Shown: in pieces, positions 1 to 64,000 of the stretch
How positions within the stretch are numbered: position 1 is the stretch's first letter
How the letters are laid out: each line of letters opens with the position of its first letter
From: a bacterium
Lineage (GTDB): Bacteria > Armatimonadota > Fimbriimonadia > Fimbriimonadales > Fimbriimonadaceae
Assembly (NCBI GenBank): GCA_027485645.1
Contig: JAIXQR010000007.1
Coordinates: 620,001-684,000 of the forward strand
Length of the DNA: 64,000 nucleotides
Direction: 5' to 3'
Made by a program: the position numbers and the translations under genes
The notes under the pieces: model-generated
Told to the model about the DNA's origin: nothing
Database searches by the model: none
Seen by the model: the letters and a program-made list of their open reading frames with translations, nothing else

Positions 1-1010
1 GCGTCTGCCGCTTTGGCGAGCGCAGGATGAGACTTCTTCACTTCTTCGGGACTCTTGTTTTCCAGGAACACCAGTGCCATCAGCCGCGCGCCTTCCCGAG
101 CGGATTCATCCGCATTTTCAAACGAGTCGCCTCCAACGAGCCCCTGATAGCGAATTGTGTCGAGGATGTACTCAAACCAAGTTCGCGCCGCGACGCCGTA
201 AACCGCCAGACCCTTCACCTGATTCTCCGCCGCAATCATCGGGCCGAACGCGCCGCCCATGCTGTGGCCAAAGATGAACACGTTCTTGGTATCAACTTCT
301 GGAAGCGACTTGAGCTGCTTCAAAGTTTGTCGGTAGATATCCAGCTCCGTGGTGTAATCCATCGGCGCGAATGGTCCACCTTCGCTGTCTCCAACTCCCG
401 GCTTTTCCACGCGAATCGTCACAAAGCCGCTGTTCGCGAAGTCGTACAGAATCGGTCCGTCCAGCGAACTGACGTCTCCGACCGAAGTCTCCAAGGTGTA
501 GTCATAGGAGATCGGGGAGAAGCCTTGAATGAACATAAAGGCGGGGTACTTACCCGGCTTTCGGGGCTTCGAAATGATGGTCCGCATTCGCTGACCATTG
601 CTGACGACATGGCTGTAGATGACTTCAAAGTTCGCATTGCCCGGATCGCGTGGCTTTTCCAGCAACATCGCGCTCAGCGAAACCGGCTTTGCATCGCGCA
701 AGACTTCGAACTTAACCACCTTCCCCGTGGGAAGCGACCGAACGTACTCGCCAATCGTCGCTTGCTTCAGCGTTTGACCGTTGATGGCCATGACAATGTC
801 CCCTTCCTGAATCCCTGCCTTCTCGGCGGTGAGGCCAGCAATCGGCTTGCGGGCCAGCATGCCTTCGCCAGCCTTGAGCTTAAGTTTAGTGACAACGTCG
901 GCGGGAATCGGCGAGAAGGGCAATCCAAGCGCGCCGCGCCGGGGTAGGTCTGGCCCCGAAATGGGGGCTTGGGGAACGTGAAGGGCGAGTAACAATCCGA
1001 AGGCGATCAT
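1..1010 (-). CDS. PDZ-domain alpha/beta hydrolase, secreted (3' end outside window)
   Basis: I translated the minus strand from the ATG at 1010; the frame stays open to base 1, so the protein is cut at about residue 336. A short hydrophobic N-terminus (IAFGLLLALHV) looks like a signal peptide. Residues about 38-115 form a PDZ-like domain, with ending text such as AGIQEGDIVMAINGQ. An alpha/beta-hydrolase domain follows, with nucleophile-elbow GHSMGG (Ser250) and an oxyanion-type QGF motif. The family contains carboxyl-ester hydrolases and S9-like acyl peptidases; the substrate cannot be told. A PDZ domain in front of a hydrolase suggests periplasmic or outer-surface action. It is divergent from the PadR gene, with a perfect palindrome over the probable -10 region, so PadR control is likely (inference). 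Confidence 0.85.
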   Translation of the reverse strand, partial: MIAFGLLLALHVPQAPISGPDLPRRGALGLPFSPIPADVVTKLKLKAGEGMLARKPIAGLTAEKAGIQEGDIVMAINGQTLKQATIGEYVRSLPTGKVVKFEVLRDAKPVSLSAMLLEKPRDPGNANFEVIYSHVVSNGQRMRTIISKPRKPGKYPAFMFIQGFSPISYDYTLETSVGDVSSLDGPILYDFANSGFVTIRVEKPGVGDSEGGPFAPMDYTTELDIYRQTLKQLKSLPEVDTKNVFIFGHSMGGAFGPMIAAENQVKGLAVYGVAARTWFEYILDTIRYQGLVGGDSFENADESAREGARLMALVFLENKSPEEVKKSHPALAKAAD

Positions 1011-1020
1011 GGGTGAATCC

Positions 1021-1037
1021 TATTACAATTTGTAATA
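1021..1037. promoter_or_regulatory. Perfect palindrome, probable PadR operator
   Basis: TATTACAA-T-TTGTAATA is an 8-bp perfect inverted repeat with a 1-nt centre. It lies between the divergent hydrolase and PadR genes. Each arm supplies a TGTAAT-type -10 element in one direction; on the minus strand it falls 11 nt before the hydrolase ATG. A bound dimer would block both promoters, as expected for autoregulated PadR repressors. The binding itself is inference. Confidence 0.6.
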
Positions 1038-1093
1038 CCAGGAATCCGCGTATCATAAGTTCCCATTTCCGGCAGAAATGCACGGGCGACATT

Positions 1094-1690
1094 ATGAAGA
1101 AGAAACCGGGCTCGAGATCAGAACGAAACCTTTCCACCATCGAGTTGAGCGTGCTCGGCTTGGCGTGGCTTCGTGGGCCCTGCACCACCTACGCGATCAT
1201 GAAGGAGCTCTCCACTTCTGGATCGAGCTACTACAAGTCCCGCGCTGGCACTGCCTACTCCGTATCAAAGCGACTCGTGAGCTTCGGTCTTCTGGAGGAA
1301 ACCGCCGAGAACAATATTCAAATCACCCCCGCCGGCGTCGCCGCGATTCAGGAATGGATGGCACCGCCAATTCCCTTGCCCGATATCGCGCACTCCGCCG
1401 ACTTGATCCGGCTCCGATTCTTCTTCATTGGCATCATTCCGCTCGCCGATCGGCTCGCCTTTATCGATAGCTCCATTGATGGCCTGCTGGAGTTCTTGGA
1501 AAAATGCAAGTCACTTTTGAAGGACAACGAGGATATCGGCGACTACTTCGGCGTCCTCGCGACTATGTCCACTGTTCTCGAAACTAATGCCCGCATCGCG
1601 TGGCTCCGAGTGGTCCGTGACTTAGTCGAAAACCCGCTGGGACCCGACGATCCTTGGGCAGAAATCGCCCTGCAAAAGTGCCAAATCTAG
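1094..1690 (+). CDS. PadR-family transcriptional regulator
   Basis: 198 aa from the ATG at 1094. A longer GTG start at 1013 is possible but would run through the palindrome and adds no recognisable domain. Residues about 10-85 form a winged helix typical of PadR (TIELSVLGLAWL, then YAIMKEL, then AYSVSKRLVSFGLLEE), followed by an alpha-helical C-terminal half that in the family forms the dimer interface. PadR proteins are usually autoregulated repressors that respond to small hydrophobic ligands. The divergent PDZ-hydrolase and the palindrome at 1021-1037 are the obvious target. No clear Shine-Dalgarno sequence precedes the start. Confidence 0.88.
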   Translation: MKKKPGSRSERNLSTIELSVLGLAWLRGPCTTYAIMKELSTSGSSYYKSRAGTAYSVSKRLVSFGLLEETAENNIQITPAGVAAIQEWMAPPIPLPDIAHSADLIRLRFFFIGIIPLADRLAFIDSSIDGLLEFLEKCKSLLKDNEDIGDYFGVLATMSTVLETNARIAWLRVVRDLVENPLGPDDPWAEIALQKCQI

Positions 1691-1795
1691 CGGAACCACC
1701 CGAACCAACTAAAGCTACATGCTTACACCAAATTCAGAATTCATCGGCATAATGCCCACGCGGTGAGCAATAAGTGACACTTTTGCTTCCGATGG

Positions 1796-1831
1796 CGATA
1801 GTTTGACCACTATCGGAGTACCTTGAGATAA
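1796..1831 (+). promoter_or_regulatory. Promoter with inverted repeat upstream of csbD-like gene
   Basis: CGATAGT (1796-1802) and ACTATCG (1809-1815) form a perfect 7-bp inverted repeat. The loop TTGACC is itself a good -35 hexamer, with a GATAAC-like -10 about 18 bp downstream (1827-1832). AGGA at 1851-1854 is a well-placed ribosome-binding site for the ATG at 1861. A repressor or activator site laid over the -35 is inference. The 1691-1795 stretch before it holds nothing I recognise. Confidence 0.45.
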
Positions 1832-1860
1832 CGCGGCCGGATTCGGCTGCAGGACATACC

Positions 1861-2064
1861 ATGAATTGGAACATCATCGAAGGCAAATGGAAGGAACTCT
1901 CAGGATCACTAAAGGAAAAGTGGAGTGATCTGACCGACGGCGAGATTGGTCAGCTGACCGGCAAGAAGGAGCAACTAGAAGGCCTTGTCCAGCAGAAGTA
2001 CGGCCTTACCCAAGAAGCCGCCGCCGCCCAAGTCAACGAGTGGAGCGACAAGCTTAAACACTAA
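1861..2064 (+). CDS. CsbD-family stress-response protein
   Basis: 67 aa, the usual length of the family. The N-terminus (MNWNIIEGKWKELSGSLKEKW) followed by LTGKKEQLEGLVQQKYG is the CsbD signature: a small, very hydrophilic helical protein. CsbD proteins are induced by general stress or phosphate starvation in several bacteria, but their biochemical role is unknown. AGGA lies 6 nt before the ATG, making this one of the few genes here with a clear ribosome-binding site. The downstream BON lipoprotein, also an envelope-stress type protein, may be co-transcribed (67-nt gap). Confidence 0.92.
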   Translation: MNWNIIEGKWKELSGSLKEKWSDLTDGEIGQLTGKKEQLEGLVQQKYGLTQEAAAAQVNEWSDKLKH

Positions 2065-2131
2065 ACAACCTAGGCTTGGTAAGTGCCTTGGAACTGACCC
2101 GATTACCCCTTACTCCCGATCATCAATTCCT

Positions 2132-2521
2132 ATGAAACTTACCGCTCTCGCCATTCTCGCTGCCCTTTTCGTCGTCGGATGTGGAAACACTGCCGAAGGC
2201 ATGAAAGAAGACTCCGCCAAGAACCGTCAGAAGTCTGCCGAATCAACTGAGAACATCGTTGAAGGTGCGAAGAACGCTGGCGCCGCATTTGGTGCGGCCA
2301 CGATGCTCACTCCAAAGATCAAGACCGCGCTTGAAGCGGACACGCGGCTCAATCTGCCCGCCAACCTGATCGATGTCGACTCCACCGACGACAATGTCAC
2401 CCTAACCGGACACGTGACTTCTCAAGAACTGAAAGACCTTGCCGGGTCGATCACGACGAAGGTTATTGACGAAGCCAAGTCGAAGCAGAAACTCGAAAAC
2501 AAGCTCGAAATCAAGAGCTGA
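2132..2521 (+). CDS. BON-domain lipoprotein
   Basis: 129 aa from the ATG at 2132. The longer frame back to 1985 overlaps csbD and lacks a signal. Residues 1-17 are a lipoprotein signal peptide with lipobox VVGC (Cys17). Residues about 20-50 are a charged Ala/Lys/Glu linker. Residues about 55-125 form a BON domain (ALEADTRLNLPANLIDVDSTDDNVTLTG in outline), the module of OsmY-type proteins that binds phospholipid surfaces. Probable role: envelope maintenance during osmotic or other stress, consistent with the csbD-like neighbour. A strong stem-loop follows the stop codon. Confidence 0.88.
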   Translation: MKLTALAILAALFVVGCGNTAEGMKEDSAKNRQKSAESTENIVEGAKNAGAAFGAATMLTPKIKTALEADTRLNLPANLIDVDSTDDNVTLTGHVTSQELKDLAGSITTKVIDEAKSKQKLENKLEIKS

Positions 2522-2537
2522 TCCAGCAGAACTCCAA

Positions 2538-2561
2538 CCCCGAATTTGTAGAAATTCGGGG
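2538..2561 (+). terminator. Stem-loop after BON lipoprotein gene
   Basis: Two perfect 10-bp arms (CCCCGAATTT and AAATTCGGGG) with a 4-nt GTAG loop begin 16 nt after the stop codon. The following AAAGTTACTTTTGC is only moderately T-rich, so termination may be partial. It separates the lipoprotein from the YceI gene. Confidence 0.65.
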
Positions 2562-2612
2562 AAAGTTACTTTTGCTGGCGAATATTCAGAGGCATCGGAG
2601 CGTACATTTGGC

Positions 2613-3239
2613 ATGCGCTCTGCATGGCTCATACTTCTCCCGGCTGCTGCCCTCCTGATTGCCGCAACTCCCCAAAATCCTAACGCGATTGCTTTTGACC
2701 TAGATGACCCAAAGGGAGTCACGGGTATGACCATCGGAATCGACGCACCCCTTGAGCCAGTGCGAGGGTTCGCAGGTGGAATCACAGGAAACCTTCTCCT
2801 CAATCTGAAGGACCCCAAAAAGTCGACCGGCAAAGTCATCGTTGCGGCCGATAGTACGGAACTCGGTCGCAAGAATATGACCGGAGCCATGCATCAGGGC
2901 TGGTGCCTCGACGTGAAGAAGTACCCGACCATCGAGTTCTCCGTAAAAGAAGTTCTCGAAGTGAAGAAGGGCGAGGGCGATACCTACACCGCGAAAGTGG
3001 CAGGCGATTTCCTGTTCCACGGCATCACCAAGCCGCTCACGATCGACGCTACCGTGAAGTACCTGCCCGGCAAACTAAAGGCGCGAGGCGGCGTCGAAAA
3101 GGACGGCGACATCGTTCAGATCTACAGCAAATTCTCCGTCAATCGGCTGGACTTTGACGTGGCCCCCGATCTCAGCACGGACCTCATCGGAAACAAGATC
3201 GATATCGATCTTGCCCTCACCGGGATTGCCGTTCGATGA
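2613..3239 (+). CDS. YceI-family periplasmic protein
   Basis: 208 aa from the ATG at 2613. Upstream in-frame codons run through the terminator and carry no signal peptide. The N-terminus MRSAWLILLPAAALLIAA is a clear signal peptide. The rest is a YceI-like lipocalin fold: FDLDDP, the KVIVAADST segment, and the DFLFHGITKPLTIDATVKY strand pair that is the best-conserved part of the family. YceI proteins bind polyisoprenoids or other amphiphiles in the periplasm and are often stress-induced. The stop codon overlaps the start of the next gene (ATGA), so the two are probably translated together. Confidence 0.9.
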   Translation: MRSAWLILLPAAALLIAATPQNPNAIAFDLDDPKGVTGMTIGIDAPLEPVRGFAGGITGNLLLNLKDPKKSTGKVIVAADSTELGRKNMTGAMHQGWCLDVKKYPTIEFSVKEVLEVKKGEGDTYTAKVAGDFLFHGITKPLTIDATVKYLPGKLKARGGVEKDGDIVQIYSKFSVNRLDFDVAPDLSTDLIGNKIDIDLALTGIAVR

Positions 3240-3775
3240 TCGCGCCCCTTGCGTTCGCTCTGAGCCTCCAAACGGCGGCCGTTCAATCTCCCGGCCTTGC
3301 CATTGGGGACGAAGTCGCGCCATTTGAACCTTATTGGGTCTCCGGACCATACGCCGAAACTCGCCAGTGTCCCGTTTGCGAATATGGCGTGATGCCACTC
3401 GTCATCGTTTGGTCGCAGCTTAAGTCTCCCGACAAACTTAAGCCGATCGTTGAGGGCATCAATCAGGCCGTCGGTCAGGCTCCCAACGGGCGGCAAAAAG
3501 CGTTCCTGGTCGACCTAAACGAAACTGCCGGCGACGAGAAGTCTCGAACGAACTTGAAAGCCCTGGCCGATGCTTGGAAACTGCCGAAGGTCTTCTTCAT
3601 GAGCCGAGTCTTCAGCACCAAGGCGGTTCAGAAGGACTACAAACTCCAACCTTACGAAGGTTGGGAAACCATCGTTTACGTGGCCAAGAACCGACTCGTG
3701 ACCGCGAAGTTTGTCAATCCGAAACCGGCTGACATCAAGCAAATCCAAGAAGCCATCCGCGCCACCACGCGCTAG
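3236..3775 (+). CDS. Thioredoxin-like protein with CPVC motif, exported
   Basis: 179 aa, starting inside the YceI stop codon (ATGA overlap). Residues 1-18 look like a short signal peptide. RQCPVCEYG places a CPVC pair at Cys45 and Cys48, the position expected for the active-site disulphide of a thioredoxin-fold protein. VMPLVIVWSQ (strand), then FLVDLNE and a later YEGWETIVYVAKN strand, agree with a redoxin-like core. I do not recognise a named family. The coupling to YceI suggests both act in the periplasm, perhaps in oxidative-stress handling or lipid-carrier redox, but that is inference. Confidence 0.75.
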   Translation: MIAPLAFALSLQTAAVQSPGLAIGDEVAPFEPYWVSGPYAETRQCPVCEYGVMPLVIVWSQLKSPDKLKPIVEGINQAVGQAPNGRQKAFLVDLNETAGDEKSRTNLKALADAWKLPKVFFMSRVFSTKAVQKDYKLQPYEGWETIVYVAKNRLVTAKFVNPKPADIKQIQEAIRATTR

Positions 3776-3781
3776 TTCCGC

Positions 3782-4267
3782 TCAGCGCAACAGACCAAAC
3801 AAGACGATCAGGATCGCGATCCCGATGAGAATAAAGAGCGTGCGCTGAGATTGCTCACGCTCTCGCCGAAGCTCTTCGGGACTCTGGCTCGGACGCCGCG
3901 GTAACTCGATCGCCCGGCGATTTCGCTCCATCAGCTCCCGCACGGAGCGTAGCTTTAGCAACGGATTCGCTTCCTGCCGCAGTTCTGGGCTGGTTCGCTC
4001 CACGCGATAGAGCGGCTCTTCGAGCTCCCTCATCACGCCAACCAACCGCGCTTCGAGGTCCTGCCGCCGCATATCGGCAAGCTCCGTCGCCACGAAATCC
4101 GGATCTAACCCAAGGGTCTCGGCGACGTCCTCAACGGTGATGACATCCCGCGAGCGCCGGGAGACAACCTCTTCTTCTCCAGAAAAGTTATCGAGTCGGT
4201 GAAGAAGGTGTCGGAGCTCGTCATCATTTTCAATCTCGCCCCGAAGTAACTCTTCCCCGCTTTCCAT
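3782..4267 (-). CDS. Tail-anchored helical protein of unknown function
   Basis: 161 aa. A highly charged N-terminal region is followed at residues about 42-70 by VITVEDVAETLGLDPDFVATELADM, which resembles a helix-turn-helix or small three-helix module. Next comes an Arg/Glu-rich region, and then a single C-terminal hydrophobic segment (about 143-160, TLFILIGIAILIVLFGLL). This topology is a cytosolic domain anchored by its tail. I do not recognise the family. It lies 6 bp from the convergent thioredoxin-like gene and about 50 bp downstream of the aldo/keto reductase gene on the same strand. Confidence 0.7.
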   Translation of the reverse strand: MESGEELLRGEIENDDELRHLLHRLDNFSGEEEVVSRRSRDVITVEDVAETLGLDPDFVATELADMRRQDLEARLVGVMRELEEPLYRVERTSPELRQEANPLLKLRSVRELMERNRRAIELPRRPSQSPEELRREREQSQRTLFILIGIAILIVLFGLLR

Positions 4268-4316
4268 AGACTCAATTCAAATACGTTACCAGGCGTCTTG
4301 GGTTACCGCAATTCGA

Positions 4317-5213
4317 TCACATTGACCAAGGTTCGGCATGAGAATCATGGTCCTCTGACCACTTTCGGTGCAGGGCCAAAATCGCATCCATGATCTCTTC
4401 TGGCAACGCTTCGGCCTTCTTTGCCGCCCGCTGGAACTCCAAGAAATTCTCTCGCCGCGCCGTTGATCCCACCGTCGCCTGAACTTGGCCAATCCCAAGC
4501 GCAAAACGAACCGAAAACTCGGTCCAACTCTCGATTCCAGAACTCTGGAAGAGCGGTTCAATCTCCGCCGCACGTTGCCGCAGATACTTCGGCGCTCGAT
4601 CGTTCTCGCGCAATGCCTTGATGGATCCACCAGCCACGGTTCGCATCGCAATCACCGAGTGCTTTTGCCGCATCAGGATGTCCCACAGGTCGTTTCGCAC
4701 AAACCGCTGAAGCGGGTTCAGATAGAAAATGTAGCCGTCAATCAACCCTTCGGCAAACCCACCTTGAATCGCCATCTGCGCCGTCATTGAGGTCCAAGGC
4801 CAAACCTCCATCACAAACCGCTCCACCAGCCCTTCCTTCTTTAACTCGGCCAGCCCGGCGAGGCTGTCGCCACCATTCCGAAGGTCTTCCGCCAACTGCC
4901 CACCCGGACAAAGCTGACCAATCGCGAGGCTTGGCACATCTAACGCCTCGGTGTGAATCTGAACCTGACTTCGGACCTCATCCACCGTATTCCAGCCCAG
5001 CTTGAAGATTCCTGGCGGAACGCGCGAACCGTCTTCGTCAAATGCCGTGCGCAAAACCGAAAGCGCCTCGCCGTACTGGTGGCTGCTGTGAATCCAGATC
5101 CCGGCGTTCATCGCCGTTCGCGCCATCAGAACCCGTTCCGGAAATGGAATCGCCTCGTCCCCAAGCCGCGTTGTGCCGTAAATGTATGGGGAAAGGTCGG
5201 TGAGATTAGCCAC
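4317..5213 (-). CDS. Aldo/keto reductase superfamily protein
   Basis: 298 aa with a GTG start. The TIM-barrel pattern of the superfamily is visible: YIYGTTRLGDE at the start, NAGIWIHSSHQYGEALSVLRTAF where typical members read G.DTA..YG.SE..LG, a G...V....GR-type region late, and QVQATVGSTARRENFLEFQ matching the C-terminal NADP-binding strand. The catalytic Tyr of the tetrad is present (HQYG), but the usual Asp four residues before it is replaced (IHSSHQY), so activity is uncertain. Substrate unknown. It is divergent from the nitronate monooxygenase-like gene with 62 bp between starts. Confidence 0.72.
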   Translation of the reverse strand: MANLTDLSPYIYGTTRLGDEAIPFPERVLMARTAMNAGIWIHSSHQYGEALSVLRTAFDEDGSRVPPGIFKLGWNTVDEVRSQVQIHTEALDVPSLAIGQLCPGGQLAEDLRNGGDSLAGLAELKKEGLVERFVMEVWPWTSMTAQMAIQGGFAEGLIDGYIFYLNPLQRFVRNDLWDILMRQKHSVIAMRTVAGGSIKALRENDRAPKYLRQRAAEIEPLFQSSGIESWTEFSVRFALGIGQVQATVGSTARRENFLEFQRAAKKAEALPEEIMDAILALHRKWSEDHDSHAEPWSM

Positions 5214-5257
5214 GCTAAACAGTACCCATCCCGTCCGGCCTAGCTTATATCACACTC

Positions 5258-5266
5258 TGCCATAAT
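5258..5266 (+). promoter_or_regulatory. Extended -10 element, near-leaderless start
   Basis: TGCCATAAT is an extended -10 (TGn plus CATAAT). The predicted transcription start (about 5273) is 3 nt before the GTG at 5276. No -35 and no ribosome-binding site are visible. Confidence 0.5.
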
Positions 5267-5275
5267 TGATTTAGC

Positions 5276-6685
5276 GTGAACTATCCGCAGATCATCCAGG
5301 GCGGCATGGGAGTTGCCGTTTCCTCTTGGCCCCTCGCTCGGGCCGTCGCTTCGCAAGGTCAAATGGGTGTCGTGAGCGGCACCGGAATTGACACCGTCCT
5401 CGCCCGAAGGCTTCAACTGGGCGACGAAGGCGGCCACATCGCCGAAGCTCTCAAGCACTTTCCGATTCCAGAAATGGCGACTCGAGTCTGGGACCGGTAC
5501 TACATCGAAGGTGGAAAGGCCGAAGATGCGCCATTCAAGTCGAAACCGATTCCGAGCATCAACCCAAGCGATGCTCTCAACGACCTTGTCATCGTCGGGA
5601 CGTTTGTCGAGGTCTGGCTCGCAAAAGCCGGCCACGCTGGCCTAGTTGGCATCAATCTGCTCGAAAAGATCCAACTTCCGACCCTGGCGACGTTGTACGG
5701 CGCGATGCTAGCACACGTTGATGTCGTGCTCATGGGCGCCGGAATCCCCCGCGCTATCCCCGGCATATTGGACCAACTCGCCAAGGGTGAAGCCACCGAA
5801 ATGCGCATCGAAGTCAGTGGCGGTGACCCAGCCGTCTCCACTTTCGATCCCAACGACTACCTGCCCGGCACCCTCCCAAGACCAAAGTTCCTTGCCATCG
5901 TCTCCAGCGCATCCTTGGCTCAAGTTCTGGCGAAGAAGGCGCATCCGCCGGTCGACGGCTTTGTCATCGAGGGCCCAACCGCCGGCGGTCACAACGCACC
6001 CCCTCGTGGCACCATGCAGCTAAACGAGCGCGGCGAACCCGTCTATGGACCACGCGACACTCCCGAACTCGAGAAGTTCCGGGACCTCGGCCTCCCGTTC
6101 TGGCTTGCCGGATCGTTCGGCACCCATGAACGGTTGCAAGAAGCCCTCAGCGAAGGTGCCCAGGGCATCCAAGTCGGCACCGCCTTTGCGTTCTGCGAAG
6201 AATCCGGAATGTCCGATGCGATCAAAGCCGAGGTCATTCGCCGAAGCGTCGCGGGCGAGTCCGAGGTCTTCACCGACCCAGCCGCATCCCCGACCGGCTT
6301 CCCATTCAAGGTCCTCAAAATGGCCGGTTCCGTCTCTGAACCCGAAGTTGAAGCCTGGCGAGAGCGAGTATGCGACCTTGGCTACTTGCGCGAGCTTTAC
6401 CGAAAAGAAGACGGTGAGATTGGCTACCGCTGCCCTGCCGAGCCGATCGAGCTGTACGAAAAGAAGGGCGGCGACACTGCCAACACCGAAGGTCGAAAGT
6501 GCGTTTGCAACGGACTCCTCGCCACGGTTGGCCTAGGACAAATCCATCGTGGCAAAGCTGAGCCAACTCTCGTAACCGCCGGAGACGACGTCGCCCACGT
6601 GGCGCGCTACCTCCAGCCGGGCCATGAGACCTACTCGGCCAAAGACGTCATCACCACAATTCTAGGTAGCGCGCTCGAATCCTGA
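5276..6685 (+). CDS. Nitronate monooxygenase-like FMN enzyme (NMO/2-nitropropane dioxygenase family)
   Basis: 469 aa, GTG start chosen because it sits just behind an extended -10 and begins the conserved IIQGGMGVAVS strand. FMN-binding TIM-barrel motifs: GGMGV...LARAVASQGQMGVVSGTG near the N-terminus, GPTAGGHNAP with the family's catalytic-type His (His239), and LPFWLAGSFGT plus GAQGIQVGTAFAFCEES late. About 110 extra C-terminal residues (from about 355) contain several Cys (RCPAEP, KCVCNG) and are not part of minimal nitronate monooxygenases; longer members of this family have similar tails. It would oxidise alkyl nitronates or act as an enoyl-reductase-like flavoenzyme. The substrate is not known. 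Confidence 0.82.
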   Translation: MNYPQIIQGGMGVAVSSWPLARAVASQGQMGVVSGTGIDTVLARRLQLGDEGGHIAEALKHFPIPEMATRVWDRYYIEGGKAEDAPFKSKPIPSINPSDALNDLVIVGTFVEVWLAKAGHAGLVGINLLEKIQLPTLATLYGAMLAHVDVVLMGAGIPRAIPGILDQLAKGEATEMRIEVSGGDPAVSTFDPNDYLPGTLPRPKFLAIVSSASLAQVLAKKAHPPVDGFVIEGPTAGGHNAPPRGTMQLNERGEPVYGPRDTPELEKFRDLGLPFWLAGSFGTHERLQEALSEGAQGIQVGTAFAFCEESGMSDAIKAEVIRRSVAGESEVFTDPAASPTGFPFKVLKMAGSVSEPEVEAWRERVCDLGYLRELYRKEDGEIGYRCPAEPIELYEKKGGDTANTEGRKCVCNGLLATVGLGQIHRGKAEPTLVTAGDDVAHVARYLQPGHETYSAKDVITTILGSALES

Positions 6686-6700
6686 ACCCGTTCGAGCGCG
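6670..6700 (+). other. Stem-loop spanning the stop codon of the NMO-like gene
   Basis: CGCGCTCGAA (6670-6679) and TTCGAGCGCG (6691-6700) are perfect 10-bp arms with an 11-nt loop that contains the TGA stop. No T-tract follows, so it is more likely a 3'-end stabiliser or partial terminator than a classical terminator. Confidence 0.45.
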
Positions 6701-6716
6701 TACTTCCTACAACCAG

Positions 6717-7433
6717 ATGGCCGAACGTCGCTTCACCGAAAAGCAAACCGCCGAGATTCTCCGCCTAGCCGTTCAGGGGCAGAGCGAAAGCGGGCTAACG
6801 TCTGAGTCGGAGTTGCGAGCCGCTGCCCAAGAAATGGGCATCTCGCCCGAGGCCATAGAACGCGCGATTGCCAAGACCGAATCGGCCCCGCCCGGCACCA
6901 GCTACAGCCGGATGTGGGGCGGGCCGATGGGTATTGCTTTTGATGAATCGTTCGAAGGTGAGCTCACCAACGACGTTTGGGAAGAAACCATCGCCGATGC
7001 CCGCAAGACCTTCGGTGACGAAGGCACCATTTCTGAACGCGAGAACGTTCGGGAGTGGACGTGCACAGGAGGCGGGCTCGTCCCGATTCAGCTCACCCTT
7101 CGGCAACAGAAAGGCACGGTCCGGCTAAACGCTTCCAGTCGCCTCGATGGACTCGCGACAATGACCGGCGTCCTCGCGCTCCCGGTCCTCTTGATCGGAA
7201 TGGCACTCATCGGAAAGTTCGGCGGCAGAACCCCGCTCGGAATCCCGCTCTTCATGATGCTGTTCGTAGCGCTGGTGCTGTTTGTTGCCCGCCATCTTTT
7301 CAGCCGCTACTCGCACGGGCATGCGGAAAGCATGAACTTAGTAACCAGACGGTTGAGGTCCCGGCTTGCCGAGACCTCAACCGAGCCAACTCTTCAGGCC
7401 GACCAAGCGGAAGAAGAGCACCTGACCGCCTAG
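6717..7433 (+). CDS. Unknown protein with two C-terminal membrane helices
   Basis: 238 aa. Residues 1-55 form a helical module (RRFTEKQTAEILRLAVQGQ, then LRAAAQEMGISPEAIERAI). I have seen this kind of N-terminus on uncharacterised membrane proteins from several phyla, and it resembles a small winged or SHOCT-like module. The middle (about 65-140) is a soluble beta-rich domain. Two hydrophobic helices follow at about 147-166 and 174-194, then a charged tail. The function is unknown. Its TAG stop interlocks with the TAG of the convergent GH2 gene in a shared CTAG. Confidence 0.75.
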   Translation: MAERRFTEKQTAEILRLAVQGQSESGLTSESELRAAAQEMGISPEAIERAIAKTESAPPGTSYSRMWGGPMGIAFDESFEGELTNDVWEETIADARKTFGDEGTISERENVREWTCTGGGLVPIQLTLRQQKGTVRLNASSRLDGLATMTGVLALPVLLIGMALIGKFGGRTPLGIPLFMMLFVALVLFVARHLFSRYSHGHAESMNLVTRRLRSRLAETSTEPTLQADQAEEEHLTA

Positions 7434-10246
7434 TTCAAAACTCGGATGGGGATCGAGAGAGTCGCCGACTCTAGTCCCGGAGCGCTCGCTCGGATGACCA
7501 CCGAGCCTGCTCCAGACTTGCTCTGAACCAAAACCTGGGCAAGACCGTGGAAAACGCTTCGCGTCCAAGATGGTTCTGTGTCTGGCCCGACCAGTCGGAC
7601 TCCTCCGGTAAACCCACCTTCGCCGCCGTTGTTCTTCACAACGATCGCCAACTCGTTCGCCCCGTTCAAGATCTTCCCGTCCACGCGGAACGAGTGGCTG
7701 GCGTTCCATTCCTTGGTCGTACCAAGCAGTTCACCGTTCAAGAACACCCACCCCAGGTCATCAATCGGCCCAACCGAAATCGACGTAGGCGAATTCACTA
7801 GGGCACCGTCGAAACGCGTTCGGAATACGCCCTGCTCCCCTGGACGCAATTGGTTCTGGCCCAAATCAGCCGGCCGCCAGCCGACGGTATCAAAGTCCGG
7901 CTGAGCAACGGATAGCGTTAGAGGATCGCCATCCGCCATCGTCATCTTCCAGCCTCCAATCTTCGCGGCGTTCGGTTTCGCCAAATACACATCCGGTTCG
8001 TGACTGCTCGGATCGCCGTTTCCGACGCCAATAATCTTCCCGGACCCGGTCGTTTCGAACTTGATGTTCTGGTCCGCCTCCGGCACAATGCGTCCTTCGG
8101 CGTCAACCACCTTCACCGTAATCGGGAGCGTATTCTCCTCTACCGATAACGACGCACCAGGATCGATTTCCAAAAGAATGCGAGCCGCTGGCCCTGTGGT
8201 TTGCACGAGCGTTTCTTGGGCGACTTTTCCGTCCCGGTAGCCCACCGCCTTCAAAGTCCCCGGGGCGTACGGAACCTTCCACTCCAAATGCCCGCCACGC
8301 ACCATGCTTTGCTTGCCCAAGCTCTTCGAGTTCAAGAACAACTCCACCGCTTCGTGATTCGAGAAGACCCAAACATCGACCGGCTTTGAGACATCTTTCG
8401 GCTTGTTCCAATGCGGCAAGACATGCAGCACCGGCTCTTCCGTCCACCAGGCTTTGTAGTAGAACGCCAAGTCTTTCTGGAAACCGCACGTATCCAAAAT
8501 TCCAAAATGACTATTGATGTTTGGCCAGCTATACGGCGTCGGTTCACCGCGATAGTCGAACCCGGTCCAAACAAACCCGCCGCTGAACCAAGGTCGCTCC
8601 AGCGTCGTCCGCCACCAACTCTCCGCCGTCGAACCCCAACTCAGCCGCTGAACGTCATACGCCGCAACGTACGCCTTCTTCGGGTCGTCCAAATACTCCC
8701 CGCGCGTCGTGACCGTGCTACCGACCTCGCTCCCGTGAATATGCTGCTTCGGCCGCGCTTTATGATAAGCGTCTAGCCCGCCAAGGTTGTAGTTGAACCC
8801 GCGCACATCGACCACCGAATTGATGCCGTTCAGCTCTCCGCCGTTGTTCGCCCCGAAAGTCACCGGTCGCGTCGGATCGAGCTGACGAATCGCCGTCATC
8901 ATCGACTTCGCAATCCGGGCCGACTCCGGCGAGTTCTGGGTGCCCCACTCTTCGTTCCCGATCGACCAGAAGATCACGCTCGCGTGATTCCGATCTCGCT
9001 TGACCAACCGCGTCAACTGCGACATCGCTTCTGGACCCGAGCCGAACATCCGTGTCTCATCCAAAACGAGCATCCCAAGCCGATCGCACGCGTCCAAAAC
9101 CTCCGGAGTTGGCGGGTTGTGGCTGCTGCGGTACGCATTGCAACCGAACGCCTTCAGTTGTTTGATCCGCCACACGTTGAGCGAGTCCGGAATCGCCGCC
9201 CCAACGCCGGCATGGTCTTGGTGATTGCACGTTCCTTTGATTCGGACGACCTTCCCGTTGAGCAACAGCCCTTTATCCGGATCGAAATTCACCGTGCGGA
9301 ATCCAATGCGTGTTCGGTAGGAATCCGTTGCCGTTGCAACATCCGCGGTGTAAAGACACGGGTCCTCAATGGACCAAAGGCTTGGCTTAGCCACCTTCAC
9401 CCGCGCAGAAACCGTTGCCGTTTGGTTTGCCCCAATTCGCGCCGGCGAACTCTTACCCTCTCCGACCACCTTGCCCGAACGATCATAGACCTTTACCGTG
9501 GCGACCTGAGAAACCGCGACGTCCGAGTCATTTCGAACCTCCGCGCTCACCACAACTTCCGCTTTTGAACCCAAAACAACGGGCGTCACCGCAACTCCGT
9601 CTTCGACGAAGTGAACCGGAGCCGATTTGGTGAGCCAAACGTGCCGGTAGATCCCTGCGCCTTCGTAGAACCAGCCCTCAAAGTCGCTTGCGTTCGCTCG
9701 AACCACCACAACGTTGCGGCTGCCGTACTTCACAAAATCGGTGAGATCGTACGTTTGCCCGATGTATCCCGACTCATTTCGCCCGAGCAAGTGCCCGTTG
9801 ATCCAGATGTACGCATCCCGATAAATGCCGTCGAACGTGATCCGAATCCGCTTCCCTTCGTCCGATTTCGGAACCTCAAACGACTTTCGGTACCAGCCAA
9901 TCGAGTTCTGCGGAAAGTCGCGACCGACCGGCTTAAAACCGTGCATCATGTCCGAAGTCGGGTCGAAGGGCAGCTCTACCGCCCAGTCGTGCGGCAGATC
10001 GACCGTGCGCCAGTCGGCATCGCTCGTACCAAGCCCAATCGGCCCTGCTTCCGTGCCGGCCTTTCCAAACGCGCTAAACGATCCGCTGCTGAATCCGAAA
10101 TCCTTCTTCGCGTCCGAGGCATGCCCGAGCGCGAACTTCCAATCCGCATCGAAATTGATGCGCTCACCCGCCGAAGCAACTTGCACACCGAGGCAAACTG
10201 CCGCGACGGAAAGGGTGCGGAACCACGAAGACGGGCAAAATCCCAT
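7430..10246 (-). CDS. Beta-galactosidase-type glycoside hydrolase family 2, secreted
   Basis: 938 aa with signal peptide (residues about 1-26, ending QVASA). Domain order fits GalB-type GH2 enzymes: sugar-binding jelly roll (about 28-200, with DLPHDWAVELPF and GWYRKSFEVP), Ig-like domain, TIM barrel (about 310-600), then C-terminal Ig-like and galactose-binding-like domains. The acid/base Glu432 is in SIGNEEWG; the probable nucleophile is Glu507 in HGSEVGS. It probably cleaves beta-galactosides or related plant or algal glycans outside the cytoplasm. Its start lies 19 nt after the stop of the DUF4965 gene, so the two form an operon. The 3' end overlaps the convergent gene by 4 bp. Confidence 0.93.
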   Translation of the reverse strand: MGFCPSSWFRTLSVAAVCLGVQVASAGERINFDADWKFALGHASDAKKDFGFSSGSFSAFGKAGTEAGPIGLGTSDADWRTVDLPHDWAVELPFDPTSDMMHGFKPVGRDFPQNSIGWYRKSFEVPKSDEGKRIRITFDGIYRDAYIWINGHLLGRNESGYIGQTYDLTDFVKYGSRNVVVVRANASDFEGWFYEGAGIYRHVWLTKSAPVHFVEDGVAVTPVVLGSKAEVVVSAEVRNDSDVAVSQVATVKVYDRSGKVVGEGKSSPARIGANQTATVSARVKVAKPSLWSIEDPCLYTADVATATDSYRTRIGFRTVNFDPDKGLLLNGKVVRIKGTCNHQDHAGVGAAIPDSLNVWRIKQLKAFGCNAYRSSHNPPTPEVLDACDRLGMLVLDETRMFGSGPEAMSQLTRLVKRDRNHASVIFWSIGNEEWGTQNSPESARIAKSMMTAIRQLDPTRPVTFGANNGGELNGINSVVDVRGFNYNLGGLDAYHKARPKQHIHGSEVGSTVTTRGEYLDDPKKAYVAAYDVQRLSWGSTAESWWRTTLERPWFSGGFVWTGFDYRGEPTPYSWPNINSHFGILDTCGFQKDLAFYYKAWWTEEPVLHVLPHWNKPKDVSKPVDVWVFSNHEAVELFLNSKSLGKQSMVRGGHLEWKVPYAPGTLKAVGYRDGKVAQETLVQTTGPAARILLEIDPGASLSVEENTLPITVKVVDAEGRIVPEADQNIKFETTGSGKIIGVGNGDPSSHEPDVYLAKPNAAKIGGWKMTMADGDPLTLSVAQPDFDTVGWRPADLGQNQLRPGEQGVFRTRFDGALVNSPTSISVGPIDDLGWVFLNGELLGTTKEWNASHSFRVDGKILNGANELAIVVKNNGGEGGFTGGVRLVGPDTEPSWTRSVFHGLAQVLVQSKSGAGSVVIRASAPGLESATLSIPIRVLN

Positions 10247-10265
10247 CCTCGTGGTTTACCGTAAT

Positions 10266-12263
10266 CTACTTCAGCAATAGCGGCATAAAGACGCCGCCAA
10301 CTACCGATCGCGCCTGGAAACCGACCTGTCGGCCATCGCCCGTCTCGTACCAGTCCGTGAGCGGCACTCGCGATGGAGACTCATTCGCCATCTTCCAAAG
10401 CGGCGCCACGTGCGCGTCAAACTCGGCGCGGGAATCGGCAAGGCAAGCCGTCCAAACGCACCAGTCCAGCTTCGTGTAGCCCTTTCGGTTATCCAGCGGC
10501 AAACCGTACTTTCCTAGTTGCTTCTGGTAGTAGGCGAGCTCCTTCGTATAGACCGCCTTAGGGAAGAGGTTCAGCTTCAGAACCTTGTCCCAAACGAGGT
10601 TGTACTTCTGGCTCCAAGTGCCCGGCTTGTCGAACGCGAGCCGGAAGTGGTCGCCGTCATCCGCCATCTTGACCCATTCAAGCGCCATCTTCTCGGCCGC
10701 TTTTCGCACCGTCGCGCTCTTCTCTTTCGGAGCCCCGAGGTCGTCCAGCAATCCAGCGTAGGCACCCAAAGCCACGATTGCTTTCAAGCTTAGGTTCGAG
10801 TTGTGCGCTAGGTGACCGGCAAAGTCGTCGGTGCAAAGCTGGTTGTCTGGGTCGAGGCCCTTATCCATCAGATACTTCGCCCACTTATCCAGCACCGGCA
10901 GGTACTCACGGATGAACGCCTTCGAGCCGCCCTTCTCCACCAGCGCCGCCGCCAGAATCAGCATGTTGCCGCTCTCTTCCACCGGCATCTGGTTCTCTTC
11001 CGTTCTTTCGCCTCCGCCATAAACTTGCCCGTTAGCTAGCGGATAGGTCCCGAGGTCGTGCGGAGCAAAGTCCCACTTCCAGCGCGGCAAGCTCGCGTAA
11101 ATGAATAGCGGGCGCAGGTTCGCTTCCAGCATCTCCGGGTTGTAGGCCAGCATGATCGGCGCCGCCGGATAGAGAACGTCTACCGTCCCAATGCAGCCGT
11201 TGCTGAAGTTCTCTTTTGAGAACATCATCGGCTTGCCATCGATATCCGCGACGATCTTGTGCGCACCCAGAGACTGTCGATAAGACAGATTCGCGAGATC
11301 GGCGAACTTCTGTCCCCCGGCCGCCTCGGCGTCTTTGCTAATCTGGGCATCCAGCTTCGCGCCTTTTGTCACCCAAGCCGCTTCAGACCGAACCGCGCCT
11401 TCGAGCAGCGATTCGAAGCTCTCCCCCGTTCGTCGCCAGTACGCAGGCACCGGTCGATAGAACCACTCAAGCGAGAACTGGTCGTCATACGCCAGCAGCA
11501 CCGATTGGCTCTTGCCCGCTTCCAGATCAAACACCGAGCTCAGCACCGGCCAAGAGTCGTTCGCCGGTCGTGGCATTCGCAAATCGTCACTGGTCGGCAA
11601 CTCGCCATCCTTAATAAAGGAATCCCGCGCCGCGCGGTCTGCTCCGATCGACGACTCTGCGCCGGACGGTGGTACGACAAACATGCTGCCCCAGTCGATC
11701 CGCAGGTCATCGCCGCGCTTCTGCAAAATTGGCTGTTCTTGGGTACCAATCCGCAAGGCATCCCGCCCCGCAACCTTCACTCGGCCCCAGGTCACCTTCT
11801 GGTCGGTCCGGTTCACCACCCACTCTGCGGTGGTGTCGAAGTAAGTCTTCACATCGTGCCGCCTGCCATCCGCGCTCTCATAACGGAACCGAACGAATGC
11901 CACTGGTCGGGACAGCACGTCGAGATCGTCGATGAACGAAGGCGAGAAGAAATCAACGTGCAGCCGAACCCCGGCCCCTTCGAAGGTGTAAGCCGTCGTC
12001 GTCGCCCGCACCTCAACGCCCACCTGGTTCATCGCCGGAACGTCAACATTCGGCGATCCGCAGAACCGATACGGCTTCCCGTCGATCCGCACAATTCCCA
12101 CCATCGCCATCGTCGACCCGGTCCAGTGCCGCGACCAATCGTCGGTCAACTTATCCGATCCGCTCCAAACGCTGAAATAAGGATCATGGACGATCAACGG
12201 TACGGAAGGCGGGCGGAAATTTGATGCATTCATTGCGAGGCTAACTCCGATCAGCGAGAGCAT
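10266..12263 (-). CDS. Glutaminase A-like protein (DUF4964/DUF5127/DUF4965/DUF1793 architecture)
   Basis: 665 aa. The N-terminus FRPPSVPLIVHDPYFSVWS is the hallmark of this family, followed by DDWSRHWTGSTMAMVGIVRIDGKPYRF. The second half is an alpha/alpha-barrel: NLSYRQSLGAHKIVAD, FSKENFSNGCIGTVDVLYPAAPIMLAYNPE, MPVEESGNMLILAAAL, and the C-terminal GYTKLDWCVWTA segment. The family is named after a fungal glutaminase, but many bacterial members sit in glycan-use loci and are probably glycosidases. Here it precedes a GH2 beta-galactosidase in an operon, which favours carbohydrate work (inference). The signal peptide is weak. Confidence 0.88.
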   Translation of the reverse strand: MLSLIGVSLAMNASNFRPPSVPLIVHDPYFSVWSGSDKLTDDWSRHWTGSTMAMVGIVRIDGKPYRFCGSPNVDVPAMNQVGVEVRATTTAYTFEGAGVRLHVDFFSPSFIDDLDVLSRPVAFVRFRYESADGRRHDVKTYFDTTAEWVVNRTDQKVTWGRVKVAGRDALRIGTQEQPILQKRGDDLRIDWGSMFVVPPSGAESSIGADRAARDSFIKDGELPTSDDLRMPRPANDSWPVLSSVFDLEAGKSQSVLLAYDDQFSLEWFYRPVPAYWRRTGESFESLLEGAVRSEAAWVTKGAKLDAQISKDAEAAGGQKFADLANLSYRQSLGAHKIVADIDGKPMMFSKENFSNGCIGTVDVLYPAAPIMLAYNPEMLEANLRPLFIYASLPRWKWDFAPHDLGTYPLANGQVYGGGERTEENQMPVEESGNMLILAAALVEKGGSKAFIREYLPVLDKWAKYLMDKGLDPDNQLCTDDFAGHLAHNSNLSLKAIVALGAYAGLLDDLGAPKEKSATVRKAAEKMALEWVKMADDGDHFRLAFDKPGTWSQKYNLVWDKVLKLNLFPKAVYTKELAYYQKQLGKYGLPLDNRKGYTKLDWCVWTACLADSRAEFDAHVAPLWKMANESPSRVPLTDWYETGDGRQVGFQARSVVGGVFMPLLLK

Positions 12264-12310
12264 GCCCTAGAATTGCACATCATACGGCACTTTTACCTGC
12301 CCTTTGGAGT

Positions 12311-12329
12311 GCGGCAGCTCTGCTGCCGC
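12311..12329. repeat. Short GC-rich palindrome, possibly a dispersed repeat
   Basis: GCGGCAG and CTGCCGC are 7-bp arms around CTCTG, flanked by TTTGGAGT on the left and TTTGG on the right. Similar 'ctttggagtgcggc...gccgctttgg' elements are spread through some Verrucomicrobia-like genomes in my memory. I see only one copy in this window, so its repeat nature is unproven. It lies in the 12264-12470 gap, where nothing else is visible. Confidence 0.35.
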
Positions 12330-12470
12330 TTTGGGTAACCGGCGCAGTCCAACAATCTGTCTCGTTCTCCGTGCAACCGAGAACTAGGTGGGGATGAGGA
12401 ACCTCGCGAATCTATGGCTTAACGGCGCTTCGGTCATAGCAAGAGCCATATCCAAGTCCACAATCGAGGA

Positions 12471-12800
12471 CTATTCTCTGGATCCTTCGGAATCATCCGC
12501 TTGCTCCAGCGCTGTGCAATGCACAAGCATCAAAACACCACACATCCGAACTATCCTAAAGACGCCAACGGCCCTTACAAGAGAATACGGTTGTTCCTTT
12601 ACTTTCACGAAGGCATATTGAACAAAGGCCCAAGTCACCAAACTAATAACGATTCCGACCCACTGATCAGATTCGCCAGTGAAGAGCCGATAACTGCTCA
12701 CGACAACTAAGCCGAGGCACATCGCAAGAATCAAAAGCAACATCCATCGGGTTGCCCTCACCGTTTTGCTAGGATCCCACGGATTCGACGGCTGCTCCAT
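12471..12800 (-). CDS. Small membrane protein of unknown function
   Basis: 109 aa. Two clear hydrophobic helices (about 18-36, WMLLLILAMCLGLVVVSS; about 48-66, WVGIVISLVTWAFVQYAF), possibly a third near 77-95. No family recognised. Codon use is more AT-rich than its neighbours (many TTG, CTT, TAT and AGG codons), as in the gene at 13071. It sits alone between a short palindrome and a 270-bp empty stretch. It is probably a real gene but could be recently acquired or under weak constraint. Confidence 0.55.
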   Translation of the reverse strand: MEQPSNPWDPSKTVRATRWMLLLILAMCLGLVVVSSYRLFTGESDQWVGIVISLVTWAFVQYAFVKVKEQPYSLVRAVGVFRIVRMCGVLMLVHCTALEQADDSEGSRE

Positions 12801-13070
12801 CTTAAACCAGTCGAGACCGATTCGACATCTTCAGAGAGCCGTTTCCTAGCGTCTCTGCATCCTCACCAAAAATATACAAAGATGCCGTCATGTCCCAATC
12901 AATATCCTACATCGGAAACCGGAGTGAAGCAGTCGATCTGGTCATAAGGACCTCGAAATTCTAGAGCTACAAGTCCGGTACGGTTCATTTTTTGACTGCC
13001 TTCATTCAGAACCGTTTGGGTCTATTTGCTGTCGTGCGCACCCTTACAGCCAACGCACGGACAATCTGTT
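12801..13070. other. Intergenic stretch, AT-richer, no gene seen
   Basis: No convincing frame on either strand and no strong hairpin. The stretch is visibly richer in A and T than the flanks (for example CACCAAAAATATACAAAG near 12866). It may hold promoter sequence for the gene on the minus strand at 12800. Confidence 0.4.
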
Positions 13071-13793
13071 TCACTGGCCACAAGGCGCACCGAGCACCTC
13101 GGCCAGACGCTTCTCAATAGTCAAGACAGAATCCAAAAGCCCACCAAGCGATTCAGACTCGTAAGTTTTGAGTTCCGCTACCTGCTCAAGCGTGAATAGC
13201 GGGCCGGACATCCAGTACGGCTTGCTGCGTTTCAACACCACCCTACCAACCAGGACGAAGCCATTGAAAAGACTTATCCCGGAGAACGTGGCCCGCCTCG
13301 ACGGCTCAATCAGCACTTCGGCATGTCCAGATTCTTTCAAAAGCCGACTGACCTCTTCCGAAATCTCAGAGACAAGTTTCTCTAATCGTCGACAATCGGC
13401 AATCACGCTTAGCTCCGGATCACTTGCGATAAATCTCCGAGGAAACGGGAGTGCGGTGTTTTCGGTTTGAGTACTAAGACAATAGGCTGCGAATGTCAAC
13501 AGATACCCGAACAGCACAAGTCCGCTCAAGGCGCTAAAAATTCCTTTCGGGGAGGCCATCAAACCGATAAAGGCGAGAAACGGGAGTAGATCCGTCCATG
13601 CTAGGTATCGACGGATTTTTGCCCCGTGCACCCACGCCAAGAATGCGAACAAGACGAAACAAAGTGCGGTTACGGCAAGAAAAGGCGCTTGGCTAGATTC
13701 AATCTGAGAAGCTTTCCACCACGCAAAGCCCAGATAAGCAATCACGCAAAAGGCGATCTGCGCATAAACGGATTGTCGTTGTGCCAACTGCAT
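13071..13793 (-). CDS. Multi-helix membrane protein of unknown function
   Basis: 240 aa. Four hydrophobic segments fill the first half (about 8-27, 37-55, 64-82 and 86-106). A cytosolic-looking C-terminal half with a likely coiled-coil (LEKLVSEISEEVSRLLKES) and an alpha/beta region follows. GAGGGA lies about 6 nt before the ATG, a good ribosome-binding site. I do not recognise the family. It is the second gene of the AT-richer patch and may share its origin with the small membrane protein at 12471. Confidence 0.65.
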   Translation of the reverse strand: MQLAQRQSVYAQIAFCVIAYLGFAWWKASQIESSQAPFLAVTALCFVLFAFLAWVHGAKIRRYLAWTDLLPFLAFIGLMASPKGIFSALSGLVLFGYLLTFAAYCLSTQTENTALPFPRRFIASDPELSVIADCRRLEKLVSEISEEVSRLLKESGHAEVLIEPSRRATFSGISLFNGFVLVGRVVLKRSKPYWMSGPLFTLEQVAELKTYESESLGGLLDSVLTIEKRLAEVLGAPCGQ

Positions 13794-13833
13794 CTGACTT
13801 CCCTCACGGATCTAACTTTGCGTAAGAAGGGCC

Positions 13834-14313
13834 CTACTGAACCGCACGAACCGACGGCAACTTCAGCTTCCCGCCCGGCTTGATCCCGAACTTCGACGCC
13901 ATGCCCTGCCGCAGTTCAAGCACGTACTGACTATTCCCCGAACTCGGCAGACCCGACTCCTCGTACGGCTTCCCTTTCTGAATATTCAGCACCTTGCCCG
14001 CCGCATCCAGGTAGATGATGTCCAGCGGCAGCACCGTGTTCCGCATCCAGAAGCTCCGGGGCGCCGCACTCGGGAACACGAACAGGAACCCTTCGGTGTT
14101 CTTCACTTCCTTCGCGGTAAGGAACATCATGCCCTCTTGCCGCTTCGAGTCTGTGTCGCAAACGTAAGCGGTGATTCTGTGGCTACCCTGGGCAAAGCTC
14201 ACTTTCTTCAGGTCAGACAGCTGATAAATCCGATCTGGATTATCAGAAGCAACCACGAAACCGAGGATGGCACTAACCGCGAGAAGGGACAAAGGCTTTT
14301 GTAGTTGCTTCAT
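13834..14313 (-). CDS. DUF192 (COG1430) exported protein
   Basis: 159 aa. Residues 1-23 are a signal peptide (LSLLAVSAILGFVVAS). The DUF192 core is clear: VCDTDSKRQEGMMFL, EGFLFVFPSAAPRSFWMRNTVLPLDIIYLDAAGKV, and the ending YVLELRQGMASKFGIKPGGKL. The family folds as a small beta-barrel and is common in bacteria and archaea, with no established activity. The start lies 41 bp inside the 3' end of leuD in another frame. No later start would keep the signal peptide, so the long overlap is probably real. Confidence 0.88.
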   Translation of the reverse strand: MKQLQKPLSLLAVSAILGFVVASDNPDRIYQLSDLKKVSFAQGSHRITAYVCDTDSKRQEGMMFLTAKEVKNTEGFLFVFPSAAPRSFWMRNTVLPLDIIYLDAAGKVLNIQKGKPYEESGLPSSGNSQYVLELRQGMASKFGIKPGGKLKLPSVRAVQ

Positions 14314-14866
14314 AGCTAGCTATTTGAGGTTCGAAAACTAAAGTCGTTCCGATCAAGTCCCGACCTTCCAAGATGGCTTGCCGATTCCCTTCGTCCACGC
14401 GGAACGGAATCAACTTTTCGCCAACCAAGATCGTGTTCTCCAAGAGATCGACGGTGACTTCGGCCCCGTTGTTCAACGAGGCCAAAACGACATGTTCCGT
14501 TGGACCGAGCTCGATGAGCAAAAGTCCGTTATTGGCGGCGTTCTGCCGAAAGATGTCGCTAAACCCTGGCGAATCAGAGTCGACTCGGCTGATGACAACG
14601 CGGAACCCGGCCTGCTGAATGGCCCACACCGCGTGCTCTCGACTCGATCCGCAGCCGAAGTTCGTCCCAACCACCATAACGCTGGCCCCGGCACTTTCTG
14701 GAAGGTCAAGCGCAAACTCCGGACCGCGGATATCCGCAAAAAGAAGTTCGCCGTAGCCCGATCGCTCGATGCGGCTCAAAAAGCGCGCGGGAATGATGCG
14801 GTCCGTATCTACCTGGTCCCCCGGCACCACTGCGACTTTGCCGGTGTGACGTCCAAACGGTTCCAT
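14273..14866 (-). CDS. leuD: 3-isopropylmalate dehydratase small subunit
   Basis: 197 aa, usual size for LeuD. It is an aconitase swivel domain: VVPGDQVDTDRIIPARFL at residues about 13-30 and the signature GTNFGCGSSREHAVWAI at about 67-83. With LeuC it isomerises 2- and 3-isopropylmalate in leucine synthesis; the swivel protein alone carries no iron-sulphur cluster. leuC is not in this window, so the subunits are unlinked here. A homoaconitase small subunit is the alternative reading. The ATG is exactly 6 nt behind a CATAAT -10 element, predicting a leaderless mRNA. Confidence 0.82.
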   Translation of the reverse strand: MEPFGRHTGKVAVVPGDQVDTDRIIPARFLSRIERSGYGELLFADIRGPEFALDLPESAGASVMVVGTNFGCGSSREHAVWAIQQAGFRVVISRVDSDSPGFSDIFRQNAANNGLLLIELGPTEHVVLASLNNGAEVTVDLLENTILVGEKLIPFRVDEGNRQAILEGRDLIGTTLVFEPQIASYEATTKAFVPSRG

Positions 14867-14872
14867 GCTCCC

Positions 14873-14905
14873 ATTATGAACACGACCGCGCGAAGGCGGG
14901 ATAAT
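14873..14905. promoter_or_regulatory. Back-to-back -10 elements of divergent leuD and trpE
   Basis: On the minus strand CATAAT (14873-14878) is followed by 6 nt and the leuD ATG. On the plus strand GATAAT (14900-14905) is followed by 8 nt and the trpE ATG at 14914. Predicted transcription starts coincide with (leuD) or lie 2 nt before (trpE) the start codons. Only 47 bp separate the two start codons and no ribosome-binding site fits. Confidence 0.5.
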
Positions 14906-14913
14906 GGAGCGGT

Positions 14914-16368
14914 ATGCCGTTTCCCAGTCGCGACGAATATCTACTTCAAACCGAAGGTCGTCGCGCCATGCCCATTGTCCACGACATCCTCGCGGACATC
15001 GAAACGCCGGTCAGCGCCTACTGGAAACTTGCCTACGACCAACCGCACAGCTTTTTGCTGGAAAGCGTCACCGGCGGCGAGCAGCTCGCCCGGTACTCGT
15101 TCATCGGCACCCTCCCGCGAGACCTCATCCGCGTGAAGAACGGACAAGCCAAAACCTTCACCCGAGAATTCGAACTCGCCCCGGGCCAAGATCCGCTACA
15201 CCTCCTAGAAGAAGCCGTTGGCACCGAACCGCCGATCAAAATCGAAGGGCTCCCCACTTTCACCGGAGGCGCGGTGGGAATGTGCGCCTACGACCTGGTC
15301 CGCTACTTCGAAAAGCTTCCGGACAGCACCGAGGATGATCTCAACCTGCCCGATATGGCAATGATGATCGTGGACACCGTTGTGGTGTTCGATCACGCAA
15401 AGAATCGAATCCGCATTGTCGCCCAAGCAGATGGTAGCGAAGCTGGCTACGACGCCGGAATCGAGAAGATTGATGCGATCATCGAGCGCCTAGCCGGCCC
15501 CCTACCAGCTCTCCCCGCCGGAAAGTTTCCGGTCAACTCCGTCGCGTCGAACGTGACTCAAGAAGGCTTCGAAGAGATGGTTTCGGCAATGCGCGAATAC
15601 ATCAAGGCGGGCGACGGCTTCCAGATGGTGCCGTCGCAACGGTTCCAAACCGCCGTCGCGGCGCATCCGCTGACCGTCTACCGCTCCCTGCGCAGCATCA
15701 ATCCTTCGCCGTACATGTTCCTCCTCCGACTGGGCGACTTCGACCTCGTCGGCGCATCACCAGAAATCTTGGTGAGCCTGCACGGAAGAAGAGCCCGGGT
15801 ACGCCCGATCGCCGGCACCCGCTGGAGAGGCAAATCGGAAGCCGAAGATGATGCGCTAGCCGCCGAACTCATCGGGGACGAAAAAGAACGCGCCGAGCAC
15901 GTCATGCTCATCGACCTCGGACGAAACGACCTCGGCCGGGTTTGCGAGTACGGCACCGTCCACGTGAACGAGCTGATGGTCATCGAGCGCTACAGCCACG
16001 TGATGCACATCGTTTCGGATGTCACGGGCGAACTCAAAGAGGGCAAAAATGCTCTGGACCTCCTACGCGCAACCTTCCCCGCCGGAACCGTTACCGGCGC
16101 ACCCAAAATTCGCGCGATGCAAATCATCGATGAGCTGGAACCGAATCGGCGCGGAAGCTATGCCGGATCGGTCGGCTTCCTTTCGAACAGCGGCGACCTG
16201 GATATGTGCATTACGCTACGAACGATCCTGCTCAAGAACGGGATGGCGTACGTGCAGGCAGGTGGTGGCGTTGTCTTCGACAGCGACCCAACCCTCGAAT
16301 ACAACGAGAGCCGAAACAAAGCCCGCGCCGCCCTCTCGGCCATCGAAACGGCACAACGCGGACTGTAG
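14914..16368 (+). CDS. trpE: Anthranilate synthase component I
   Basis: 484 aa. Converts chorismate to anthranilate, the first step of tryptophan synthesis, using ammonia from TrpG. LLES at about residues 48-51 (HSFLLESVTGGEQLARYSFIG) is the tryptophan-binding feedback motif. The chorismate-binding half contains FQMVPSQRF, SINPSPYMFLL, SPEILVSL, RPIAGTRWRG, DLGRNDLGRV and AGTVTGAPKIRAM. No trpG lies next to it, so the partner subunit is elsewhere. The mRNA is predicted to be nearly leaderless, so classical leader-peptide attenuation is not possible at this promoter. Confidence 0.95.
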   Translation: MPFPSRDEYLLQTEGRRAMPIVHDILADIETPVSAYWKLAYDQPHSFLLESVTGGEQLARYSFIGTLPRDLIRVKNGQAKTFTREFELAPGQDPLHLLEEAVGTEPPIKIEGLPTFTGGAVGMCAYDLVRYFEKLPDSTEDDLNLPDMAMMIVDTVVVFDHAKNRIRIVAQADGSEAGYDAGIEKIDAIIERLAGPLPALPAGKFPVNSVASNVTQEGFEEMVSAMREYIKAGDGFQMVPSQRFQTAVAAHPLTVYRSLRSINPSPYMFLLRLGDFDLVGASPEILVSLHGRRARVRPIAGTRWRGKSEAEDDALAAELIGDEKERAEHVMLIDLGRNDLGRVCEYGTVHVNELMVIERYSHVMHIVSDVTGELKEGKNALDLLRATFPAGTVTGAPKIRAMQIIDELEPNRRGSYAGSVGFLSNSGDLDMCITLRTILLKNGMAYVQAGGGVVFDSDPTLEYNESRNKARAALSAIETAQRGL

Positions 16369-16370
16369 TC

Positions 16371-17225
16371 TCAGCCGTCGATTTCTTTGATGATGCGGTT
16401 CAGAAGGTCGCGGTCGTACGCGTCCATCTTGTTCGCCAGCTTCTTCTCCGGCTCCGCTTCCGCCGGCCGACCGTCGCGATCCAACATGATCGCCAAGAAG
16501 CCGCGATAAATCAGCTTGTCCGGGTCAAGATCACTCGCAAGGCGAATCGCCTTCACCGCCTCAATAACCTTCTTGGCCCGCCAAAAGGCGACGGCAGCGC
16601 GAAGGTACAGGTGGTCATCGCCCGGTGAAAGCTCAATCGCCGCTCGATAAGACTCCAGCGCCTCATCAATTCGGCCCATTCGGGCAAGTAGTTCGGCAGT
16701 CCAAAAGTGATAGAACGATTCGTCCGGCTTGAGGGCAATCGCGTACTGAATCGCCTGCAGCGCCCGCTTCTTCTCTCCGAGTTCGGCAAGCGTTTCCGCC
16801 AGCTTGAAGTGGTGTTGCGGCTGCTCAGGGTCAAGGTCAATTGCACGCTGAAGATGCTCAATCGCATCGCGGTACCGACCGTACCGTTTGCAAATGTCTC
16901 CAAGCCCAAGGTGCGGCTCGGCCGTTTCCTTAATTCTCAGGGCCTTTTCAAAGTTCTTATACGCCGCTGGAAGCTCGTCGCCAAAGGTCAGCGCGTCGGC
17001 CAGGTCCAGCAAGTGGGTCGGATCGTCAGCTTCCCGCTGCTCCGCCGCTCGGCGGAAATGCTTCACCGCCGCATCGTAGTCGCCGTCGTTCAGGCACTGC
17101 TGCCCAAGTTCGCGCGATTCGGCGGCATCTTTGCCTTCCTTGTTGCGACGCTGGATCCCTTCTTCGGTCAGTTCGCCTTGCGGCTGGTGAAAGAGGTCAA
17201 AGATGACCTTCATCGAAGGATCCAT
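16371..17225 (-). CDS. TPR-repeat protein
   Basis: 284 aa. From about residue 38 onward there are six or so tetratricopeptide repeats, for example CLNDGDYDAAVKHFRRAAE, RYRDAIEHLQRAIDLDPEQP and RIDEALESYRAAIELSPGDD. No signal peptide and no catalytic domain, so a scaffold or adaptor is likely. The start codon overlaps the stop of the upstream 616-aa secreted-protein gene (TAATG), indicating translational coupling. The 3' end is 2 bp from the convergent trpE stop. Confidence 0.85.
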   Translation of the reverse strand: MDPSMKVIFDLFHQPQGELTEEGIQRRNKEGKDAAESRELGQQCLNDGDYDAAVKHFRRAAEQREADDPTHLLDLADALTFGDELPAAYKNFEKALRIKETAEPHLGLGDICKRYGRYRDAIEHLQRAIDLDPEQPQHHFKLAETLAELGEKKRALQAIQYAIALKPDESFYHFWTAELLARMGRIDEALESYRAAIELSPGDDHLYLRAAVAFWRAKKVIEAVKAIRLASDLDPDKLIYRGFLAIMLDRDGRPAEAEPEKKLANKMDAYDRDLLNRIIKEIDG

Positions 17226-19069
17226 TAGTTCCCCCCGATGACGCCTGTGCTCAGGGTCTGGAGTGGACGAATGGTGAGCTGAGCGGGATAGCTACTCCCA
17301 GAAAGCGGAATCGTCATGAGTTCAAATCTTTTTACGTCGTTTCCAAGCAGTCGAAACTTCTCGATGCGATATTCGGCCTTTGGTTGCAGCAAAGGACTCT
17401 CCTTAAGCACACCGTTGACCAGGAACAGCGCCCCCGAGTAGCCCGCCGAAGCCTCGAAGACGAGCTCGATCTCAATCGGCTCGGAGGTGGGATTGATGAT
17501 CTCGCCCGTGATGTTGTAGACGACCCCAAAGTTGCCGCTGAGCACGCGCTGGTTGTCCGAGCCCGAGATCGGCTTTTCACCGATCTTAAAGAACTTCCAG
17601 TTCTCACCAAACCGGTACTGGACCTTAAGCTGCTTGTAAGGATCTGGGTAGATGTGATCCGAAAGCTGGTACGGCGCCTGATCGTAGTCGTTGATTGGGT
17701 TGCACCCGACCTCGCGCCAAGGGGTTGTGCTCTCAATCGCCGTTGCCCAGCGCCGGTCCAGGTTGAACGGCGGCCAAGCGTCGGTGCGAACGAGAACCGA
17801 TTCTGGACCGTCAATCAGCCGCAAGCTGCACAGGCCAGAAACCGTTTCCATGTTGTTCATCCGCCGAAGCGAAATCGGCATCGTGCTGCGAGGCGGAATC
17901 GTGACCACGTCTCCGCTTCCGGCTGCCCATGCCTTCATGTACTGGAGCCCGGCCTTTAACCCAGCTCGCACCGGATTCTTATCCGGATCGCTATCGCCCG
18001 GAAGGATGAGCACCCTTGCCGGCAAATCAGATTCGTTTACGGCCTGAATGCGAATGAAGAGCGGAAACGAAGCGGTGTTCTGGTGATGATAAAGCAACCG
18101 AACCGGCTCACTCTGCTTGAGATTCGCACTAAAGAGCGGACCCGCCGTGTTCACGTTCTCTGGATCGTTGCAGTACCAAAGCGCAGATTCCTTGCTTGGC
18201 GCAATACCGATGTTGCGGACAATCACCGTGACCTCTCCTTCGTTCTCAAACGCGTCCTGAGCGGCAACCCGAATCTTTGCTGTGAAAGACTTACTGGTAC
18301 CAAGCCCGATGGACTGCTCCGATAGGGAGAGAATGCGGATCACCGATCCAGGAACCCGTTGAAGTTGCGTAGTAATAGCCCCTTCAATCGCCCCTCTGAT
18401 TGTCGAGGCCAATGCGGGCGAACCAGAAACTTGGGTCGAGAAGGTCTGTGGAAGAATTGCCGCGTACGGTTGCACCGACACTTCAATCGCCTCAATCGCG
18501 GTTTCGCCTTGAATCGTGATGATGGCGTTGCCAGGCTTGTTTGCCGCCAGCTTGATCCCACCGGGAACGCGGATCGGCGTTACAACTTCTGCCTTGGAGG
18601 ATGAGATCGTAGCATCCGCAAACTGGAAGCCTTTGACCGCAACAATCCGATTTGAGGGGCAGGCTAGGCGTAGCGAGGATTCAGCAACCTTTAGCGGTGG
18701 CGAAACAAATGCGGTGCGCAGGCGGCCCGACCATAGTTGGGCAAGCGCCGCCGGGGTCGACTTCTGGGCTTTCGCCTCTTCTGGCGTGATCGTGACGATC
18801 CGCTCACCACCGGCAAAGAGCACATGAGTCTTATCGACCTTTCGAATTTTGACTTCGCCCAGGTACGAAAGGCTGTTCAAAGTGGATGCAATTGTCTCTG
18901 CTCGAGATTCTGGAGATGATCCGTCAACCGAATAAGTTTTGAGGGAAAGGATCACCGCGTCGTTAAAGTAAACGACGGAACCACGTGCTTCGGCCCCGCG
19001 CGCTACGGCGCTTGCGACGGCGGAAAAGGCGGCTATCAAAAGTATCACAAGCCGGAAAACGCTTCGCAT
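17225..19069 (-). CDS. Large secreted protein of unknown function
   Basis: About 614 aa from the ATG at 19069; a GTG two codons earlier (19075) is also possible. Residues 1-25 are a good signal peptide (MRSVFRLVILLIAAFSAVASA). The rest is beta-rich. Residues about 145-205 read like an Ig-like or pilotin-type domain (IVAVKGFQFADATISSSKAEVVTPIRVPGG, in part). The C-terminal part (about 400-610) has beta-sandwich text. I do not recognise the family. Translational coupling to a TPR protein suggests a shared process, perhaps envelope or surface assembly (inference). Confidence 0.72.
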   Translation of the reverse strand: MRSVFRLVILLIAAFSAVASAVARGAEARGSVVYFNDAVILSLKTYSVDGSSPESRAETIASTLNSLSYLGEVKIRKVDKTHVLFAGGERIVTITPEEAKAQKSTPAALAQLWSGRLRTAFVSPPLKVAESSLRLACPSNRIVAVKGFQFADATISSSKAEVVTPIRVPGGIKLAANKPGNAIITIQGETAIEAIEVSVQPYAAILPQTFSTQVSGSPALASTIRGAIEGAITTQLQRVPGSVIRILSLSEQSIGLGTSKSFTAKIRVAAQDAFENEGEVTVIVRNIGIAPSKESALWYCNDPENVNTAGPLFSANLKQSEPVRLLYHHQNTASFPLFIRIQAVNESDLPARVLILPGDSDPDKNPVRAGLKAGLQYMKAWAAGSGDVVTIPPRSTMPISLRRMNNMETVSGLCSLRLIDGPESVLVRTDAWPPFNLDRRWATAIESTTPWREVGCNPINDYDQAPYQLSDHIYPDPYKQLKVQYRFGENWKFFKIGEKPISGSDNQRVLSGNFGVVYNITGEIINPTSEPIEIELVFEASAGYSGALFLVNGVLKESPLLQPKAEYRIEKFRLLGNDVKRFELMTIPLSGSSYPAQLTIRPLQTLSTGVIGGN

Positions 19070-19078
19070 GGGCACCGG

Positions 19079-19102
19079 TCAGGGTACCCGCAGGTACCCT
19101 GA
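19079..19102. promoter_or_regulatory. Perfect inverted repeat carrying two opposed promoters
   Basis: Arms TCAGGGTACC (19079-19088) and GGTACCCTGA (19093-19102) pair perfectly around CGCA. Each arm contains TACCCT in -10 orientation. On the plus strand it ends 9 nt before the dehydrogenase ATG (19110); on the minus strand it lies about 11 nt before the ATG of the secreted-protein gene (19069). This 40-bp gap must hold both promoters. A symmetric operator is the simplest reading. Confidence 0.5.
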
Positions 19103-19109
19103 AAACAGC

Positions 19110-20606
19110 ATGAATCCGGTAACCGCTCGGAACTATATCAACGGCGAATGGCGAAACGCGACTGACGTATTTGAAAGCGTCAATCCTGCCAATCGAAACG
19201 AAATCATTGGTACCGCCCCAAACAGCACGGCACAAGACGTCGATGACGCGGTAGCCGCCGCTGAACACGCCTTCAAAACCTGGCGAGAACTCAGCTGGGT
19301 GAAGCGGGCCGAGATCATTGACAACTTCGCTCAACTCATCAAGCGAGACGTCGAAGAGATCGCGGTTCTCGTAACTCGTGAGTGCGGAAAGCCAATCAAC
19401 GAAGGCCGCGCGGACGCGGTTGAGGCCCTGCACATGGCCCAGTACATCGCAGGTCTCGGCCGGTTGCCACATGGCTACGCCGTGAGCTCCGAAATCTCCG
19501 CGAAGGACGCCTACATCCTGCGAAAGCCAAAGGGAGTCGTGGCTTGTATTACGCCTTGGAACTTCCCATCCGCCATCCCGCTTTGGTTGGTCCTCCCTGC
19601 GGTTCTCGCGGGTAACACCGTCGTCTTTAAGCCCGCCGAGCAGACGCCAATTTGCGGCCACAAGCTCATGGAACTGTTCCACGAAGCCGGATTCCCAGCA
19701 GGCGTCATCAACCTCGTCCACGGCTTTGGCGAACCCGTCGGCGACCCGCTGGTTAAGCACAAGGCAGTTGACGCCGTGCTCTTTACCGGTTCCCGCGCCG
19801 TTGGTAAGTACATCCAGCAGGTTGCCGCCAATGACCTCTACAAGTTCGCGGCAACAGAAATGGGCGGCAAGAACGCCACCATCGTTCTCGAAGATGCTGA
19901 CCTCGAACTAGCGATCAACGCTTGCGTTCTGGGTGCTTTCAAGACTTCCGGACAGCGCTGCGTTTCGACCAGCCGAATCATCATCGACAAGAAGATCGAA
20001 GCGGAATTCACCGCTCGCTACGTCGAGAAGGTGAAGCGAATTCGCGTCGGCGACGGCCTAAATCCAGACGTATTCATGGGTCCGCTCATCGAGGCTGGTG
20101 CCATCGATAAGTGGCAGCACCACAACGCCAAGGCGAAAGAAGAAGGCGCCCAGGTTCTCGTGGACGGCCAGGTACTCACCGAAGGCGAGCACGCAAACGG
20201 CAACTTCGTGTCCCCGTTCGTTTACCGATTCGACGGCTACAAGAAGAACACTTTCTGCCTCCGCGAAGAAGCCTTCAGCCCGCACGTTGCGATCATTCCG
20301 ATCGACGGACTGGAAGAAGCGGTTGAGGTTTACAACGACACCGACTACGGCCTTGCCATGGCGGTTATCACCGAGGACTACCGAAAGTGGCGCTACGTTC
20401 GAGACCATGCCGACTACGGCCTTGGCTACGTGAACTTGCCAAGCATCGGCGCCGAAGTGCACTTGCCATTCGGCGGTGTTAAGGCCTCCGGTAACGGACA
20501 TCCAGGCGCAGAAGGCATTCTGGAATCGGTCACCCACCGAGTGGCGTTCACCGTCAATCACGCCCGAGAAATCGTGATGGCGCAAGGTCTAACGACCAAC
20601 ATCTGA
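19110..20606 (+). CDS. NAD(P)-dependent aldehyde dehydrogenase
   Basis: 498 aa from the ATG at 19110; the frame opens further upstream but into the hairpin region. Classic ALDH fold: [13 protein letters not shown] cofactor-binding strand, [20 protein letters not shown], general base Glu250 in ATEMGGKN, and catalytic Cys284 in [10 protein letters not shown]. The C-terminal [21 protein letters not shown] fits the succinate-semialdehyde/alpha-ketoglutarate-semialdehyde or piperideine-6-carboxylate types. It oxidises an aldehyde to the acid in amino-acid or polyamine breakdown; the exact substrate cannot be read. A strong palindrome follows the gene. Confidence 0.9.
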
Positions 20607-20617
20607 ACGTAACGTTG

Positions 20618-20639
20618 CCCCGGCTGAATTCAGCCGGGG
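20618..20639 (+). terminator. Palindromic terminator after aldehyde dehydrogenase
   Basis: A 22-bp perfect palindrome starting CCCCGGCTGAA sits 12 nt after the stop and is followed by GAAATTTTC. The stem is strong; the T-run is short and displaced by a few bases. Confidence 0.6.
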
Positions 20640-20650
20640 GAAATTTTCAT

Positions 20651-20679
20651 TGGCAAGATCGCCGATACCTGGTATAGTG
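20651..20679 (+). promoter_or_regulatory. Sigma70-type promoter of the RRM gene
   Basis: TTGGCA (20651-20656), 17-bp spacer, TATAGT (20674-20679). Predicted start near 20686, giving a leader of about 113 nt before the ATG at 20799, the longest clear 5' leader in the window. A long leader is typical of cold-inducible RNA-binding proteins. Confidence 0.65.
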
Positions 20680-20798
20680 CGCATGTCGCCGGCGATTGCG
20701 ATTCATGAGTTTTGTCTTCTATTCCATAGGTAGCAAGGTCACGTTCGAGTTCGCAAGAAAATTTGATTGGTGGGCGACCCGATCAAGGATTAATGGAA

Positions 20799-21209
20799 AT
20801 GGAGACTAAAACCCTATTCGTGGGCAACTTGCCCTACTCGCTGACCGAGCAGCACCTTCTCGACCTGTTTGCACCATACAACGCAAGCAAGGCTCGCATC
20901 GTCGAAGGACGAGGCTTTGGCTTCGTTGACGTTGCTGGCGACATGGCCGACAAGGCTATCGAAGACAAGGACGGCTCCGAAGCCGGTGGCCGACGCATGA
21001 ACGTCAACCTCGCCCGACCTAAGGGTGAAGGCGGCGGTGGCGGCGGCGGTCGAGACTTCGGCGGCGGCGGCGGCGGCGGTGGTCGCAGCTTCGGCGGCGG
21101 TGGTGGCGGCTATGGCGGCGGCGGTGGTCGCGGCGGTAGCGGCGGCGGCGGCGGTCGTGGTGGCAGCAGCGGCGGCGGCGCAGGTCGCGGCGGCTTCAAG
21201 CGCTACTGA
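20799..21209 (+). CDS. Glycine-rich RNA-binding protein, RRM plus RGG-like tail
   Basis: 136 aa from the ATG at 20799, which has AAGGA 9 nt upstream; an ATG at 20793 is too close to that site. Residues about 4-77 form one RRM with RNP2 LFVGNL (6-11) and RNP1 GRGFGFVDV (about 38-46). The loop between strands is shorter than usual. Residues about 79-136 are a low-complexity Gly tail with scattered Arg, Ser, Phe and Tyr (GGGRGG, GGRSFGG, GGYGG), ending GRGGFKRY. This is the layout of plant and cyanobacterial cold-induced RNA chaperones. It probably binds single-stranded RNA and may condense through the tail. Confidence 0.9.
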   Translation: METKTLFVGNLPYSLTEQHLLDLFAPYNASKARIVEGRGFGFVDVAGDMADKAIEDKDGSEAGGRRMNVNLARPKGEGGGGGGGRDFGGGGGGGGRSFGGGGGGYGGGGGRGGSGGGGGRGGSSGGGAGRGGFKRY

Positions 21210-21215
21210 TAATTA

Positions 21216-21848
21216 ATGTTCACGGTGCCGTCAAAATCCGTCATTCTTTTTGACCTTGACGGCACCCTCATCGATTCCTTGCCCGCCGTAGAGCGGGCAT
21301 GGTCATTTTGGGCCACCCAAGTTGGCCTAAACCCAGACGAGGTGCTTCCGCATATTCACGGTCGCCGAAGTCTAGATTCCATCCGCCTTCTCGCTCCTCA
21401 CCTAGATGCAGAAGAGCAGGACCTCGTCCTCCGCAAGATCGAATCATCCGAGACCGAGGGCGTTCGCCTTTTGCCCGGAACCACCGAACTTTTAGCTTCC
21501 CTTCCTGTCGGCTCTTGGACCATCGTCACGAGCGGCACCTCCGATGTTGCCCAAGCGCGACTTCGCGCCGTCGGAATTCCCGTTCCAGAACACGCCGTTT
21601 ACGGGGAAACGGTTAGCCAAGGCAAGCCAAGTCCCGAACCGTTCTTGCTAGCCGCCGAACGCATGGGGGTTGCTCCCGACCAAGCGCTGGTTTTTGAAGA
21701 CACCGATGCGGGTGTACGTGCCGGACACGCCGCCGGCATGCAAGTGATTCGCGTTGGCGCTCCCCATGCGCTCGCCCTCGCCAACGTGGCCGACCTTAGC
21801 CAAGTCGCTGTAGTAGGCGTGAACCCACTACAGCTCTCGATTGCCTAA
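21216..21848 (+). CDS. HAD-superfamily phosphatase (phosphoglycolate/sugar-phosphate type)
   Basis: 210 aa. Motif I FDLDGTLIDS (Asp13 nucleophile, Asp15), motif II TIVTSGTS, motif III Lys in GETVSQGKPSPEPFLLAAE, and motif IV VFEDTDAGVRAGHAAGM. The small alpha-helical cap between motifs I and II (about 20-85) marks subclass I, as in phosphoglycolate phosphatase, beta-phosphoglucomutase and 2-deoxyglucose-6-phosphatase. The GRRSLDSIRLLAPHL cap text is close to sugar-phosphatase members. Convergent with glgP, 2 bp apart. Confidence 0.88.
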   Translation: MFTVPSKSVILFDLDGTLIDSLPAVERAWSFWATQVGLNPDEVLPHIHGRRSLDSIRLLAPHLDAEEQDLVLRKIESSETEGVRLLPGTTELLASLPVGSWTIVTSGTSDVAQARLRAVGIPVPEHAVYGETVSQGKPSPEPFLLAAERMGVAPDQALVFEDTDAGVRAGHAAGMQVIRVGAPHALALANVADLSQVAVVGVNPLQLSIA

Positions 21849-21850
21849 TC

Positions 21851-24403
21851 TCAGCTCGGCCAGGTGACCAGCTGAAGCTCGTGCGGCACCATGATGTCCG
21901 CATGGAACGGCACCACTCGGATCGTATAGCCCTGGTGCCCCAGAATGTCTGCCTGCGCTTCGCCACGGAACACGAACTTGCCGTCCGCTTCTTCGATGAA
22001 CGATAGGTTCTCGACCCGGGTTTGGGTCAGATCGCGGTTTGGACCGACCTTACCGTGCACCACTTGCACCTGCACGTCTGCGGGACGAATCGAACCGAGT
22101 TCAACGACCGCCGTGACCTGAAACTCCGAGCCAATGCAGTTCGTCGTGCTGGCCGAATCCTGAATCGACACGATTCGGACGCTTCGCCAGTTGTCTCGAA
22201 CTCGGTCGCGCCAAGCAACCGCCGCTTGGCTGACTTCCAAACCTTCCTGAGCACGGCGTGAATACGCGTGCATCGCCGGGACATAGAACTTCTCCGCGTA
22301 GTCGCGGACCATTCGCGCGGTGCTGAACTGAGGAGCAAGACTCTTGATGGAGTTCTTGACCATCCGCACCCAGCCAACCGGAATTGCGTTGTCAGAACGC
22401 TGATAGAACAGCGGCGCAATCTCGTTTTCAAGCAAGAAGTACAGCGAGCGGCTATCGAGCCAGTCCTGGTGCCCAGCATCTTCAGACTGCGTCCGATCAC
22501 CGATGGCCCAGCCAACACTCGGGTCAAACCCTTCGTCCCACCAACCGTCAAGCACGCTGCAGTTCAAGCCGCCGTTCGGCACAACCTTCATGCCGCTAGT
22601 CCCGCTGGCCTCATAAGGTCGCCGTGGGTTGTTCAGCCAAACGTCAACGCCCTGAACAAGCGCTCGGGCCACCTTCATGTCGTAGTCCTCAAGGAAGACC
22701 ATGCGAGATCGGCCACCTTCGCTGTTGATGAACTTAACGAGGTCCTGGATGATGTGCTTGCCGCCGTCGTCGCGCGGGTGCGCCTTTCCAGAGATCACGA
22801 ACTGCACCGGGCGTTCTGGATGGAACAGGAGCTGCTTGATGCGCTCACGGTCGCTCAGCATCAGGCTTCCCCGCTTATAGGTCGCAAAACGTCGGGCAAA
22901 GCCAACCGTCAGCAGGCGAGGATCAAGCACGGAACCTTCCGCGCCAAACTCCGTTCGCTGCTGCTTCTGGGTCAATCGCTTACGCACGAACCGAACCAAA
23001 TCAACGCGCCCGCTTTCGATCGCAAACCATAGCTCTTCGTCCGGAATCTCGTCGACTCCCGCCCAAGCCTCGGGCACGTGCGGATAGCGCCGCCAATCCG
23101 TACCGAGATAGCCATCAAACATGATCGCCATGCGTCGGCTGACCCAGGTCATCGTGTGGATACCGTTGGTGATGCCCGACACCGGCACTTCATCGTCTGG
23201 ATAATCCGGCCATCGCGCGCTGAACATCGTCCGCGTCACCTGCGCGTGAAGCTGCGAAACCGCGTTCACGTGGTTCGCGGTTTCCATCGCAAGAACCGCC
23301 ATGTTGAACGCCTCGCCTTGATTCTCAGGATCAATCCGTCCGAGCCGGACGAAGTCAGAGAACGACAAATTCGTGCTCGCCACCGTCGCGCCCATGTACC
23401 TTTCCAAAAGCTCGGGGCGGAACAGGTCAAAACCAGCCGGAACCGGGGTGTGGGTCGTAAATACGTTGCTGCCAACAATCGCGTGCCGCGCAAGTCGGAA
23501 GTCCGTGTTGTGCTGCTCCATGAACTGCCGAATGCGTTCGACGCTCAAGAACGCCGCGTGACCCTCGTTCATGTGGCAAACCGTCGGGTGAATACCAAGC
23601 GCCTGCAGCGCTCGCATTCCGCCGATGCCAAGAATCATTTCCTGGCGAATTCGCATCTCCTCGTCGCCCGAGTAAAGCGAGTCGGTAATGCCTTGGTCCG
23701 CCGGAGCGTTCTCCAGCACGTTCGAGTCCATCAAGTACAGCGGAACTCGGCCAACATCAGCACGCCAGATCTGACAAGTGACAATGCGGTCCGGGAATTC
23801 AACTTCAACCCGCATCGGGTCGCCGTTGTCGTACCGCATCAAGGTCAGCGGCATCTGATAGAAGTCGTATTCGGGATAAACCTCTTGCTGCCAGCCATCG
23901 AGGGTCAAGCGCTGGCGGAAGTAGCCGCGATTGTAAAGCAGCCCAACGCCCACGAGTGGAAGTCCAAGGTCGCTCGCCGCCTTAAGGTGATCACCGGCAA
24001 GCACGCCGAGGCCGCCAGAGTAAATCGGCAAACCCTCGGTCAGACCGAACTCAAAGCAGAAGTAAGCAACCTGGTTCTTCTCGCGCAATCCCGGGTAGTT
24101 CTGGTCGAACCACGTTTCCTGGGTCATGTACGCGTTCAAATTCTCCGCGCACTCGTTCAACCGCTCCAAGAAAGCCGGATCATTCGCGAGGGTGTGCACG
24201 CGCTCGGTCGGCAACGAATTGATAAACGAGATCGGATTGTGCTCCGAGCCATCCCACCGGGCCTTATCGATGGTCCGGAAAAGATCTCGCGTGCCATGGT
24301 CCCAAGTCCATCGAAAATTCGAAGCAATGTGCTTGAGCGGGGCTAAAGATGATGGCAAGTCCGCCACTACCTCAAAGGAACGAGTGAATTTTGGATACTT
24401 CAT
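21851..24403 (-). CDS. glgP: Alpha-glucan (glycogen) phosphorylase, short GT35 form
   Basis: 850 aa. It releases glucose 1-phosphate from alpha-1,4-glucans. The N-terminal DUF3417-type region (residues about 1-110, FRWTWDHGTRDLFRTID) marks the archaeal/thermophile-like GT35 subgroup rather than the E. coli MalP type. YFCFEFGLTEGLPIYSGGLGVLAGDHLKAASDLGLPL is the family signature, and Lys606 in EASGTSGMKVVPNGG is the PLP-binding lysine region. No other glycogen genes are beside it. A TACAAT-like -10 on the minus strand (24436-24441) gives a leader of about 25 nt. Confidence 0.95.
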   Translation of the reverse strand: MKYPKFTRSFEVVADLPSSLAPLKHIASNFRWTWDHGTRDLFRTIDKARWDGSEHNPISFINSLPTERVHTLANDPAFLERLNECAENLNAYMTQETWFDQNYPGLREKNQVAYFCFEFGLTEGLPIYSGGLGVLAGDHLKAASDLGLPLVGVGLLYNRGYFRQRLTLDGWQQEVYPEYDFYQMPLTLMRYDNGDPMRVEVEFPDRIVTCQIWRADVGRVPLYLMDSNVLENAPADQGITDSLYSGDEEMRIRQEMILGIGGMRALQALGIHPTVCHMNEGHAAFLSVERIRQFMEQHNTDFRLARHAIVGSNVFTTHTPVPAGFDLFRPELLERYMGATVASTNLSFSDFVRLGRIDPENQGEAFNMAVLAMETANHVNAVSQLHAQVTRTMFSARWPDYPDDEVPVSGITNGIHTMTWVSRRMAIMFDGYLGTDWRRYPHVPEAWAGVDEIPDEELWFAIESGRVDLVRFVRKRLTQKQQRTEFGAEGSVLDPRLLTVGFARRFATYKRGSLMLSDRERIKQLLFHPERPVQFVISGKAHPRDDGGKHIIQDLVKFINSEGGRSRMVFLEDYDMKVARALVQGVDVWLNNPRRPYEASGTSGMKVVPNGGLNCSVLDGWWDEGFDPSVGWAIGDRTQSEDAGHQDWLDSRSLYFLLENEIAPLFYQRSDNAIPVGWVRMVKNSIKSLAPQFSTARMVRDYAEKFYVPAMHAYSRRAQEGLEVSQAAVAWRDRVRDNWRSVRIVSIQDSASTTNCIGSEFQVTAVVELGSIRPADVQVQVVHGKVGPNRDLTQTRVENLSFIEEADGKFVFRGEAQADILGHQGYTIRVVPFHADIMVPHELQLVTWPS

Positions 24404-24492
24404 GACTTCGCTCGCGGCGGCGCTGCCGAGCCGTCATTGTACGGCATGACAGGTACGATCTTAGTCATATTTAGTCACCACGACGAAGTGCT

Positions 24493-25230
24493 ATGCGAAT
24501 CCTAATCCCAATCAAGCGCGTAGTTGATCCCTACGCAAAGGTCCGAGCCCTCCCTTCTGGTGAAGGACTAGACACTGCCGGCCTCAAATTTGAGATCAAC
24601 CCTTTTGACGAAATCGCCCTCGAAGAAGCCGTCCGCATGAAGGAACGAGGCGAGGCCACCGAACTCCTCGTTATCACCATCGGCGGCTCCGAGTGCGAAG
24701 AACAGCTGCGGAAAGCCCTCGCCATCGGCGCCGACAAGGCAATCCTGGTCGAGACATCGGCCCCCCTAGACCCCAGCGCCGTATCAACCGAACTCGCCGC
24801 TTGGGCAAAGGAACTTCAGCCCGACTTGATCCTGATGGGCAAGCAAGGAACCGAGAACGACGAGAACCAGACCGGCCAACGCCTCGCCGCAAAGCTGGAT
24901 TGGCCCCAAGCCACCTTTGCCAGTAAGATCGAAAAGCAGTCGAGTGGCTTCCAGGTCACGCGAGAAACGGACCTCGGCGAGGAAGTTGTCGCCGTCGCTC
25001 AACCGGCTGTGATCACCGTAGATCTCCGCCTCAACGAGCCACGATACATTGCCCTCCCCGGCATCATCAAAGCCCGCTCGAAGCCGTTGGAGCGCGCTAC
25101 GCCTAAAACTGCGCTGACCGTAAAAGTGAAGACCCGATCCTACGCCAATCCACCCGCCCGTGGCGCAGGAATCCGCGTGAACTCGGTGGATGAACTGGTC
25201 GCCGCCATCGCGGCAAAAGGAGTGCTATGA
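24493..25230 (+). CDS. etfB: Electron transfer flavoprotein beta subunit
   Basis: 245 aa. Starts MRILIPIKRVVDPYAKVR and contains the family pattern NPFDEIALEEAVRMKE, AIGADKAILVE, DLILMGKQGTENDENQTGQRLAAKLDWPQATFASK and the signature VKARSKPLE-type strand (IIKARSKPLER). With EtfA it binds FAD and AMP and passes electrons from acyl-CoA and other dehydrogenases to a quinone oxidoreductase. No acyl-CoA dehydrogenase or ETF:quinone oxidoreductase is nearby. The stop overlaps the etfA start (ATGA). Confidence 0.95.
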   Translation: MRILIPIKRVVDPYAKVRALPSGEGLDTAGLKFEINPFDEIALEEAVRMKERGEATELLVITIGGSECEEQLRKALAIGADKAILVETSAPLDPSAVSTELAAWAKELQPDLILMGKQGTENDENQTGQRLAAKLDWPQATFASKIEKQSSGFQVTRETDLGEEVVAVAQPAVITVDLRLNEPRYIALPGIIKARSKPLERATPKTALTVKVKTRSYANPPARGAGIRVNSVDELVAAIAAKGVL

Positions 25231-26117
25231 GCCGGCTTCTACTAATCGCATTTGACGAATCAGATCTGAACTCTTGCGGAGGCTTCGCAGCCGCACTGGG
25301 CCTCCCTTACGATGCGCTGTTGCTCTCGGGAAGCTCGGCCGTCGGAGGAGAGAAAATCTTCCAAGCCGGACTTGCGGAAATCCCAACCGCGGACACGATA
25401 GCCGGACTACTCGCGGTGTTTGTCCACACGTACTCTCACGTCGCGTTCGTAAGCTCGATGCGCTCGAAAGACCTAGCCGCCCGAATCGCCGGGATTCTGG
25501 ACGCCGCAATGATTACCGACGCGATCGGAATCGAGTCCCCCACAACCTTCCTTCGCCCAATGGTCGCCGGTGCGGTGATCGCTACGGTGGATGCCGAGCC
25601 TCCTGCGTTCGTCACGTTCCGCCCGTCCAACTTTGCCGCGGCCGAACTTACGGCAGGAACGGTCGTGCCTATGGGCATGGAATTAGCCCCACGCAGCCAG
25701 ATCGTAAAGGCGTCCGCCAAAACCGCCGGAAGACCCGACCTGAGCCAGGCGAAAATCATCGTGAGCGGAGGCAAACCGCTTAAGGACGCGGCCACTTTCG
25801 AGAGCGTTCTCGGCGGACTTGCTGATGCCCTCGGTGGAGCCGTGGGCGCAACCCGCGCCGCCGTGGACACTGGCATCGCGCCGAACGAACTTCAGGTCGG
25901 ACAGACCGGAAAGATCGTCGCCCCGAACCTCTACATCGCTGCAGGAATCTCCGGATCAACCCAGCATATGGCAGGCATCAAGGACAGCAAAGTCATCGTT
26001 GCCATCAACAAAGATGGTGATGCGCCGATCTTTGAAGTCGCCGATATTGGCATCGTTGCGGACCTGTTCGACGTCCTCCCGCAACTGCAAGCCAAGCTGC
26101 CGGGAGCACGAAGTTAG
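25227..26117 (+). CDS. etfA: Electron transfer flavoprotein alpha subunit
   Basis: 296 aa, a little shorter than typical (about 310-330). The C-terminal FAD-binding domain is well preserved: [38 protein letters not shown] in outline, [53 protein letters not shown]. The N-terminal domain (about 1-180) is shortened. Start overlaps etfB by 4 bp, so the heterodimer is made from coupled genes. Confidence 0.95.
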
Positions 26118-26170
26118 TTTCTGGAGTAGAAACGGTTCGTCTTAACCTACATGAACGTCTGGAGTTTTCG

Positions 26171-27142
26171 TTGAGATCATTTTTAACTTTTGTTGTTTGG
26201 GTCGCGTGTGTTTTCGCCACCGCCCAAGTGGATGTGAACCGTGTCGTGATGACGGTCAATGGCGAGGAAGTCAAAGGCGCGGATTACTACCGGCGTATGG
26301 AGTTCCTTCCCGGAGTAGGCAAGCGCATGGGCGCGGGCTTCACCGAAGTACCACCCGGGCTATTGACCATCGACCAGATGGTCACCGATCTCCTCATTCT
26401 CCAACTGGCTAAGGAGAAAGGCGTCTATCCAAGCGACATCGAAGTCACCGCCGAGATGGCCGATCGGAACCGCGATAATCCGGACCTTCTCGACATCTGG
26501 AAGAGTTCCGGCCGAACCGAAGAAGAACTCAAAAACACGATCCGAATCGAGCTCGCTCAGTTCAAAATCGTGACCTTCGGCATCACCGTCACCGACCAAG
26601 AAATCGATCGCATCTACAAAGAGCGCGCCAGCGAGTTCTTGATTCCGAAGCAATACAAGCTCAGCGTCGTGGTTGTCGTGAGTGACGCGGAGAAAGCCGC
26701 CGTTGAGGAGGACCTCAAAGCTGGCAAACCCTTCGCCGAAGTCGCCAAGGCACGAAGCCAAGACGTGAGCAAAGTCTCCGGCGGACAGTACGGCACCGTG
26801 CCAGAAACGGCACTTGGAACCGAAATCCGAACCGCACTTTCGAAAACCAAAATTGGCGAGACAACCCCGTGGCTCAACACGTCAGCCAACGATGCCCCTG
26901 CGTTCGTCAAGTTCCGCGTGGACGACGTTACCGCCGAGAAGAAGGAAGAACTCACTCCCCAACTCCGAAAGCGGATCCGCCGAAATCGAATGTTGGATCT
27001 CGGTCGAGTCAAGAACGAAATCGGCAAAGAGATGGGTGCCATGCGCCGAAAAGCCAAAATCGACATCAAGCAGCCCGAACTCGCTAAGGCGTACCAAAAG
27101 CTGATTGAGGCCTACCTTAGCCAGCCCAGCACCGGAGGCTAG
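26171..27142 (+). CDS. Exported peptidyl-prolyl isomerase (SurA/PrsA-like, parvulin type)
   Basis: 323 aa from a TTG codon at 26171, supported by GGAG 6 nt upstream and by the signal peptide it begins (MRSFLTFVVWVACVFATAQ). A SurA_N-like region (about 22-140, VVMTVNGEEVKGADYYRRM and IDQMVTDLLILQLAKEKGV) precedes a degenerate PpiC domain (about 155-265, FLIPKQYKLSVVVV, GKPFAEVAKARSQD, GGQYGTVPETAL). It probably helps fold exported or outer-membrane proteins. The isomerase domain is divergent, so it may be chaperone-only. Confidence 0.83.
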   Translation: MRSFLTFVVWVACVFATAQVDVNRVVMTVNGEEVKGADYYRRMEFLPGVGKRMGAGFTEVPPGLLTIDQMVTDLLILQLAKEKGVYPSDIEVTAEMADRNRDNPDLLDIWKSSGRTEEELKNTIRIELAQFKIVTFGITVTDQEIDRIYKERASEFLIPKQYKLSVVVVVSDAEKAAVEEDLKAGKPFAEVAKARSQDVSKVSGGQYGTVPETALGTEIRTALSKTKIGETTPWLNTSANDAPAFVKFRVDDVTAEKKEELTPQLRKRIRRNRMLDLGRVKNEIGKEMGAMRRKAKIDIKQPELAKAYQKLIEAYLSQPSTGG

Positions 27143-27148
27143 TCGAAG

Positions 27149-28075
27149 ATGATTCGGGTCGTTCGCCTCGTTCACGGCCAACGGCCCGAAATCAATCCGG
27201 GCTCACCAATCTTTGCGGACTCCGAGCCGACTCAACGACTTTTGGCATCTTACGGATTCACCTCTTCCCTTGCCCCGGATAAGTTGCCAGACGACGGAAT
27301 CTTGGCACTCGCTCCGCCAAGTGCGCTGACGGACCTCGTCGCGGTCGTCGATCGCTTGCTCGGTCCTGGCGGTTGCCCCTGGGACCAAGCCCAAACCCAT
27401 GAATCGCTGAAGCCTTATCTGATTGAGGAGGCGTACGAAGTACTCGACGCGATTGACCGTGGGGACACAAACGACCTGAAGGAAGAGCTCGGGGACGTCC
27501 TCCTTCAACCTGTTCTGCATGGCCAAATTTCAAGCCTTGCCGGTGGATTCTCCACCGAGGAAATTGCCCGAACCCTTGTCGACAAACTCATCCGTCGTCA
27601 CCCTCACGTTTTCGGCGATGCGGAAGCCCGAACTCCCGAGCAAGTACTTGTCCACTGGGACGCTATCAAGCGCAAGGAAAAGCCAGACACCAGCATCCTA
27701 AGCGGAATTCCAATGGGAATGCCTGCGCTCATGCGAGCACAAAAAGTCAGTAAGCGCGCCGCGAAAGCCGGATTCGAGTGGCCAGACCTGGATGCCGTGC
27801 TCGACAAGGTCATCGAAGAAATTTCAGAAATCCGCCGCGCCGAGTCGCCCGAGGAGCAATCTGCCGAGTTTGGCGATTTGCTCTTCACACTCGTGAACGT
27901 TGCCCGCTGGCTGGGCATCGATTCCGAAGCGAGTCTGCGAACGATGGTGACGCGCTTCGAAACCCGTTTCCGCGCCATGGAGGAAGCAACTACCAAGCCG
28001 TTGACCGAACTGACCTTGGCCGAATGGGATGATTTATGGGGCGCGGCAAAGGCAAAAACCGCTTCGGCTTCATAA
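27149..28075 (+). CDS. mazG: Nucleoside triphosphate pyrophosphohydrolase MazG
   Basis: 308 aa. Two MazG helical domains: the first (about 65-165) with GGCPWDQAQTHESLKPYLIEEAYEVLDAID and KEELGDVLLQPVLHGQI carrying the EExxE...ExxD metal ligands, the second (about 190-275) with KAGFEWPDLDAVLDKVIEEISEI and EFGDLLFTLVNVARWLGID. It hydrolyses non-canonical or excess NTPs to NMP. About 50 extra N-terminal residues (GQRPEINPGSPIFADSEPT) are unusual; they look like the end of a tetrapyrrole-methylase-type MazG fusion that has been trimmed. Confidence 0.92.
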   Translation: MIRVVRLVHGQRPEINPGSPIFADSEPTQRLLASYGFTSSLAPDKLPDDGILALAPPSALTDLVAVVDRLLGPGGCPWDQAQTHESLKPYLIEEAYEVLDAIDRGDTNDLKEELGDVLLQPVLHGQISSLAGGFSTEEIARTLVDKLIRRHPHVFGDAEARTPEQVLVHWDAIKRKEKPDTSILSGIPMGMPALMRAQKVSKRAAKAGFEWPDLDAVLDKVIEEISEIRRAESPEEQSAEFGDLLFTLVNVARWLGIDSEASLRTMVTRFETRFRAMEEATTKPLTELTLAEWDDLWGAAKAKTASAS

Positions 28076-28076
28076 T
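28071..28076 (+). promoter_or_regulatory. -10 element inside the end of mazG for parA
   Basis: CATAAT overlaps the mazG stop codon and is followed by exactly 6 nt and the parA GTG. It predicts a leaderless parAB message separate from mazG read-through. Confidence 0.45.
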
Positions 28077-28082
28077 GTAACG

Positions 28083-28856
28083 GTGCCGATTTGGGGAATT
28101 GTTAATCAGAAGGGCGGAGTCGGCAAAACCACGACGGCCGTCAACTTCGCCTCGGCTTTGGCGGCGAAAGGCAAAAGGACCCTCATCATCGACTGCGACC
28201 CGCAAGGCAATGCCACCACCGGGGTCGGCATCGATAAATCGCAGACCAAGGCCACGCTGTTCGACGTTATTGTCGCCAGCGTTGATGGCACCGAAGATAC
28301 GGATGTCCTCCAAAACTCCCTCCACCCGGTTTCGGACAACTTGTGGGTCATTCCCTCAAACATCGACCTAGCCGGGGCCGAGTCGGTACTTATGAACGCC
28401 GTGGGCAAAGAGCAAATCTTGGCTGAAGCGGTGGCAAAGCTCGCCCCAGACTTCGACTGGATTCTCATCGACAGTCCGCCCAGCCTTGGCCTGCTGACCG
28501 TAAACATCCTCGCCGCATCGGATGGACTCATCGTTCCCCTCCAATGCGAGTTCTATGCGCTTGAGGGCTTAAGCCAGCTTCTAAAAACGGTTGACTTGGT
28601 CAAACGCCGCATCAATCCAAAGCTGTCCATCGAGCTTGTTCTGCTGACGATGTACGACCCACGAAACCGCCTAACTCAGCAAGTTGAAGAAGAGGTGCGC
28701 GAATACTTTGGCGAAAAGGTCAGCCAGGTCGTGATTCCTAGAAACGTTCGTCTGAGCGAAGCCCCAAGCCACGGCGAGTCCGCAGTGGTAAGGTATCCAT
28801 CCTCGAAGGGGGCCGAAGCATACGTTGCCCTGGCCAACGAGGTGTTAGCACGATGA
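28083..28856 (+). CDS. parA: Chromosome-partitioning ATPase ParA/Soj
   Basis: 257 aa from the GTG at 28083, which begins the conserved first strand (MPIWGIVNQKGGVGKTTT). The deviant Walker A (KGGVGKTT, residues 10-17), Walker A' (IIDCDPQGNATTG), LIDSPPSLG and YDPRNRLTQQVEEEV are all present. ParA forms ATP-dependent dimers on DNA and moves the ParB-parS complex. The ORF is open further upstream inside mazG, but those residues are not conserved. The 3' end overlaps parB by 4 bp. With one copy of each gene and housekeeping neighbours, this is the chromosomal rather than a plasmid system. Confidence 0.95.
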   Translation: MPIWGIVNQKGGVGKTTTAVNFASALAAKGKRTLIIDCDPQGNATTGVGIDKSQTKATLFDVIVASVDGTEDTDVLQNSLHPVSDNLWVIPSNIDLAGAESVLMNAVGKEQILAEAVAKLAPDFDWILIDSPPSLGLLTVNILAASDGLIVPLQCEFYALEGLSQLLKTVDLVKRRINPKLSIELVLLTMYDPRNRLTQQVEEEVREYFGEKVSQVVIPRNVRLSEAPSHGESAVVRYPSSKGAEAYVALANEVLAR

Positions 28857-29692
28857 GAAAAGCACTTGGAAGAGGACTTTCCCAGCTGATTGCCGAGCAA
28901 TTCGACAGCACGCTCAGCGAGGTCAACGTCAACTCGATTTCGCCCAACGCGCGTCAACCTCGAAAGGAGTTCAATCCAGACGCCCTGGAGGACCTCGCAA
29001 GCTCCATTCGGCTTCATGGCATTCTGCAACCGCTGCTTGTGCGCCCCGTGTCGGAAGGCAAATATGAACTTATCGCGGGCGAGCGTCGCCTGCGCGCCGC
29101 CAAGCTAGCGGGCCTAAGCACCGTTCCCGTGGTGATCCGCTCCACGGCCTCACAGTCATCGCTGGAACTCGCGCTGATCGAAAACGTCCAGCGCGAAGAC
29201 ATTTCCGCAATTGAATGTGGTTTGGCCTACATGCAACTAATCGAAGAGTTCGGCCTCACTCAAGAGCAAGTCGCCACTCGGGTTGGAAAAAGCCGAGCCG
29301 GGGTCGCAAACGCCATGCGGCTGCTCCGCCTTCCCCAACTGGTTCAAGACTCCGTGCAAAACGGGCTACTCAGCGAAGGACACGCCCGAGCCCTTTTGGC
29401 GTTGCCCAACGAAGATCGGATTTTAGAGGTGTTCTATCGGATCGTCGACGAGGGCCTCAGCGTTCGCGATGTCGAGCAGCTTGTTAAGCCAGAAAGAACG
29501 AAGAAGCCCGCGCCAAAGAGCGATCCGACCCCGCACCAGCCGCAAGACATGGCCCTTGAGTCTGCCCTTAGGGAGCACTTCATGGCACCGGTTTCAATCC
29601 GCAGAGACTCTCGCGGCGGAAAGATCAGCGTGGAGTTCTATTCCGAAGACGATCTGACCCGGATCATCGACATCCTCAAGATCCAACTATGA
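28853..29692 (+). CDS. parB: Chromosome-partitioning protein ParB/Spo0J
   Basis: 279 aa. Starts RKALGRGLSQLI, the ParA-interacting N-terminus. The CTP-binding ParB/Srx domain spans about 25-120: PNARQPRKEFNPDALEDLASSI, GERRLRAAKLAG, and LIENVQREDISAIE. A helix-turn-helix DNA-binding part (about 120-190, LTQEQVATRVGKSRAGVANAMRLLRLP) and a C-terminal dimerisation domain (about 225-279) follow. It loads on parS sites and slides as a CTP clamp. I looked for a consensus 16-bp parS (TGTTTCACGTGAAACA) in the window and found none. It overlaps both parA and the following acetyltransferase gene by 4 bp. Confidence 0.95.
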   Translation: MRKALGRGLSQLIAEQFDSTLSEVNVNSISPNARQPRKEFNPDALEDLASSIRLHGILQPLLVRPVSEGKYELIAGERRLRAAKLAGLSTVPVVIRSTASQSSLELALIENVQREDISAIECGLAYMQLIEEFGLTQEQVATRVGKSRAGVANAMRLLRLPQLVQDSVQNGLLSEGHARALLALPNEDRILEVFYRIVDEGLSVRDVEQLVKPERTKKPAPKSDPTPHQPQDMALESALREHFMAPVSIRRDSRGGKISVEFYSEDDLTRIIDILKIQL

Positions 29693-30300
29693 GCTTTCAG
29701 ATTCGGCTGGCGAAAATGGACGATATTGCCGGCGTCGTCGCGCTTCAGCAAAAAGCGTTCCCGCCCCCGTTCGACCCCGAACTGCATTGGGACCCGGAGC
29801 ATATCGAAGCTCATATTCAAGTCTTCCCCCTTGGCCAGTGGGTGGCGGTCACTCCCGAAGGCACCGTCATCGGCTCGTGTAGCAATACGCTCATCAGCGA
29901 GGAACGCTGGAACCTCCACGCCCCCTGGTTCCGAACGGTCGGTGGCCCAAGCCTGGAAGGAATCGAGCACGACGGCAACACGCTCTACGGCCTCGATATC
30001 AGCGTGGATCCTGATTTTCGCCGTCAAGGCGTTGGTCGCGCCTTCTATGAAGCTCGTTTCGGCTACGTCCGGGATCATCATCTAACGCGCTACGGAACGG
30101 CGTGTAGAATCCCGGGATTCGTCGAAAGCGGCCAATCGTCGGCAGAAGCCTACGTTCAAAGCGTGGTTGGAAAGGAGACAACGGACCGCACGCTGACGCC
30201 ACTGCTACGGTACGGACTTAATTGCCTCGGAGTGATTGAAAACTACATGCCTGATCCTGAATCTTTGAATCATGCGGCGCTTCTGGAGTGGAAGCCCTGA
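29689..30300 (+). CDS. GNAT-family N-acetyltransferase
   Basis: 203 aa, starting inside the parB stop (ATGA). Acetyl-CoA binding motif A is DISVDPDFRRQGVGRAFYEARFGYV (about residues 104-128). Conserved Trp, His and Tyr residues occur (LHAPWFRTVGG). This GNAT type is often fused or paired with a carbon-nitrogen hydrolase, and here the nitrilase-family gene follows with a 13-bp overlap. The pair probably acts on one nitrogenous substrate. Why it is attached to parAB is not clear; it may only be transcriptional convenience. Confidence 0.85.
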   Translation: MSFQIRLAKMDDIAGVVALQQKAFPPPFDPELHWDPEHIEAHIQVFPLGQWVAVTPEGTVIGSCSNTLISEERWNLHAPWFRTVGGPSLEGIEHDGNTLYGLDISVDPDFRRQGVGRAFYEARFGYVRDHHLTRYGTACRIPGFVESGQSSAEAYVQSVVGKETTDRTLTPLLRYGLNCLGVIENYMPDPESLNHAALLEWKP

Positions 30301-31160
30301 ATATCCGCGTTGCCAGCGTCGCGTGGAAGCTTCGAACAATCCGGAGCGATGGTGACTATTTCGGTCACCTGCATGACCTCATCAGCTCAGCTCATGGCGA
30401 GGGCGCGCAGGTCGTTGTCCTACCGGAACTCCACGTTCTCGAACTCCTGTCGATCGAGCGCAACCTGCAAGAACACCAAAGCCCGGACTATCTAGTCCAG
30501 TACGCCGAGGCACTTGAGCAGTGGCTCCAGCGCATTTCCACCTCCAGTGGAATGACCATCATTGGCGGTTCGCACTTCAAGAAAAGCGGTGACGAGATCA
30601 AAAACGTCTGCGCCATCGCGAGGCCAAATGCTGCGATCGCTTTCGCGGAGAAAAACAACCTCACCCGGTACGAGCGCGAAGTCTGGAAAATCGCCCCGGG
30701 CCAAGGGCTAACCACGTTCGACCCAGGAATTGGCGTCAACGTCTGCTATGACTCCGAGTTTCCCGAGGCGGGCAGAGCGCTTGCCGAAGCCGGCTGCCAA
30801 GTTCTTGCCGTCCCCGCATGGACCGAAACCGTTCGTGGGTACCAGCGAGTCCGGTGGAGTTGCCAAGCCCGCGCGATTGAGAACCAGTACTTTGTCGTTC
30901 ACGCGTCGCTCGTCGGCGGCTTTGGCTATGAGCCGGTGCCAGAAAGCTACGGAAACAGTTCCATTATCGCCCCTAGCGTCGAACCGTTCCGAGAAGAAGC
31001 AATCCTTCGCGAGTCCGAAATGAACGAGGAAGGGGTGGTGGTCGCAGATCTGAACTTAGAAGCTCTGATGGAGGCTCGCCAACACGGCGAAGTTCAGAAC
31101 TGGACCGACCGACACTCGGGCCGTTGGGACGTTGTGAACGCCCCAACGGAACTCATTTAG
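30288..31160 (+). CDS. Carbon-nitrogen hydrolase (nitrilase superfamily)
   Basis: 290 aa from a GTG that overlaps the GNAT gene by 13 bp. The catalytic triad is complete: Glu47 (VVLPELH), Lys122 (FAEKNNLTRYE) and Cys153 (VNVCYDSEFPE). The following text QARAIENQYFVVHASLVGG is the family's conserved second half. Such enzymes hydrolyse amides or nitriles, or use glutamine to make amides. Pairing with a GNAT is a recurrent genomic arrangement (sometimes one fused protein), for which I know no established substrate. The TAG stop interlocks with the TAA of the convergent peptidase gene. Confidence 0.9.
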   Translation: MEALNIRVASVAWKLRTIRSDGDYFGHLHDLISSAHGEGAQVVVLPELHVLELLSIERNLQEHQSPDYLVQYAEALEQWLQRISTSSGMTIIGGSHFKKSGDEIKNVCAIARPNAAIAFAEKNNLTRYEREVWKIAPGQGLTTFDPGIGVNVCYDSEFPEAGRALAEAGCQVLAVPAWTETVRGYQRVRWSCQARAIENQYFVVHASLVGGFGYEPVPESYGNSSIIAPSVEPFREEAILRESEMNEEGVVVADLNLEALMEARQHGEVQNWTDRHSGRWDVVNAPTELI

Positions 31161-33304
31161 AGCCGAGCGGTTAAGTTGCCGGATCGCTTCGGATCGGTGA
31201 CCCCAAAGGTCATTCGGCCGAAGTCGTCCAGCAGCGCCAAGCGTGCCCGCCCGACATCTGGACGACATCGAACCTTACCGAGCGCAATCACGCAGGACTT
31301 GCCGTTCTCCAGCGTCACAACCGCCATTGCGCCACCCGCCGTCAGGTCGACGATGCGCGAGCCGTTCTGGAGCTTGTTTCCTTTCACCACAAAGCCCGCC
31401 TTTGCGCACAGCTGAGCCATTCCGGGCAAGGTTTCTGGGTGCCCGACGATGAGATGCCCGGCGGGGTCAGCCGGAATCTTGTTCACGCTGGATGGGTTCC
31501 AACCTTCGGTAAACCAATCTTGTCGTGGGTCCGTCACCCGGCGGTTCCGTTGGTACGAACTTTGAATCGAAGCCGGAGTCTCGTTGGCATTTCGATCTCG
31601 CAGCAAGCGGTTCCACGGATCAATCGAAACCAAATCCGGCTTCACTGCCGATTCGATGGAATATCGTCCCGACTTCAAGACCGTCAGCTTGGTGAAAACC
31701 TGCCGCCCACCGGGGTACTCGAGGAGCACGTCCACCGGCAAGTAGAACTCTTTTCCGTTGAACGTCAAGTCAAACGAGACCGTCCGATTTGCGTACCGCA
31801 CGTTCGAAAGCGCCAATTTTGCCCAGCCCGGCTGATCCAGCCAGTCGGCAAAGAACCGGGTCAAGTTTCGATCCGGGTGCCGGGCAATCGCCAGGGCTCG
31901 GAACGCCTGCCAGTCCGCGACTTCCGTCCGCGCCTGCTGATCCTTCCATTTGCGCATTGTTTGGATAAGGGCTTGCGTTCCTACAATTTGCTCCAGCATC
32001 TGCAGAACCTTCGCTCCCTTGCCGTAGCCGAGGGAGGAAGCCACGCCACCGACGTAGGCGCCGCCATTCGTGATCGGATGCTCGTTGTAAGCCGGAATCG
32101 GATCGGCGTCGCTGACGTAGGCTTGTTTGCGCGAGGTCGGGTCGCCAATCGCCACGTTGCGGGAATACAACCCCTCACAGAACACAGCAAAGCTCTCGTT
32201 CCAAAAATCGGTGAGGTACGAGTTGTTGACCATGCCGCCCCAGTAGGTGTGAGCGGTCTCGTGGGTGTCTTCCATTGGCAGACCGCCGCCCCAAGTGGCA
32301 TGGCTGTATGCCTCTAGTGCGCCGCCACCGTAAGCCGGGCTGTCAAGTGCGCCGTAGCCGGGGAACGGAAACGGTCCAAACGCACTTTCAAAGTAGTTGA
32401 CAATCGGCGCGTACATCCGCGCGGTCGTATCGAGTTGTCGCTCGGTCAGCCTCGGGCTCCAGGCTCGGTAAATCTTTGTTCCAAGCTTGACTGCAGTGGA
32501 TTTATAGGGCCCGGCCGCGAAGCTGTAGTAAACGACCGGCAAATCCATCTTGAACTTTGTCGTCTTCAGCCCAGCATCGACGGACTCCGAAACCTTGACG
32601 CCCTGCCCTACCGGCGTCCACTCCGCCGGAACCTGCGTGGTCAGGTCATACGGCGCTGGATTTCGGCCAATGAGCGGATACCAGTAATCGTTGGTGAGGG
32701 AAATCTCCTTGTCCGAAATGCTGCCGGCATACTGCGGCAAATTGACTTTGCCGACATAGCGGACGTTTAAGCTGAACTCCGCGCCGGGCCGAGAATCAAA
32801 CAGCACGACTCCGCCAAACTGCCGGAATGGAACGTTGACGCCCATCGTGGTTTCGACACTTTCGACTCGATATGCTGGGGAGAGACGGAAGTTCCAAGGG
32901 CCTTGGCCCGTGCTCTTGAACTGAACCACGTCGCTGATGATGGCGAGTTTGTTGTCGATATCAAAGCTAGCACTGAGCGAATGTCGCTTAATCCGGACAC
33001 CAAGAGTCGAAGTCTCCGGAAGGTAGCGAAGCTTGCCGTTTTGCACCGAGAACAGATAGTCGCCAATGTCCTCCGAGGTGAGCGCCGTCGTGAGCACGAC
33101 GTTCCTAGCATCGCCTTCGGCCTTCCAGCCAAACCGTCCCGTGTCGTAAGCCCCGTTCGTTTTGATCGCAGCGAGGTGTTTGATTGCCTCTGGCTGACCG
33201 GGTGCCAGCCGGGAAACGATTCCCGCGACATCACGCGATTTGGCAAGTTGATCTAATCCGGCAAGGTCGTAGCCCTGGACAACGAGTAACAATGCTCCAA
33301 GCAT
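31157..33304 (-). CDS. M1-like metallopeptidase, secreted
   Basis: 715 aa from the ATG at 33304 (a GTG precedes it at 33307). Short N-terminal hydrophobic segment (MLGALLLVVQG). A gluzincin site is present: HETAH at residues 348-352, then WNESFA with Glu370. Spacing from the second His to this Glu is 17 residues, one fewer than the 18 of classical M1 aminopeptidases. GGALEAYSHATWGG sits where M1 enzymes have the GxMEN motif, with MEN replaced by LEA. An N-terminal beta domain and a C-terminal Ig-like domain (about 500-600) frame it. The altered exopeptidase motif suggests endopeptidase or otherwise changed specificity. Confidence 0.82.
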   Translation of the reverse strand: MLGALLLVVQGYDLAGLDQLAKSRDVAGIVSRLAPGQPEAIKHLAAIKTNGAYDTGRFGWKAEGDARNVVLTTALTSEDIGDYLFSVQNGKLRYLPETSTLGVRIKRHSLSASFDIDNKLAIISDVVQFKSTGQGPWNFRLSPAYRVESVETTMGVNVPFRQFGGVVLFDSRPGAEFSLNVRYVGKVNLPQYAGSISDKEISLTNDYWYPLIGRNPAPYDLTTQVPAEWTPVGQGVKVSESVDAGLKTTKFKMDLPVVYYSFAAGPYKSTAVKLGTKIYRAWSPRLTERQLDTTARMYAPIVNYFESAFGPFPFPGYGALDSPAYGGGALEAYSHATWGGGLPMEDTHETAHTYWGGMVNNSYLTDFWNESFAVFCEGLYSRNVAIGDPTSRKQAYVSDADPIPAYNEHPITNGGAYVGGVASSLGYGKGAKVLQMLEQIVGTQALIQTMRKWKDQQARTEVADWQAFRALAIARHPDRNLTRFFADWLDQPGWAKLALSNVRYANRTVSFDLTFNGKEFYLPVDVLLEYPGGRQVFTKLTVLKSGRYSIESAVKPDLVSIDPWNRLLRDRNANETPASIQSSYQRNRRVTDPRQDWFTEGWNPSSVNKIPADPAGHLIVGHPETLPGMAQLCAKAGFVVKGNKLQNGSRIVDLTAGGAMAVVTLENGKSCVIALGKVRCRPDVGRARLALLDDFGRMTFGVTDPKRSGNLTARL

Positions 33305-33312
33305 CACAAAAC

Positions 33313-33357
33313 AGTATGGGCAGATGCGAGAGAAAGCCTGCTGGTTCGTGTCATAAT
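33313..33357. promoter_or_regulatory. Divergent -10 elements for the peptidase gene and tRNA-Met
   Basis: On the minus strand CATACT (33313-33318) lies 8 nt before the peptidase ATG. On the plus strand the extended -10 TGTCATAAT (33349-33357) places a start about 6 nt before the tRNA 5' end. Confidence 0.45.
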
Positions 33358-33369
33358 AGCTTTCCTCGA

Positions 33370-33446
33370 GGCGGCGTAGCTCAGTTGGTTAGAGCACTCG
33401 GTTCATACCCGAGTTGTCGGAGGTTCAAGTCCTCTCGCCGCTACCA
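33370..33446 (+). tRNA. tRNA-Met (CAT), elongator type
   Basis: 77 nt with encoded CCA. All arms pair: acceptor GGCGGCG/CGCCGCT (first pair G-U), D-arm GCTC/GAGC, anticodon stem CTCGG/CCGAG with loop TTCATAC (anticodon CAT), T-arm GGAGG/CCTCT with TTCAAGT. The anticodon stem lacks the three G-C pairs of initiator tRNA and the acceptor end is paired, so it is not the initiator. The lysidine-modified Ile (CAT) tRNA is a less likely alternative. Confidence 0.93.
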
Positions 33447-33525
33447 CCTTTCCGAAATCTCCGGCTAAATTCGTTGCCAGGTGGTTCCCATTGGTCCAAG
33501 TTTGCTGTATTCTGGCCCAAGAACC

Positions 33526-36500
33526 ATGTTGCTTAGCGTTGCGTTCGCCCTCAGCATGTTAAATGCTCAGCTTAAAGCTGAGACGATTGACAAATCTCAA
33601 CTGCAAGGACCTCGGCCAACCCTCGAGATCCCTGCCGGAATGGACCGAGTAAAAATCGTTCCTGCAACCGGCGCCTACGAAGCCGCACGATGGCGGAGAC
33701 TAGGCCAACTCGACGAAAACGGACAGATTGATCCGAACGGATATACAAATGCTCTGAAGCAGATCAAAGGTCTTGTGTCCGAGCGATCGCGCTTTGGCCC
33801 GACGGAAAACGTGTGGGCAGAAATCGGCCCCCACAACGTCACCGGCCGAACTCGTTCCCTGCTCATTCACCCAACCGAACACAACCGAATGTGGATGGGT
33901 GCCGTAAGCGGTGGAATTTGGTACAGCTCCGACTCCGGAACGAACTGGGCGCCAATCAACGACAAGTTGCCTAACCTAAACATCACCCACATGGCGTTCG
34001 ACCCGGGTGACCCGGAAATCATGTACGCCGCAACCGGCGAAGGCTACTTCAATGGAGACGCTAAGCAAGGCAGCGGTCTATTCAAGAGCACCGATGGCGG
34101 CAACAACTGGGCGGTGATGCCGAACACGAATTTCGGAAACATCAACAAGGTCGCAGTCTCACCGACAAGTGCCGGCAACATCATTATTGGAACGCAAGGC
34201 GGCGGAATCCAGCGTACAAACAATGGCGGTACGACTTGGACGAACGTAATCCCAGCACAGATGGGCTACGGTGCCGTATTCCATCCTAACGGTCTCCAGG
34301 CGATCGCAACCGTACTTGACTACGACTTTTCCGGTCGCGGTTGGTACACGAAGGCTTTCCGCTCGACCGACTCCGGCGCAACGTGGACCGCATGTGCCGG
34401 GCTCGATTTCACCGGATTTGAATCTCGAATTGAGATCGCCTACGCCCCAAGCAATCCGACCATTGTTTATGCCCATACGGGATTTGGCAGTGGCAAAGTC
34501 TATAAGTCAACCGACTCCGGCGCAACTTTCACCCTCGCGACGACCAACGGGGTAACAAATGCTAGCTGGTACTACAATTCCATCTGGGTGGATCCGTTTG
34601 ACCCGAACATCGTCATTGCAACCGGTTTGAACATCAACCGCAGTACCAACGGCGGCGCGACCTTCAGCAACATTGGTTACGGCTACCTCCAAACGGAAAC
34701 GCCACACCCAGACATGCACCTGGGCGTCGCTCATCCCGCCTACGACGGCACGACCAACTTGCAGTTCTTCGTCTGCACCGATGGTGGCATTCACAAGGCG
34801 GACAACATTCGGACTGTCACCAGCACGACCGGCTGGACGCGCTTGACGCGAAACGCAAGCACGATGCAGTTCTACGGCGCAGCCGGGAACGGTACGACCG
34901 GAGTCCTCTTTGGCGGATCGCAAGATAACGGTTCAATTCGAATCGACCTCGGCTCGACCGTATCGACCAACCCGTTTGTCTTTGGTGGAGACGGTGGATT
35001 TAGCGCCGTGAGTCATCTCGACAGCAACTATCTCTACGGTGAGTACATCGATCTCCAAATTTTCCGGTCAACCAATGGCGGAAGCAGCGCTGGATACATC
35101 ACGAACGGTCTAAATCGCGCAGGTGCCAACTTCATCGCCCCTCTCGCGCTCGACCCGAACGACGACAACTACCTTTACGGTGGTTCCGCAACCCTTTCTC
35201 GATCTGCGAACGCTAAAGCTGCAACACCAACTTGGTCGGCCATCTTTAACTTCGGCAGTTCCATTTCTGCAATTACGATTGCGAAAGGCGATTCGAATCT
35301 GATCTACGTTGGTGGAAACGATGGTCGCGTCTACAAGTCGGTCAACGGCCAAGCCGCGACCCCAACCTTCACCGCAATCGACAACAACGGCGGAACAAAC
35401 CCATTCCCTTCCCGATATATCCACCGAATTGCCGTGGATCCATCGAACCATAACAACGTCTATGTTGCTCTCGGCGGATTCTCCGCCGGCAACATCTACA
35501 AGTCGACGAACGGCGGCACAACTTGGACGGCTCTCACTGGCATGCCAAGCGCACCCATTCACGGCATCTGCGTCAACCCGACCAACTCGAACGAGATTTG
35601 GGCTGGAACTGAAGTCGGAATCATCCGAAGCTTGAATGGCGGTACGACTTGGACTGCGCCAGCAGACGGACCGCTCAACGTCGCAGTTGATGAAGTTGTG
35701 TACATGCACAACTCCACGAAAGTGCTCGCAGCAACCCACGGCCGAGGTCTCTGGGTCTACGGCCCAGTCAGTCTCACCGGATTCACTGGTCCGGCAAATC
35801 TCCTAGCTGGAGAGGTCGGAACGTTCAACGTCACCTTTGACCTACCAGCCGGAGCTTCTGGCCGGGTGGTCAACCTGACTTCCTCCAACCCTGCCCTCCT
35901 GCCGGTCCCGGCTTCGGTAACCGTGCCTGCACGCGGAACGACCACCAGCTTCACTGCAACCGCCGCTGGTGCTGCATCTTCCGCGAGCGTAACGCTCACC
36001 GCGACGACTTCGGATGGATTGTCTCAATCCCTCACCGTCGGCATCGGCCCGATCGGTCTGGACCGAGTTGAAGTCACACCTACGACGCCAATTGGTGGCC
36101 GCTCAGGCACTGCAGCACGTGTCTTCCTGAATGGCCCTGCGCCAACGGGCGGCATCGTTGTGAACCTCACAACGAGCAATGCCGCGGTCTTGACCGTTCC
36201 CGCAACCGTTACCATCCCGGCTGGCCAAACCAACCGAGCGGTAACTGTCACCACGGCCACGCTCTCGACCCGATCCCCGGCATGGGTTAAAGCGACCTAC
36301 AACGGCGTTGCCAAGCAAAAGAACTTCAACATTGAAGTTCCGCTTCCAACTGCCTTGACCGTAACTCCGTTCTCCTTCACCGGTGGAACGAGCACGGTGG
36401 TAACCGGAAAGATCGATCTGATCGTTCCTGCAGGCCCTGGCGGCCTCACCGTTGCTCTCACAAGCAGCGACGCTGCCATCACTGTCCCAGCGACCGTGAC

Positions 36501-36924
36501 GTTCCCTGCGGGAGCCAGCACGATCAACTTCCCGATCACGCATACGGCAGTAACGTCGTCTCGCGACTTCGGCATCAAGGTCACGGCCGGATTCCAAGAG
36601 AAGCGAGGCTATGGCCGAGTAGTCGCTCCGTCGATCTCGAGCGCCGTCGTCACACCATCGACCGTCACGGGCGGCAGTGGTACCGCGGTCTCGCTAAGGG
36701 TTAACCTTACGGGTCCTGCCCCCGCCGGTGGACTTCGGGTCTACCTCTACTCCTCGATTGGTTCGGCAGCTTCGATGCCAGCGTCGATCTTGATCCCGGC
36801 TGGAAGCACGTTCGGCACGGCTACCGTGACTCACTTCGCAGTGACCTCACAGAAAGTCGTAACGCTAACCGCCTCGAACTCGAGCTACGGCAAGCGCACG
36901 ACTACCCTCACGATCAATCCTTGA
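33526..36924 (+). CDS. Large secreted BNR/Asp-box beta-propeller protein with Ig-like repeats
   Basis: 1132 aa from the ATG at 33526, which begins a signal peptide (MLLSVAFALSMLNAQLKA); the frame also has an upstream GTG without a signal. Residues about 90-750 hold many sortilin/sialidase-type Asp-box repeats (SSDSGTNW, STDGGNNW, TNNGGTTW, STDSGATW, STNGGTTW). These indicate one or two beta-propellers, as in VPS10-like and xyloglucanase-like proteins. Residues about 765-1132 contain four Ig-like repeats of about 90 residues, each with a VTPxxxxGG[RST] start and an LTSSxxAxxxxPATVTxPAG core. No sorting tag or membrane anchor is seen. Extracellular binding or glycan degradation is likely; no catalytic residues are identifiable. 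A TATTCT -10 lies 12 nt before the ATG. Confidence 0.88.
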   Translation: MLLSVAFALSMLNAQLKAETIDKSQLQGPRPTLEIPAGMDRVKIVPATGAYEAARWRRLGQLDENGQIDPNGYTNALKQIKGLVSERSRFGPTENVWAEIGPHNVTGRTRSLLIHPTEHNRMWMGAVSGGIWYSSDSGTNWAPINDKLPNLNITHMAFDPGDPEIMYAATGEGYFNGDAKQGSGLFKSTDGGNNWAVMPNTNFGNINKVAVSPTSAGNIIIGTQGGGIQRTNNGGTTWTNVIPAQMGYGAVFHPNGLQAIATVLDYDFSGRGWYTKAFRSTDSGATWTACAGLDFTGFESRIEIAYAPSNPTIVYAHTGFGSGKVYKSTDSGATFTLATTNGVTNASWYYNSIWVDPFDPNIVIATGLNINRSTNGGATFSNIGYGYLQTETPHPDMHLGVAHPAYDGTTNLQFFVCTDGGIHKADNIRTVTSTTGWTRLTRNASTMQFYGAAGNGTTGVLFGGSQDNGSIRIDLGSTVSTNPFVFGGDGGFSAVSHLDSNYLYGEYIDLQIFRSTNGGSSAGYITNGLNRAGANFIAPLALDPNDDNYLYGGSATLSRSANAKAATPTWSAIFNFGSSISAITIAKGDSNLIYVGGNDGRVYKSVNGQAATPTFTAIDNNGGTNPFPSRYIHRIAVDPSNHNNVYVALGGFSAGNIYKSTNGGTTWTALTGMPSAPIHGICVNPTNSNEIWAGTEVGIIRSLNGGTTWTAPADGPLNVAVDEVVYMHNSTKVLAATHGRGLWVYGPVSLTGFTGPANLLAGEVGTFNVTFDLPAGASGRVVNLTSSNPALLPVPASVTVPARGTTTSFTATAAGAASSASVTLTATTSDGLSQSLTVGIGPIGLDRVEVTPTTPIGGRSGTAARVFLNGPAPTGGIVVNLTTSNAAVLTVPATVTIPAGQTNRAVTVTTATLSTRSPAWVKATYNGVAKQKNFNIEVPLPTALTVTPFSFTGGTSTVVTGKIDLIVPAGPGGLTVALTSSDAAITVPATVTFPAGASTINFPITHTAVTSSRDFGIKVTAGFQEKRGYGRVVAPSISSAVVTPSTVTGGSGTAVSLRVNLTGPAPAGGLRVYLYSSIGSAASMPASILIPAGSTFGTATVTHFAVTSQKVVTLTASNSSYGKRTTTLTINP

Positions 36925-36932
36925 TCGCCTCC

Positions 36933-36958
36933 ATTAGGCACCGCTCGCGGTGCCTAAT
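36933..36958 (+). terminator. First of two tandem stem-loops after the BNR protein gene
   Basis: Perfect 12-bp arms (ATTAGGCACCGC and GCGGTGCCTAAT) with a 2-nt TC centre, starting 8 nt after the stop codon. Followed by GACTTTCC, so the T-tract is weak. Confidence 0.65.
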
Positions 36959-36967
36959 GACTTTCCT

Positions 36968-37003
36968 AAATGCCCTGCATCCAGTCTTGGATGCAGGGCA
37001 TTT
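36968..37003 (+). terminator. Second, strong intrinsic terminator
   Basis: Perfect 16-bp arms (AAATGCCCTGCATCCA and TGGATGCAGGGCATTT) with a GTCT loop, followed by TCTTT. One of the strongest intrinsic terminators in the window. Confidence 0.85.
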
Positions 37004-37200
37004 TCTTTGGTAGGCCTTCTCCACCGACCGCAACACAGCGGCCCTTCAGCATCTAGAGCGTGCGATGCATAGCCATCCCGCGCACAGTGAATGGGCGCGA
37101 AGGCAATGTCCCGGAACCGATACCGGTAGCTGCAGAGTGCGGTCACCGGTATCGGGCCATTCCACAAACTTCCGTTGCGGCCACGGCAATGCTTGGCACG
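37004..37200. other. Intergenic stretch with an 11-bp inverted repeat, no gene seen
   Basis: CCGATACCGGT (37117-37127) and ACCGGTATCGG (37145-37155) are perfect 11-bp arms with a 17-nt loop. GGCAATG occurs directly repeated on both sides (near 37103 and 37185). No frame on either strand resembles a protein. It may be an untranslated structured RNA, a mobile repeat remnant or a binding site; the sequence alone does not decide. Confidence 0.35.
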
Positions 37201-37235
37201 AAAAAGCCCTCGTACTCAACACGAGCACGAGGGCT
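37201..37235 (-). terminator. Intrinsic terminator of the MacA/MacB-like operon
   Basis: Read on the minus strand, AGCCCTCGT and ACGAGGGCT pair over 9 bp and are followed by a run of five T (complement of 37201-37205). It lies 17 nt past the permease stop codon. Confidence 0.8.
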
Positions 37236-37251
37236 AAAGCACTCTCAGCCG

Positions 37252-38478
37252 TTATTCCCGGCGGAGTGCAACGATCGGATCAAGCCTTGAAGCAGAAATG
37301 GCCGGATACAAGCCAAACACGATTCCGATGAGCGCGGAAAACACCGCCGCACCGATTGCCGCGACAACCGGGAAAGTCGTCGGCAAGCCGCCCTTACTCG
37401 GCCAGTTAATGGCCGCCGTGCCGAGCGTCACCAGTTTGCCAAGGCCAAAGGCAATACCCATGCCGATCAAGCCGCCTACAAGCGAGAGCGTCGCGGATTC
37501 GACCATGAACTGGATCAAGATCGACTGCCGCCGAGCACCGACAGCTTTACGCAGGCCGATCTCTTTGGTTCGCTCCGTCACCGAAACCAACATGATGTTC
37601 ATGATGCCGATGCCGCCAACAAGTAGCGACAAAGCGGCGATCGCGGAGAGCACGATTCCGGCGACGTTGAAAATGTTGCCGAACACGTTCATGATCGATT
37701 CCCGAGAATCAACACGATAGATTCGCTTGTTCCCGGATTTGAGCATCAACGCACGCCAAACGTCGTCGAGCGCCTGATCAACCTTTACGCCAGGCTTCGG
37801 CCGGGTGGTGATCATCATGAGCTTGTCGCCGCCGAGCCACTTATCCTGAGCCGTCGTGATCGGAAGCAAAATGTCCCGAGCGTTTGTTTCGCCCATCATG
37901 TCGACGCGCTCAAACACTCCGATGACCTCCAGCGAGATGCCCTTAAAGGAGATCAGCTTTCCGAGCGGGTCTTCGTTCGGGAAAAGAACCTTGACGACTT
38001 CGTCACCCACCACGCAAACGTTCGCGCGGTTTCGGATGTCCTCTTCGGTCAATCCGCGCCCCGAAGTCATCTTCACCCGGTTCAGTTCGGCGAAGTTGCC
38101 GTTGCTCGCGAAGATTCGGGTCTTCTTAACCTCTTTATCATTGCGGACGACCTTCTCCGCCGGTCCTTGCACCAGCGGCGCGATGATGTCGATGCTGCTA
38201 ACCTGGTTCGCCAAATAGGCGGCATCATCCACCGTCAATCCATCGATCGACGCTTGTCGCTGACCGCGGCCACCCCAGGAGTCGTACGTGATCAGAATCG
38301 TGTCGGATCCGAGTTTCTTGAACTCGTTCGTCATGTAGAACTGGAATCCACTGGAGACCATGACGATGATCGTCACCGCCATAACGCCGATGATGACGCC
38401 GAGCATGGTGAGAAATGCCCGCAGCTTGTGCATGCGGAGCATTTCGAGCGCAGTTACGAAACTTTGAAAGACACCCAT
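37252..38478 (-). CDS. MacB/FtsX-type ABC transporter permease
   Basis: 408 aa. TM1 (about 19-42, LRAFLTMLGVIIGVMAVTIIV), a large periplasmic MacB-type domain (about 45-275), then three helices in the FtsX domain (SLLVGGIGIMNIMLVSVTERTKEIGLRKAVGARR is the signature, about 290-325), ending GLYPAISASRLDPIVALRRE. It has no fused ATPase and none is next door; the only MacB/LolD-type ATPase in the window is at 48215 with a different permease. The upstream MacA-like adaptor stops 3 nt before it. The system probably moves lipids, peptides or lipoproteins by mechanotransmission. Confidence 0.92.
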   Translation of the reverse strand: MGVFQSFVTALEMLRMHKLRAFLTMLGVIIGVMAVTIIVMVSSGFQFYMTNEFKKLGSDTILITYDSWGGRGQRQASIDGLTVDDAAYLANQVSSIDIIAPLVQGPAEKVVRNDKEVKKTRIFASNGNFAELNRVKMTSGRGLTEEDIRNRANVCVVGDEVVKVLFPNEDPLGKLISFKGISLEVIGVFERVDMMGETNARDILLPITTAQDKWLGGDKLMMITTRPKPGVKVDQALDDVWRALMLKSGNKRIYRVDSRESIMNVFGNIFNVAGIVLSAIAALSLLVGGIGIMNIMLVSVTERTKEIGLRKAVGARRQSILIQFMVESATLSLVGGLIGMGIAFGLGKLVTLGTAAINWPSKGGLPTTFPVVAAIGAAVFSALIGIVFGLYPAISASRLDPIVALRRE

Positions 38479-38481
38479 GAA

Positions 38482-40122
38482 TTACTCGTCGTCTCCGCCG
38501 CCAAACTGAATAAAGCTCTTTCGGTCAGGACCATCGTAGTCCGGCTTCACAACCTTGTCGCCATCTTTAAGCCCGGAAGTGATTTCCAGAACCGAGCCCG
38601 ACTGAGCACCGATGGTGATCGAGACTTGCTTTGCCTTAGCCTTCGGATCCTTCGGATTGTCTGGCGGGAAGAACGCAAAAGCCTTTCGACCTTCTTTCTT
38701 CACGTAGTCCACCGGCAGGGTCAGCACGCCTTGCCGATCAATGACGGCTAGAGAGCACTTGGCCGACATGCCAGAGCGCAATCGCTCGTTCGGATTGTCG
38801 ATGAAGATTTCAACCTCGTACCGAACAACGGCGTCCGCTGTTGCCCCCGCTGCCGAGACCGTGCTTGCCGGAGCGATCTTGTTCACTTTGCCGGTGTACT
38901 GGTCAGCCGGCAGCGCATCGACGTCCACCGTCGCCTTCATTCCGAGCGTCAGCTTGGCAACGTCAATCTCGTTCATGTTAAGCTTGACCCTCATCGAGCC
39001 ACGATCCTCAATCTTTACGATCGTCGAACCGCTACCGAACGAGCTAAGACCCGTTGCAAGTTCCCCGACTTGAATGCCCTTCTTGACCACGATGCCGGCG
39101 ATCGGCGCGCGGATTTCCGTTTCTCCAAGATTTCGCTTGGAGTCGTCGAGAATGCTTTGCAGCTGATCCACCGAGGCGAGATTCTGCTCTCGGGTCTTCA
39201 TCAGCACTTCGGCATCTCGTAAAGCGGTTCGTGCCTTTTCCACTTCTGCCCGGGCAGAGAGCAGGTCTTGCTCCTTCATTGGGTTCTGAACGGCGTTAGC
39301 CTTCGCTCGGCTCAGGGTAGCGCGGGCGCTGGCAATCTGCTCATCGGCTTTGCGAAGTTCAACTGCATGTCGGGCAGGGGTGCGGGAAAGGTTGACCTGC
39401 GCGTTCTCCACTCGACTTTTCGCGAGTTCGACGTTCAGTCGAGCAGTCTCAACATTTCGAATTGCTACGTATCCGTTCTTCAGCAGTTCTTCCTGCCGAT
39501 TCAGTTCGGTCTGTGCGTTCTGGACGTTTGCTTCGGCTTCTCGAACCTGCGACTCGGCCTGAGACTTCTCCGTTGGGTGCACGCTGCGGACCAGGCGGGT
39601 CTTCTCTTCCATCGCCACATCCAAAGTCGTCTGAGCTTCGTCAATCGCGGCCTTGGTTAGAATCGGCTGCGACTTGACTTCCAGTTCCAGCGACTTCACG
39701 CGGCTGATCGCCTGCGCCAAGTTTGCGCGAGACGACTCTCTTCGCTGCTCGATTTCAAGCGCAGTCCGAGAGGCAGCGCTGAGAGCACCGCGAAGCTGGG
39801 CCGCATCTTGGCGGACGCGGAACTCCGTCTCCTGCGGGTCGATGATAGCGATGAGTTGCCCTTTCTCAACTCGGTCACCCTCGTCCACGAGCAGCTTGGC
39901 CAGTCGTCCGGTGACGCGGCTCTTCACTTCGACCGACTGAACGGAGTCAATCGTGCCGTTCTCAATGACCACAACCTTGACATTCCCTTTTGTCACGGTC
40001 GCGGTCTGAACGACCTTCTTGCTTGCCGCTGCCATCTGTGCTTGCCATCCCTGCCAAGCAAACGCCCCACCGCCGCAAATGATGATTACGGCAATCCCTG
40101 TTCCAACCAAACCCTTCTTCAT
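38482..40122 (-). CDS. MacA/HlyD-like membrane-fusion adaptor, long coiled-coil
   Basis: 546 aa from the ATG at 40122, with GGGGGA 5 nt upstream; an earlier ATG at 40143 has no such site. One membrane helix (about 5-22), then half of a lipoyl domain (VKVVVIENGTIDSVQSVEVKSRVTGRLAKLLVDEGDRVEKGQLIAIID in outline), and a very long helical hairpin (about 80-330) rich in Ala, Glu, Arg and Gln. The second lipoyl half (GETEIRAPIAGIVVKKGIQVGELAT), beta-barrel and membrane-proximal domains close it. It is much longer than E. coli MacA (about 370 aa), the extra length being in the hairpin. No TolC-like gene is nearby. Confidence 0.9.
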   Translation of the reverse strand: MKKGLVGTGIAVIIICGGGAFAWQGWQAQMAAASKKVVQTATVTKGNVKVVVIENGTIDSVQSVEVKSRVTGRLAKLLVDEGDRVEKGQLIAIIDPQETEFRVRQDAAQLRGALSAASRTALEIEQRRESSRANLAQAISRVKSLELEVKSQPILTKAAIDEAQTTLDVAMEEKTRLVRSVHPTEKSQAESQVREAEANVQNAQTELNRQEELLKNGYVAIRNVETARLNVELAKSRVENAQVNLSRTPARHAVELRKADEQIASARATLSRAKANAVQNPMKEQDLLSARAEVEKARTALRDAEVLMKTREQNLASVDQLQSILDDSKRNLGETEIRAPIAGIVVKKGIQVGELATGLSSFGSGSTIVKIEDRGSMRVKLNMNEIDVAKLTLGMKATVDVDALPADQYTGKVNKIAPASTVSAAGATADAVVRYEVEIFIDNPNERLRSGMSAKCSLAVIDRQGVLTLPVDYVKKEGRKAFAFFPPDNPKDPKAKAKQVSITIGAQSGSVLEITSGLKDGDKVVKPDYDGPDRKSFIQFGGGDDE

Positions 40123-40183
40123 GAAAGTCCCCCGAAGTATCACCGTCTTGGTGATCTTTGTTCAGTGTGGTAGGTCTATTGCC

Positions 40184-41239
40184 TTAACTGCCAGAGGAGA
40201 GCCAAAGTCCGTTCGAAGGTTTCGGCAATTTGGCCCCAATCGGGTGCACAACGTACACCGTTCGCTTCGAATACAGCCAAGCTTTCTCGAAATCAGCTCG
40301 CTTGTAGACGTACCGAACCTGGTTCTTTCGGGCCGGATCGTTAAAAACTGGATCGCCGTCCGAGGTGAAACCTACTAAAACTACGAGGTGGCCACTTTCG
40401 GTTGGCGACAGCGGCAAGCCCCGAATCATGTCAAAGCTGACGGAGCAAACCACCGGCAAACCTGCGATCACCCATCGCTCGAGATCCGAAATCGAGCCGA
40501 ATCGGGCGACGTACGATCTCATTTTCGGGAACGAGCCCACATAGGCCGTATTGAAAGACCAGTTTCCGGCGCCTTTGTAAACCGGGTCCCAAACCTTCGC
40601 CTCAACTTCCGGCACATCCTGGTTCATCGATGGAGCTTCGAGAGCGTTGCTGTAATGCCAAAGCATCATCGACATCGAAGTTGGGCTACACAAAACGTTT
40701 CCGCGCGGATAGTTGCCTTGAGCCCGCTGCGGCACCTCGACCGTCTTCCCCCAAGCCTCGGATTTCGCTGCCGTATCGTTCGGCTCTTTATCTTTGCCGG
40801 CGAAAGACAAGCCGATCATTTCAAGCTCCGGCAGAGGCCCATCCCCCGGCAGCGTTGAAAGCGTGACGCGGACGTCGACCGCTTCCGCCGCAGACTTCAG
40901 AGATAGGGTGTCGGTCAGAACGTCGCCCGATGCGTCTTCTTGATCATTCGTGGACTGCCGCGTCCCCGCAGCTGAAAGCGCCCAATCCGCCATTCGGTAC
41001 CACTTCGACGGTTTCCCGGCAATGTGCGCCCGAATCTCAACGATCACCTGAGCTCGCTCCGGGTTTTTCACGTTCCATGACGGAATCACCTCTCGAAACG
41101 GCGACGTGGGCCGAATGTCCGTCGAGTTGATCACCAAAGATTGCCCAGGCTCGGGAAATTGAGCTCGGGGAAACAACGCGAGAAACTGCGGACCGGGGGC
41201 AATCATGGCGGATGTGAGCGTTAATGCGAAAAGGATCAT
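40184..41239 (-). CDS. Secreted C39-like cysteine peptidase
   Basis: 351 aa. Short N-terminal signal (MILFALTLTSAMIAPG). Residues about 1-170 are a beta-rich domain; the papain-like part follows: Cys184 (GNVLCSPTSMSMMLWHY), His284 (SGHLVVLVGF) and Asn300/Asp301 (VFNDPAR), the order expected for the C39-like family. The aromatic text GAGNWSFNTAYVGSFP is typical of uncharacterised family members in Bacillota and environmental genomes. It may cleave peptide bonds or cell-wall crosslinks. Start codons of this gene and of rpsD are 80 bp apart in divergent orientation. Confidence 0.85.
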   Translation of the reverse strand: MILFALTLTSAMIAPGPQFLALFPRAQFPEPGQSLVINSTDIRPTSPFREVIPSWNVKNPERAQVIVEIRAHIAGKPSKWYRMADWALSAAGTRQSTNDQEDASGDVLTDTLSLKSAAEAVDVRVTLSTLPGDGPLPELEMIGLSFAGKDKEPNDTAAKSEAWGKTVEVPQRAQGNYPRGNVLCSPTSMSMMLWHYSNALEAPSMNQDVPEVEAKVWDPVYKGAGNWSFNTAYVGSFPKMRSYVARFGSISDLERWVIAGLPVVCSVSFDMIRGLPLSPTESGHLVVLVGFTSDGDPVFNDPARKNQVRYVYKRADFEKAWLYSKRTVYVVHPIGAKLPKPSNGLWLSSGS

Positions 41240-41247
41240 GAGATTTG

Positions 41248-41276
41248 TTGAAATATCTGGCGCGTCGGGGTACTAT
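41248..41276 (+). promoter_or_regulatory. rpsD promoter
   Basis: TTGAAA (41248-41253), 17-bp spacer, TACTAT (41271-41276); predicted start near 41283, giving a leader of about 37 nt. Confidence 0.65.
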
Positions 41277-41286
41277 CTCTGGTTCG

Positions 41287-41303
41287 TGAGTCTATCCGAC
41301 TCA
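41287..41303 (+). promoter_or_regulatory. Leader hairpin of rpsD
   Basis: TGAGTC and GACTCA pair over 6 bp around TATCC in the short rpsD leader. S4 regulates its own synthesis through leader RNA structures in several bacteria. Whether this small hairpin serves that role is inference. Confidence 0.35.
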
Positions 41304-41319
41304 TCGAATACCAGTTCAC

Positions 41320-41928
41320 ATGGCAACGTACCGAGGACGAAAAACTGATATATGCCGAACCGTTGGCTTTGATATTTGGGGTCGACCCAAGAGCCCGGCA
41401 AGCAAGCGACCGTATCCGGCAGGGCAACATGGCCCGAACCTGAAGGATCGGCGACAATCCGAATATGGCGAGCAGCTTCTGGCCAAGCAGGTCATCCGCC
41501 GCTATTACAACGTTTTGGAAAAGCAGTTCGCAAACACTTTCCATAAGGCACAGCGAATGAGCGGCAACACCAGCCTCAACTTCCTTCGCCTTCTAGAACT
41601 GCGACTCGCAACCGCTGTTTACAAGCTCGGCTACGCGAAGACCATCTTCCAAGCCCGACAGCTCGTAAGCCACGGCCACATCACGGTCAACGGTCGGAAC
41701 GTCAACATTCCTTCCTACTCGCTGCAGGTCGGCGACGTGATTGCCGTTCGAGACCGAGAACAGAGCCGAAGCATTGCGCGAGCAAACCACTTCGAAGGTG
41801 CTCCAGTTCCGGCTTACATGGAAGCAGACGTCGTCAACTTCTCTGGCAAGATCATCTCGCTGCCAGAGCGAGAAGACTTCCCTAAGTTCTTCCAAGAACA
41901 GCAAGTCGTCGAATACTACGCACGTTAA
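41320..41928 (+). CDS. rpsD: 30S ribosomal protein S4
   Basis: 202 aa, usual length. N-terminal region without the zinc-binding cysteines of the C+ form (RGRKTDICRTVGFDIWGRPKS contains one Cys only), then KDRRQSEYGEQLLAKQ, the RLDNVVYR-equivalent RLATAVYKLGYAKTIFQARQLVSHGHITVNGRNVNIPS, which is the S4 RNA-binding domain (about 90-150), and the C-terminal FPKFFQEQQVVEYYAR. It nucleates 16S rRNA folding in the 30S 5' domain. It is monocistronic here, away from the usual alpha operon (rpsM-rpsK-rpoA), with its own promoter and terminator. Confidence 0.97.
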   Translation: MATYRGRKTDICRTVGFDIWGRPKSPASKRPYPAGQHGPNLKDRRQSEYGEQLLAKQVIRRYYNVLEKQFANTFHKAQRMSGNTSLNFLRLLELRLATAVYKLGYAKTIFQARQLVSHGHITVNGRNVNIPSYSLQVGDVIAVRDREQSRSIARANHFEGAPVPAYMEADVVNFSGKIISLPEREDFPKFFQEQQVVEYYAR

Positions 41929-41952
41929 GTCTTCGAACAAGGTACAAATTCA

Positions 41953-41983
41953 CCTCTCTGCCCCTCCGCAGAGAGGTTTTTTT
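41953..41983 (+). terminator. rpsD terminator that also supplies the next gene's ribosome-binding site
   Basis: CCTCTCTGC and GCAGAGAGG pair over 9 bp with a CCCTCC loop, followed by seven T. The ATG of the GNAT gene begins directly after the last T, so the 3' arm (GAGAGG) lies 7 nt before the start codon, an ideal Shine-Dalgarno position. Confidence 0.85.
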
Positions 41984-42574
41984 ATGCCTGCAGATTGGAA
42001 CGAGCACGTTGTTTTAGAGAGCGAATGGGTACGGCTCATTCCAGCTAAGCGGGACCACGCGGCTGAACTTGCCGAAATTAGCACGGCAGATACCTTCGCA
42101 TACTTCGTGCAAGACCTCCCGCGGACCATGGATGAGAGCGGCTTTGCTACGTTTATTGATCGACTCGCGCAAACGCCAAACGTTCAGCCCTACACGGTGA
42201 TCGACCAAAGCTCCGGCAGCCTCGCCGGCATGACGTGCTTTATGGACATTCGTGCTGCCCATCTAGGGTTGGAAATCGGATGGACCTGGTACGGCCCACA
42301 ATTCCGCGGGACAAAAATTAACCCAGCCGCGAAGCTTCTCCTGTTAACCCGTGCGATGGAGGAGTTACAAGCCATCCGGGTTCAGCTGAAGTGCGACGAA
42401 CGGAACGTTCGGAGCCAACGAGCGATCGAGAAACTCGGAGCCGTTAAGGAGGGTGTTCTCAGGAAGCACGGTATCCAACTCAACGGCTATATCCGCAACA
42501 CCGTGATGTATTCGATCACCGAACTTGAGTGGCCCTCTGTAAAGGCAAATCTCATTCAACGTTGCCAGTTATAA
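41984..42574 (+). CDS. RimJ/RimL-type GNAT acetyltransferase
   Basis: 196 aa from the ATG at 41984; the frame runs upstream through rpsD and the terminator, but nothing conserved lies there. GNAT_3 layout: VVLESEWVRLIPAKRDHAAELAEI at the start, LEIGWTWYGPQFRGTKINPAAKLLLLTRAMEE (the motif A equivalent), and RVQLKCDERNVRSQRAIEKLGAVKEGVLRKHG. Members acetylate ribosomal protein N-termini, spermidine or small amines. It sits directly after rpsD but is cut off by a terminator whose 3' arm forms its own ribosome-binding site. Confidence 0.9.
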   Translation: MPADWNEHVVLESEWVRLIPAKRDHAAELAEISTADTFAYFVQDLPRTMDESGFATFIDRLAQTPNVQPYTVIDQSSGSLAGMTCFMDIRAAHLGLEIGWTWYGPQFRGTKINPAAKLLLLTRAMEELQAIRVQLKCDERNVRSQRAIEKLGAVKEGVLRKHGIQLNGYIRNTVMYSITELEWPSVKANLIQRCQL

Positions 42575-42575
42575 T
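42570..42575 (+). promoter_or_regulatory. -10 element of the M32 carboxypeptidase gene
   Basis: Consensus TATAAT ending 7 nt before the ATG at 42583; predicted start one base before the codon. It overlaps the stop codon of the GNAT gene. Confidence 0.5.
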
Positions 42576-42582
42576 CCGTGCA

Positions 42583-44073
42583 ATGTCCCCGTTACAAAAG
42601 GTGCGAGCTGAATACAGAGACTTGACTGCGTTGCATGCCTCGGTATCACTCCTCAACTGGGACCGCCAAGTTCTTATGCCGAGCGGCGGAAACGAAGCGC
42701 GCTCAATTCACATCGGTCGGCTCACTGCTCTTGCCCACCAACGACTCCTAAATCCCTCCCTTCGCCGAGCCGTCGAAGACGCCCGAGCCGAAGTCGCCGG
42801 AGACCCGGTCGCCGAGCGCGAGCTTGCGCTCATCCAGCGTCAAATCGATCACGCCTCAAAACTGCCGCTAAAGCTGATTACTCGAAAGGCGGAAATTGCG
42901 AGTCAATCCTACGAAGTCTGGCGTCGCGCCCGGCCGTCCAACGATTTCGATGCCCTCCGGCCGTATCTGATGTCCTTGTTTGACATTGCTCAGGAAACTT
43001 CCTCCGCCCTTGGATACACCGAACACCCGTATGATCCATTGCTTGATCTTTACGAAGAGGGAGCAAAAACGAGCGACGTGCTCCGAATGTTTGATCAGGT
43101 CAAACCGCGAGTCTCTAAGCTGATCCGAGACATCAAGGTGAACGGCGCGAGGATTGACGCAACCTGGCTAAACGGCAGTTGGGAGACTGAACCGCTGCGC
43201 CGGGCTGCCCAGAACATCGGCGCGAAGATTGGTTTCGACTACTCGAAAGGTCGACTCGACTTGTGCGCGAACGCGTTCTGCACTACCGTGAGCATGAACG
43301 ACGTGCGCATGACGACGCGCCCAGGAACGCACATTAAGGGGGTTCTGTCCTCGTCCCTCCACGAACTCGGTCACGGACTCTACGAGCAAAACGGCAACCC
43401 GGCCTGGAGCGCCACCAGTCTCGCCGGTGGCGCATCGCTGGCCGTTCATGAAAGCCAGAGCCGCATGTGGGAGAACATCATCGGAAGATCTCGGCCATTC
43501 TGGCGGTACTTCTTCACGTACCTTCAAGCCGAATTCCCGACGTTGGCATCAAAGATTCCCGACCAGTTTTACGCCGCATTTAGCGCCATCCAACCCGGCT
43601 GGCTTCGGGTGGGTGCAGACGAGCTCAGCTACAACATGCACATTCTCGTGCGGTTCGAAATTGAAGTCGAAATCTTGACCAACAAGCTCCAAGTCCGCGA
43701 CATTCCCGAAGCGTGGAACGCGAAAATGAAGGAATACGTTGGCGTAAACATCGAGTCAGATGGCCAGGGCTGCTTGCAGGACGTTCACTGGAGCAAGGGC
43801 TCCATCGGCTACTTCCCAACCTACGCCATGGGGAATCTTATCGGTGGGCAGATTTGGGCAAAGATCCGAGAGCAAATCCCAGCATGGGAAGAGCAGCTAG
43901 AGCGAGGCGACACCTCACATATCCTGGCTTGGCTCACCGAAAACATCTATGTGAAGGCAAGCTCCCAGGCCCCGCGAGACCTGGTGACCGGAGTTTGCGG
44001 TGACTATCTCAACCCGAATCCTTGGCTCGACTACGTTGAGGAAAAGTACACCGGACTCTACGGGCTGAACTAG
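42583..44073 (+). CDS. Carboxypeptidase Taq (M32 family metallopeptidase)
   Basis: 496 aa from the ATG at 42583, just behind a consensus -10. Zinc site HELGH (260-264) in SSLHELGHGLYEQN, with the third-ligand region VHESQSRMWENIIGRSRPFW. The rest (FEIEVEILTNKLQVRDIPEAWNAKMKEYVG, DVHWSKGSIGYFPTYAMGNLIGGQIW) is typical of the family. It removes C-terminal residues from peptides in the cytosol. The C-terminal TAG interlocks with the TAG of convergent glyQ in a shared CTAG. Confidence 0.95.
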   Translation: MSPLQKVRAEYRDLTALHASVSLLNWDRQVLMPSGGNEARSIHIGRLTALAHQRLLNPSLRRAVEDARAEVAGDPVAERELALIQRQIDHASKLPLKLITRKAEIASQSYEVWRRARPSNDFDALRPYLMSLFDIAQETSSALGYTEHPYDPLLDLYEEGAKTSDVLRMFDQVKPRVSKLIRDIKVNGARIDATWLNGSWETEPLRRAAQNIGAKIGFDYSKGRLDLCANAFCTTVSMNDVRMTTRPGTHIKGVLSSSLHELGHGLYEQNGNPAWSATSLAGGASLAVHESQSRMWENIIGRSRPFWRYFFTYLQAEFPTLASKIPDQFYAAFSAIQPGWLRVGADELSYNMHILVRFEIEVEILTNKLQVRDIPEAWNAKMKEYVGVNIESDGQGCLQDVHWSKGSIGYFPTYAMGNLIGGQIWAKIREQIPAWEEQLERGDTSHILAWLTENIYVKASSQAPRDLVTGVCGDYLNPNPWLDYVEEKYTGLYGLN

Positions 44074-45017
44074 CCCGTAGCTTTTGCGGTCTCGTACTGC
44101 TCAACGTGCTTGAGGCAGCACGCCCGAATTCGACTTCGGATGCGATTGATGTACACCGCACGTTCGGTAACGCCAATTGCTCCACGCGCATCGAGCAAGT
44201 TGAAGATATGTGATGCCTTGAGGGCAAGGTCAAGTCCCGGATACACCAGCGCCCGTGCCCCGGCATTTTCAGGAAACTCGCTCGCGTTGAGCGGATTCGA
44301 GGTCATGATGCCTTGCTCCGAATCCCAGAAGACCGGCGTTTCGATAACTCGCTTCGATTCAGCCTCAAACTCATCAAACAGGCGGAACAGCATCGAAGTC
44401 GACACGACTTCGAAGTTGAAAACGTTGTTCTGCATTTCGGCCTGCCAGTCGACGTCCCGATAGCTTGTAGTGTCGTTCCACATGAGGTCTTCCCAGAATC
44501 CTTTACCGTTGTTGAGCATCAAGCAAAGTCGCTCGGGACCGTAGGTGATTTCCGCGCAAACCGGGTTGCACTCGATGCCGCCCATTTGTTGGAAGAACGT
44601 GAACTGTGTGATCTCGGCACCATTGACCCAGACCTCCCAACCAACTCCGCTAGCACCGGCCGCTTGGCTCTCCCAGTCATCCTCAACAAGCCGCACGTCG
44701 TTCTTCGAGGTGTCAAAGCCGAGGGCGTCCAGCGAACCCATGTAGAGGTCCACGATGTTCTCGGGCGACGGCTTCATGATCACCTGGTACTGGTAGTACC
44801 GCTGGCTTCGCTGCGGATTCCTCGTATAGCGACCATCAGCTGGTCGCCGACTTGGCTGAACGTAAGCCACGTTCCACGCTTCCGGACCCAAAACGCGAAG
44901 GGTCGTTGCCGGGTGCATGGTGCCCGCGCCGACTTCAACGTCGTATGGCTGCAAAATCGCGCAGCCCTGCTTGGCCCAATACTCGTTGAGCCGGAGCACC
45001 ATGTCTTGAAACGTCAT
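44070..45017 (-). CDS. glyQ: Glycyl-tRNA synthetase alpha subunit
   Basis: 315 aa from the ATG at 45017 (MTFQDMVLRLNEYWAKQGCAILQPYD), the normal start of this family; the frame is open 156 nt farther with no conservation. Motifs GAGTMHPATTLRVLGPEAWNVAYVQPSRRP and YQYQVIMKPSP are diagnostic of the alpha2-beta2 enzyme. It is inactive without GlyS, but no glyS lies beside it: the upstream gene encodes a 104-aa unknown protein and the downstream neighbour is convergent. Confidence 0.95.
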   Translation of the reverse strand: MTFQDMVLRLNEYWAKQGCAILQPYDVEVGAGTMHPATTLRVLGPEAWNVAYVQPSRRPADGRYTRNPQRSQRYYQYQVIMKPSPENIVDLYMGSLDALGFDTSKNDVRLVEDDWESQAAGASGVGWEVWVNGAEITQFTFFQQMGGIECNPVCAEITYGPERLCLMLNNGKGFWEDLMWNDTTSYRDVDWQAEMQNNVFNFEVVSTSMLFRLFDEFEAESKRVIETPVFWDSEQGIMTSNPLNASEFPENAGARALVYPGLDLALKASHIFNLLDARGAIGVTERAVYINRIRSRIRACCLKHVEQYETAKATG

Positions 45018-45034
45018 GCCAGTGAGGATACCAA

Positions 45035-45349
45035 TCAAGAACGGGTCAGATTCAGTTCGACCGGATGGATCCGCCGCTGCGCTTCTCGGACCGCGTCCTG
45101 AAGATGCTCGGGAATCTCCGCCGCCTGCCGGTCGGCAAGGGCGTTCGCAATCGGCAGAATCTCGACGATCCAATCCACGCTTCCTGGTTCCCCACTCCGA
45201 ATCGCGGCAACGAGTTCCTTCAATTCATCCTCCGTTCGCCCCGAAAAGTGTGCAATCGAAGTCGCGAACACAAGAACGCGATCTCGGCGCAGGTTTGCGG
45301 CAAATTCCGAAGGTTCGACCATCAACTCTGATTCTATCGTCCTAGCCAT
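45035..45349 (-). CDS. Small protein of unknown function upstream of glyQ
   Basis: 104 aa from the ATG at 45349; a longer frame to 45379 would overlap the start codon of the divergent gene. No signal or membrane segment. Text is helical and acidic/basic mixed: RDRVLVFATSIAHFSGRTEDELKELVAAI, then VDWIVEILPIANALADRQAAEIPEHLQDAV. I do not recognise it. It stops 17 nt before glyQ, so the two genes probably form an operon. Confidence 0.65.
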   Translation of the reverse strand: MARTIESELMVEPSEFAANLRRDRVLVFATSIAHFSGRTEDELKELVAAIRSGEPGSVDWIVEILPIANALADRQAAEIPEHLQDAVREAQRRIHPVELNLTRS

Positions 45350-45364
45350 TCTTAACTCTTGCTG

Positions 45365-45370
45365 TACAAT
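45365..45370 (+). promoter_or_regulatory. -10 element, near-leaderless start
   Basis: TACAAT ends 7 nt before the ATG at 45378. Predicted transcription start one base before the codon. Confidence 0.45.
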
Positions 45371-45377
45371 CCTTCCC

Positions 45378-46022
45378 ATGCAGACGCCTCCAGCGCCGTC
45401 TCAAAAGAAGAAATCGAATACCGGGCTCATTGTTGGCCTCATCATTGCCGCAGTTGTAATTTGCTGCGTCCTCCCGATTGCCGGCCTCGTCGGATTCGGA
45501 TTCCTGGCCGCCGGCCAAGGAGCAGGCATGATTGGTTGCACTATTTCGATGAGTGCCCTCGGCGATAGTCTTCGCGCCTACACGCTGGACCACAACGGCA
45601 CGTTGCCAACCGCAAAGGATTGGCAGACCCAAGTTATGCCGTACCTTGAGAAAGAACTGTCCTCGATGGATGATCCAGGTCCGTTCAAGATTTTCGATCC
45701 GAAGGGTGAATGGGGTTGCGACGAAAAGGAATTCAAGTCCGGTCTCGCGTTTAACACCGAATTCAGCGGCAAAAAGCTGAAGGACCTTCCAGACCAGACG
45801 AAGGCCGTCATCCTCTTCGAAACCAAGACCCGCGGAAAGAACGTCTCCGCGAAGTACGTTCCGCTGAGCCACGCCGAAAGCCCTGCCCTCTTTGGTGGTG
45901 TTGTTGGTGGAGAGAAGCGCGGATGGTTTGTCATCACCGCCGACGGATTGAGCCGCCTTGTTAACAAGAACGGTGAAATGCGATCTCCAGGCTCCACCAG
46001 TCGGAACCTAAAGAAGAACTGA
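45378..46022 (+). CDS. Membrane-anchored, pseudopilin-like protein of unknown function
   Basis: 214 aa. Short cytosolic start with Lys (SQKKKSNTG), one membrane helix (about 15-46), then ALGDSLRAYTLDHNGTLPTAKDWQTQVMPYL (about 60-90), which resembles the first part of type II secretion pseudopilin-like (DUF1559) proteins. The usual Phe-Thr-Leu-Ile-Glu prepilin cleavage site is absent, so it is probably not processed by prepilin peptidase. C-terminal half has beta-type text ending GEMRSPG. Function unknown. It is followed by tatA. Confidence 0.72.
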   Translation: MQTPPAPSQKKKSNTGLIVGLIIAAVVICCVLPIAGLVGFGFLAAGQGAGMIGCTISMSALGDSLRAYTLDHNGTLPTAKDWQTQVMPYLEKELSSMDDPGPFKIFDPKGEWGCDEKEFKSGLAFNTEFSGKKLKDLPDQTKAVILFETKTRGKNVSAKYVPLSHAESPALFGGVVGGEKRGWFVITADGLSRLVNKNGEMRSPGSTSRNLKKN

Positions 46023-46055
46023 ACAGGTCCCGAATGCGGATCGTCTGTTCAGACG

Positions 46056-46061
46056 TATACT
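46056..46061 (+). promoter_or_regulatory. -10 element of the first tatA
   Basis: TATACT ends 8 nt before the ATG at 46070; predicted start 2 nt before the codon. Confidence 0.45.
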
Positions 46062-46069
46062 GAAATATC

Positions 46070-46228
46070 ATGTTTGGACTCGGCGCTCAAGAACTGCTCA
46101 TCGTCCTGCTTATCATCCTTGTACTGTTTGGTGGTAGCAAGATCCCTGAGCTCATGCGAAGCGTCGGTCAGGGCGTCTCTGAGCTTAAGAAAGGGCTCGA
46201 CGACGGCAAAAACGGTAAGGACTCCTAA
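46070..46228 (+). CDS. tatA: Twin-arginine translocase TatA/TatE subunit, first copy (52 aa)
   Basis: I translated it by hand: 52 aa, ATG at 46070 and TAA at 46226-46228. Hydrophobic helix (about 5-20, GAQELLIVLLIILVLF), the hinge FGGSKIPEL, then an amphipathic helix (MRSVGQGVSELKKGLD) and a short charged tail. All TatA marks are present in a very short protein. It forms the pore-like assembly of the Tat export system. Its stop overlaps the start of a second copy (TAATG). Confidence 0.9.
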   Translation: MFGLGAQELLIVLLIILVLFGGSKIPELMRSVGQGVSELKKGLDDGKNGKDS

Positions 46229-46452
46229 TGTTTGGTCTCGGTGGTCAAGAGCTTCTCCTCGTACTCGTCATTGTTCTCGTGCTGTTCGGCGGGAAGAAAA
46301 TTCCGGAGCTCCTTCGTGGAGTGGGTAAAGGCATGGGCGAACTGCAGAAGGGCCTAGACGAGGGCAAGAGAATGCTGCACGACTCCGCTCGCAGTGAGCC
46401 GGAACCGATCGAGCGAGATCGAACGCCGGTAGAAACCCAAACTCCGAAGTAA
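46228..46452 (+). CDS. Twin-arginine translocase TatA/TatE subunit, second copy (74 aa)
   Basis: 74 aa, starting in the stop codon of the first copy. Same layout: GGQELLLVLVIVLVLFGGKKIPELLRGVGKGMGELQKGLDEGK, with a longer acidic tail (RSEPEPIERDRTPVETQTPK). The two proteins share most of the first 45 residues, so they arose by tandem duplication. No tatC is in the window. The unequal tails suggest the copies differ in interaction, as with E. coli TatA and TatE or B. subtilis TatAd and TatAy. This copy may instead act as TatB. Confidence 0.9.
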   Translation: MFGLGGQELLLVLVIVLVLFGGKKIPELLRGVGKGMGELQKGLDEGKRMLHDSARSEPEPIERDRTPVETQTPK

Positions 46453-47280
46453 TTGGCCTTTGCTTGGTACGGCATAGAACTCGATCTTGACGACGAGTGG
46501 GCACCCGTCAGTATTGAGGGGAACCAAAAACAAGGCTATGCCCGGCTCGGTTCAACCCGAGCCCACCAAGTCCAGCTTCGCTGGGAAACCGTCACCAAGC
46601 CACCTTCCCTCCCGGACTCGGTAAATCGGTATCTCAATCGAATCGCCAAAGATTCGAGGAAGGTGTCGTTTTCGAAAGAAATCAGCCTCGCGAGCGAATC
46701 CGAGGCCAGCTACCGATACTCCGGACGCGCCAGCGGCCGAGGCTCAATTCGCTACATTCCCGACCGCAACCTCGTCGTGCTCGTCGAGTGCGTGACGCCA
46801 GGCAAAGATAGCCTCTCCTCCGCACACCAGAAGATCAGTTCAAGCCTGAAAGTGGACTGTGGCGACCTGTACCACTGGCAAGTCCTCGGGCTCAATGTGT
46901 ACCTGCCCAAGGACCTCGAAGTTGGCAAGCGCCAACTCTTTGCTGGCCGAACGACGATTCACTTCACCGCCGGAAAGCACACCATCGTCACGGCCGAGCG
47001 CTGGGGCCTGGCTTCGGAACTGTTGGCAAAGCACGACTTTTTGGAATGGGCCCGGGCGGCGCTCGAACTCCCACGTGCCACGATCACGGACGAAGACGTC
47101 GGCATTCGCTTGGTGCAAAAGGGCAATCTCTTCGCCAGAACTCAGACCGCCGTCGTCGGTCTATATCCAAAGGAGAACCGGATTCAGAGCGTCAAGGTTC
47201 AATCAAACCGGTCAGAATGGAATCCAGAATGGCGTTGGATCGGCTTTTCAAAAGATGGATCGGAAATCGAAACCGCTTAG
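46453..47280 (+). CDS. Unknown protein, first gene of the PqqD/ABC operon
   Basis: 275 aa from a TTG that directly follows the TatA stop codon (TAATTG). No signal peptide or membrane helix. Two similar halves are visible: one starts at about residue 5 (WYGIELDLDDEWAPVSIEG), the other at about residue 137 (WQVLGLNVYLPKDLEVGKR). They appear to be an internal duplication. The family is unknown to me. The 3' end overlaps the PqqD-like gene by about 52 bp in another frame. Confidence 0.7.
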   Translation: MAFAWYGIELDLDDEWAPVSIEGNQKQGYARLGSTRAHQVQLRWETVTKPPSLPDSVNRYLNRIAKDSRKVSFSKEISLASESEASYRYSGRASGRGSIRYIPDRNLVVLVECVTPGKDSLSSAHQKISSSLKVDCGDLYHWQVLGLNVYLPKDLEVGKRQLFAGRTTIHFTAGKHTIVTAERWGLASELLAKHDFLEWARAALELPRATITDEDVGIRLVQKGNLFARTQTAVVGLYPKENRIQSVKVQSNRSEWNPEWRWIGFSKDGSEIETA

Positions 47281-47630
47281 ATCCAGAGCAGTTTCGTAAA
47301 GCGCGCCCGATAAGAAATCCGGTCGTGGAGTGGACTACCGCCGAAGACGGGAGCCTCCTGATGCAAGTGCCACTTGAAAGCAAGCGAAAGTGGCTCCAGA
47401 AAATCGCTGTCCGAGCAAAGTGGCCCACCACGCGCAAGTTCGAACTTGAGCCGATGGGCGCCTTTGTTTGGCAATTTTGCGATGGACAACATTCGAATGA
47501 GGCGATTGCGCGTAAGCTAAAAGAGCGGTACAAAATGAATCGACTCGAAGCGGAAGCTTCGCTGTCGGCATTTTTGCAAACCTTGAGCCAGCGTGGGCTC
47601 ATTTCATTACTGATCGGAACAAAGAAGTGA
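47229..47630 (+). CDS. PqqD-like protein
   Basis: 133 aa from the ATG at 47229; an ATG at 47217 is also possible. The frame is open much farther upstream inside the previous gene but is not conserved there. Residues about 60-130 are a PqqD-type winged helix: KFELEPMGAFVWQFCDGQHSNEAIARKLKERYKMNRLEAEASLSAFLQTLSQRGLI in outline. Canonical PqqD binds the precursor peptide for a radical SAM enzyme. Neither a radical SAM gene nor a precursor peptide is near, so the role is different or the partners are elsewhere. It overlaps the permease gene by 4 bp (GTGA). Confidence 0.75.
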   Translation: MALDRLFKRWIGNRNRLDPEQFRKARPIRNPVVEWTTAEDGSLLMQVPLESKRKWLQKIAVRAKWPTTRKFELEPMGAFVWQFCDGQHSNEAIARKLKERYKMNRLEAEASLSAFLQTLSQRGLISLLIGTKK

Positions 47631-48211
47631 CCGAACAAACCGGACGAGCACAATTTAAAAACCAAGACCCGCCGCTGTGGGTCGCATGGCACCAGGCTCT
47701 TGCGAGCATCCGGGTGCGATTCTTCCGGCAACTCATCACCTCCTCCGGCATCGCGCTCGGCATCGCTTTCTTCGTCAGCATGCAAATGCTTCGGATGGCC
47801 GAAAGCACCGTGGCCAAAGATGAAGCCCGCCTCACCTGGCTTATCGGCACCTCCCTCATCATGTGCCTTGTTGGCGTCACCAATTCGATGCTCATGAGCG
47901 TTACCGAACGGTTTCGCGAAATCGGCACGATCAAGTGTCTGGGTGCCTCGGACAGCTTCATCGTCCGTGTCTTCTTCATCGAAGCCGCCCTTCTCGGCTT
48001 CTTCGGATCCACCCTCGGATCACTGCTGGGAATCGTTCTGAGCATCATCGTTTGCCGCGTCAGCGGCCTAAACCCGCCGTACGCGGCGGCCCTTTCGTCC
48101 CTTGGCCTGGGCATCGGAATGGGCATCGCGATGACGGTCATTTCCGCCATCGCCCCGGCAATTCAAGCGGCGAAGATGCCCGCAGCGGCCGCCCTACGGA
48201 TGGACATTTAA
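47627..48211 (+). CDS. Mini FtsX/MacB-type permease without periplasmic domain
   Basis: 194 aa, GTG start overlapping the PqqD-like stop. One helix (about 40-56, LITSSGIALGIAFFVSMQ) leads almost directly into the FtsX domain: WLIGTSLIMCLVGVTNSMLMSVTERFREIGTIKCLGASDSFI (about 82-120), then two more helices, ending AKMPAAAALRMDI. The large extracytoplasmic domain of ordinary MacB permeases (about 200 residues) is missing, leaving four helices. With the following ATPase it makes a minimal transporter. The conserved signature argues against a pseudogene. Confidence 0.85.
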   Translation: MTEQTGRAQFKNQDPPLWVAWHQALASIRVRFFRQLITSSGIALGIAFFVSMQMLRMAESTVAKDEARLTWLIGTSLIMCLVGVTNSMLMSVTERFREIGTIKCLGASDSFIVRVFFIEAALLGFFGSTLGSLLGIVLSIIVCRVSGLNPPYAAALSSLGLGIGMGIAMTVISAIAPAIQAAKMPAAAALRMDI

Positions 48212-48214
48212 GCA

Positions 48215-48946
48215 ATGGAGCAACAAACCGACGTCGTCGTTCGCACCGTAAACATCGTCAAGCAATATGGCGAAGGCGAAGCGCTAGTACGCGCCCTCAG
48301 CGGGATCAGCTGTGAAATTTACGCGGGCGAATACTTGAGCATCATGGGCCCATCCGGCTCCGGAAAGTCCACGTTCTTTAACATGATCGGCGGACTCGAC
48401 AAGCCGAACGAGGGTTCCGTTTTCGTGAACTCGGTCGACATCGCCCAGCTCACGCCCCGAGAGCTAGCCTTCCTGCGCTGCCACACCATCGGCTACATCT
48501 TCCAAACCTTCAACCTGATCACCGTCCGAACCGCGCTTGAGAACGTGACCTTGCCGATGCTATTCGCCGGCGTCCAACCCGACGATGCGGAGGAAAAAGG
48601 CATGAAGCTACTCGACACCGTGGGCCTCGGGCACCGGTACCATCACCGTCCCACCGAGCTCTCCGGTGGCCAGCAACAGCGCGTTGCAATCGCCCGCGCG
48701 CTGGCGAACAGCCCAGCAATCATCCTTGCCGATGAGCCCACCGGAAACCTCGACCTGAAAACCGGTCAAGAAATCATCGACCTGCTCAAAATGCTGCAAA
48801 GTGAGCATGGTGTCACGATCATCTCGGCGACCCACGATCACAAAATGCTCGACGTGAGCGACCGGATTTTCCACATCCGCGACGGCCAGTTGGCCGAGAT
48901 CGAAACGAAAGCCGACTTGGTTACCGCTTCAGCTGCCGGAAAGTGA
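48215..48946 (+). CDS. ABC transporter ATPase, LolD/MacB type
   Basis: 243 aa, four bases after the permease stop. Walker [10 protein letters not shown] (about 45-53), Q-loop FQTFNLI, signature [15 protein letters not shown], Walker [14 protein letters not shown]-loop ATHD. Closest to LolD, FtsE and MacB ATPases, which drive mechanotransmission. Together with the mini permease and the PqqD-like protein it forms one operon. It might also serve the MacB-like permease at 37252, which lacks its own ATPase (inference). The 3' end overlaps the convergent gene by 26 bp. Confidence 0.95.
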
Positions 48947-49709
48947 ACTTCACTTCGCGGGTTGAGGTGAGTTCAAAACCTTCAGAGGTATCCGCCTCGG
49001 CCCGCGTTTCGATCGTCCCGCTCGCCTGAACCAAGGCTCCGGTCGTTCGATCAACTTCCGCTTCCATGTTCAGCTTGCTAATCTCGGTGCTCTTGATTCC
49101 CCCCGATTCGCGAAGGATGAACATCTGCACAATCGCGTCTTCCGAGTAGGAACCGCGGACTTCAAACTTCACCGTCTTCGGGAGAACTTCCGTCACCGTG
49201 GCGTTAACGAAAGAGTAAGTCAGCTCCGGAACGGCTACTTTCCACTCCGTTCCTTCCTCAACGCGGGCCGCCGAAAACGCTGGCCAGAGTGGCAGCGGCA
49301 CCGTGATGAAGCTCGCCATCAGTTCGGCAACTGTCTTCTCTCCCGTTTTTCCCCAACGAAATGCTCCGAGCTGATCAACTGTTCCAACGTTGCGGCCCGG
49401 CTTCAAAAAGCCTCGCTCATCCAAAGTCCCGCCGACCGTTCCCGTCGCCGAAGCTTTCGAGGGGTACCAAAGCATCGTGACGCTCGTGCCGTTGAGGTTA
49501 GATTTGCCGTAGTCGCAAACCATCGAGCCCGAAATGGCAAGCCGAGATTGGTCTTGCCCGAGCCCACTCGGAAGCTGCGTCTTCAAACTCGCATCGATCA
49601 CAAACTCATACTTCTCTTTCGAATTCGCCCGAACTGTTTTGCGAAGAAGGACCGAGTTGCCTTGCTCTGCCGGAAGCATGACCGCAGCAAGAATGAGTGT
49701 CGAGAACAT
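48921..49709 (-). CDS. Secreted protein of unknown function
   Basis: 262 aa from the ATG at 49709 (a TTG at 49718 is in frame). Signal peptide MFSTLILAAVMLPAEQG. Beta-rich: YEFVIDASLKTQLPSG, GTSVTMLWYPSKASATGTVGG, ending [15 protein letters not shown]. It looks like a single-domain beta-barrel or jelly roll; I do not recognise the family. TATCTT lies 7 nt before the ATG as a -10. It shares a 52-bp intergenic gap with the divergent CapA-like gene. Confidence 0.72.
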   Translation of the reverse strand: MFSTLILAAVMLPAEQGNSVLLRKTVRANSKEKYEFVIDASLKTQLPSGLGQDQSRLAISGSMVCDYGKSNLNGTSVTMLWYPSKASATGTVGGTLDERGFLKPGRNVGTVDQLGAFRWGKTGEKTVAELMASFITVPLPLWPAFSAARVEEGTEWKVAVPELTYSFVNATVTEVLPKTVKFEVRGSYSEDAIVQMFILRESGGIKSTEISKLNMEAEVDRTTGALVQASGTIETRAEADTSEGFELTSTREVKFTFRQLKR

Positions 49710-49760
49710 CACAAACAAGATACGCGATTCTCGACGAAGGATTACGGCGTCTTAACGCTG

Positions 49761-50768
49761 ATGATGTTTTGCTGTTCGGTGTTAGCCCAGGCGGAACCGC
49801 CGCTAAAGTTGTGCTTTGGCGGAGACATCATGCTCAACCAGGTCTCGGTCAAAGCAAAGCCCCTTTCCCGTTTGGCCCCCATCTTTGGCCGCGCCGATGT
49901 AGCGTTCGGAAACTTGGAAGTCCCCCTCACGAACTCAAAGACGCCGACCACGCGAAAGACCGCCGAAGAGATTCGTAAGCGAGATCAGTACATCCTCAAA
50001 GCCGATCCACGCCATATTGCCGACCTGAAAGCTTCCAATATCCGGTTGGTTGCCTTGGGTAACAACCACGCGCTGGATTACGGCCCGAAGGGACTGTACG
50101 AAATGCAAGCCGCTCTGACAAAGGCCGGAATTGCTTACGCCGGAGCAGGCGCAAACGCCGATCGCGCGATGGCTCCGGCGTTTGTAAGCCGTGGCAAAAA
50201 GAAGATCGCCCTGCTATCCGTACTCGCCTTTATGAGTCGAGGAGGACTTTGGAAATGCAGCCCCGCCACCGCGAAATCGGCGGGGGTTGGCGTTCTGAGT
50301 TTCGGCGGATCCATTGATGACGCCGCAAAGCAAAAACTCCAGGGCTGGATTGGTCGCGCAAAGCAAAAGGCCGATGTTGTTGTCGTAGCGTTGCACTGGG
50401 GGCTGGAACGAAAAACCCTTCCGACTTCGTACCAAGTTGCGCTTGGCCGAGCCTGCGTGGAATCTGGTGCCGACGTTGTCTGGGGGCACCACCCGCATGT
50501 TCTGCAAGGAGCAGAATTCTTTAAAGGGAAACCGATTCTTTACTCCATGGGGAATCTGGTCGCTCCGCGCGGAGGAGAAACGGCGTTGGTCACCGTAGCC
50601 TTTGATTCGCCATCGCCCACCCTCACGGAGCACCGGATCGTGATCCGTAACGGTTCCGCCGTCCCCACGCCCGGTGGCACGGCTCTTCCTCGCTTGTCTG
50701 CCCAGATTCAAAAGGCGTTCCCGAGCAAGCATTCTGTGAACCCATTTGCCCCCAGAAAGGTAGATTGA
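49761..50768 (+). CDS. CapA-family metallophosphatase-like protein, exported
   Basis: About 335 aa from the ATG at 49761; the frame is open to 49548, but those residues overlap the divergent gene and are not conserved. Short signal (MMFCCSVLAQA). Family motifs: CFGGDIMLN, FGNLEVPLT, LGNNHALDYG, VALHWGLE, WGHHPHVLQGAEFFKGKPILYSMGNLV. CapA/PgsA-type proteins take part in poly-gamma-glutamate or capsule synthesis, but many related proteins are of unknown use. The next gene starts 6 nt after the stop, so it may be co-transcribed. Confidence 0.88.
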   Translation: MMFCCSVLAQAEPPLKLCFGGDIMLNQVSVKAKPLSRLAPIFGRADVAFGNLEVPLTNSKTPTTRKTAEEIRKRDQYILKADPRHIADLKASNIRLVALGNNHALDYGPKGLYEMQAALTKAGIAYAGAGANADRAMAPAFVSRGKKKIALLSVLAFMSRGGLWKCSPATAKSAGVGVLSFGGSIDDAAKQKLQGWIGRAKQKADVVVVALHWGLERKTLPTSYQVALGRACVESGADVVWGHHPHVLQGAEFFKGKPILYSMGNLVAPRGGETALVTVAFDSPSPTLTEHRIVIRNGSAVPTPGGTALPRLSAQIQKAFPSKHSVNPFAPRKVD

Positions 50769-50774
50769 AGGTCT

Positions 50775-52031
50775 ATGGACGGGGAATCGCTCTTTCGCGA
50801 CGTCGTCGACAAATACAGCCGGCACATCAATCCGCAGCTGGCCAAGTTGATGTCATTTGCCGGTTTCGGGGTCGAAGTCCGGGCCGAAGGCTGCATGATC
50901 TACGACCACGAGGGCCGTGGATTCATCGACTGCCTTGGCGGCTATGGAACGTTCATCCTCGGACATCGACACCCGGTCGTGGTGCAAGCCGTCCGAGACC
51001 AGCTTGACCAAATCGCGCTCAGCGGAAAAGCCTTCTTCTCTGCCCCGGCCGCGGACCTCGCGGCCCGCTTGGCCGAAGTGACGCCAGAGGGTCTGCAGTA
51101 TTCGTTCTTCAACAACTCCGGAGCCGAGGCCGTCGAAGCCGCGCTGAAGTTCGCCCGGTCAAGCACGGGACGAACGAAGTTTGTCTCCACCTACGGCTCC
51201 TACCACGGCAAAACCATGGGTGCCCTGTCCGTGACCGGTCGGGAGAAGTACCAAAAGCCGTTCGCCCCGCTCCTGGATGGCGTGACGTTTGTCCCGTTTG
51301 GCGACTTCGACGCCCTGTCTGCCGCCCTAGATTCTGAAACGGCTGCATTCATCGTCGAGCCCGTTCAAGGCGAGGGAGGCATCATCGTCCCGCCGGATGG
51401 CTACCTCCAGCACGCCCGAGAGGCCACAAAGAAAGTCGGAGCCTTGCTCATCGCGGACGAAGTACAGTCGGGACTCGGACGTACCGGAAAGAATTTCGCG
51501 GTCGAATGGGAAGGCGTTTCGCCCGACCTGATGTGCCTCGCGAAAGGCATGGGCGGCGGCGTGATGCCGCTAGGTGCGACGGTCGGCACCGAGGAAATCT
51601 TCAACCGCGTTTTCGGCACAAACCCCATTGCCCATAGCTCAACCTTCGGCGGAAATCCGCTCGCCTGCGCGGCGGGCCTTGCCGGATTGAATGTCCTCAT
51701 CGACCAGAATCTCGCGTCTCGAGCCGAGTGCTACGGCACTTACATGAAGGCTAAGTTCGAAACCATCGCCGCCAAGTACCCCGACATGATTGCCGAGGTC
51801 CGAGGGCGCGGTCTGATGATCGGGCTTGAATTCTCGATGGACGAAGTCGGTGAGCTCGTGGTCGCGCAGTTCATGAAGCGCGGAGTCTGCGTGGCGTACG
51901 CGCTCAACAACCCTCGAGTCCTGCGGTTTGAGCCCCCGCTCATCATTGAGCAGGAGCAAATTGACTACGTCTGCACCGCGCTAGACGAATCTCTCGCGGA
52001 AACGACAGAACTTCTGGCTGATCTTGTTTAA
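50775..52031 (+). CDS. Class III (ornithine/putrescine-type) aminotransferase
   Basis: 418 aa, with AAGG 5 nt before the ATG. PLP fold I: FFNNSGAEAVEAALKFARSSTGRTKFVSTYGSYHGKTMGALS, EPVQGEGGIIVPPDGYL, LLIADEVQSGLGRTGKNFAVEWEGV, and Lys257 in LAKGMGGGVMPLGA. The length (418) and FSAPAADLAARLAEVTP text place it near putrescine or ornithine/acetylornithine transaminases rather than class III mutases. It transfers an omega-amino group to 2-oxoglutarate or pyruvate. Its stop interlocks with that of the convergent dehydrogenase gene (TTAA). Confidence 0.9.
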   Translation: MDGESLFRDVVDKYSRHINPQLAKLMSFAGFGVEVRAEGCMIYDHEGRGFIDCLGGYGTFILGHRHPVVVQAVRDQLDQIALSGKAFFSAPAADLAARLAEVTPEGLQYSFFNNSGAEAVEAALKFARSSTGRTKFVSTYGSYHGKTMGALSVTGREKYQKPFAPLLDGVTFVPFGDFDALSAALDSETAAFIVEPVQGEGGIIVPPDGYLQHAREATKKVGALLIADEVQSGLGRTGKNFAVEWEGVSPDLMCLAKGMGGGVMPLGATVGTEEIFNRVFGTNPIAHSSTFGGNPLACAAGLAGLNVLIDQNLASRAECYGTYMKAKFETIAAKYPDMIAEVRGRGLMIGLEFSMDEVGELVVAQFMKRGVCVAYALNNPRVLRFEPPLIIEQEQIDYVCTALDESLAETTELLADLV

Positions 52032-53038
52032 AGAATCTCGCTGAGCTTTACGCGTCGGCCAGCTTTGCTGGATTCAACCACCGCAAAGACCATCGCGAGG
52101 CTCTTGATGTTGTCGTGGCATTCGCCGTTCGGGGTGATCCCGGTCTTGAGCGCACTCAAGAACTCGCTAAGGCTCCCTTTAATGCCTTCATCGATCGTTC
52201 CGACTTCGGCATCGATGGATTCCATTTCGGAGAAGAAGCCACCGGCCTTGATGACCGATTGGGCGGTCGGGGTCGTGTTGTCTGCCCAAACGGCGCTTCC
52301 CTTCGGTCCAACCGCCCGCCAGTCAGCGTCCCAACTCGTGTGGCAGCCATCGGCGCACCAGCTGCCTCGATAAGTGAACCGAGCACCGCCCTCCATCTCG
52401 AAAATCGCCGTCGCGCTAGAAGCGCCTTTGTACCAACTCCAAGACGGGTTGAACTCCTCCGCGTAAACCGAAACGGCATCAAGATCGCAGATATAACGCG
52501 CTTCGTCGAAAGTGTGAATCGCCATATCGAGAATCAACGGGCTATCCATTTCGTCCCGGAAACCACCAAAGTGCGCCCCGATGTAAAAGTCTGCATTCAG
52601 AATTCCGACCGTTCCGACCTGCTCCTGGATCAGTTGCTTATAGGCTTGAAGCTGGGCATTGTAGCGGCGGCTTTGGCTCACCATGTAGAGCTTCCCGGCT
52701 TTCTCCGAAGCGGCGACCATCTCTCGTGCCTGCTCCATGTTGACGGCCATCGGCTTTTCGCCGAGCACCGGAAGGCCAGCCGCCAGAGCGGTAAGCGTCA
52801 CCGAATGGTGAACCTCTGGCGGGGTGACATCCACCACGAAATCGGGCTTGAAGTCGGCAATCGCTCGCTCAACATCGGTATCGGTGTGAGCGACCGTTAG
52901 GCCAAGCTTTTCCGCCGCATCGGCCGCCGCACCTGGTCGGACGTCCACCCAGGCATGCAACTCCGCTTCTTGGCTCTCCGCAATATTCCGGGCCCAACCC
53001 TGGCCCATACCGCCAGCACCGATCAACAACGCTTTCAT
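52028..53038 (-). CDS. Gfo/Idh/MocA-family dehydrogenase
   Basis: 336 aa from the ATG at 53038; an ATG at 53059 adds seven unconserved residues. Rossmann N-terminus MKALLIGAGGMGQGWARNI, then VVDVTPPEVHHSVTLTALAAGLPVLGEKPMAVNMEQAREM with the EKP motif, and SQSRRYNAQLQAYKQLI. His in DMAIHTFDEARYIC is the usual catalytic-region His (GxHxxD type). It would oxidise or reduce a sugar or polyol derivative with NAD(P). The substrate is not known and there are no sugar genes next to it. Confidence 0.9.
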   Translation of the reverse strand: MKALLIGAGGMGQGWARNIAESQEAELHAWVDVRPGAAADAAEKLGLTVAHTDTDVERAIADFKPDFVVDVTPPEVHHSVTLTALAAGLPVLGEKPMAVNMEQAREMVAASEKAGKLYMVSQSRRYNAQLQAYKQLIQEQVGTVGILNADFYIGAHFGGFRDEMDSPLILDMAIHTFDEARYICDLDAVSVYAEEFNPSWSWYKGASSATAIFEMEGGARFTYRGSWCADGCHTSWDADWRAVGPKGSAVWADNTTPTAQSVIKAGGFFSEMESIDAEVGTIDEGIKGSLSEFLSALKTGITPNGECHDNIKSLAMVFAVVESSKAGRRVKLSEIL

Positions 53039-53088
53039 CCCGCCGGTTTTACCTTTCAACCGCCATCAATGGCCCCGGCATCTTCCCT

Positions 53089-53097
53089 TGGCATAAT
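53089..53097 (+). promoter_or_regulatory. Extended -10, leaderless start of threonine aldolase gene
   Basis: TGGCATAAT followed by exactly 6 nt and the ATG at 53104. The predicted transcription start is the A of the ATG. Confidence 0.55.
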
Positions 53098-53103
53098 CTA
53101 AAC

Positions 53104-54135
53104 ATGCCCGTTGATCTAAGAAGCGACACCGTAACCCGCCCGACGCCCGAAATGTATGCGGCGATGCAAACGGCACCTCTGGGGGACGATGTACTTCAGG
53201 ACGATCCGACGATCCAAGAACTCGAAAAAGTCGCCGCCGAAATGTCCGGCAAGGAAGCAGCGATGTTCGTTTCAAGCGGCACGCAGAGCAACCAAATCGC
53301 CATCGCCGTGCACTGCGAGCGTGGTAGCTCCATCATCGCCGAAGAAGAGTCCCACATCCTTTACTATGAGGGTGGCGGTCCGGCGGTGATTGCCGGCGTC
53401 GTCAGTTGGACCGTCCCGAGCCAGCGTGGCACGATGGATCCCGAGGCCATCGAAAAGCGAATCCTCACCGAAGATATTCATCGCCCAGCAACCAGCTTGA
53501 TCTGCGTTGAAAACACCCACAACCGGCACGGCGGCGCGATTGTGCCGACCGCCGCTCTCTGGGCCTACCGAGAGATTTCGGATCGAAACGGCGTGAAACT
53601 CCACCTCGATGGTGCGCGAGCCTTCAACGCCGCCGTAGCGCTCGGTGTCCCGATCGCGGATATCACGGCACCGTTTGACACGGTGAGTCTGTGCCTTAGC
53701 AAGGGCCTCCGATCGCCTGTAGGATCGGTTCTATGTGGCCCGGCAGACTTCATGGAAAAGGCCCGCAAATGGAGAAAGAGATTGGGCGGCGGTATGCGCC
53801 AAGCCGGCATTCTGGCCGCTTGTGGACTCGTCAGCCTTCGCCAGATGGTGGATCGCTTGGCCGAAGACCACGCCAATGCCAAACTACTGGCGACCGGCTT
53901 GCAGGGCCTAAACGGACTTAGCACAAACTTGGCGCAAGTGGAGACCAACATGGTCATGGTTGAAACGGTCGAACCGGCCGCCGATTGGCAGGCCCGGCTG
54001 CACGCGGCGGGAGTTTGGTGCTTCCCGGTTGCAAAAAATCGCCTGCGGCTCGTCACGCACGCCGATGTCTCCGCGGCTGACATTCAAAACGCGATTGACG
54101 TTTTCAGCGAGTTGAGCTCACAAACGGCCCGATAG
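53104..54135 (+). CDS. ltaE: Low-specificity threonine aldolase / beta-eliminating lyase
   Basis: 343 aa. It cleaves threonine (or allo-threonine) to glycine and acetaldehyde. N-terminal DLRSDTVTRPTPEMYAAM, DDVLQDDPTIQELEKVAAEMSGKEAAMFVSSGTQSNQIA, LHLDGARAFNAAVALG and the PLP lysine Lys200 in SLCLSKGLRSPVGS are all characteristic. GGGMRQAGILAACG near the end is also family-typical. The ATG is exactly 6 nt behind an extended -10. The 3' end overlaps the convergent exonuclease-like gene by 32 bp. Confidence 0.93.
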   Translation: MPVDLRSDTVTRPTPEMYAAMQTAPLGDDVLQDDPTIQELEKVAAEMSGKEAAMFVSSGTQSNQIAIAVHCERGSSIIAEEESHILYYEGGGPAVIAGVVSWTVPSQRGTMDPEAIEKRILTEDIHRPATSLICVENTHNRHGGAIVPTAALWAYREISDRNGVKLHLDGARAFNAAVALGVPIADITAPFDTVSLCLSKGLRSPVGSVLCGPADFMEKARKWRKRLGGGMRQAGILAACGLVSLRQMVDRLAEDHANAKLLATGLQGLNGLSTNLAQVETNMVMVETVEPAADWQARLHAAGVWCFPVAKNRLRLVTHADVSAADIQNAIDVFSELSSQTAR

Positions 54136-54871
54136 TCTGTTCGTGAAGCAGCGTGTAGGCGTGCTCAGCGAGGCGCTCTAGGTTAACGACGTCTTCCCGG
54201 TTGTACTTAATCAGGGTCTCAAGCGCGTCGGCGTCGCCTCGGCGCTCGTATTGTCGCCAAAGCCGAATCGCGTCGACCCCGTTCAATCCGTCAGCCTCTT
54301 CGTCCCGCTGGATCCCAAGCTGCTTCTCGATCTTCTTGAGTCCGCCCTGAATTCCGAGCTTCCTCATCGTCGGGCAAAGATCGAAGTGAATTTGGTCGAT
54401 CTCGAGCGTGCTCCAACGCTTCTTGATCATCGGGAGATCGAATCCGGCCCCGAAGAAGGTGACGATCATCGAATAGTGCGAGAGCACATCGGGCAGTTCA
54501 GCTAAGTCCTGATGCCGCACTAGGCATCGAAACTCGGCCCCATCGTACAGGCCGATGCAAGTGATAGCATCACCGCTGTTGCCGCCGTCCGTTTCAATGT
54601 CGAGATAAACCGTCCGGCCCGAAAACTCGCCCCAAGCTCGCCACGCCTCGGCCATCCCAAGGCTCTTGGCAAAAAACTGATGCTCACCTGCGCTCAGAGC
54701 AGCTTCGCTTTGTTCGAGGTGCTTAAGCGCCGCCGCATCCGCCACGGTTCCGAATGATGTTGTTCGCTTGCTGGAAAGCGCGTCTTCCCAAGTCAGGCAC
54801 CCGGAAGACCAAAGGGCCAGTTCCGTCTTGGAACCGACCCCTGGGATGTGAACGAAGGTGTTTCGAAGCAC
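54104..54871 (-). CDS. Ribonuclease H-fold 3'-5' exonuclease-like protein (YprB/RNase_H_2 type)
   Basis: 255 aa from the GTG at 54871, the first start after the upstream gene's stop (8 nt); the open frame upstream is not conserved. YLDIETDGG (about 88-96) carries the first acidic pair of DEDD exonucleases, VTFFGAGFDLPMIKKRW the second, and KYNREDVVNLERLAEHAY the third Asp region. Such proteins are called YprB-like and also occur fused to DNA helicases or as stand-alone genes in many phyla. Likely single-stranded DNA or RNA trimming; the substrate is not known. Confidence 0.85.
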   Translation of the reverse strand: MLRNTFVHIPGVGSKTELALWSSGCLTWEDALSSKRTTSFGTVADAAALKHLEQSEAALSAGEHQFFAKSLGMAEAWRAWGEFSGRTVYLDIETDGGNSGDAITCIGLYDGAEFRCLVRHQDLAELPDVLSHYSMIVTFFGAGFDLPMIKKRWSTLEIDQIHFDLCPTMRKLGIQGGLKKIEKQLGIQRDEEADGLNGVDAIRLWRQYERRGDADALETLIKYNREDVVNLERLAEHAYTLLHEQTIGPFVSSTR

Positions 54872-54878
54872 CGGTGGA

Positions 54879-55448
54879 CTATGAGTCCTTGATCTTGATG
54901 TTGTCCGTGTTCTGCTTGTAGATCTGCTGCGGAACAACCTTAATGTTTCCGCCCGTTCCCCACGGCTCTTTGTCGCCGCCGGCATACATGACCCAACCGG
55001 TGTCGAGCTTCTTGTCGAACTCTCCGTAAAGGCGCATCAGACCGGTGCCTTTGAACGTTCCCTGAACGTCTCGGCCGAAGAACTGGATGCTTCGTGCCTT
55101 ACCGGTGATCGTGATCTTTCCTTTGCCAAAGTACGCGGTCTTGCCGAACTCTTTGTTTTCGTACTCTTTTCGCACGCCGCCTTCGGTGACGGCAGTTCCT
55201 TCGAGGCCAGAAACGAGCACGCTACCGTTAAAGCTGAAGGACAGCTTTCCGGAGGCAGGAGTTTCGTCCGAGCCGAGGATCTTGAAGCTACCGACGCTCG
55301 AACCGAACAGTAGCGTGTCGCTGCCGAGAGTGACCTTCGGAAGGGGCCGCGGCGCAGCGCCCAACTTGGTTTCATCGCCCAAAACGATGGCAACGCCGCC
55401 GATCAGGCCAAGGGCTACAGCCGAGAAAATAAGGTGGTTGTTTCGCAT
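54879..55448 (-). CDS. Unknown beta-rich protein with N-terminal membrane anchor
   Basis: 189 aa. One membrane helix near the N-terminus (about 5-24, LIFSAVALGLIGGVAIVLG) and then a beta-rich domain with short turns (GTAVTEGGVRKEYENKEFGKTAYFGKGKITITGKARSIQFFG in outline). No family recognised. A GGAGA site lies 9 nt before the ATG and TACAAT a little further up. It is divergent from ccmE with 85 bp between starts, and the following exonuclease-like gene is probably in the same operon. Confidence 0.7.
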   Translation of the reverse strand: MRNNHLIFSAVALGLIGGVAIVLGDETKLGAAPRPLPKVTLGSDTLLFGSSVGSFKILGSDETPASGKLSFSFNGSVLVSGLEGTAVTEGGVRKEYENKEFGKTAYFGKGKITITGKARSIQFFGRDVQGTFKGTGLMRLYGEFDKKLDTGWVMYAGGDKEPWGTGGNIKVVPQQIYKQNTDNIKIKDS

Positions 55449-55533
55449 GCTACGTCTCCGTATTGTATCTGACTCAACCCACTAAACACTCGGGGAGTTC
55501 CCGACGTAGTTAGCATCAGTTGAGGTAGCTTCA

Positions 55534-55911
55534 ATGAGTATGAAACTGGGTCCGCTGATCTCGGGAGTAGTGGCAGCAACCGCGCTGAGCGCGGTAGTGA
55601 TTGCCTTCACGACGGGTGCAAGTCCGTATGTCACCATCCAGCAGGCGAAAGCTAGCACGGGGGATCGACTTCACCTCGCCGGAGACATCGTCAAATCCAC
55701 CGTTCAAAACGATGTCTACACCCAGACCCTGACCTTCCAAGTGATCGACTCCAACGGAGACCGAATCAAGGTGAAGCACAAGGGAGAAAAGCCAGCGAAC
55801 TTGTCCGAAGCAACAAAGGTTGTTGCGGTCGGAAAGATCGAAAATGGCGAGTTCCAATCCTCGGAACTCATCGTCAAGTGCCCATCTAAGTACGAAGCAG
55901 AGAAGAAATAA
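55534..55911 (+). CDS. ccmE: Cytochrome c maturation heme chaperone, Cys-type CcmE
   Basis: 125 aa, ATG with GAGG 12 nt upstream. One membrane helix (about 7-28) and an OB-fold core with RLHLAGDIVKST, LTFQVIDSNGDRIKVKHKG and KVVAVGKIENGEFQSSELIVKCPSKYE. In ordinary CcmE the heme is bound by His in an HxxxY motif; here it is Cys116-x3-Tyr120, the variant known from Desulfovibrio, some archaea and various other bacteria (a System I*-like form). It hands heme to CcmF for c-type cytochromes. It is followed 3 nt later by ccmF. Confidence 0.85.
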   Translation: MSMKLGPLISGVVAATALSAVVIAFTTGASPYVTIQQAKASTGDRLHLAGDIVKSTVQNDVYTQTLTFQVIDSNGDRIKVKHKGEKPANLSEATKVVAVGKIENGEFQSSELIVKCPSKYEAEKK

Positions 55912-55914
55912 CGA

Positions 55915-58287
55915 GTGGAACACAATCACAACGAAGACCCTTTCGCCAATATCCCCCGCGCGGAAGCTTGGTCACTCGTCGTTGGGCAAGCCGGATCCAT
56001 CGCGGTCTATGTAGCGCTCGCCTTCCTGGTCCTGTCCGGGATTCTCTATCTGATCTCCGGCAAAGTACCAAAGGCTGAAAAATTTGCGACGATCTCGTTC
56101 GTCATCGGCAGCATCAGCATCTTCGTTCCATTCGGATGCTTGCTCGCCCTTTTCATCAAAGACCAGTTTCAGTACGAGTACGTCTTCAGCCACGGCGACT
56201 CCCTCACCGAACTCAAATACAAAATCGCGGGAGTTTGGACTGCCCAAGAAGGCAGTTTCCTTCTCTGGGCCTGCGCAACAAGCCTGTTTGGCCTCCTCAC
56301 GATTGGCGGTTCTGGCCTTTATCGTCGAACCTACGGTACGGTTTTCGCGCTGATTCTGAGCGCGCTATGCGGCATTCTCGCCTACGAATCGCCTTTTGAC
56401 CTCCTTAAGGACGTCGTCCAAAAGGGCGAAGTCCTGATGCCGCCACGAGGCAACGGAATGACGCCGAGCTTACAGAACTACTGGGTTGTCATCCACCCGC
56501 CCACCATCTTCCTCGGCTTCGGCGCGCTCACGATCTTCTTCGCTTACGCGGTCGCAGCGTTGGTGCACAAGAACGCCAAGGATTGGATCACCTACTGCCG
56601 TCCTTGGAGTCTTGCCACTCTCGCCATTCTCGGTCTCGGCCTCAGCATGGGCGGTCTTTGGGCATACGAAACTCAAGGCTGGGGTGGATTCTGGGCCTGG
56701 GATCCAGTCGAGAACGTGAGCTTGGTCCCCTGGTTGCTGATGGCAACCCTCATCCACGGCATCATCGTGCAAAACGTCCGCGGCCGATGGGCAGCTTCGA
56801 ACCTGATCATGGGCGGCCTGCCGTTCCTGAGCTTTGTTTACGGCACCTTCCTTACCCGCTCTGGATTGCTCGACAAAGTCAGCGTCCACTCGTTCGCGAG
56901 CATGGATCGCAACGCCCTCGGCATCCTGCGCGGCTTTCTCATTTTCTTGGTCGTTGGGTTCATCGCGCTCTGCATTTGGCGAGCGAAAAGCGTTGCTAAA
57001 GAAACGGTTAAGCCGATCGACCCCGAAAACGGCATCAGCCGCGAGAACTCCTACCGCTTCGGCATGATGGTGCTCTCGATGCTGGGCCTTGTCATCGCGG
57101 TTGGAATGTCCTGGCCCGTGATTGCTGCCCTCCGCGGCGGCCAAGGTGCCCGCGTCGAAGAGTGGCTGTACCACCAGGTCGTCGTCTGGTTCTTCATCCC
57201 GCTCATGCTCCTCATGGGCGCCGCACCTTTTGTTTCCTGGCGCGAGATGGGTGCGAAGGCACTCTTTGGCCGAATCGCCAACGTGCTGAGCCTCTCGATC
57301 GGTTTGACCGGCTTCACCTTCATAGGGCTCATGGATGGCCCGTTCGGCGTTCGATCGCACGCTGAAAGCACGGTCCGAAACCCAATGGGCGGCACTTGGC
57401 CCCTCATTCCCGTGCTCGGCTTGCTCATGTTCCTCTGCTGGTTTGTCGCGGTCACCGGCGCGTGGCGAGCCATCGAGCTGGCGAAGAAGTGGAAGATGTC
57501 GGTCGGCGGGTTCGTTTCCCACCTCGGCTTCGCCGTTCTGATTGGTGGCCTCATCCTCTCGCGCGGAATGGAAAAGAAGCAGCAGTCATTTGTCCAATCC
57601 GGCTCGCCCGCATCCGCGCTCGACTACGTCGTCTCCTTCAAGAAGCTTGAAGGCAAAGACCTATTCGACCGCGACAGCAAGGCCGTCTTCGAATTCAAAG
57701 ACCCGGCTGGTCGAACCTTCGACGCAACTCCGGGGCTGTACTACTACGAGCAAGGCGAAGAGCTCAAGACCCAAGTCTGGCCATTCGTCAAGTCGTCCCC
57801 AACCCACGACGTCTACGTTGCCCTATTCCCGCCGGTAACCGACGTTTGGGACATGCCAAAGACCTTCAAGCCGAAGGAAAAGCGCACGGTCGACCAAATC
57901 ACCGTCGAGTACCTTGAGCCAACCTCGAACGGAACAACCGGAGTCGGGGCCAAGTTCGGCGCGAAGATGCGTATCACCACCCGTACCGGCACCTTCGATG
58001 TCGAACCGCAAATGCAAGTCACCGAAGGCGGAATTCAACCTTTGCTCACCCCGGTCGGAACCGAATTCTTCGCCGTTCTCGGCCGAATGGATGCCGCCAC
58101 TAGGGCCGTTGATTTGAAGCTGATGTTCCAAAAGCCGCTCTATCCGCTTGAGGTGTTCTACAAGCCGATGACGAGCTTGGTCTGGATTGGAACCGGTATC
58201 CTGACCATCGGCGGGTTAATGTCCGCCTTCGCCCGACGACGAAGGCACAGCAAAGCTCCTGCCCCACTTTCGCCGGTAGAGGTCTAG
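55915..58287 (+). CDS. ccmF: Cytochrome c heme lyase subunit CcmF
   Basis: 790 aa, GTG start 3 nt after ccmE. Many membrane helices. The WWD heme-handling motif WGGFWAWDPVENVSLVPWL begins at Trp256. His residues in HPPTIFLGFG and in later loops fit the heme ligands. Length is larger than E. coli CcmF (647 aa); the extra part is mostly the soluble segment at about 560-740. It attaches heme to apocytochrome c with CcmH/I. No other ccm genes are present, in line with the reduced System I* form or with split loci. Confidence 0.93.
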   Translation: MEHNHNEDPFANIPRAEAWSLVVGQAGSIAVYVALAFLVLSGILYLISGKVPKAEKFATISFVIGSISIFVPFGCLLALFIKDQFQYEYVFSHGDSLTELKYKIAGVWTAQEGSFLLWACATSLFGLLTIGGSGLYRRTYGTVFALILSALCGILAYESPFDLLKDVVQKGEVLMPPRGNGMTPSLQNYWVVIHPPTIFLGFGALTIFFAYAVAALVHKNAKDWITYCRPWSLATLAILGLGLSMGGLWAYETQGWGGFWAWDPVENVSLVPWLLMATLIHGIIVQNVRGRWAASNLIMGGLPFLSFVYGTFLTRSGLLDKVSVHSFASMDRNALGILRGFLIFLVVGFIALCIWRAKSVAKETVKPIDPENGISRENSYRFGMMVLSMLGLVIAVGMSWPVIAALRGGQGARVEEWLYHQVVVWFFIPLMLLMGAAPFVSWREMGAKALFGRIANVLSLSIGLTGFTFIGLMDGPFGVRSHAESTVRNPMGGTWPLIPVLGLLMFLCWFVAVTGAWRAIELAKKWKMSVGGFVSHLGFAVLIGGLILSRGMEKKQQSFVQSGSPASALDYVVSFKKLEGKDLFDRDSKAVFEFKDPAGRTFDATPGLYYYEQGEELKTQVWPFVKSSPTHDVYVALFPPVTDVWDMPKTFKPKEKRTVDQITVEYLEPTSNGTTGVGAKFGAKMRITTRTGTFDVEPQMQVTEGGIQPLLTPVGTEFFAVLGRMDAATRAVDLKLMFQKPLYPLEVFYKPMTSLVWIGTGILTIGGLMSAFARRRRHSKAPAPLSPVEV

Positions 58288-58291
58288 CCGA

Positions 58292-58654
58292 TTGCGACTT
58301 TCTCAGCTACTTAAATCGAAGTTACATCACGCCCACGTAACCTACGCGAACCCAGAGTACGTTGGGAGCATCGAAATCGGTGCCGAGCTCATGCAGCAAG
58401 CCGGCATTCAAAACGGCGAGATGGTGAACATTTGGTCGGTGGATGGAACAGCACGGATTCAGACCTATGCCTTCGCCGGTCCAACCGGAGCCATTGGCAT
58501 CAACGGAGGCGCCGCTCACTTCTTCAAGCCCGGCGAGCGCGTGATCATCGCGGCCTTTGATTACTCCGACGAGCCCATCACTCCCATCCTCCTCCTGCTA
58601 AACGAGAAGAACGAAGTTGTCCGACAGATGACGCCCTTTACGACCCATGGATGA
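58292..58654 (+). CDS. panD: Aspartate 1-decarboxylase
   Basis: 120 aa from a TTG at 58292, 4 nt after the ccmF stop; a GAGG lies about 12 nt upstream. It makes beta-alanine for pantothenate and CoA. The self-cleavage site Gly25-Ser26 is in NPEYVGSIEIG, where Ser26 becomes the pyruvoyl group. KSKLHHAHVTYANPEYVG, then TGAIGINGGAAHFFKPGERVIIAAFDY match the family. The 3' end overlaps pyrE by 8 bp. Confidence 0.93.
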   Translation: MRLSQLLKSKLHHAHVTYANPEYVGSIEIGAELMQQAGIQNGEMVNIWSVDGTARIQTYAFAGPTGAIGINGGAAHFFKPGERVIIAAFDYSDEPITPILLLLNEKNEVVRQMTPFTTHG

Positions 58655-59225
58655 TCTCAGCGAAAAAATCGGCAGCCTGCTCCGCGAATCTGGCGCAATC
58701 CTAAACGGACACTTTCTGCTCACCAGCGGCCGCCACAGCGCGGTGTACTTCGAGAAGTTCCGCTTGCTCGAGGAGCCAGGAATTCTTTCCCAGGTTTGCG
58801 AGCCGATCGCCGAGTTTTTCCGCCCCTTGGGGCTGACCCACGTAGCTGGCCCGACCACCGGCGGGATCATTATCGCCTTCGAAGTTGCGCGCCAACTCGG
58901 CCTTCCTGCAATCTATGTGGAGTCCGAAAACGGAAAGCGGTTGCTTCGACGAGGCAAAACCCTTCCGGATCACGCCCTGATCGGCGTTGTCGATGACGTT
59001 CTAACTACCGGCATCTCGCTGCGCGAAACCGGCGCCGCCCTGGAAGAAGCCGGAGGCAAGATCGCGGCATACGGAGTGCTGATCAACCGTGCCGGGAATC
59101 TCGACCTTGGATTACCCCTCCACTCCGCGTATGAAGCGAAGGCAGAATCGTTCGCTCCAGACGAGGTTCCTGAGTGGCTTGAGGCCATCCCGGTCACAAA
59201 GCCTGGTACCCGCGTAATCGCCTGA
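58647..59225 (+). CDS. pyrE: Orotate phosphoribosyltransferase
   Basis: 192 aa. It joins orotate and PRPP to make OMP in pyrimidine synthesis. The PRPP-binding motif is VVDDVLTTGISLRETGAAL (about 113-131), with HFLLTSGRHSAVYFEKFRLLEEPG at the N-terminus (SG.HS.xYF typical) and VAGPTTGGIIIAFEVARQLGLPAIYVE in between. It starts inside the end of panD; panD, pyrE and the ccm genes look like one transcription unit of unrelated housekeeping genes. Confidence 0.95.
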   Translation: MDDLSEKIGSLLRESGAILNGHFLLTSGRHSAVYFEKFRLLEEPGILSQVCEPIAEFFRPLGLTHVAGPTTGGIIIAFEVARQLGLPAIYVESENGKRLLRRGKTLPDHALIGVVDDVLTTGISLRETGAALEEAGGKIAAYGVLINRAGNLDLGLPLHSAYEAKAESFAPDEVPEWLEAIPVTKPGTRVIA

Positions 59226-59243
59226 GGTACCATCTTTAGTCTT

Positions 59244-59329
59244 GCCGTCGTGGCGAAATTGGTAGACGCACCGTCTTCAGGTGGCGGCGCCCAAAAGGCA
59301 TCTCGGTTCGAGTCCGAGCGACGGCACCA
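59244..59329 (+). tRNA. tRNA-Leu (CAG)
   Basis: 86 nt with encoded CCA. Acceptor GCCGTCG/CGACGGC, anticodon stem CCGTC/GGCGG with loop TTCAGGT (anticodon CAG), long variable arm between about 59286 and 59303, T-arm CTCGG/CCGAG with TTCGAGT. The long variable arm and G-A discriminator context identify a class II leucine tRNA. TACCAT at 59228-59233 is a possible -10. Confidence 0.94.
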
Positions 59330-59400
59330 AGCTTTGGCGAACTTTCGATTAAAGCAAGGTTAAGAGAATAATAATTGCGCTACCATCATGTAGCAAAGGA

Positions 59401-60222
59401 ATGGATTCCCCAATTCCACCCGATGGGCCAACGCCCACTTACCGATCCATCTTCATCTCCGACTTACATCTCGGTTCCGCTCAATGTCGGGTAGATGAGC
59501 TCAGCCAGTTTCTGGCAGGTGTCAATGCAACGTATATCTATCTCGTAGGAGACGTTGTCGACGCCTGGGTTGGCGGCAGCACGACCCGATGGAAGCCCGG
59601 CCAAGAACGCGCCTTGCTCTCCTTGCTCGAGAAAGCTTCGCCCAGCTGCAAAGTTCGCTACACCCCCGGAAATCACGACGCCGTTATGCGGCGCTTTATT
59701 GGTATCAAGGTCTTCAGCACGGAGATCCAGCACTCTTTCATCCACGAAACGGTCGATGGCCGACGATTCCTGGTTGTGCACGGCGACCTGTTCGACAAAT
59801 TCGTCACGACCTACAAGCCGATCGCCTGGTTCCTTGCCTGGATGCACGAAATCACGCTGGGCCTGAATCACTACACCAACCTGATCGGTGCGAAGTTCGG
59901 ACGCAAGCCCAGCAACTACGGTCGAGACATCAAGCGAAAGGTGAAATCAATCACCGAGCGCGCGACCGGGTTCGAAAATCTCCTGGCTGCCGAGGCGCGC
60001 CGTCAGAATATGGACGGCGTGATCTGTGGACACATCCACAAGCCGAAGATTTCGATTCTCGAGGGCAATACGATGTACGTCAACACTGGCGACTGGGTTG
60101 AGCACTGCTCGTTCGTGGTCGAACATTGGGACGGATCGCTCGAATTGCGATCGTTCTCGGCCGAAATCAAGCCAGCAGCGGATGCCGCCAACGAAGCGCG
60201 AGAGTATCGAAAGTCCCTCTGA
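59401..60222 (+). CDS. LpxH-like UDP-2,3-diacylglucosamine diphosphatase family phosphoesterase
   Basis: 273 aa. Complete calcineurin-like metal site: ISDLHLG (D, H), VGDVVD (D), TPGNHD (N, H), VVHGDLFD (H) and CGHIHKPK (H, H). Length and the membrane-hugging helix (FLAWMHEITLGLNHYTN) fit the LpxH/YbbF group that cleaves UDP-2,3-diacylglucosamine in lipid A synthesis, although distant COG2908 members have other roles. AAGGA is directly before the ATG (no spacing), so initiation may use it poorly. Next to a GT28 glycosyltransferase and two membrane proteins, it fits an envelope-lipid locus. Confidence 0.82.
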   Translation: MDSPIPPDGPTPTYRSIFISDLHLGSAQCRVDELSQFLAGVNATYIYLVGDVVDAWVGGSTTRWKPGQERALLSLLEKASPSCKVRYTPGNHDAVMRRFIGIKVFSTEIQHSFIHETVDGRRFLVVHGDLFDKFVTTYKPIAWFLAWMHEITLGLNHYTNLIGAKFGRKPSNYGRDIKRKVKSITERATGFENLLAAEARRQNMDGVICGHIHKPKISILEGNTMYVNTGDWVEHCSFVVEHWDGSLELRSFSAEIKPAADAANEAREYRKSL

Positions 60223-60252
60223 ACGGGGCCGAAGTGCTATTCTTAACGTTCG

Positions 60253-60978
60253 TTGGTGCCGCAACCTATGACTCCGCAGCGTTTGGAACCTAAGCCCAAA
60301 CGAGACCGAAATCTGTTCCAACGAGCCTCGATCATTCTTCGCCGAAGCGGACTCAAGACGGTCAAGTCGTGGGTAAACCCGGCTTACCACCTTCGCAAGA
60401 TTCGCGAAGACCTCAGTTCTGCCGCTCACGGACTCAAGGTTTGGCACTTAGGCCGGCTACTTGAAGATCCACCTCGGTTCGCCACCGCCGCCCGCGGAAA
60501 GTTCTTTGCCACGTTCGTTATCGCTGGCGCGTGCGCTTCCGTTGCCCTGCCCATCGGTCACGCAGCGCAAGCTTCCTCGAGCAATTTCTGGACCGGAATG
60601 TTCGTCACCATCGGCGTCGGGCACGGCATTGCGAACTTGGGCTTCTGGATAATCTGGGGCACCACAAACCGAGACCTGTACCGCTCGGTCAACGGTTTTG
60701 TGCCGAAGTTTGTGGCGATTGCGAAAGACGTTCTGCCCCTTCTCGGCCGAGGGCTCCAAATCGCGATTCCGCTCACCGCCGTAGCCCTGCTTCTAAACGT
60801 GCCCATCGTTGGCGCAGTTGAGAAGTTCCTTCCCGCGTCCGTCCGGCTATTGCCGGTTGGCGTGATCATGGCCATCGTGGACGCGCTGATGTTCAACAGC
60901 CACTATGTGCGGCTGATGGGCAACCTGTTCGAAAAGTACTCGAACGAGATGGCGAAGAAGTACTGCGTGACGAACTAA
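60253..60978 (+). CDS. Membrane protein of unknown function
   Basis: 241 aa from a TTG at 60253; a GTG (60256) or ATG (60268) could also serve. Basic N-terminus (about 1-60, many Lys and Arg) followed by five or so hydrophobic helices (about 80-100, 108-135, 150-180, 185-205 and 210-228). No catalytic motif seen. An extended -10 (TGCTATTCT, 60235-60243) lies close to the start. It ends in a shared CTAA with the convergent glycosyltransferase gene. Possible helper of envelope-lipid transport, but this is only from context. Confidence 0.68.
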   Translation: MVPQPMTPQRLEPKPKRDRNLFQRASIILRRSGLKTVKSWVNPAYHLRKIREDLSSAAHGLKVWHLGRLLEDPPRFATAARGKFFATFVIAGACASVALPIGHAAQASSSNFWTGMFVTIGVGHGIANLGFWIIWGTTNRDLYRSVNGFVPKFVAIAKDVLPLLGRGLQIAIPLTAVALLLNVPIVGAVEKFLPASVRLLPVGVIMAIVDALMFNSHYVRLMGNLFEKYSNEMAKKYCVTN

Positions 60979-62132
60979 ACCGCAGCCGTTTGCCCACGCG
61001 CTACGCCGCTCTCGGCCGCCAGCTCCAACACCTTCATCGCAATTTCAACCGCTGCGTGAGGCTTTCCGCACCGCTGGGCGTTCTCCGTCATGATCTTGAG
61101 CGTTGCGGGCTGCTCAACCAGTTCTCGAACCACGGTCTCCAGCTCTTCGTTGGTCTTCGTGAACCGACCAATGCCCTGCTCCACCAAGAAGCGCGCGTTG
61201 TCCTCTTCTTGTCCCGGAATCAGGAACGGCTCGTGAACGATGAACGCCTTTCCTGCCGCGAGGGCTTCCGACACCGTCAGTCCGCCCGGCTTGCCGATGA
61301 TGATATCGCTGCCGTGCATCAACTTCGCCATGTCCGTAACCGGAAGTCGTCGCAGCACTCGGACCTCCTTCGCGATCCCCTTATCCGTTGATGCGCTGAT
61401 CTTTTCGTACATTCGGTCGTTTCGACCGCAGACGATGAGGATCTGAAGGTCCTTGATTTTCGTTAAAACTTCTACCGCGCCCTCAAAATCGCCCGCACCA
61501 ATGCCGCCGGCAGTGAGCAAAGCCACCGGATAATCTGGGTCGAGCTCGAGCTTCTGTTTGGCTTCTCGAAGATCAGGTCGCTCGCCAAAAGCGGCATGAA
61601 CCGGGATGCCGGTGATCGTGTACTTGTCCGTCGCCTCTGGCATGCGCTTGGCAAGCTCGGTCAAGCTCCATGGTTGCGGCAAGAAGAACCAGTCTGGCTT
61701 GCCTCGTTGCCACATGAGGTGCGGATACAGATCGGTCACCACGACGGCGAACTTGAACGGAATCGTCTCACGCAGCACGTTGAGCTTTGGTTGCGGAAGC
61801 GAGTGCGTACAGAGCACCAAATGTGGTTGGTAAATATCGATCAGGTCTTCGAGCCGCTTGAGAAAAAGGTTGTCGGCAAACGACTGAACCCGGAAAGCAA
61901 ACCCGTTGACATCACTGATCCGGTAGAGCCAGCCCCAAGCCTCGGGAGCCGACCGCACGGTCGCCTCGTAGCCGCCGCCGTACCAAGTCTTAAAGGCAGG
62001 TGGCGCGTAATCGAGGCCGTCGATCACTTTGACGTCCGCACCGAGCCGCTTGAGCTCTGCTTCGACGGCAATGGCGGCGCTGATGTGCCCATTACCGGTG
62101 GATGCGTGGATGATCAGGATCTTTGGCTTCAT
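60975..62132 (-). CDS. GT28 glycolipid glycosyltransferase (MGDG/diglucosyl-diacylglycerol synthase type)
   Basis: 385 aa. N-terminal ILIIHASTGNGHISAAIAVE is the acceptor-domain start of MurG/MGD-type enzymes, which usually read SxGGGHxxAA. Donor-side motifs: VALLTAGGIGAGDFEGAVEVL, LIVCGRNDRMYEKI, and HGSDIIIGKPGGLTVSEALAAGKAFIVHEPFLIPGQEEDNARFL. It would transfer glucose or galactose from a nucleotide sugar to diacylglycerol. The start overlaps the upstream membrane-protein gene by 4 bp (ATGA). Confidence 0.88.
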   Translation of the reverse strand: MKPKILIIHASTGNGHISAAIAVEAELKRLGADVKVIDGLDYAPPAFKTWYGGGYEATVRSAPEAWGWLYRISDVNGFAFRVQSFADNLFLKRLEDLIDIYQPHLVLCTHSLPQPKLNVLRETIPFKFAVVVTDLYPHLMWQRGKPDWFFLPQPWSLTELAKRMPEATDKYTITGIPVHAAFGERPDLREAKQKLELDPDYPVALLTAGGIGAGDFEGAVEVLTKIKDLQILIVCGRNDRMYEKISASTDKGIAKEVRVLRRLPVTDMAKLMHGSDIIIGKPGGLTVSEALAAGKAFIVHEPFLIPGQEEDNARFLVEQGIGRFTKTNEELETVVRELVEQPATLKIMTENAQRCGKPHAAVEIAMKVLELAAESGVARGQTAAV

Positions 62133-62968
62133 GGGCTCTTATCAAGTCTCAGGGCCTTCCACACGCGTGTGCGGTGGAATCGTTGCAGCAAGGCGAGATA
62201 CAGGTCCATGAGGACAAGCAAAGAAATGTAACCAACGAGCAAATATTTCCGTTCCGCAATGAACGGGACCATCATGCAGCCACCCATGGCCGAAGCGATG
62301 AGGTGAATCTTCTCCGCCGCGATGGTGTCGTTGACGAAGTTGTAGAGTCCCTTTCGCGAGGAACGCTCCGTTGCCGGGCCGCCAGAAAGGCTGTCGACGA
62401 ACGTTGCGACGCGCTTTCGGAAATGCTCCAATCCGATGCGCATATAGCCCGCCTGGGTCTCAAACCAGTACGGAGCGAACAAACCGGTCGCTTTCGGCCT
62501 CTGAGGGCCAGGAATCTCGGATTGTGCTTCGTCCTCCGTCACGCGGTCATGAAGAATCGCGATCCAAAGCAGAACTCCCTTGTATGCCTCGGCAAGAATC
62601 GAGAGCACGTGGAAGGCCACCAGGAGGGCCAAAACGGTAACCGACAAAGGATGCGGATTTTCCTTGATCCCGAAATAGATCGGAATATAAGATGCGAGGC
62701 GGATGGCATTGGCGCTGGCGTAGTAACGACAGTCACGCACGCCTTTGCGGTAGGCCGGACCAGACATGATCGCCCCCTTTGCCAAGCCAGAAGCCTTTGG
62801 CAACTGGTGCCAAGGTGGGGCCAAGAACGTATAGAACACCCGCACTCCGATGAGCTCCATCAATCGAGCTACGAAGAACAGGGGATGAGCTTTGCTAAAC
62901 TTCGGCAATGCCTTTTCGTCGGGTGATGCGCCGTATTCCTTTGCAGTGCATTGAATTAACTGATCCAT
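62129..62968 (-). CDS. Membrane protein of unknown function, upstream of GT28 gene
   Basis: 279 aa. About five hydrophobic segments: 28-52 (FFVARLMELIGVRVFYTFLAP), 98-135 (LSVTVLALLVAFHVLSILAEAYKGVLLWIA), and three more at about 195-260. No recognised family. Coupled to the glycosyltransferase by a 4-bp overlap, so probably part of the same envelope-lipid function. Its 5' end overlaps the 5' end of the divergent GH127 gene by 61 bp if that gene starts at 62908. Confidence 0.7.
   Translation of the reverse strand: MDQLIQCTAKEYGASPDEKALPKFSKAHPLFFVARLMELIGVRVFYTFLAPPWHQLPKASGLAKGAIMSGPAYRKGVRDCRYYASANAIRLASYIPIYFGIKENPHPLSVTVLALLVAFHVLSILAEAYKGVLLWIAILHDRVTEDEAQSEIPGPQRPKATGLFAPYWFETQAGYMRIGLEHFRKRVATFVDSLSGGPATERSSRKGLYNFVNDTIAAEKIHLIASAMGGCMMVPFIAERKYLLVGYISLLVLMDLYLALLQRFHRTRVWKALRLDKSP
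62893..62901 (+). promoter_or_regulatory. Extended -10, leaderless start of the GH127 gene
   Basis: TGCTAAACT (TGn plus TAAACT) is followed by exactly 6 nt and the ATG at 62908. It lies inside the coding sequence of the divergent membrane-protein gene. Confidence 0.45.
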
Positions 62969-64000
62969 TTTGGTCTAATCGCCAGCGCGTGTTAGCTGAA
63001 ACGTCCCTTCCCCTCCAGTGGGAACACTTGGAGAGCACAGGACGGCTGGAAAACTTCCGCCGCGCGGCCGAGCAAAAAGGCGAATTTCAAGGTCTCTGGT
63101 TCAACGATAGCGATGTCTATAAATGGGCCGAGGCCTGTGCGTACGTACTTGCCCATCAATCTAACCCCAAGATCCGCGAAAAACTAGACGAACTGATTCG
63201 TCTAATCGCCGCAGCGCAATGTCCCGATGGGTACTTGAACACGTACTTCCAATTGAAGTTTCCCGATTTGCGTTGGTGCAATCTCAACATGATGCATGAG
63301 ATGTACTGCGGCGGGCACCTCATTGAGGCTGGGGTCGCAATAAACCAAGCCCTTAATGATGGCCGATTGCTGGAAGTTGGCGTCAAATTCGCCGACCACG
63401 TCATGTCCGTCTTTGGCCCCGGAAAGCGGGTTGGGTACTGCGGACACGAGGAATTTGAACTTGCGCTCCTCAAACTCGCGGATGAAACGAACGAGCAAAA
63501 ATACCGGGACTTTTCTCGCTGGATGGTAGAAGTGCGGGGTTCGCGCCCGAGCCCGTTCGAGAGCGAACTTCGAGATCCAATCTCGCTGAGCGTCACGCCG
63601 AACCCGGACCAAAGGCCCAGTACCACCGAGTACACCGGGGAGTACTACCAAGATCACACGCCGATTCGGGAGCACACCACCGTCGTCGGCCACGCCGTCC
63701 GGGCGATGTACCTCTACACTGCCGCAGCCGAACTTGCCAAAGACAAAACGGATTCGGAACTGGAACAGGCGCTTCTTGCCACCTGGAATAGCCTGGCGAA
63801 GCATCGCCTGTACGTCACCGGCGGCCTAGGGTCAAGCTCCTCGAACGAAGGGTTCACCCAAGATTTCGATCTGCCAAACCTAACCGCCTATGCCGAAACC
63901 TGTGCGGCATGCGGACTCGCCCAGTGGGGACTTTCCTTGCTCGAAGCCACCGGCAACAGTGATTTCGCCGACATCATCGAGCTGGCTCTCTACAACGGCA
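62908..64000 (+). CDS. GH127-type glycoside hydrolase (beta-L-arabinofuranosidase family), cut at the window end
   Basis: I translated it by hand; the frame is open to base 64000 (about 364 codons seen). The ATG at 62908 sits behind an extended -10; the ATG at 62926 is an alternative, after which PLQCIELTDPFWSNRQRV gives the family's usual N-terminus. Diagnostic text: GRLENFRRAAEQKGEFQGLWFNDSDVYKWAEA in outline, NMMHEMYCGGHLIEAGVA, REHTTVVGHAVRAMYLYTAAAELA, LYVTGGLGSSSSNEGFTQDFDLPNLTAYAETCAACG. GH127 enzymes release L-arabinofuranose and use a zinc-bound Cys; that part lies beyond the window. No signal peptide, so a cytosolic step of glycan use. Confidence 0.88.
   Translation, partial: MPFRRVMRRIPLQCIELTDPFWSNRQRVLAETSLPLQWEHLESTGRLENFRRAAEQKGEFQGLWFNDSDVYKWAEACAYVLAHQSNPKIREKLDELIRLIAAAQCPDGYLNTYFQLKFPDLRWCNLNMMHEMYCGGHLIEAGVAINQALNDGRLLEVGVKFADHVMSVFGPGKRVGYCGHEEFELALLKLADETNEQKYRDFSRWMVEVRGSRPSPFESELRDPISLSVTPNPDQRPSTTEYTGEYYQDHTPIREHTTVVGHAVRAMYLYTAAAELAKDKTDSELEQALLATWNSLAKHRLYVTGGLGSSSSNEGFTQDFDLPNLTAYAETCAACGLAQWGLSLLEATGNSDFADIIELALYNG

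Follow-up and report, generated by a model that had tools for sequence, protein, structure and literature searches.

A predicted rpsD terminator whose 3′ arm may provide the ribosome-binding site of a probably relocated acetyltransferase gene in a Fimbriimonadaceae genome

The DNA analyzed here is a continuous stretch of 64,000 nucleotides (referred to below as the window), and the region of interest lies on its forward strand. The rpsD gene (41,320 to 41,928), which encodes the 202-aa 30S ribosomal protein S4 (a match to TIGR01017 above its cut-off), is followed by the gene for a 196-aa GNAT acetyltransferase (41,984 to 42,574, with its ATG at 41,984; PF13302 match) and then by a gene for an M32 carboxypeptidase (42,583 to 44,073), which begins 8 nt past the GNAT stop codon. 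The probable rpsD promoter is an extended -10 element, GGGGTACTAT (41,266 to 41,276, forward strand), behind TTGAAA at 41,248; its motif and score are the same at the homologous place in the genome of a sister species.

Between rpsD and GNAT lies a predicted intrinsic terminator (41,952 to 41,983, forward strand) that starts after a gap of 23 nt and displays the typical hallmark, a stable, G+C-rich hairpin and then a T run. The stem-loop itself (41,952 to 41,977) has arms ACCTCTCTGC and GCAGAGAGGT, which form 10 perfect pairs around the 6-nt loop CCCTCC, and its predicted fold of -17.9 kcal/mol (z -5.9) was equaled by 0 of 200 shuffles. The seven T (41,977 to 41,983), the first of which is paired in the stem, abut the GNAT ATG (41,984 to 41,986) with 0 bases between. 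A preliminary description of this DNA had pointed out that the terminator ends directly against the start codon, and both the sequence and a scan for terminators bear this out. It had also proposed that the 3′ arm carries a Shine-Dalgarno (SD) motif for GNAT, and the spacing agrees: GAGAGG (41,971 to 41,976, forward strand) is separated from the ATG by a 7-nt spacer. Thus, an SD-like motif in the 3′ arm of the terminator stands at a working distance from the start codon, and the same is true of the sister species. The predicted duplex with the anti-SD is worth -7.7 kcal/mol for GAGAGG and -10.9 kcal/mol for the GGGAGG of the sister, values obtained with a typed anti-SD oligo. Three of 20 genus genomes yielded a 16S 3′ end with CCTCC; in this assembly, none was found.

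It should be noted that the SD motif by itself is weaker evidence of a nonchance arrangement than the hairpin. In a 464-kb sample, GGAG, GAGG, or AGGA occurs within the final 10 nt of the 3′ arm in 9 of 31 terminators located downstream from genes. The combined pattern GAGGN{0,2}TTTTTN{0,2}ATG is rarer, with one match in the whole genome (the rpsD-GNAT junction) and 0 for a reversed-pattern control; genus-wide (20 genomes, both strands), it has 70 matches versus 44 for the control. We analyzed 30 of these pattern loci (L081 and L084 to L112) on the forward strand, leaving out loci that returned “none.” Those with long ORFs besides L081 (L108 and L109) are without a strong hairpin, and L106, which does have a strong hairpin, precedes an ORF of just 16 aa.

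The hairpin might belong to either of the genes that flank it, and comparison across the genus assigns it to rpsD, as the preliminary description had done. Examination of 20 genus genomes located rpsD in 19, including this one (loci L031 to L049). In 18 of these 19 loci, a terminator occurs 16–41 nt past the rpsD stop codon, and its stem sequence differs in nearly every genome. Because the position is constant and the stems vary, we conclude that the hairpin is the rpsD terminator, not a GNAT element. The one exception, L037, has a hairpin without a T run. By the same test, two of five other family members have an rpsD terminator.

The order rpsD then GNAT is much less widespread. Based on tblastn of the loci with 1.5-kb flanks, it occurs in 2 of the 19 genus loci, those of this genome and of the sister genome G014, which matches contig CAMCWC010000011.1; a scan of the genome contigs for more members of the junction returned these 2 loci and no further one. 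Within the intergenic region, 43 of 55 bases are identical between the two species and 12 have changed. The changes in the stem (the outer A-U pair replaced by G-C on both sides, one U-A pair by U-G, and an extra C-G pair at the loop) keep the pairing, and the predicted sister fold is -22.8 kcal/mol. Both the ATG-proximal T run, with six unpaired T in each species, and the spacing are retained. Thus, the only other genome with this junction also retains the layout. The motif itself has become a better match to the anti-SD in the sister (GGGAGG instead of GAGAGG), which may be a sign that the SD is under active selection and that the overlap is not incidental. Overall, the comparison is compatible with both putative functions, as terminator and as SD; one sister species is thin evidence for either.

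All of this would lose its relevance for translation if the real GNAT start were located farther downstream, so alternative starts are important. In this genome there is no in-frame ATG, GTG, or TTG between 62 codons upstream of the ATG at 41,984 and codon 41. The Pfam GNAT domain match begins at residue 17, and codon 41 falls inside the matched domain. In the sister genome, the nearest downstream alternative is a TTG at codon 17. Moreover, the homologue at locus L083 begins MIDVQPVYLEGEWVRLEP, which aligns with MPADWNEHVVLESEWVRLIP of this GNAT. Given the lack of near in-frame alternatives, the position of the domain, and the start of the L083 homologue, we take the ATG at 41,984 to be the GNAT start; none of the upstream or downstream candidates was convincing, and the objection of a downstream start falls. 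We also rejected the idea that the gap encodes a peptide. The GNAT frame is open for 81 codons upstream, into rpsD, and an open frame of similar length exists in the sister, but the changes in the gap preserve the hairpin and not a peptide (judged by eye).

Does GNAT need the SD motif? The 3′ arm might merely resemble an SD, the U-rich tract and open AUG being sufficient for the GNAT start and the overlap coincidental. We think this unlikely, but it is a serious rival, because SD motifs are present at only 111 of 414 called starts and a leaderless class exists. The starts were sampled from the window and from positions 1 to 400,000 of contig C1 (G000). GGAG, GAGG, or AGGA occurs at -20 to -5 in those 111 cases versus 27 of 414 in a control stretch, and the 111 are few even though the caller favors SDs; the gene calls are home-made and approximate, with rpsD shortened and the M32 start misplaced. 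TANNNT exactly at -12, with a GGTAnAnT-like consensus, precedes 34 of the 414 called starts. From this peak, leaderless genes seem common in the genome and SD motifs a minority, so GNAT may manage without one. The frequency of SD-like arms noted above also favors such a start, as does a P-II-like gene (C3:156443) with the same terminator-ATG junction but no SD, found also in the sister. On the other side, the motif has been retained and strengthened in the sister despite 12 changes among the 55 intergenic bases, and the GNAT ATG is not leaderless, as there is no -10 box at -12 (for which reason we rejected a leaderless GNAT start).

If the SD is used, the state of the hairpin should matter. 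In read-through RNA, the predicted probability that the SD is unpaired is 0.000 in both species, and opening it is predicted to cost 15.9 kcal/mol here and 14.6 kcal/mol in the sister. With the motif paired and costly to open in both species, the proposal that read-through RNA hides the SD within the hairpin is sound as a prediction. The preliminary description went further, suggesting that GNAT is translated only from transcripts that start inside the hairpin, and the sequence does not support this step. According to this scenario, a promoter at the 3′ end of rpsD would start the GNAT RNA within the hairpin and free the SD, leaving read-through RNA silent. The energetics are favorable in principle, as loss of the 5′ arm would lower the cost of opening from about 15 to 2–5 kcal/mol (for RNAs starting at -25 or later, about 4–5 kcal/mol in this genome and about 2 kcal/mol in the sister). 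There is also a conserved upstream heptamer, AGGTACA, that partly resembles the genus -10 element (GGTAnAnT).

However, we trained a -10 model on this genome, iterating to 94 sites, and it recovers the promoters of rpsD (score 7.5) and M32 (8.7), each at an equivalent place in the two species, but finds no -10 element above chance upstream of GNAT in either of them (105 positions, -120 to -15). The best scores there are 2.2 and 3.8, values reached by 0.4% and 0.2% of all sampled positions, with about 0.4 and 0.2 such sites expected. In neither species does AGGTACA have the final T of a -10 element, and its score is no better than chance. Transcription from this site, the best of the weak ones, would begin within the 5′ arm, and opening the SD in such an RNA would still cost 8.3–8.8 kcal/mol. 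Nor does any better-scoring site lie at the proper distance for a start in the loop; in both species, no -10 element above chance occurs 7–12 nt before a start inside the hairpin. There is thus no credible promoter for such transcripts, and we regard this scenario as quite improbable. It is possible that GNAT expression is tied to termination efficiency, as a putative consequence of the layout.

Attenuation would offer another way of freeing the SD. A factor or a competing upstream structure could open the hairpin, allowing both read-through and access to the SD, in the manner of the rplJL leader peptide. We consider this very unlikely. Within 350 nt upstream, no pairing partner for the 5′ arm beats shuffled sequences (of 40 shuffles each, 30 and 16 do at least as well), so an antiterminator was rejected; Rfam gave no match up to E 1; and the terminator sits behind a coding gene, not a leader. 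The missing antiterminator lowers membership in the attenuator type but leaves the layout, with an SD in the terminator arm, untouched.

The components of this arrangement have precedents. In the rplJL operon of Bacillus subtilis and its relatives, as described in passages of PMC4538822, the SD of a leader peptide lies in the 3′ portion of a terminator and is hidden when the hairpin forms. The present case shares with it an intrinsic terminator that carries, in its 3′ arm, the SD (putative in our case) of the coding sequence behind it and buries this SD upon folding. However, that terminator acts as an attenuator in a leader, in conjunction with an antiterminator and a protein ligand, and precedes a leader peptide, whereas here the terminator is at the end of rpsD, precedes a full enzyme gene, and has no antiterminator that we could find. 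In Neisseria, expression of fHbp depends partly on read-through of the terminator of the upstream gene cbbA (passages of PMC8026042), which resembles our case in that a gene lies behind the terminator of its neighbor and would depend in part on read-through. But a separate promoter for fHbp lies downstream of the terminator, ahead of the gene, and the passages on fHbp describe no SD inside the terminator. Finally, the SAM-II leader of Sinorhizobium metA (PMC9373788) has an intrinsic terminator close to the start codon. The likeness is in the close packing of terminator and translation start; metA is riboswitch-controlled with its SD upstream, in the riboswitch, whereas the putative SD of GNAT is in the terminator arm. 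In the literature that we searched, we found no earlier description of an SD in the arm of an rpsD terminator. The present case joins the ideas of a hidden SD and of read-through, both known separately, at an rpsD terminator, with a putative function.

A scan for terminators that abut a start codon covered 864 kb, or about 27% of the genome (the window plus two samples of 400 kb each), and yielded 23 rows corresponding to 20 distinct sites. Three are convincing: rpsD-GNAT, C1:102580 (L066), and C3:156443 (L122). Thus, rpsD-GNAT is one of few such junctions in a compact genome. At C1:102580, the 3′ arm of the terminator contains the SD-like GGAGGG, 9 nt from the ATG of what we take to be a small lipoprotein-like gene (98 aa); the gene on the other side of the junction is presumably pilin-like. 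This junction is identical in the sister (L135), and the homologue in G011 has the hairpin but no SD in the arm. At C3:156443, a terminator-like hairpin with seven T abuts the ATG without an SD and is kept in the sister (L138). Its gene, presumably P-II-like, lies 102 nt behind a presumed IscA-like gene; the hairpin could be an attenuator. P-II homologues in G011, G007, and G006 do not have the same hairpin, T run, and ATG. These sites raise the prospect of a class within the genus, in which ATG-abutting terminators deliberately hide an SD and genes such as GNAT and that at C1:102580 would be translated only once the hairpin had been opened or removed, for example by processing of read-through RNA. 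We give this little credence. The other sites were dropped. At C3:310531 the frame runs on upstream (into what we take to resemble a photolyase-type N-terminus), C1:151609 has an implausible protein, and the remainder were discarded on inspection of the list entries alone, where the start codon was a TTG or GTG within or close to the T run, the stem was weak, or an upstream gene was lacking.

M32, GNAT, and rpsD have been shuffled relative to each other in the genus (L033, L083, and window 41,320 to 44,073). The orders are M32-GNAT-M32 in G011, M32-rpsD-M32 in G007, and rpsD-GNAT-M32 in this genome.

Six genus loci (L083, L009, L010, L011, L012, and L013) have GNAT immediately downstream of an M32 peptidase gene; the GNAT ATG either sits at the stop codon of that gene or overlaps it, a layout for presumed translational coupling. 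Because GNAT often starts inside the M32 stop codon elsewhere in the genus, the rpsD-GNAT junction is probably the derived state. The simplest reading is that a rearrangement swapped the upstream M32 gene for rpsD, so that a coupled GNAT start would have become one that abuts a terminator; the direction of the change is what these gene orders suggest. Seen in this way, the junction looks like an ordinary outcome of genome rearrangement and compact packing.

The explanation that we favor, with moderate confidence and on the basis of sequence comparison, is that this is an ordinary single-gene rpsD terminator, that the rearranged GNAT gene adopted its G-rich arm as an SD, and that GNAT is expressed at a low, basal level. 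In an ancestor shared with the sister species, the rearrangement would have placed GNAT, which until then started inside the M32 peptidase stop codon, directly behind the terminator. The G-rich 3′ arm, now at SD distance from the ATG, would have been retained as an element of the new start site. Most RNA polymerases would stop at the T run, and the few read-through transcripts would hold the SD within a very stable hairpin. With read-through RNAs rare and their SD hidden, GNAT would be doubly insulated from the strong rpsD promoter. Low expression fits the rate at which GNAT is changing. The gene is intact, with pN 0.148 and pS 0.802 indicating purifying selection, and identity to the sister species is 77% for GNAT, compared with 98% for rpsD and 96% for M32. 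GNAT thus changes far faster than both neighbors, although other causes of its rapid evolution are conceivable.

If so, a gene moved by rearrangement can recruit the terminator that precedes it in its new location as a source of its ribosome-binding site. If the hidden SD works as predicted, 32 bases would provide two levels of insulation between a strong ribosomal-protein promoter and a gene of low expression. The general understanding of termination or translation would stay unchanged by the rpsD-GNAT junction.

A separate observation concerns the other end of GNAT. TATAAT is present just 5′ of the M32 ATG in both sister species (window 42,571 to 42,583; positions 2085 to 2101 of L002), with the same -10 score in each. 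In the window it occupies 42,571 to 42,576 on the forward strand (placed by eye, within one base), at the end of the GNAT gene, and is likely a leaderless promoter, pointing to transcription of M32 from its own promoter as a leaderless mRNA.
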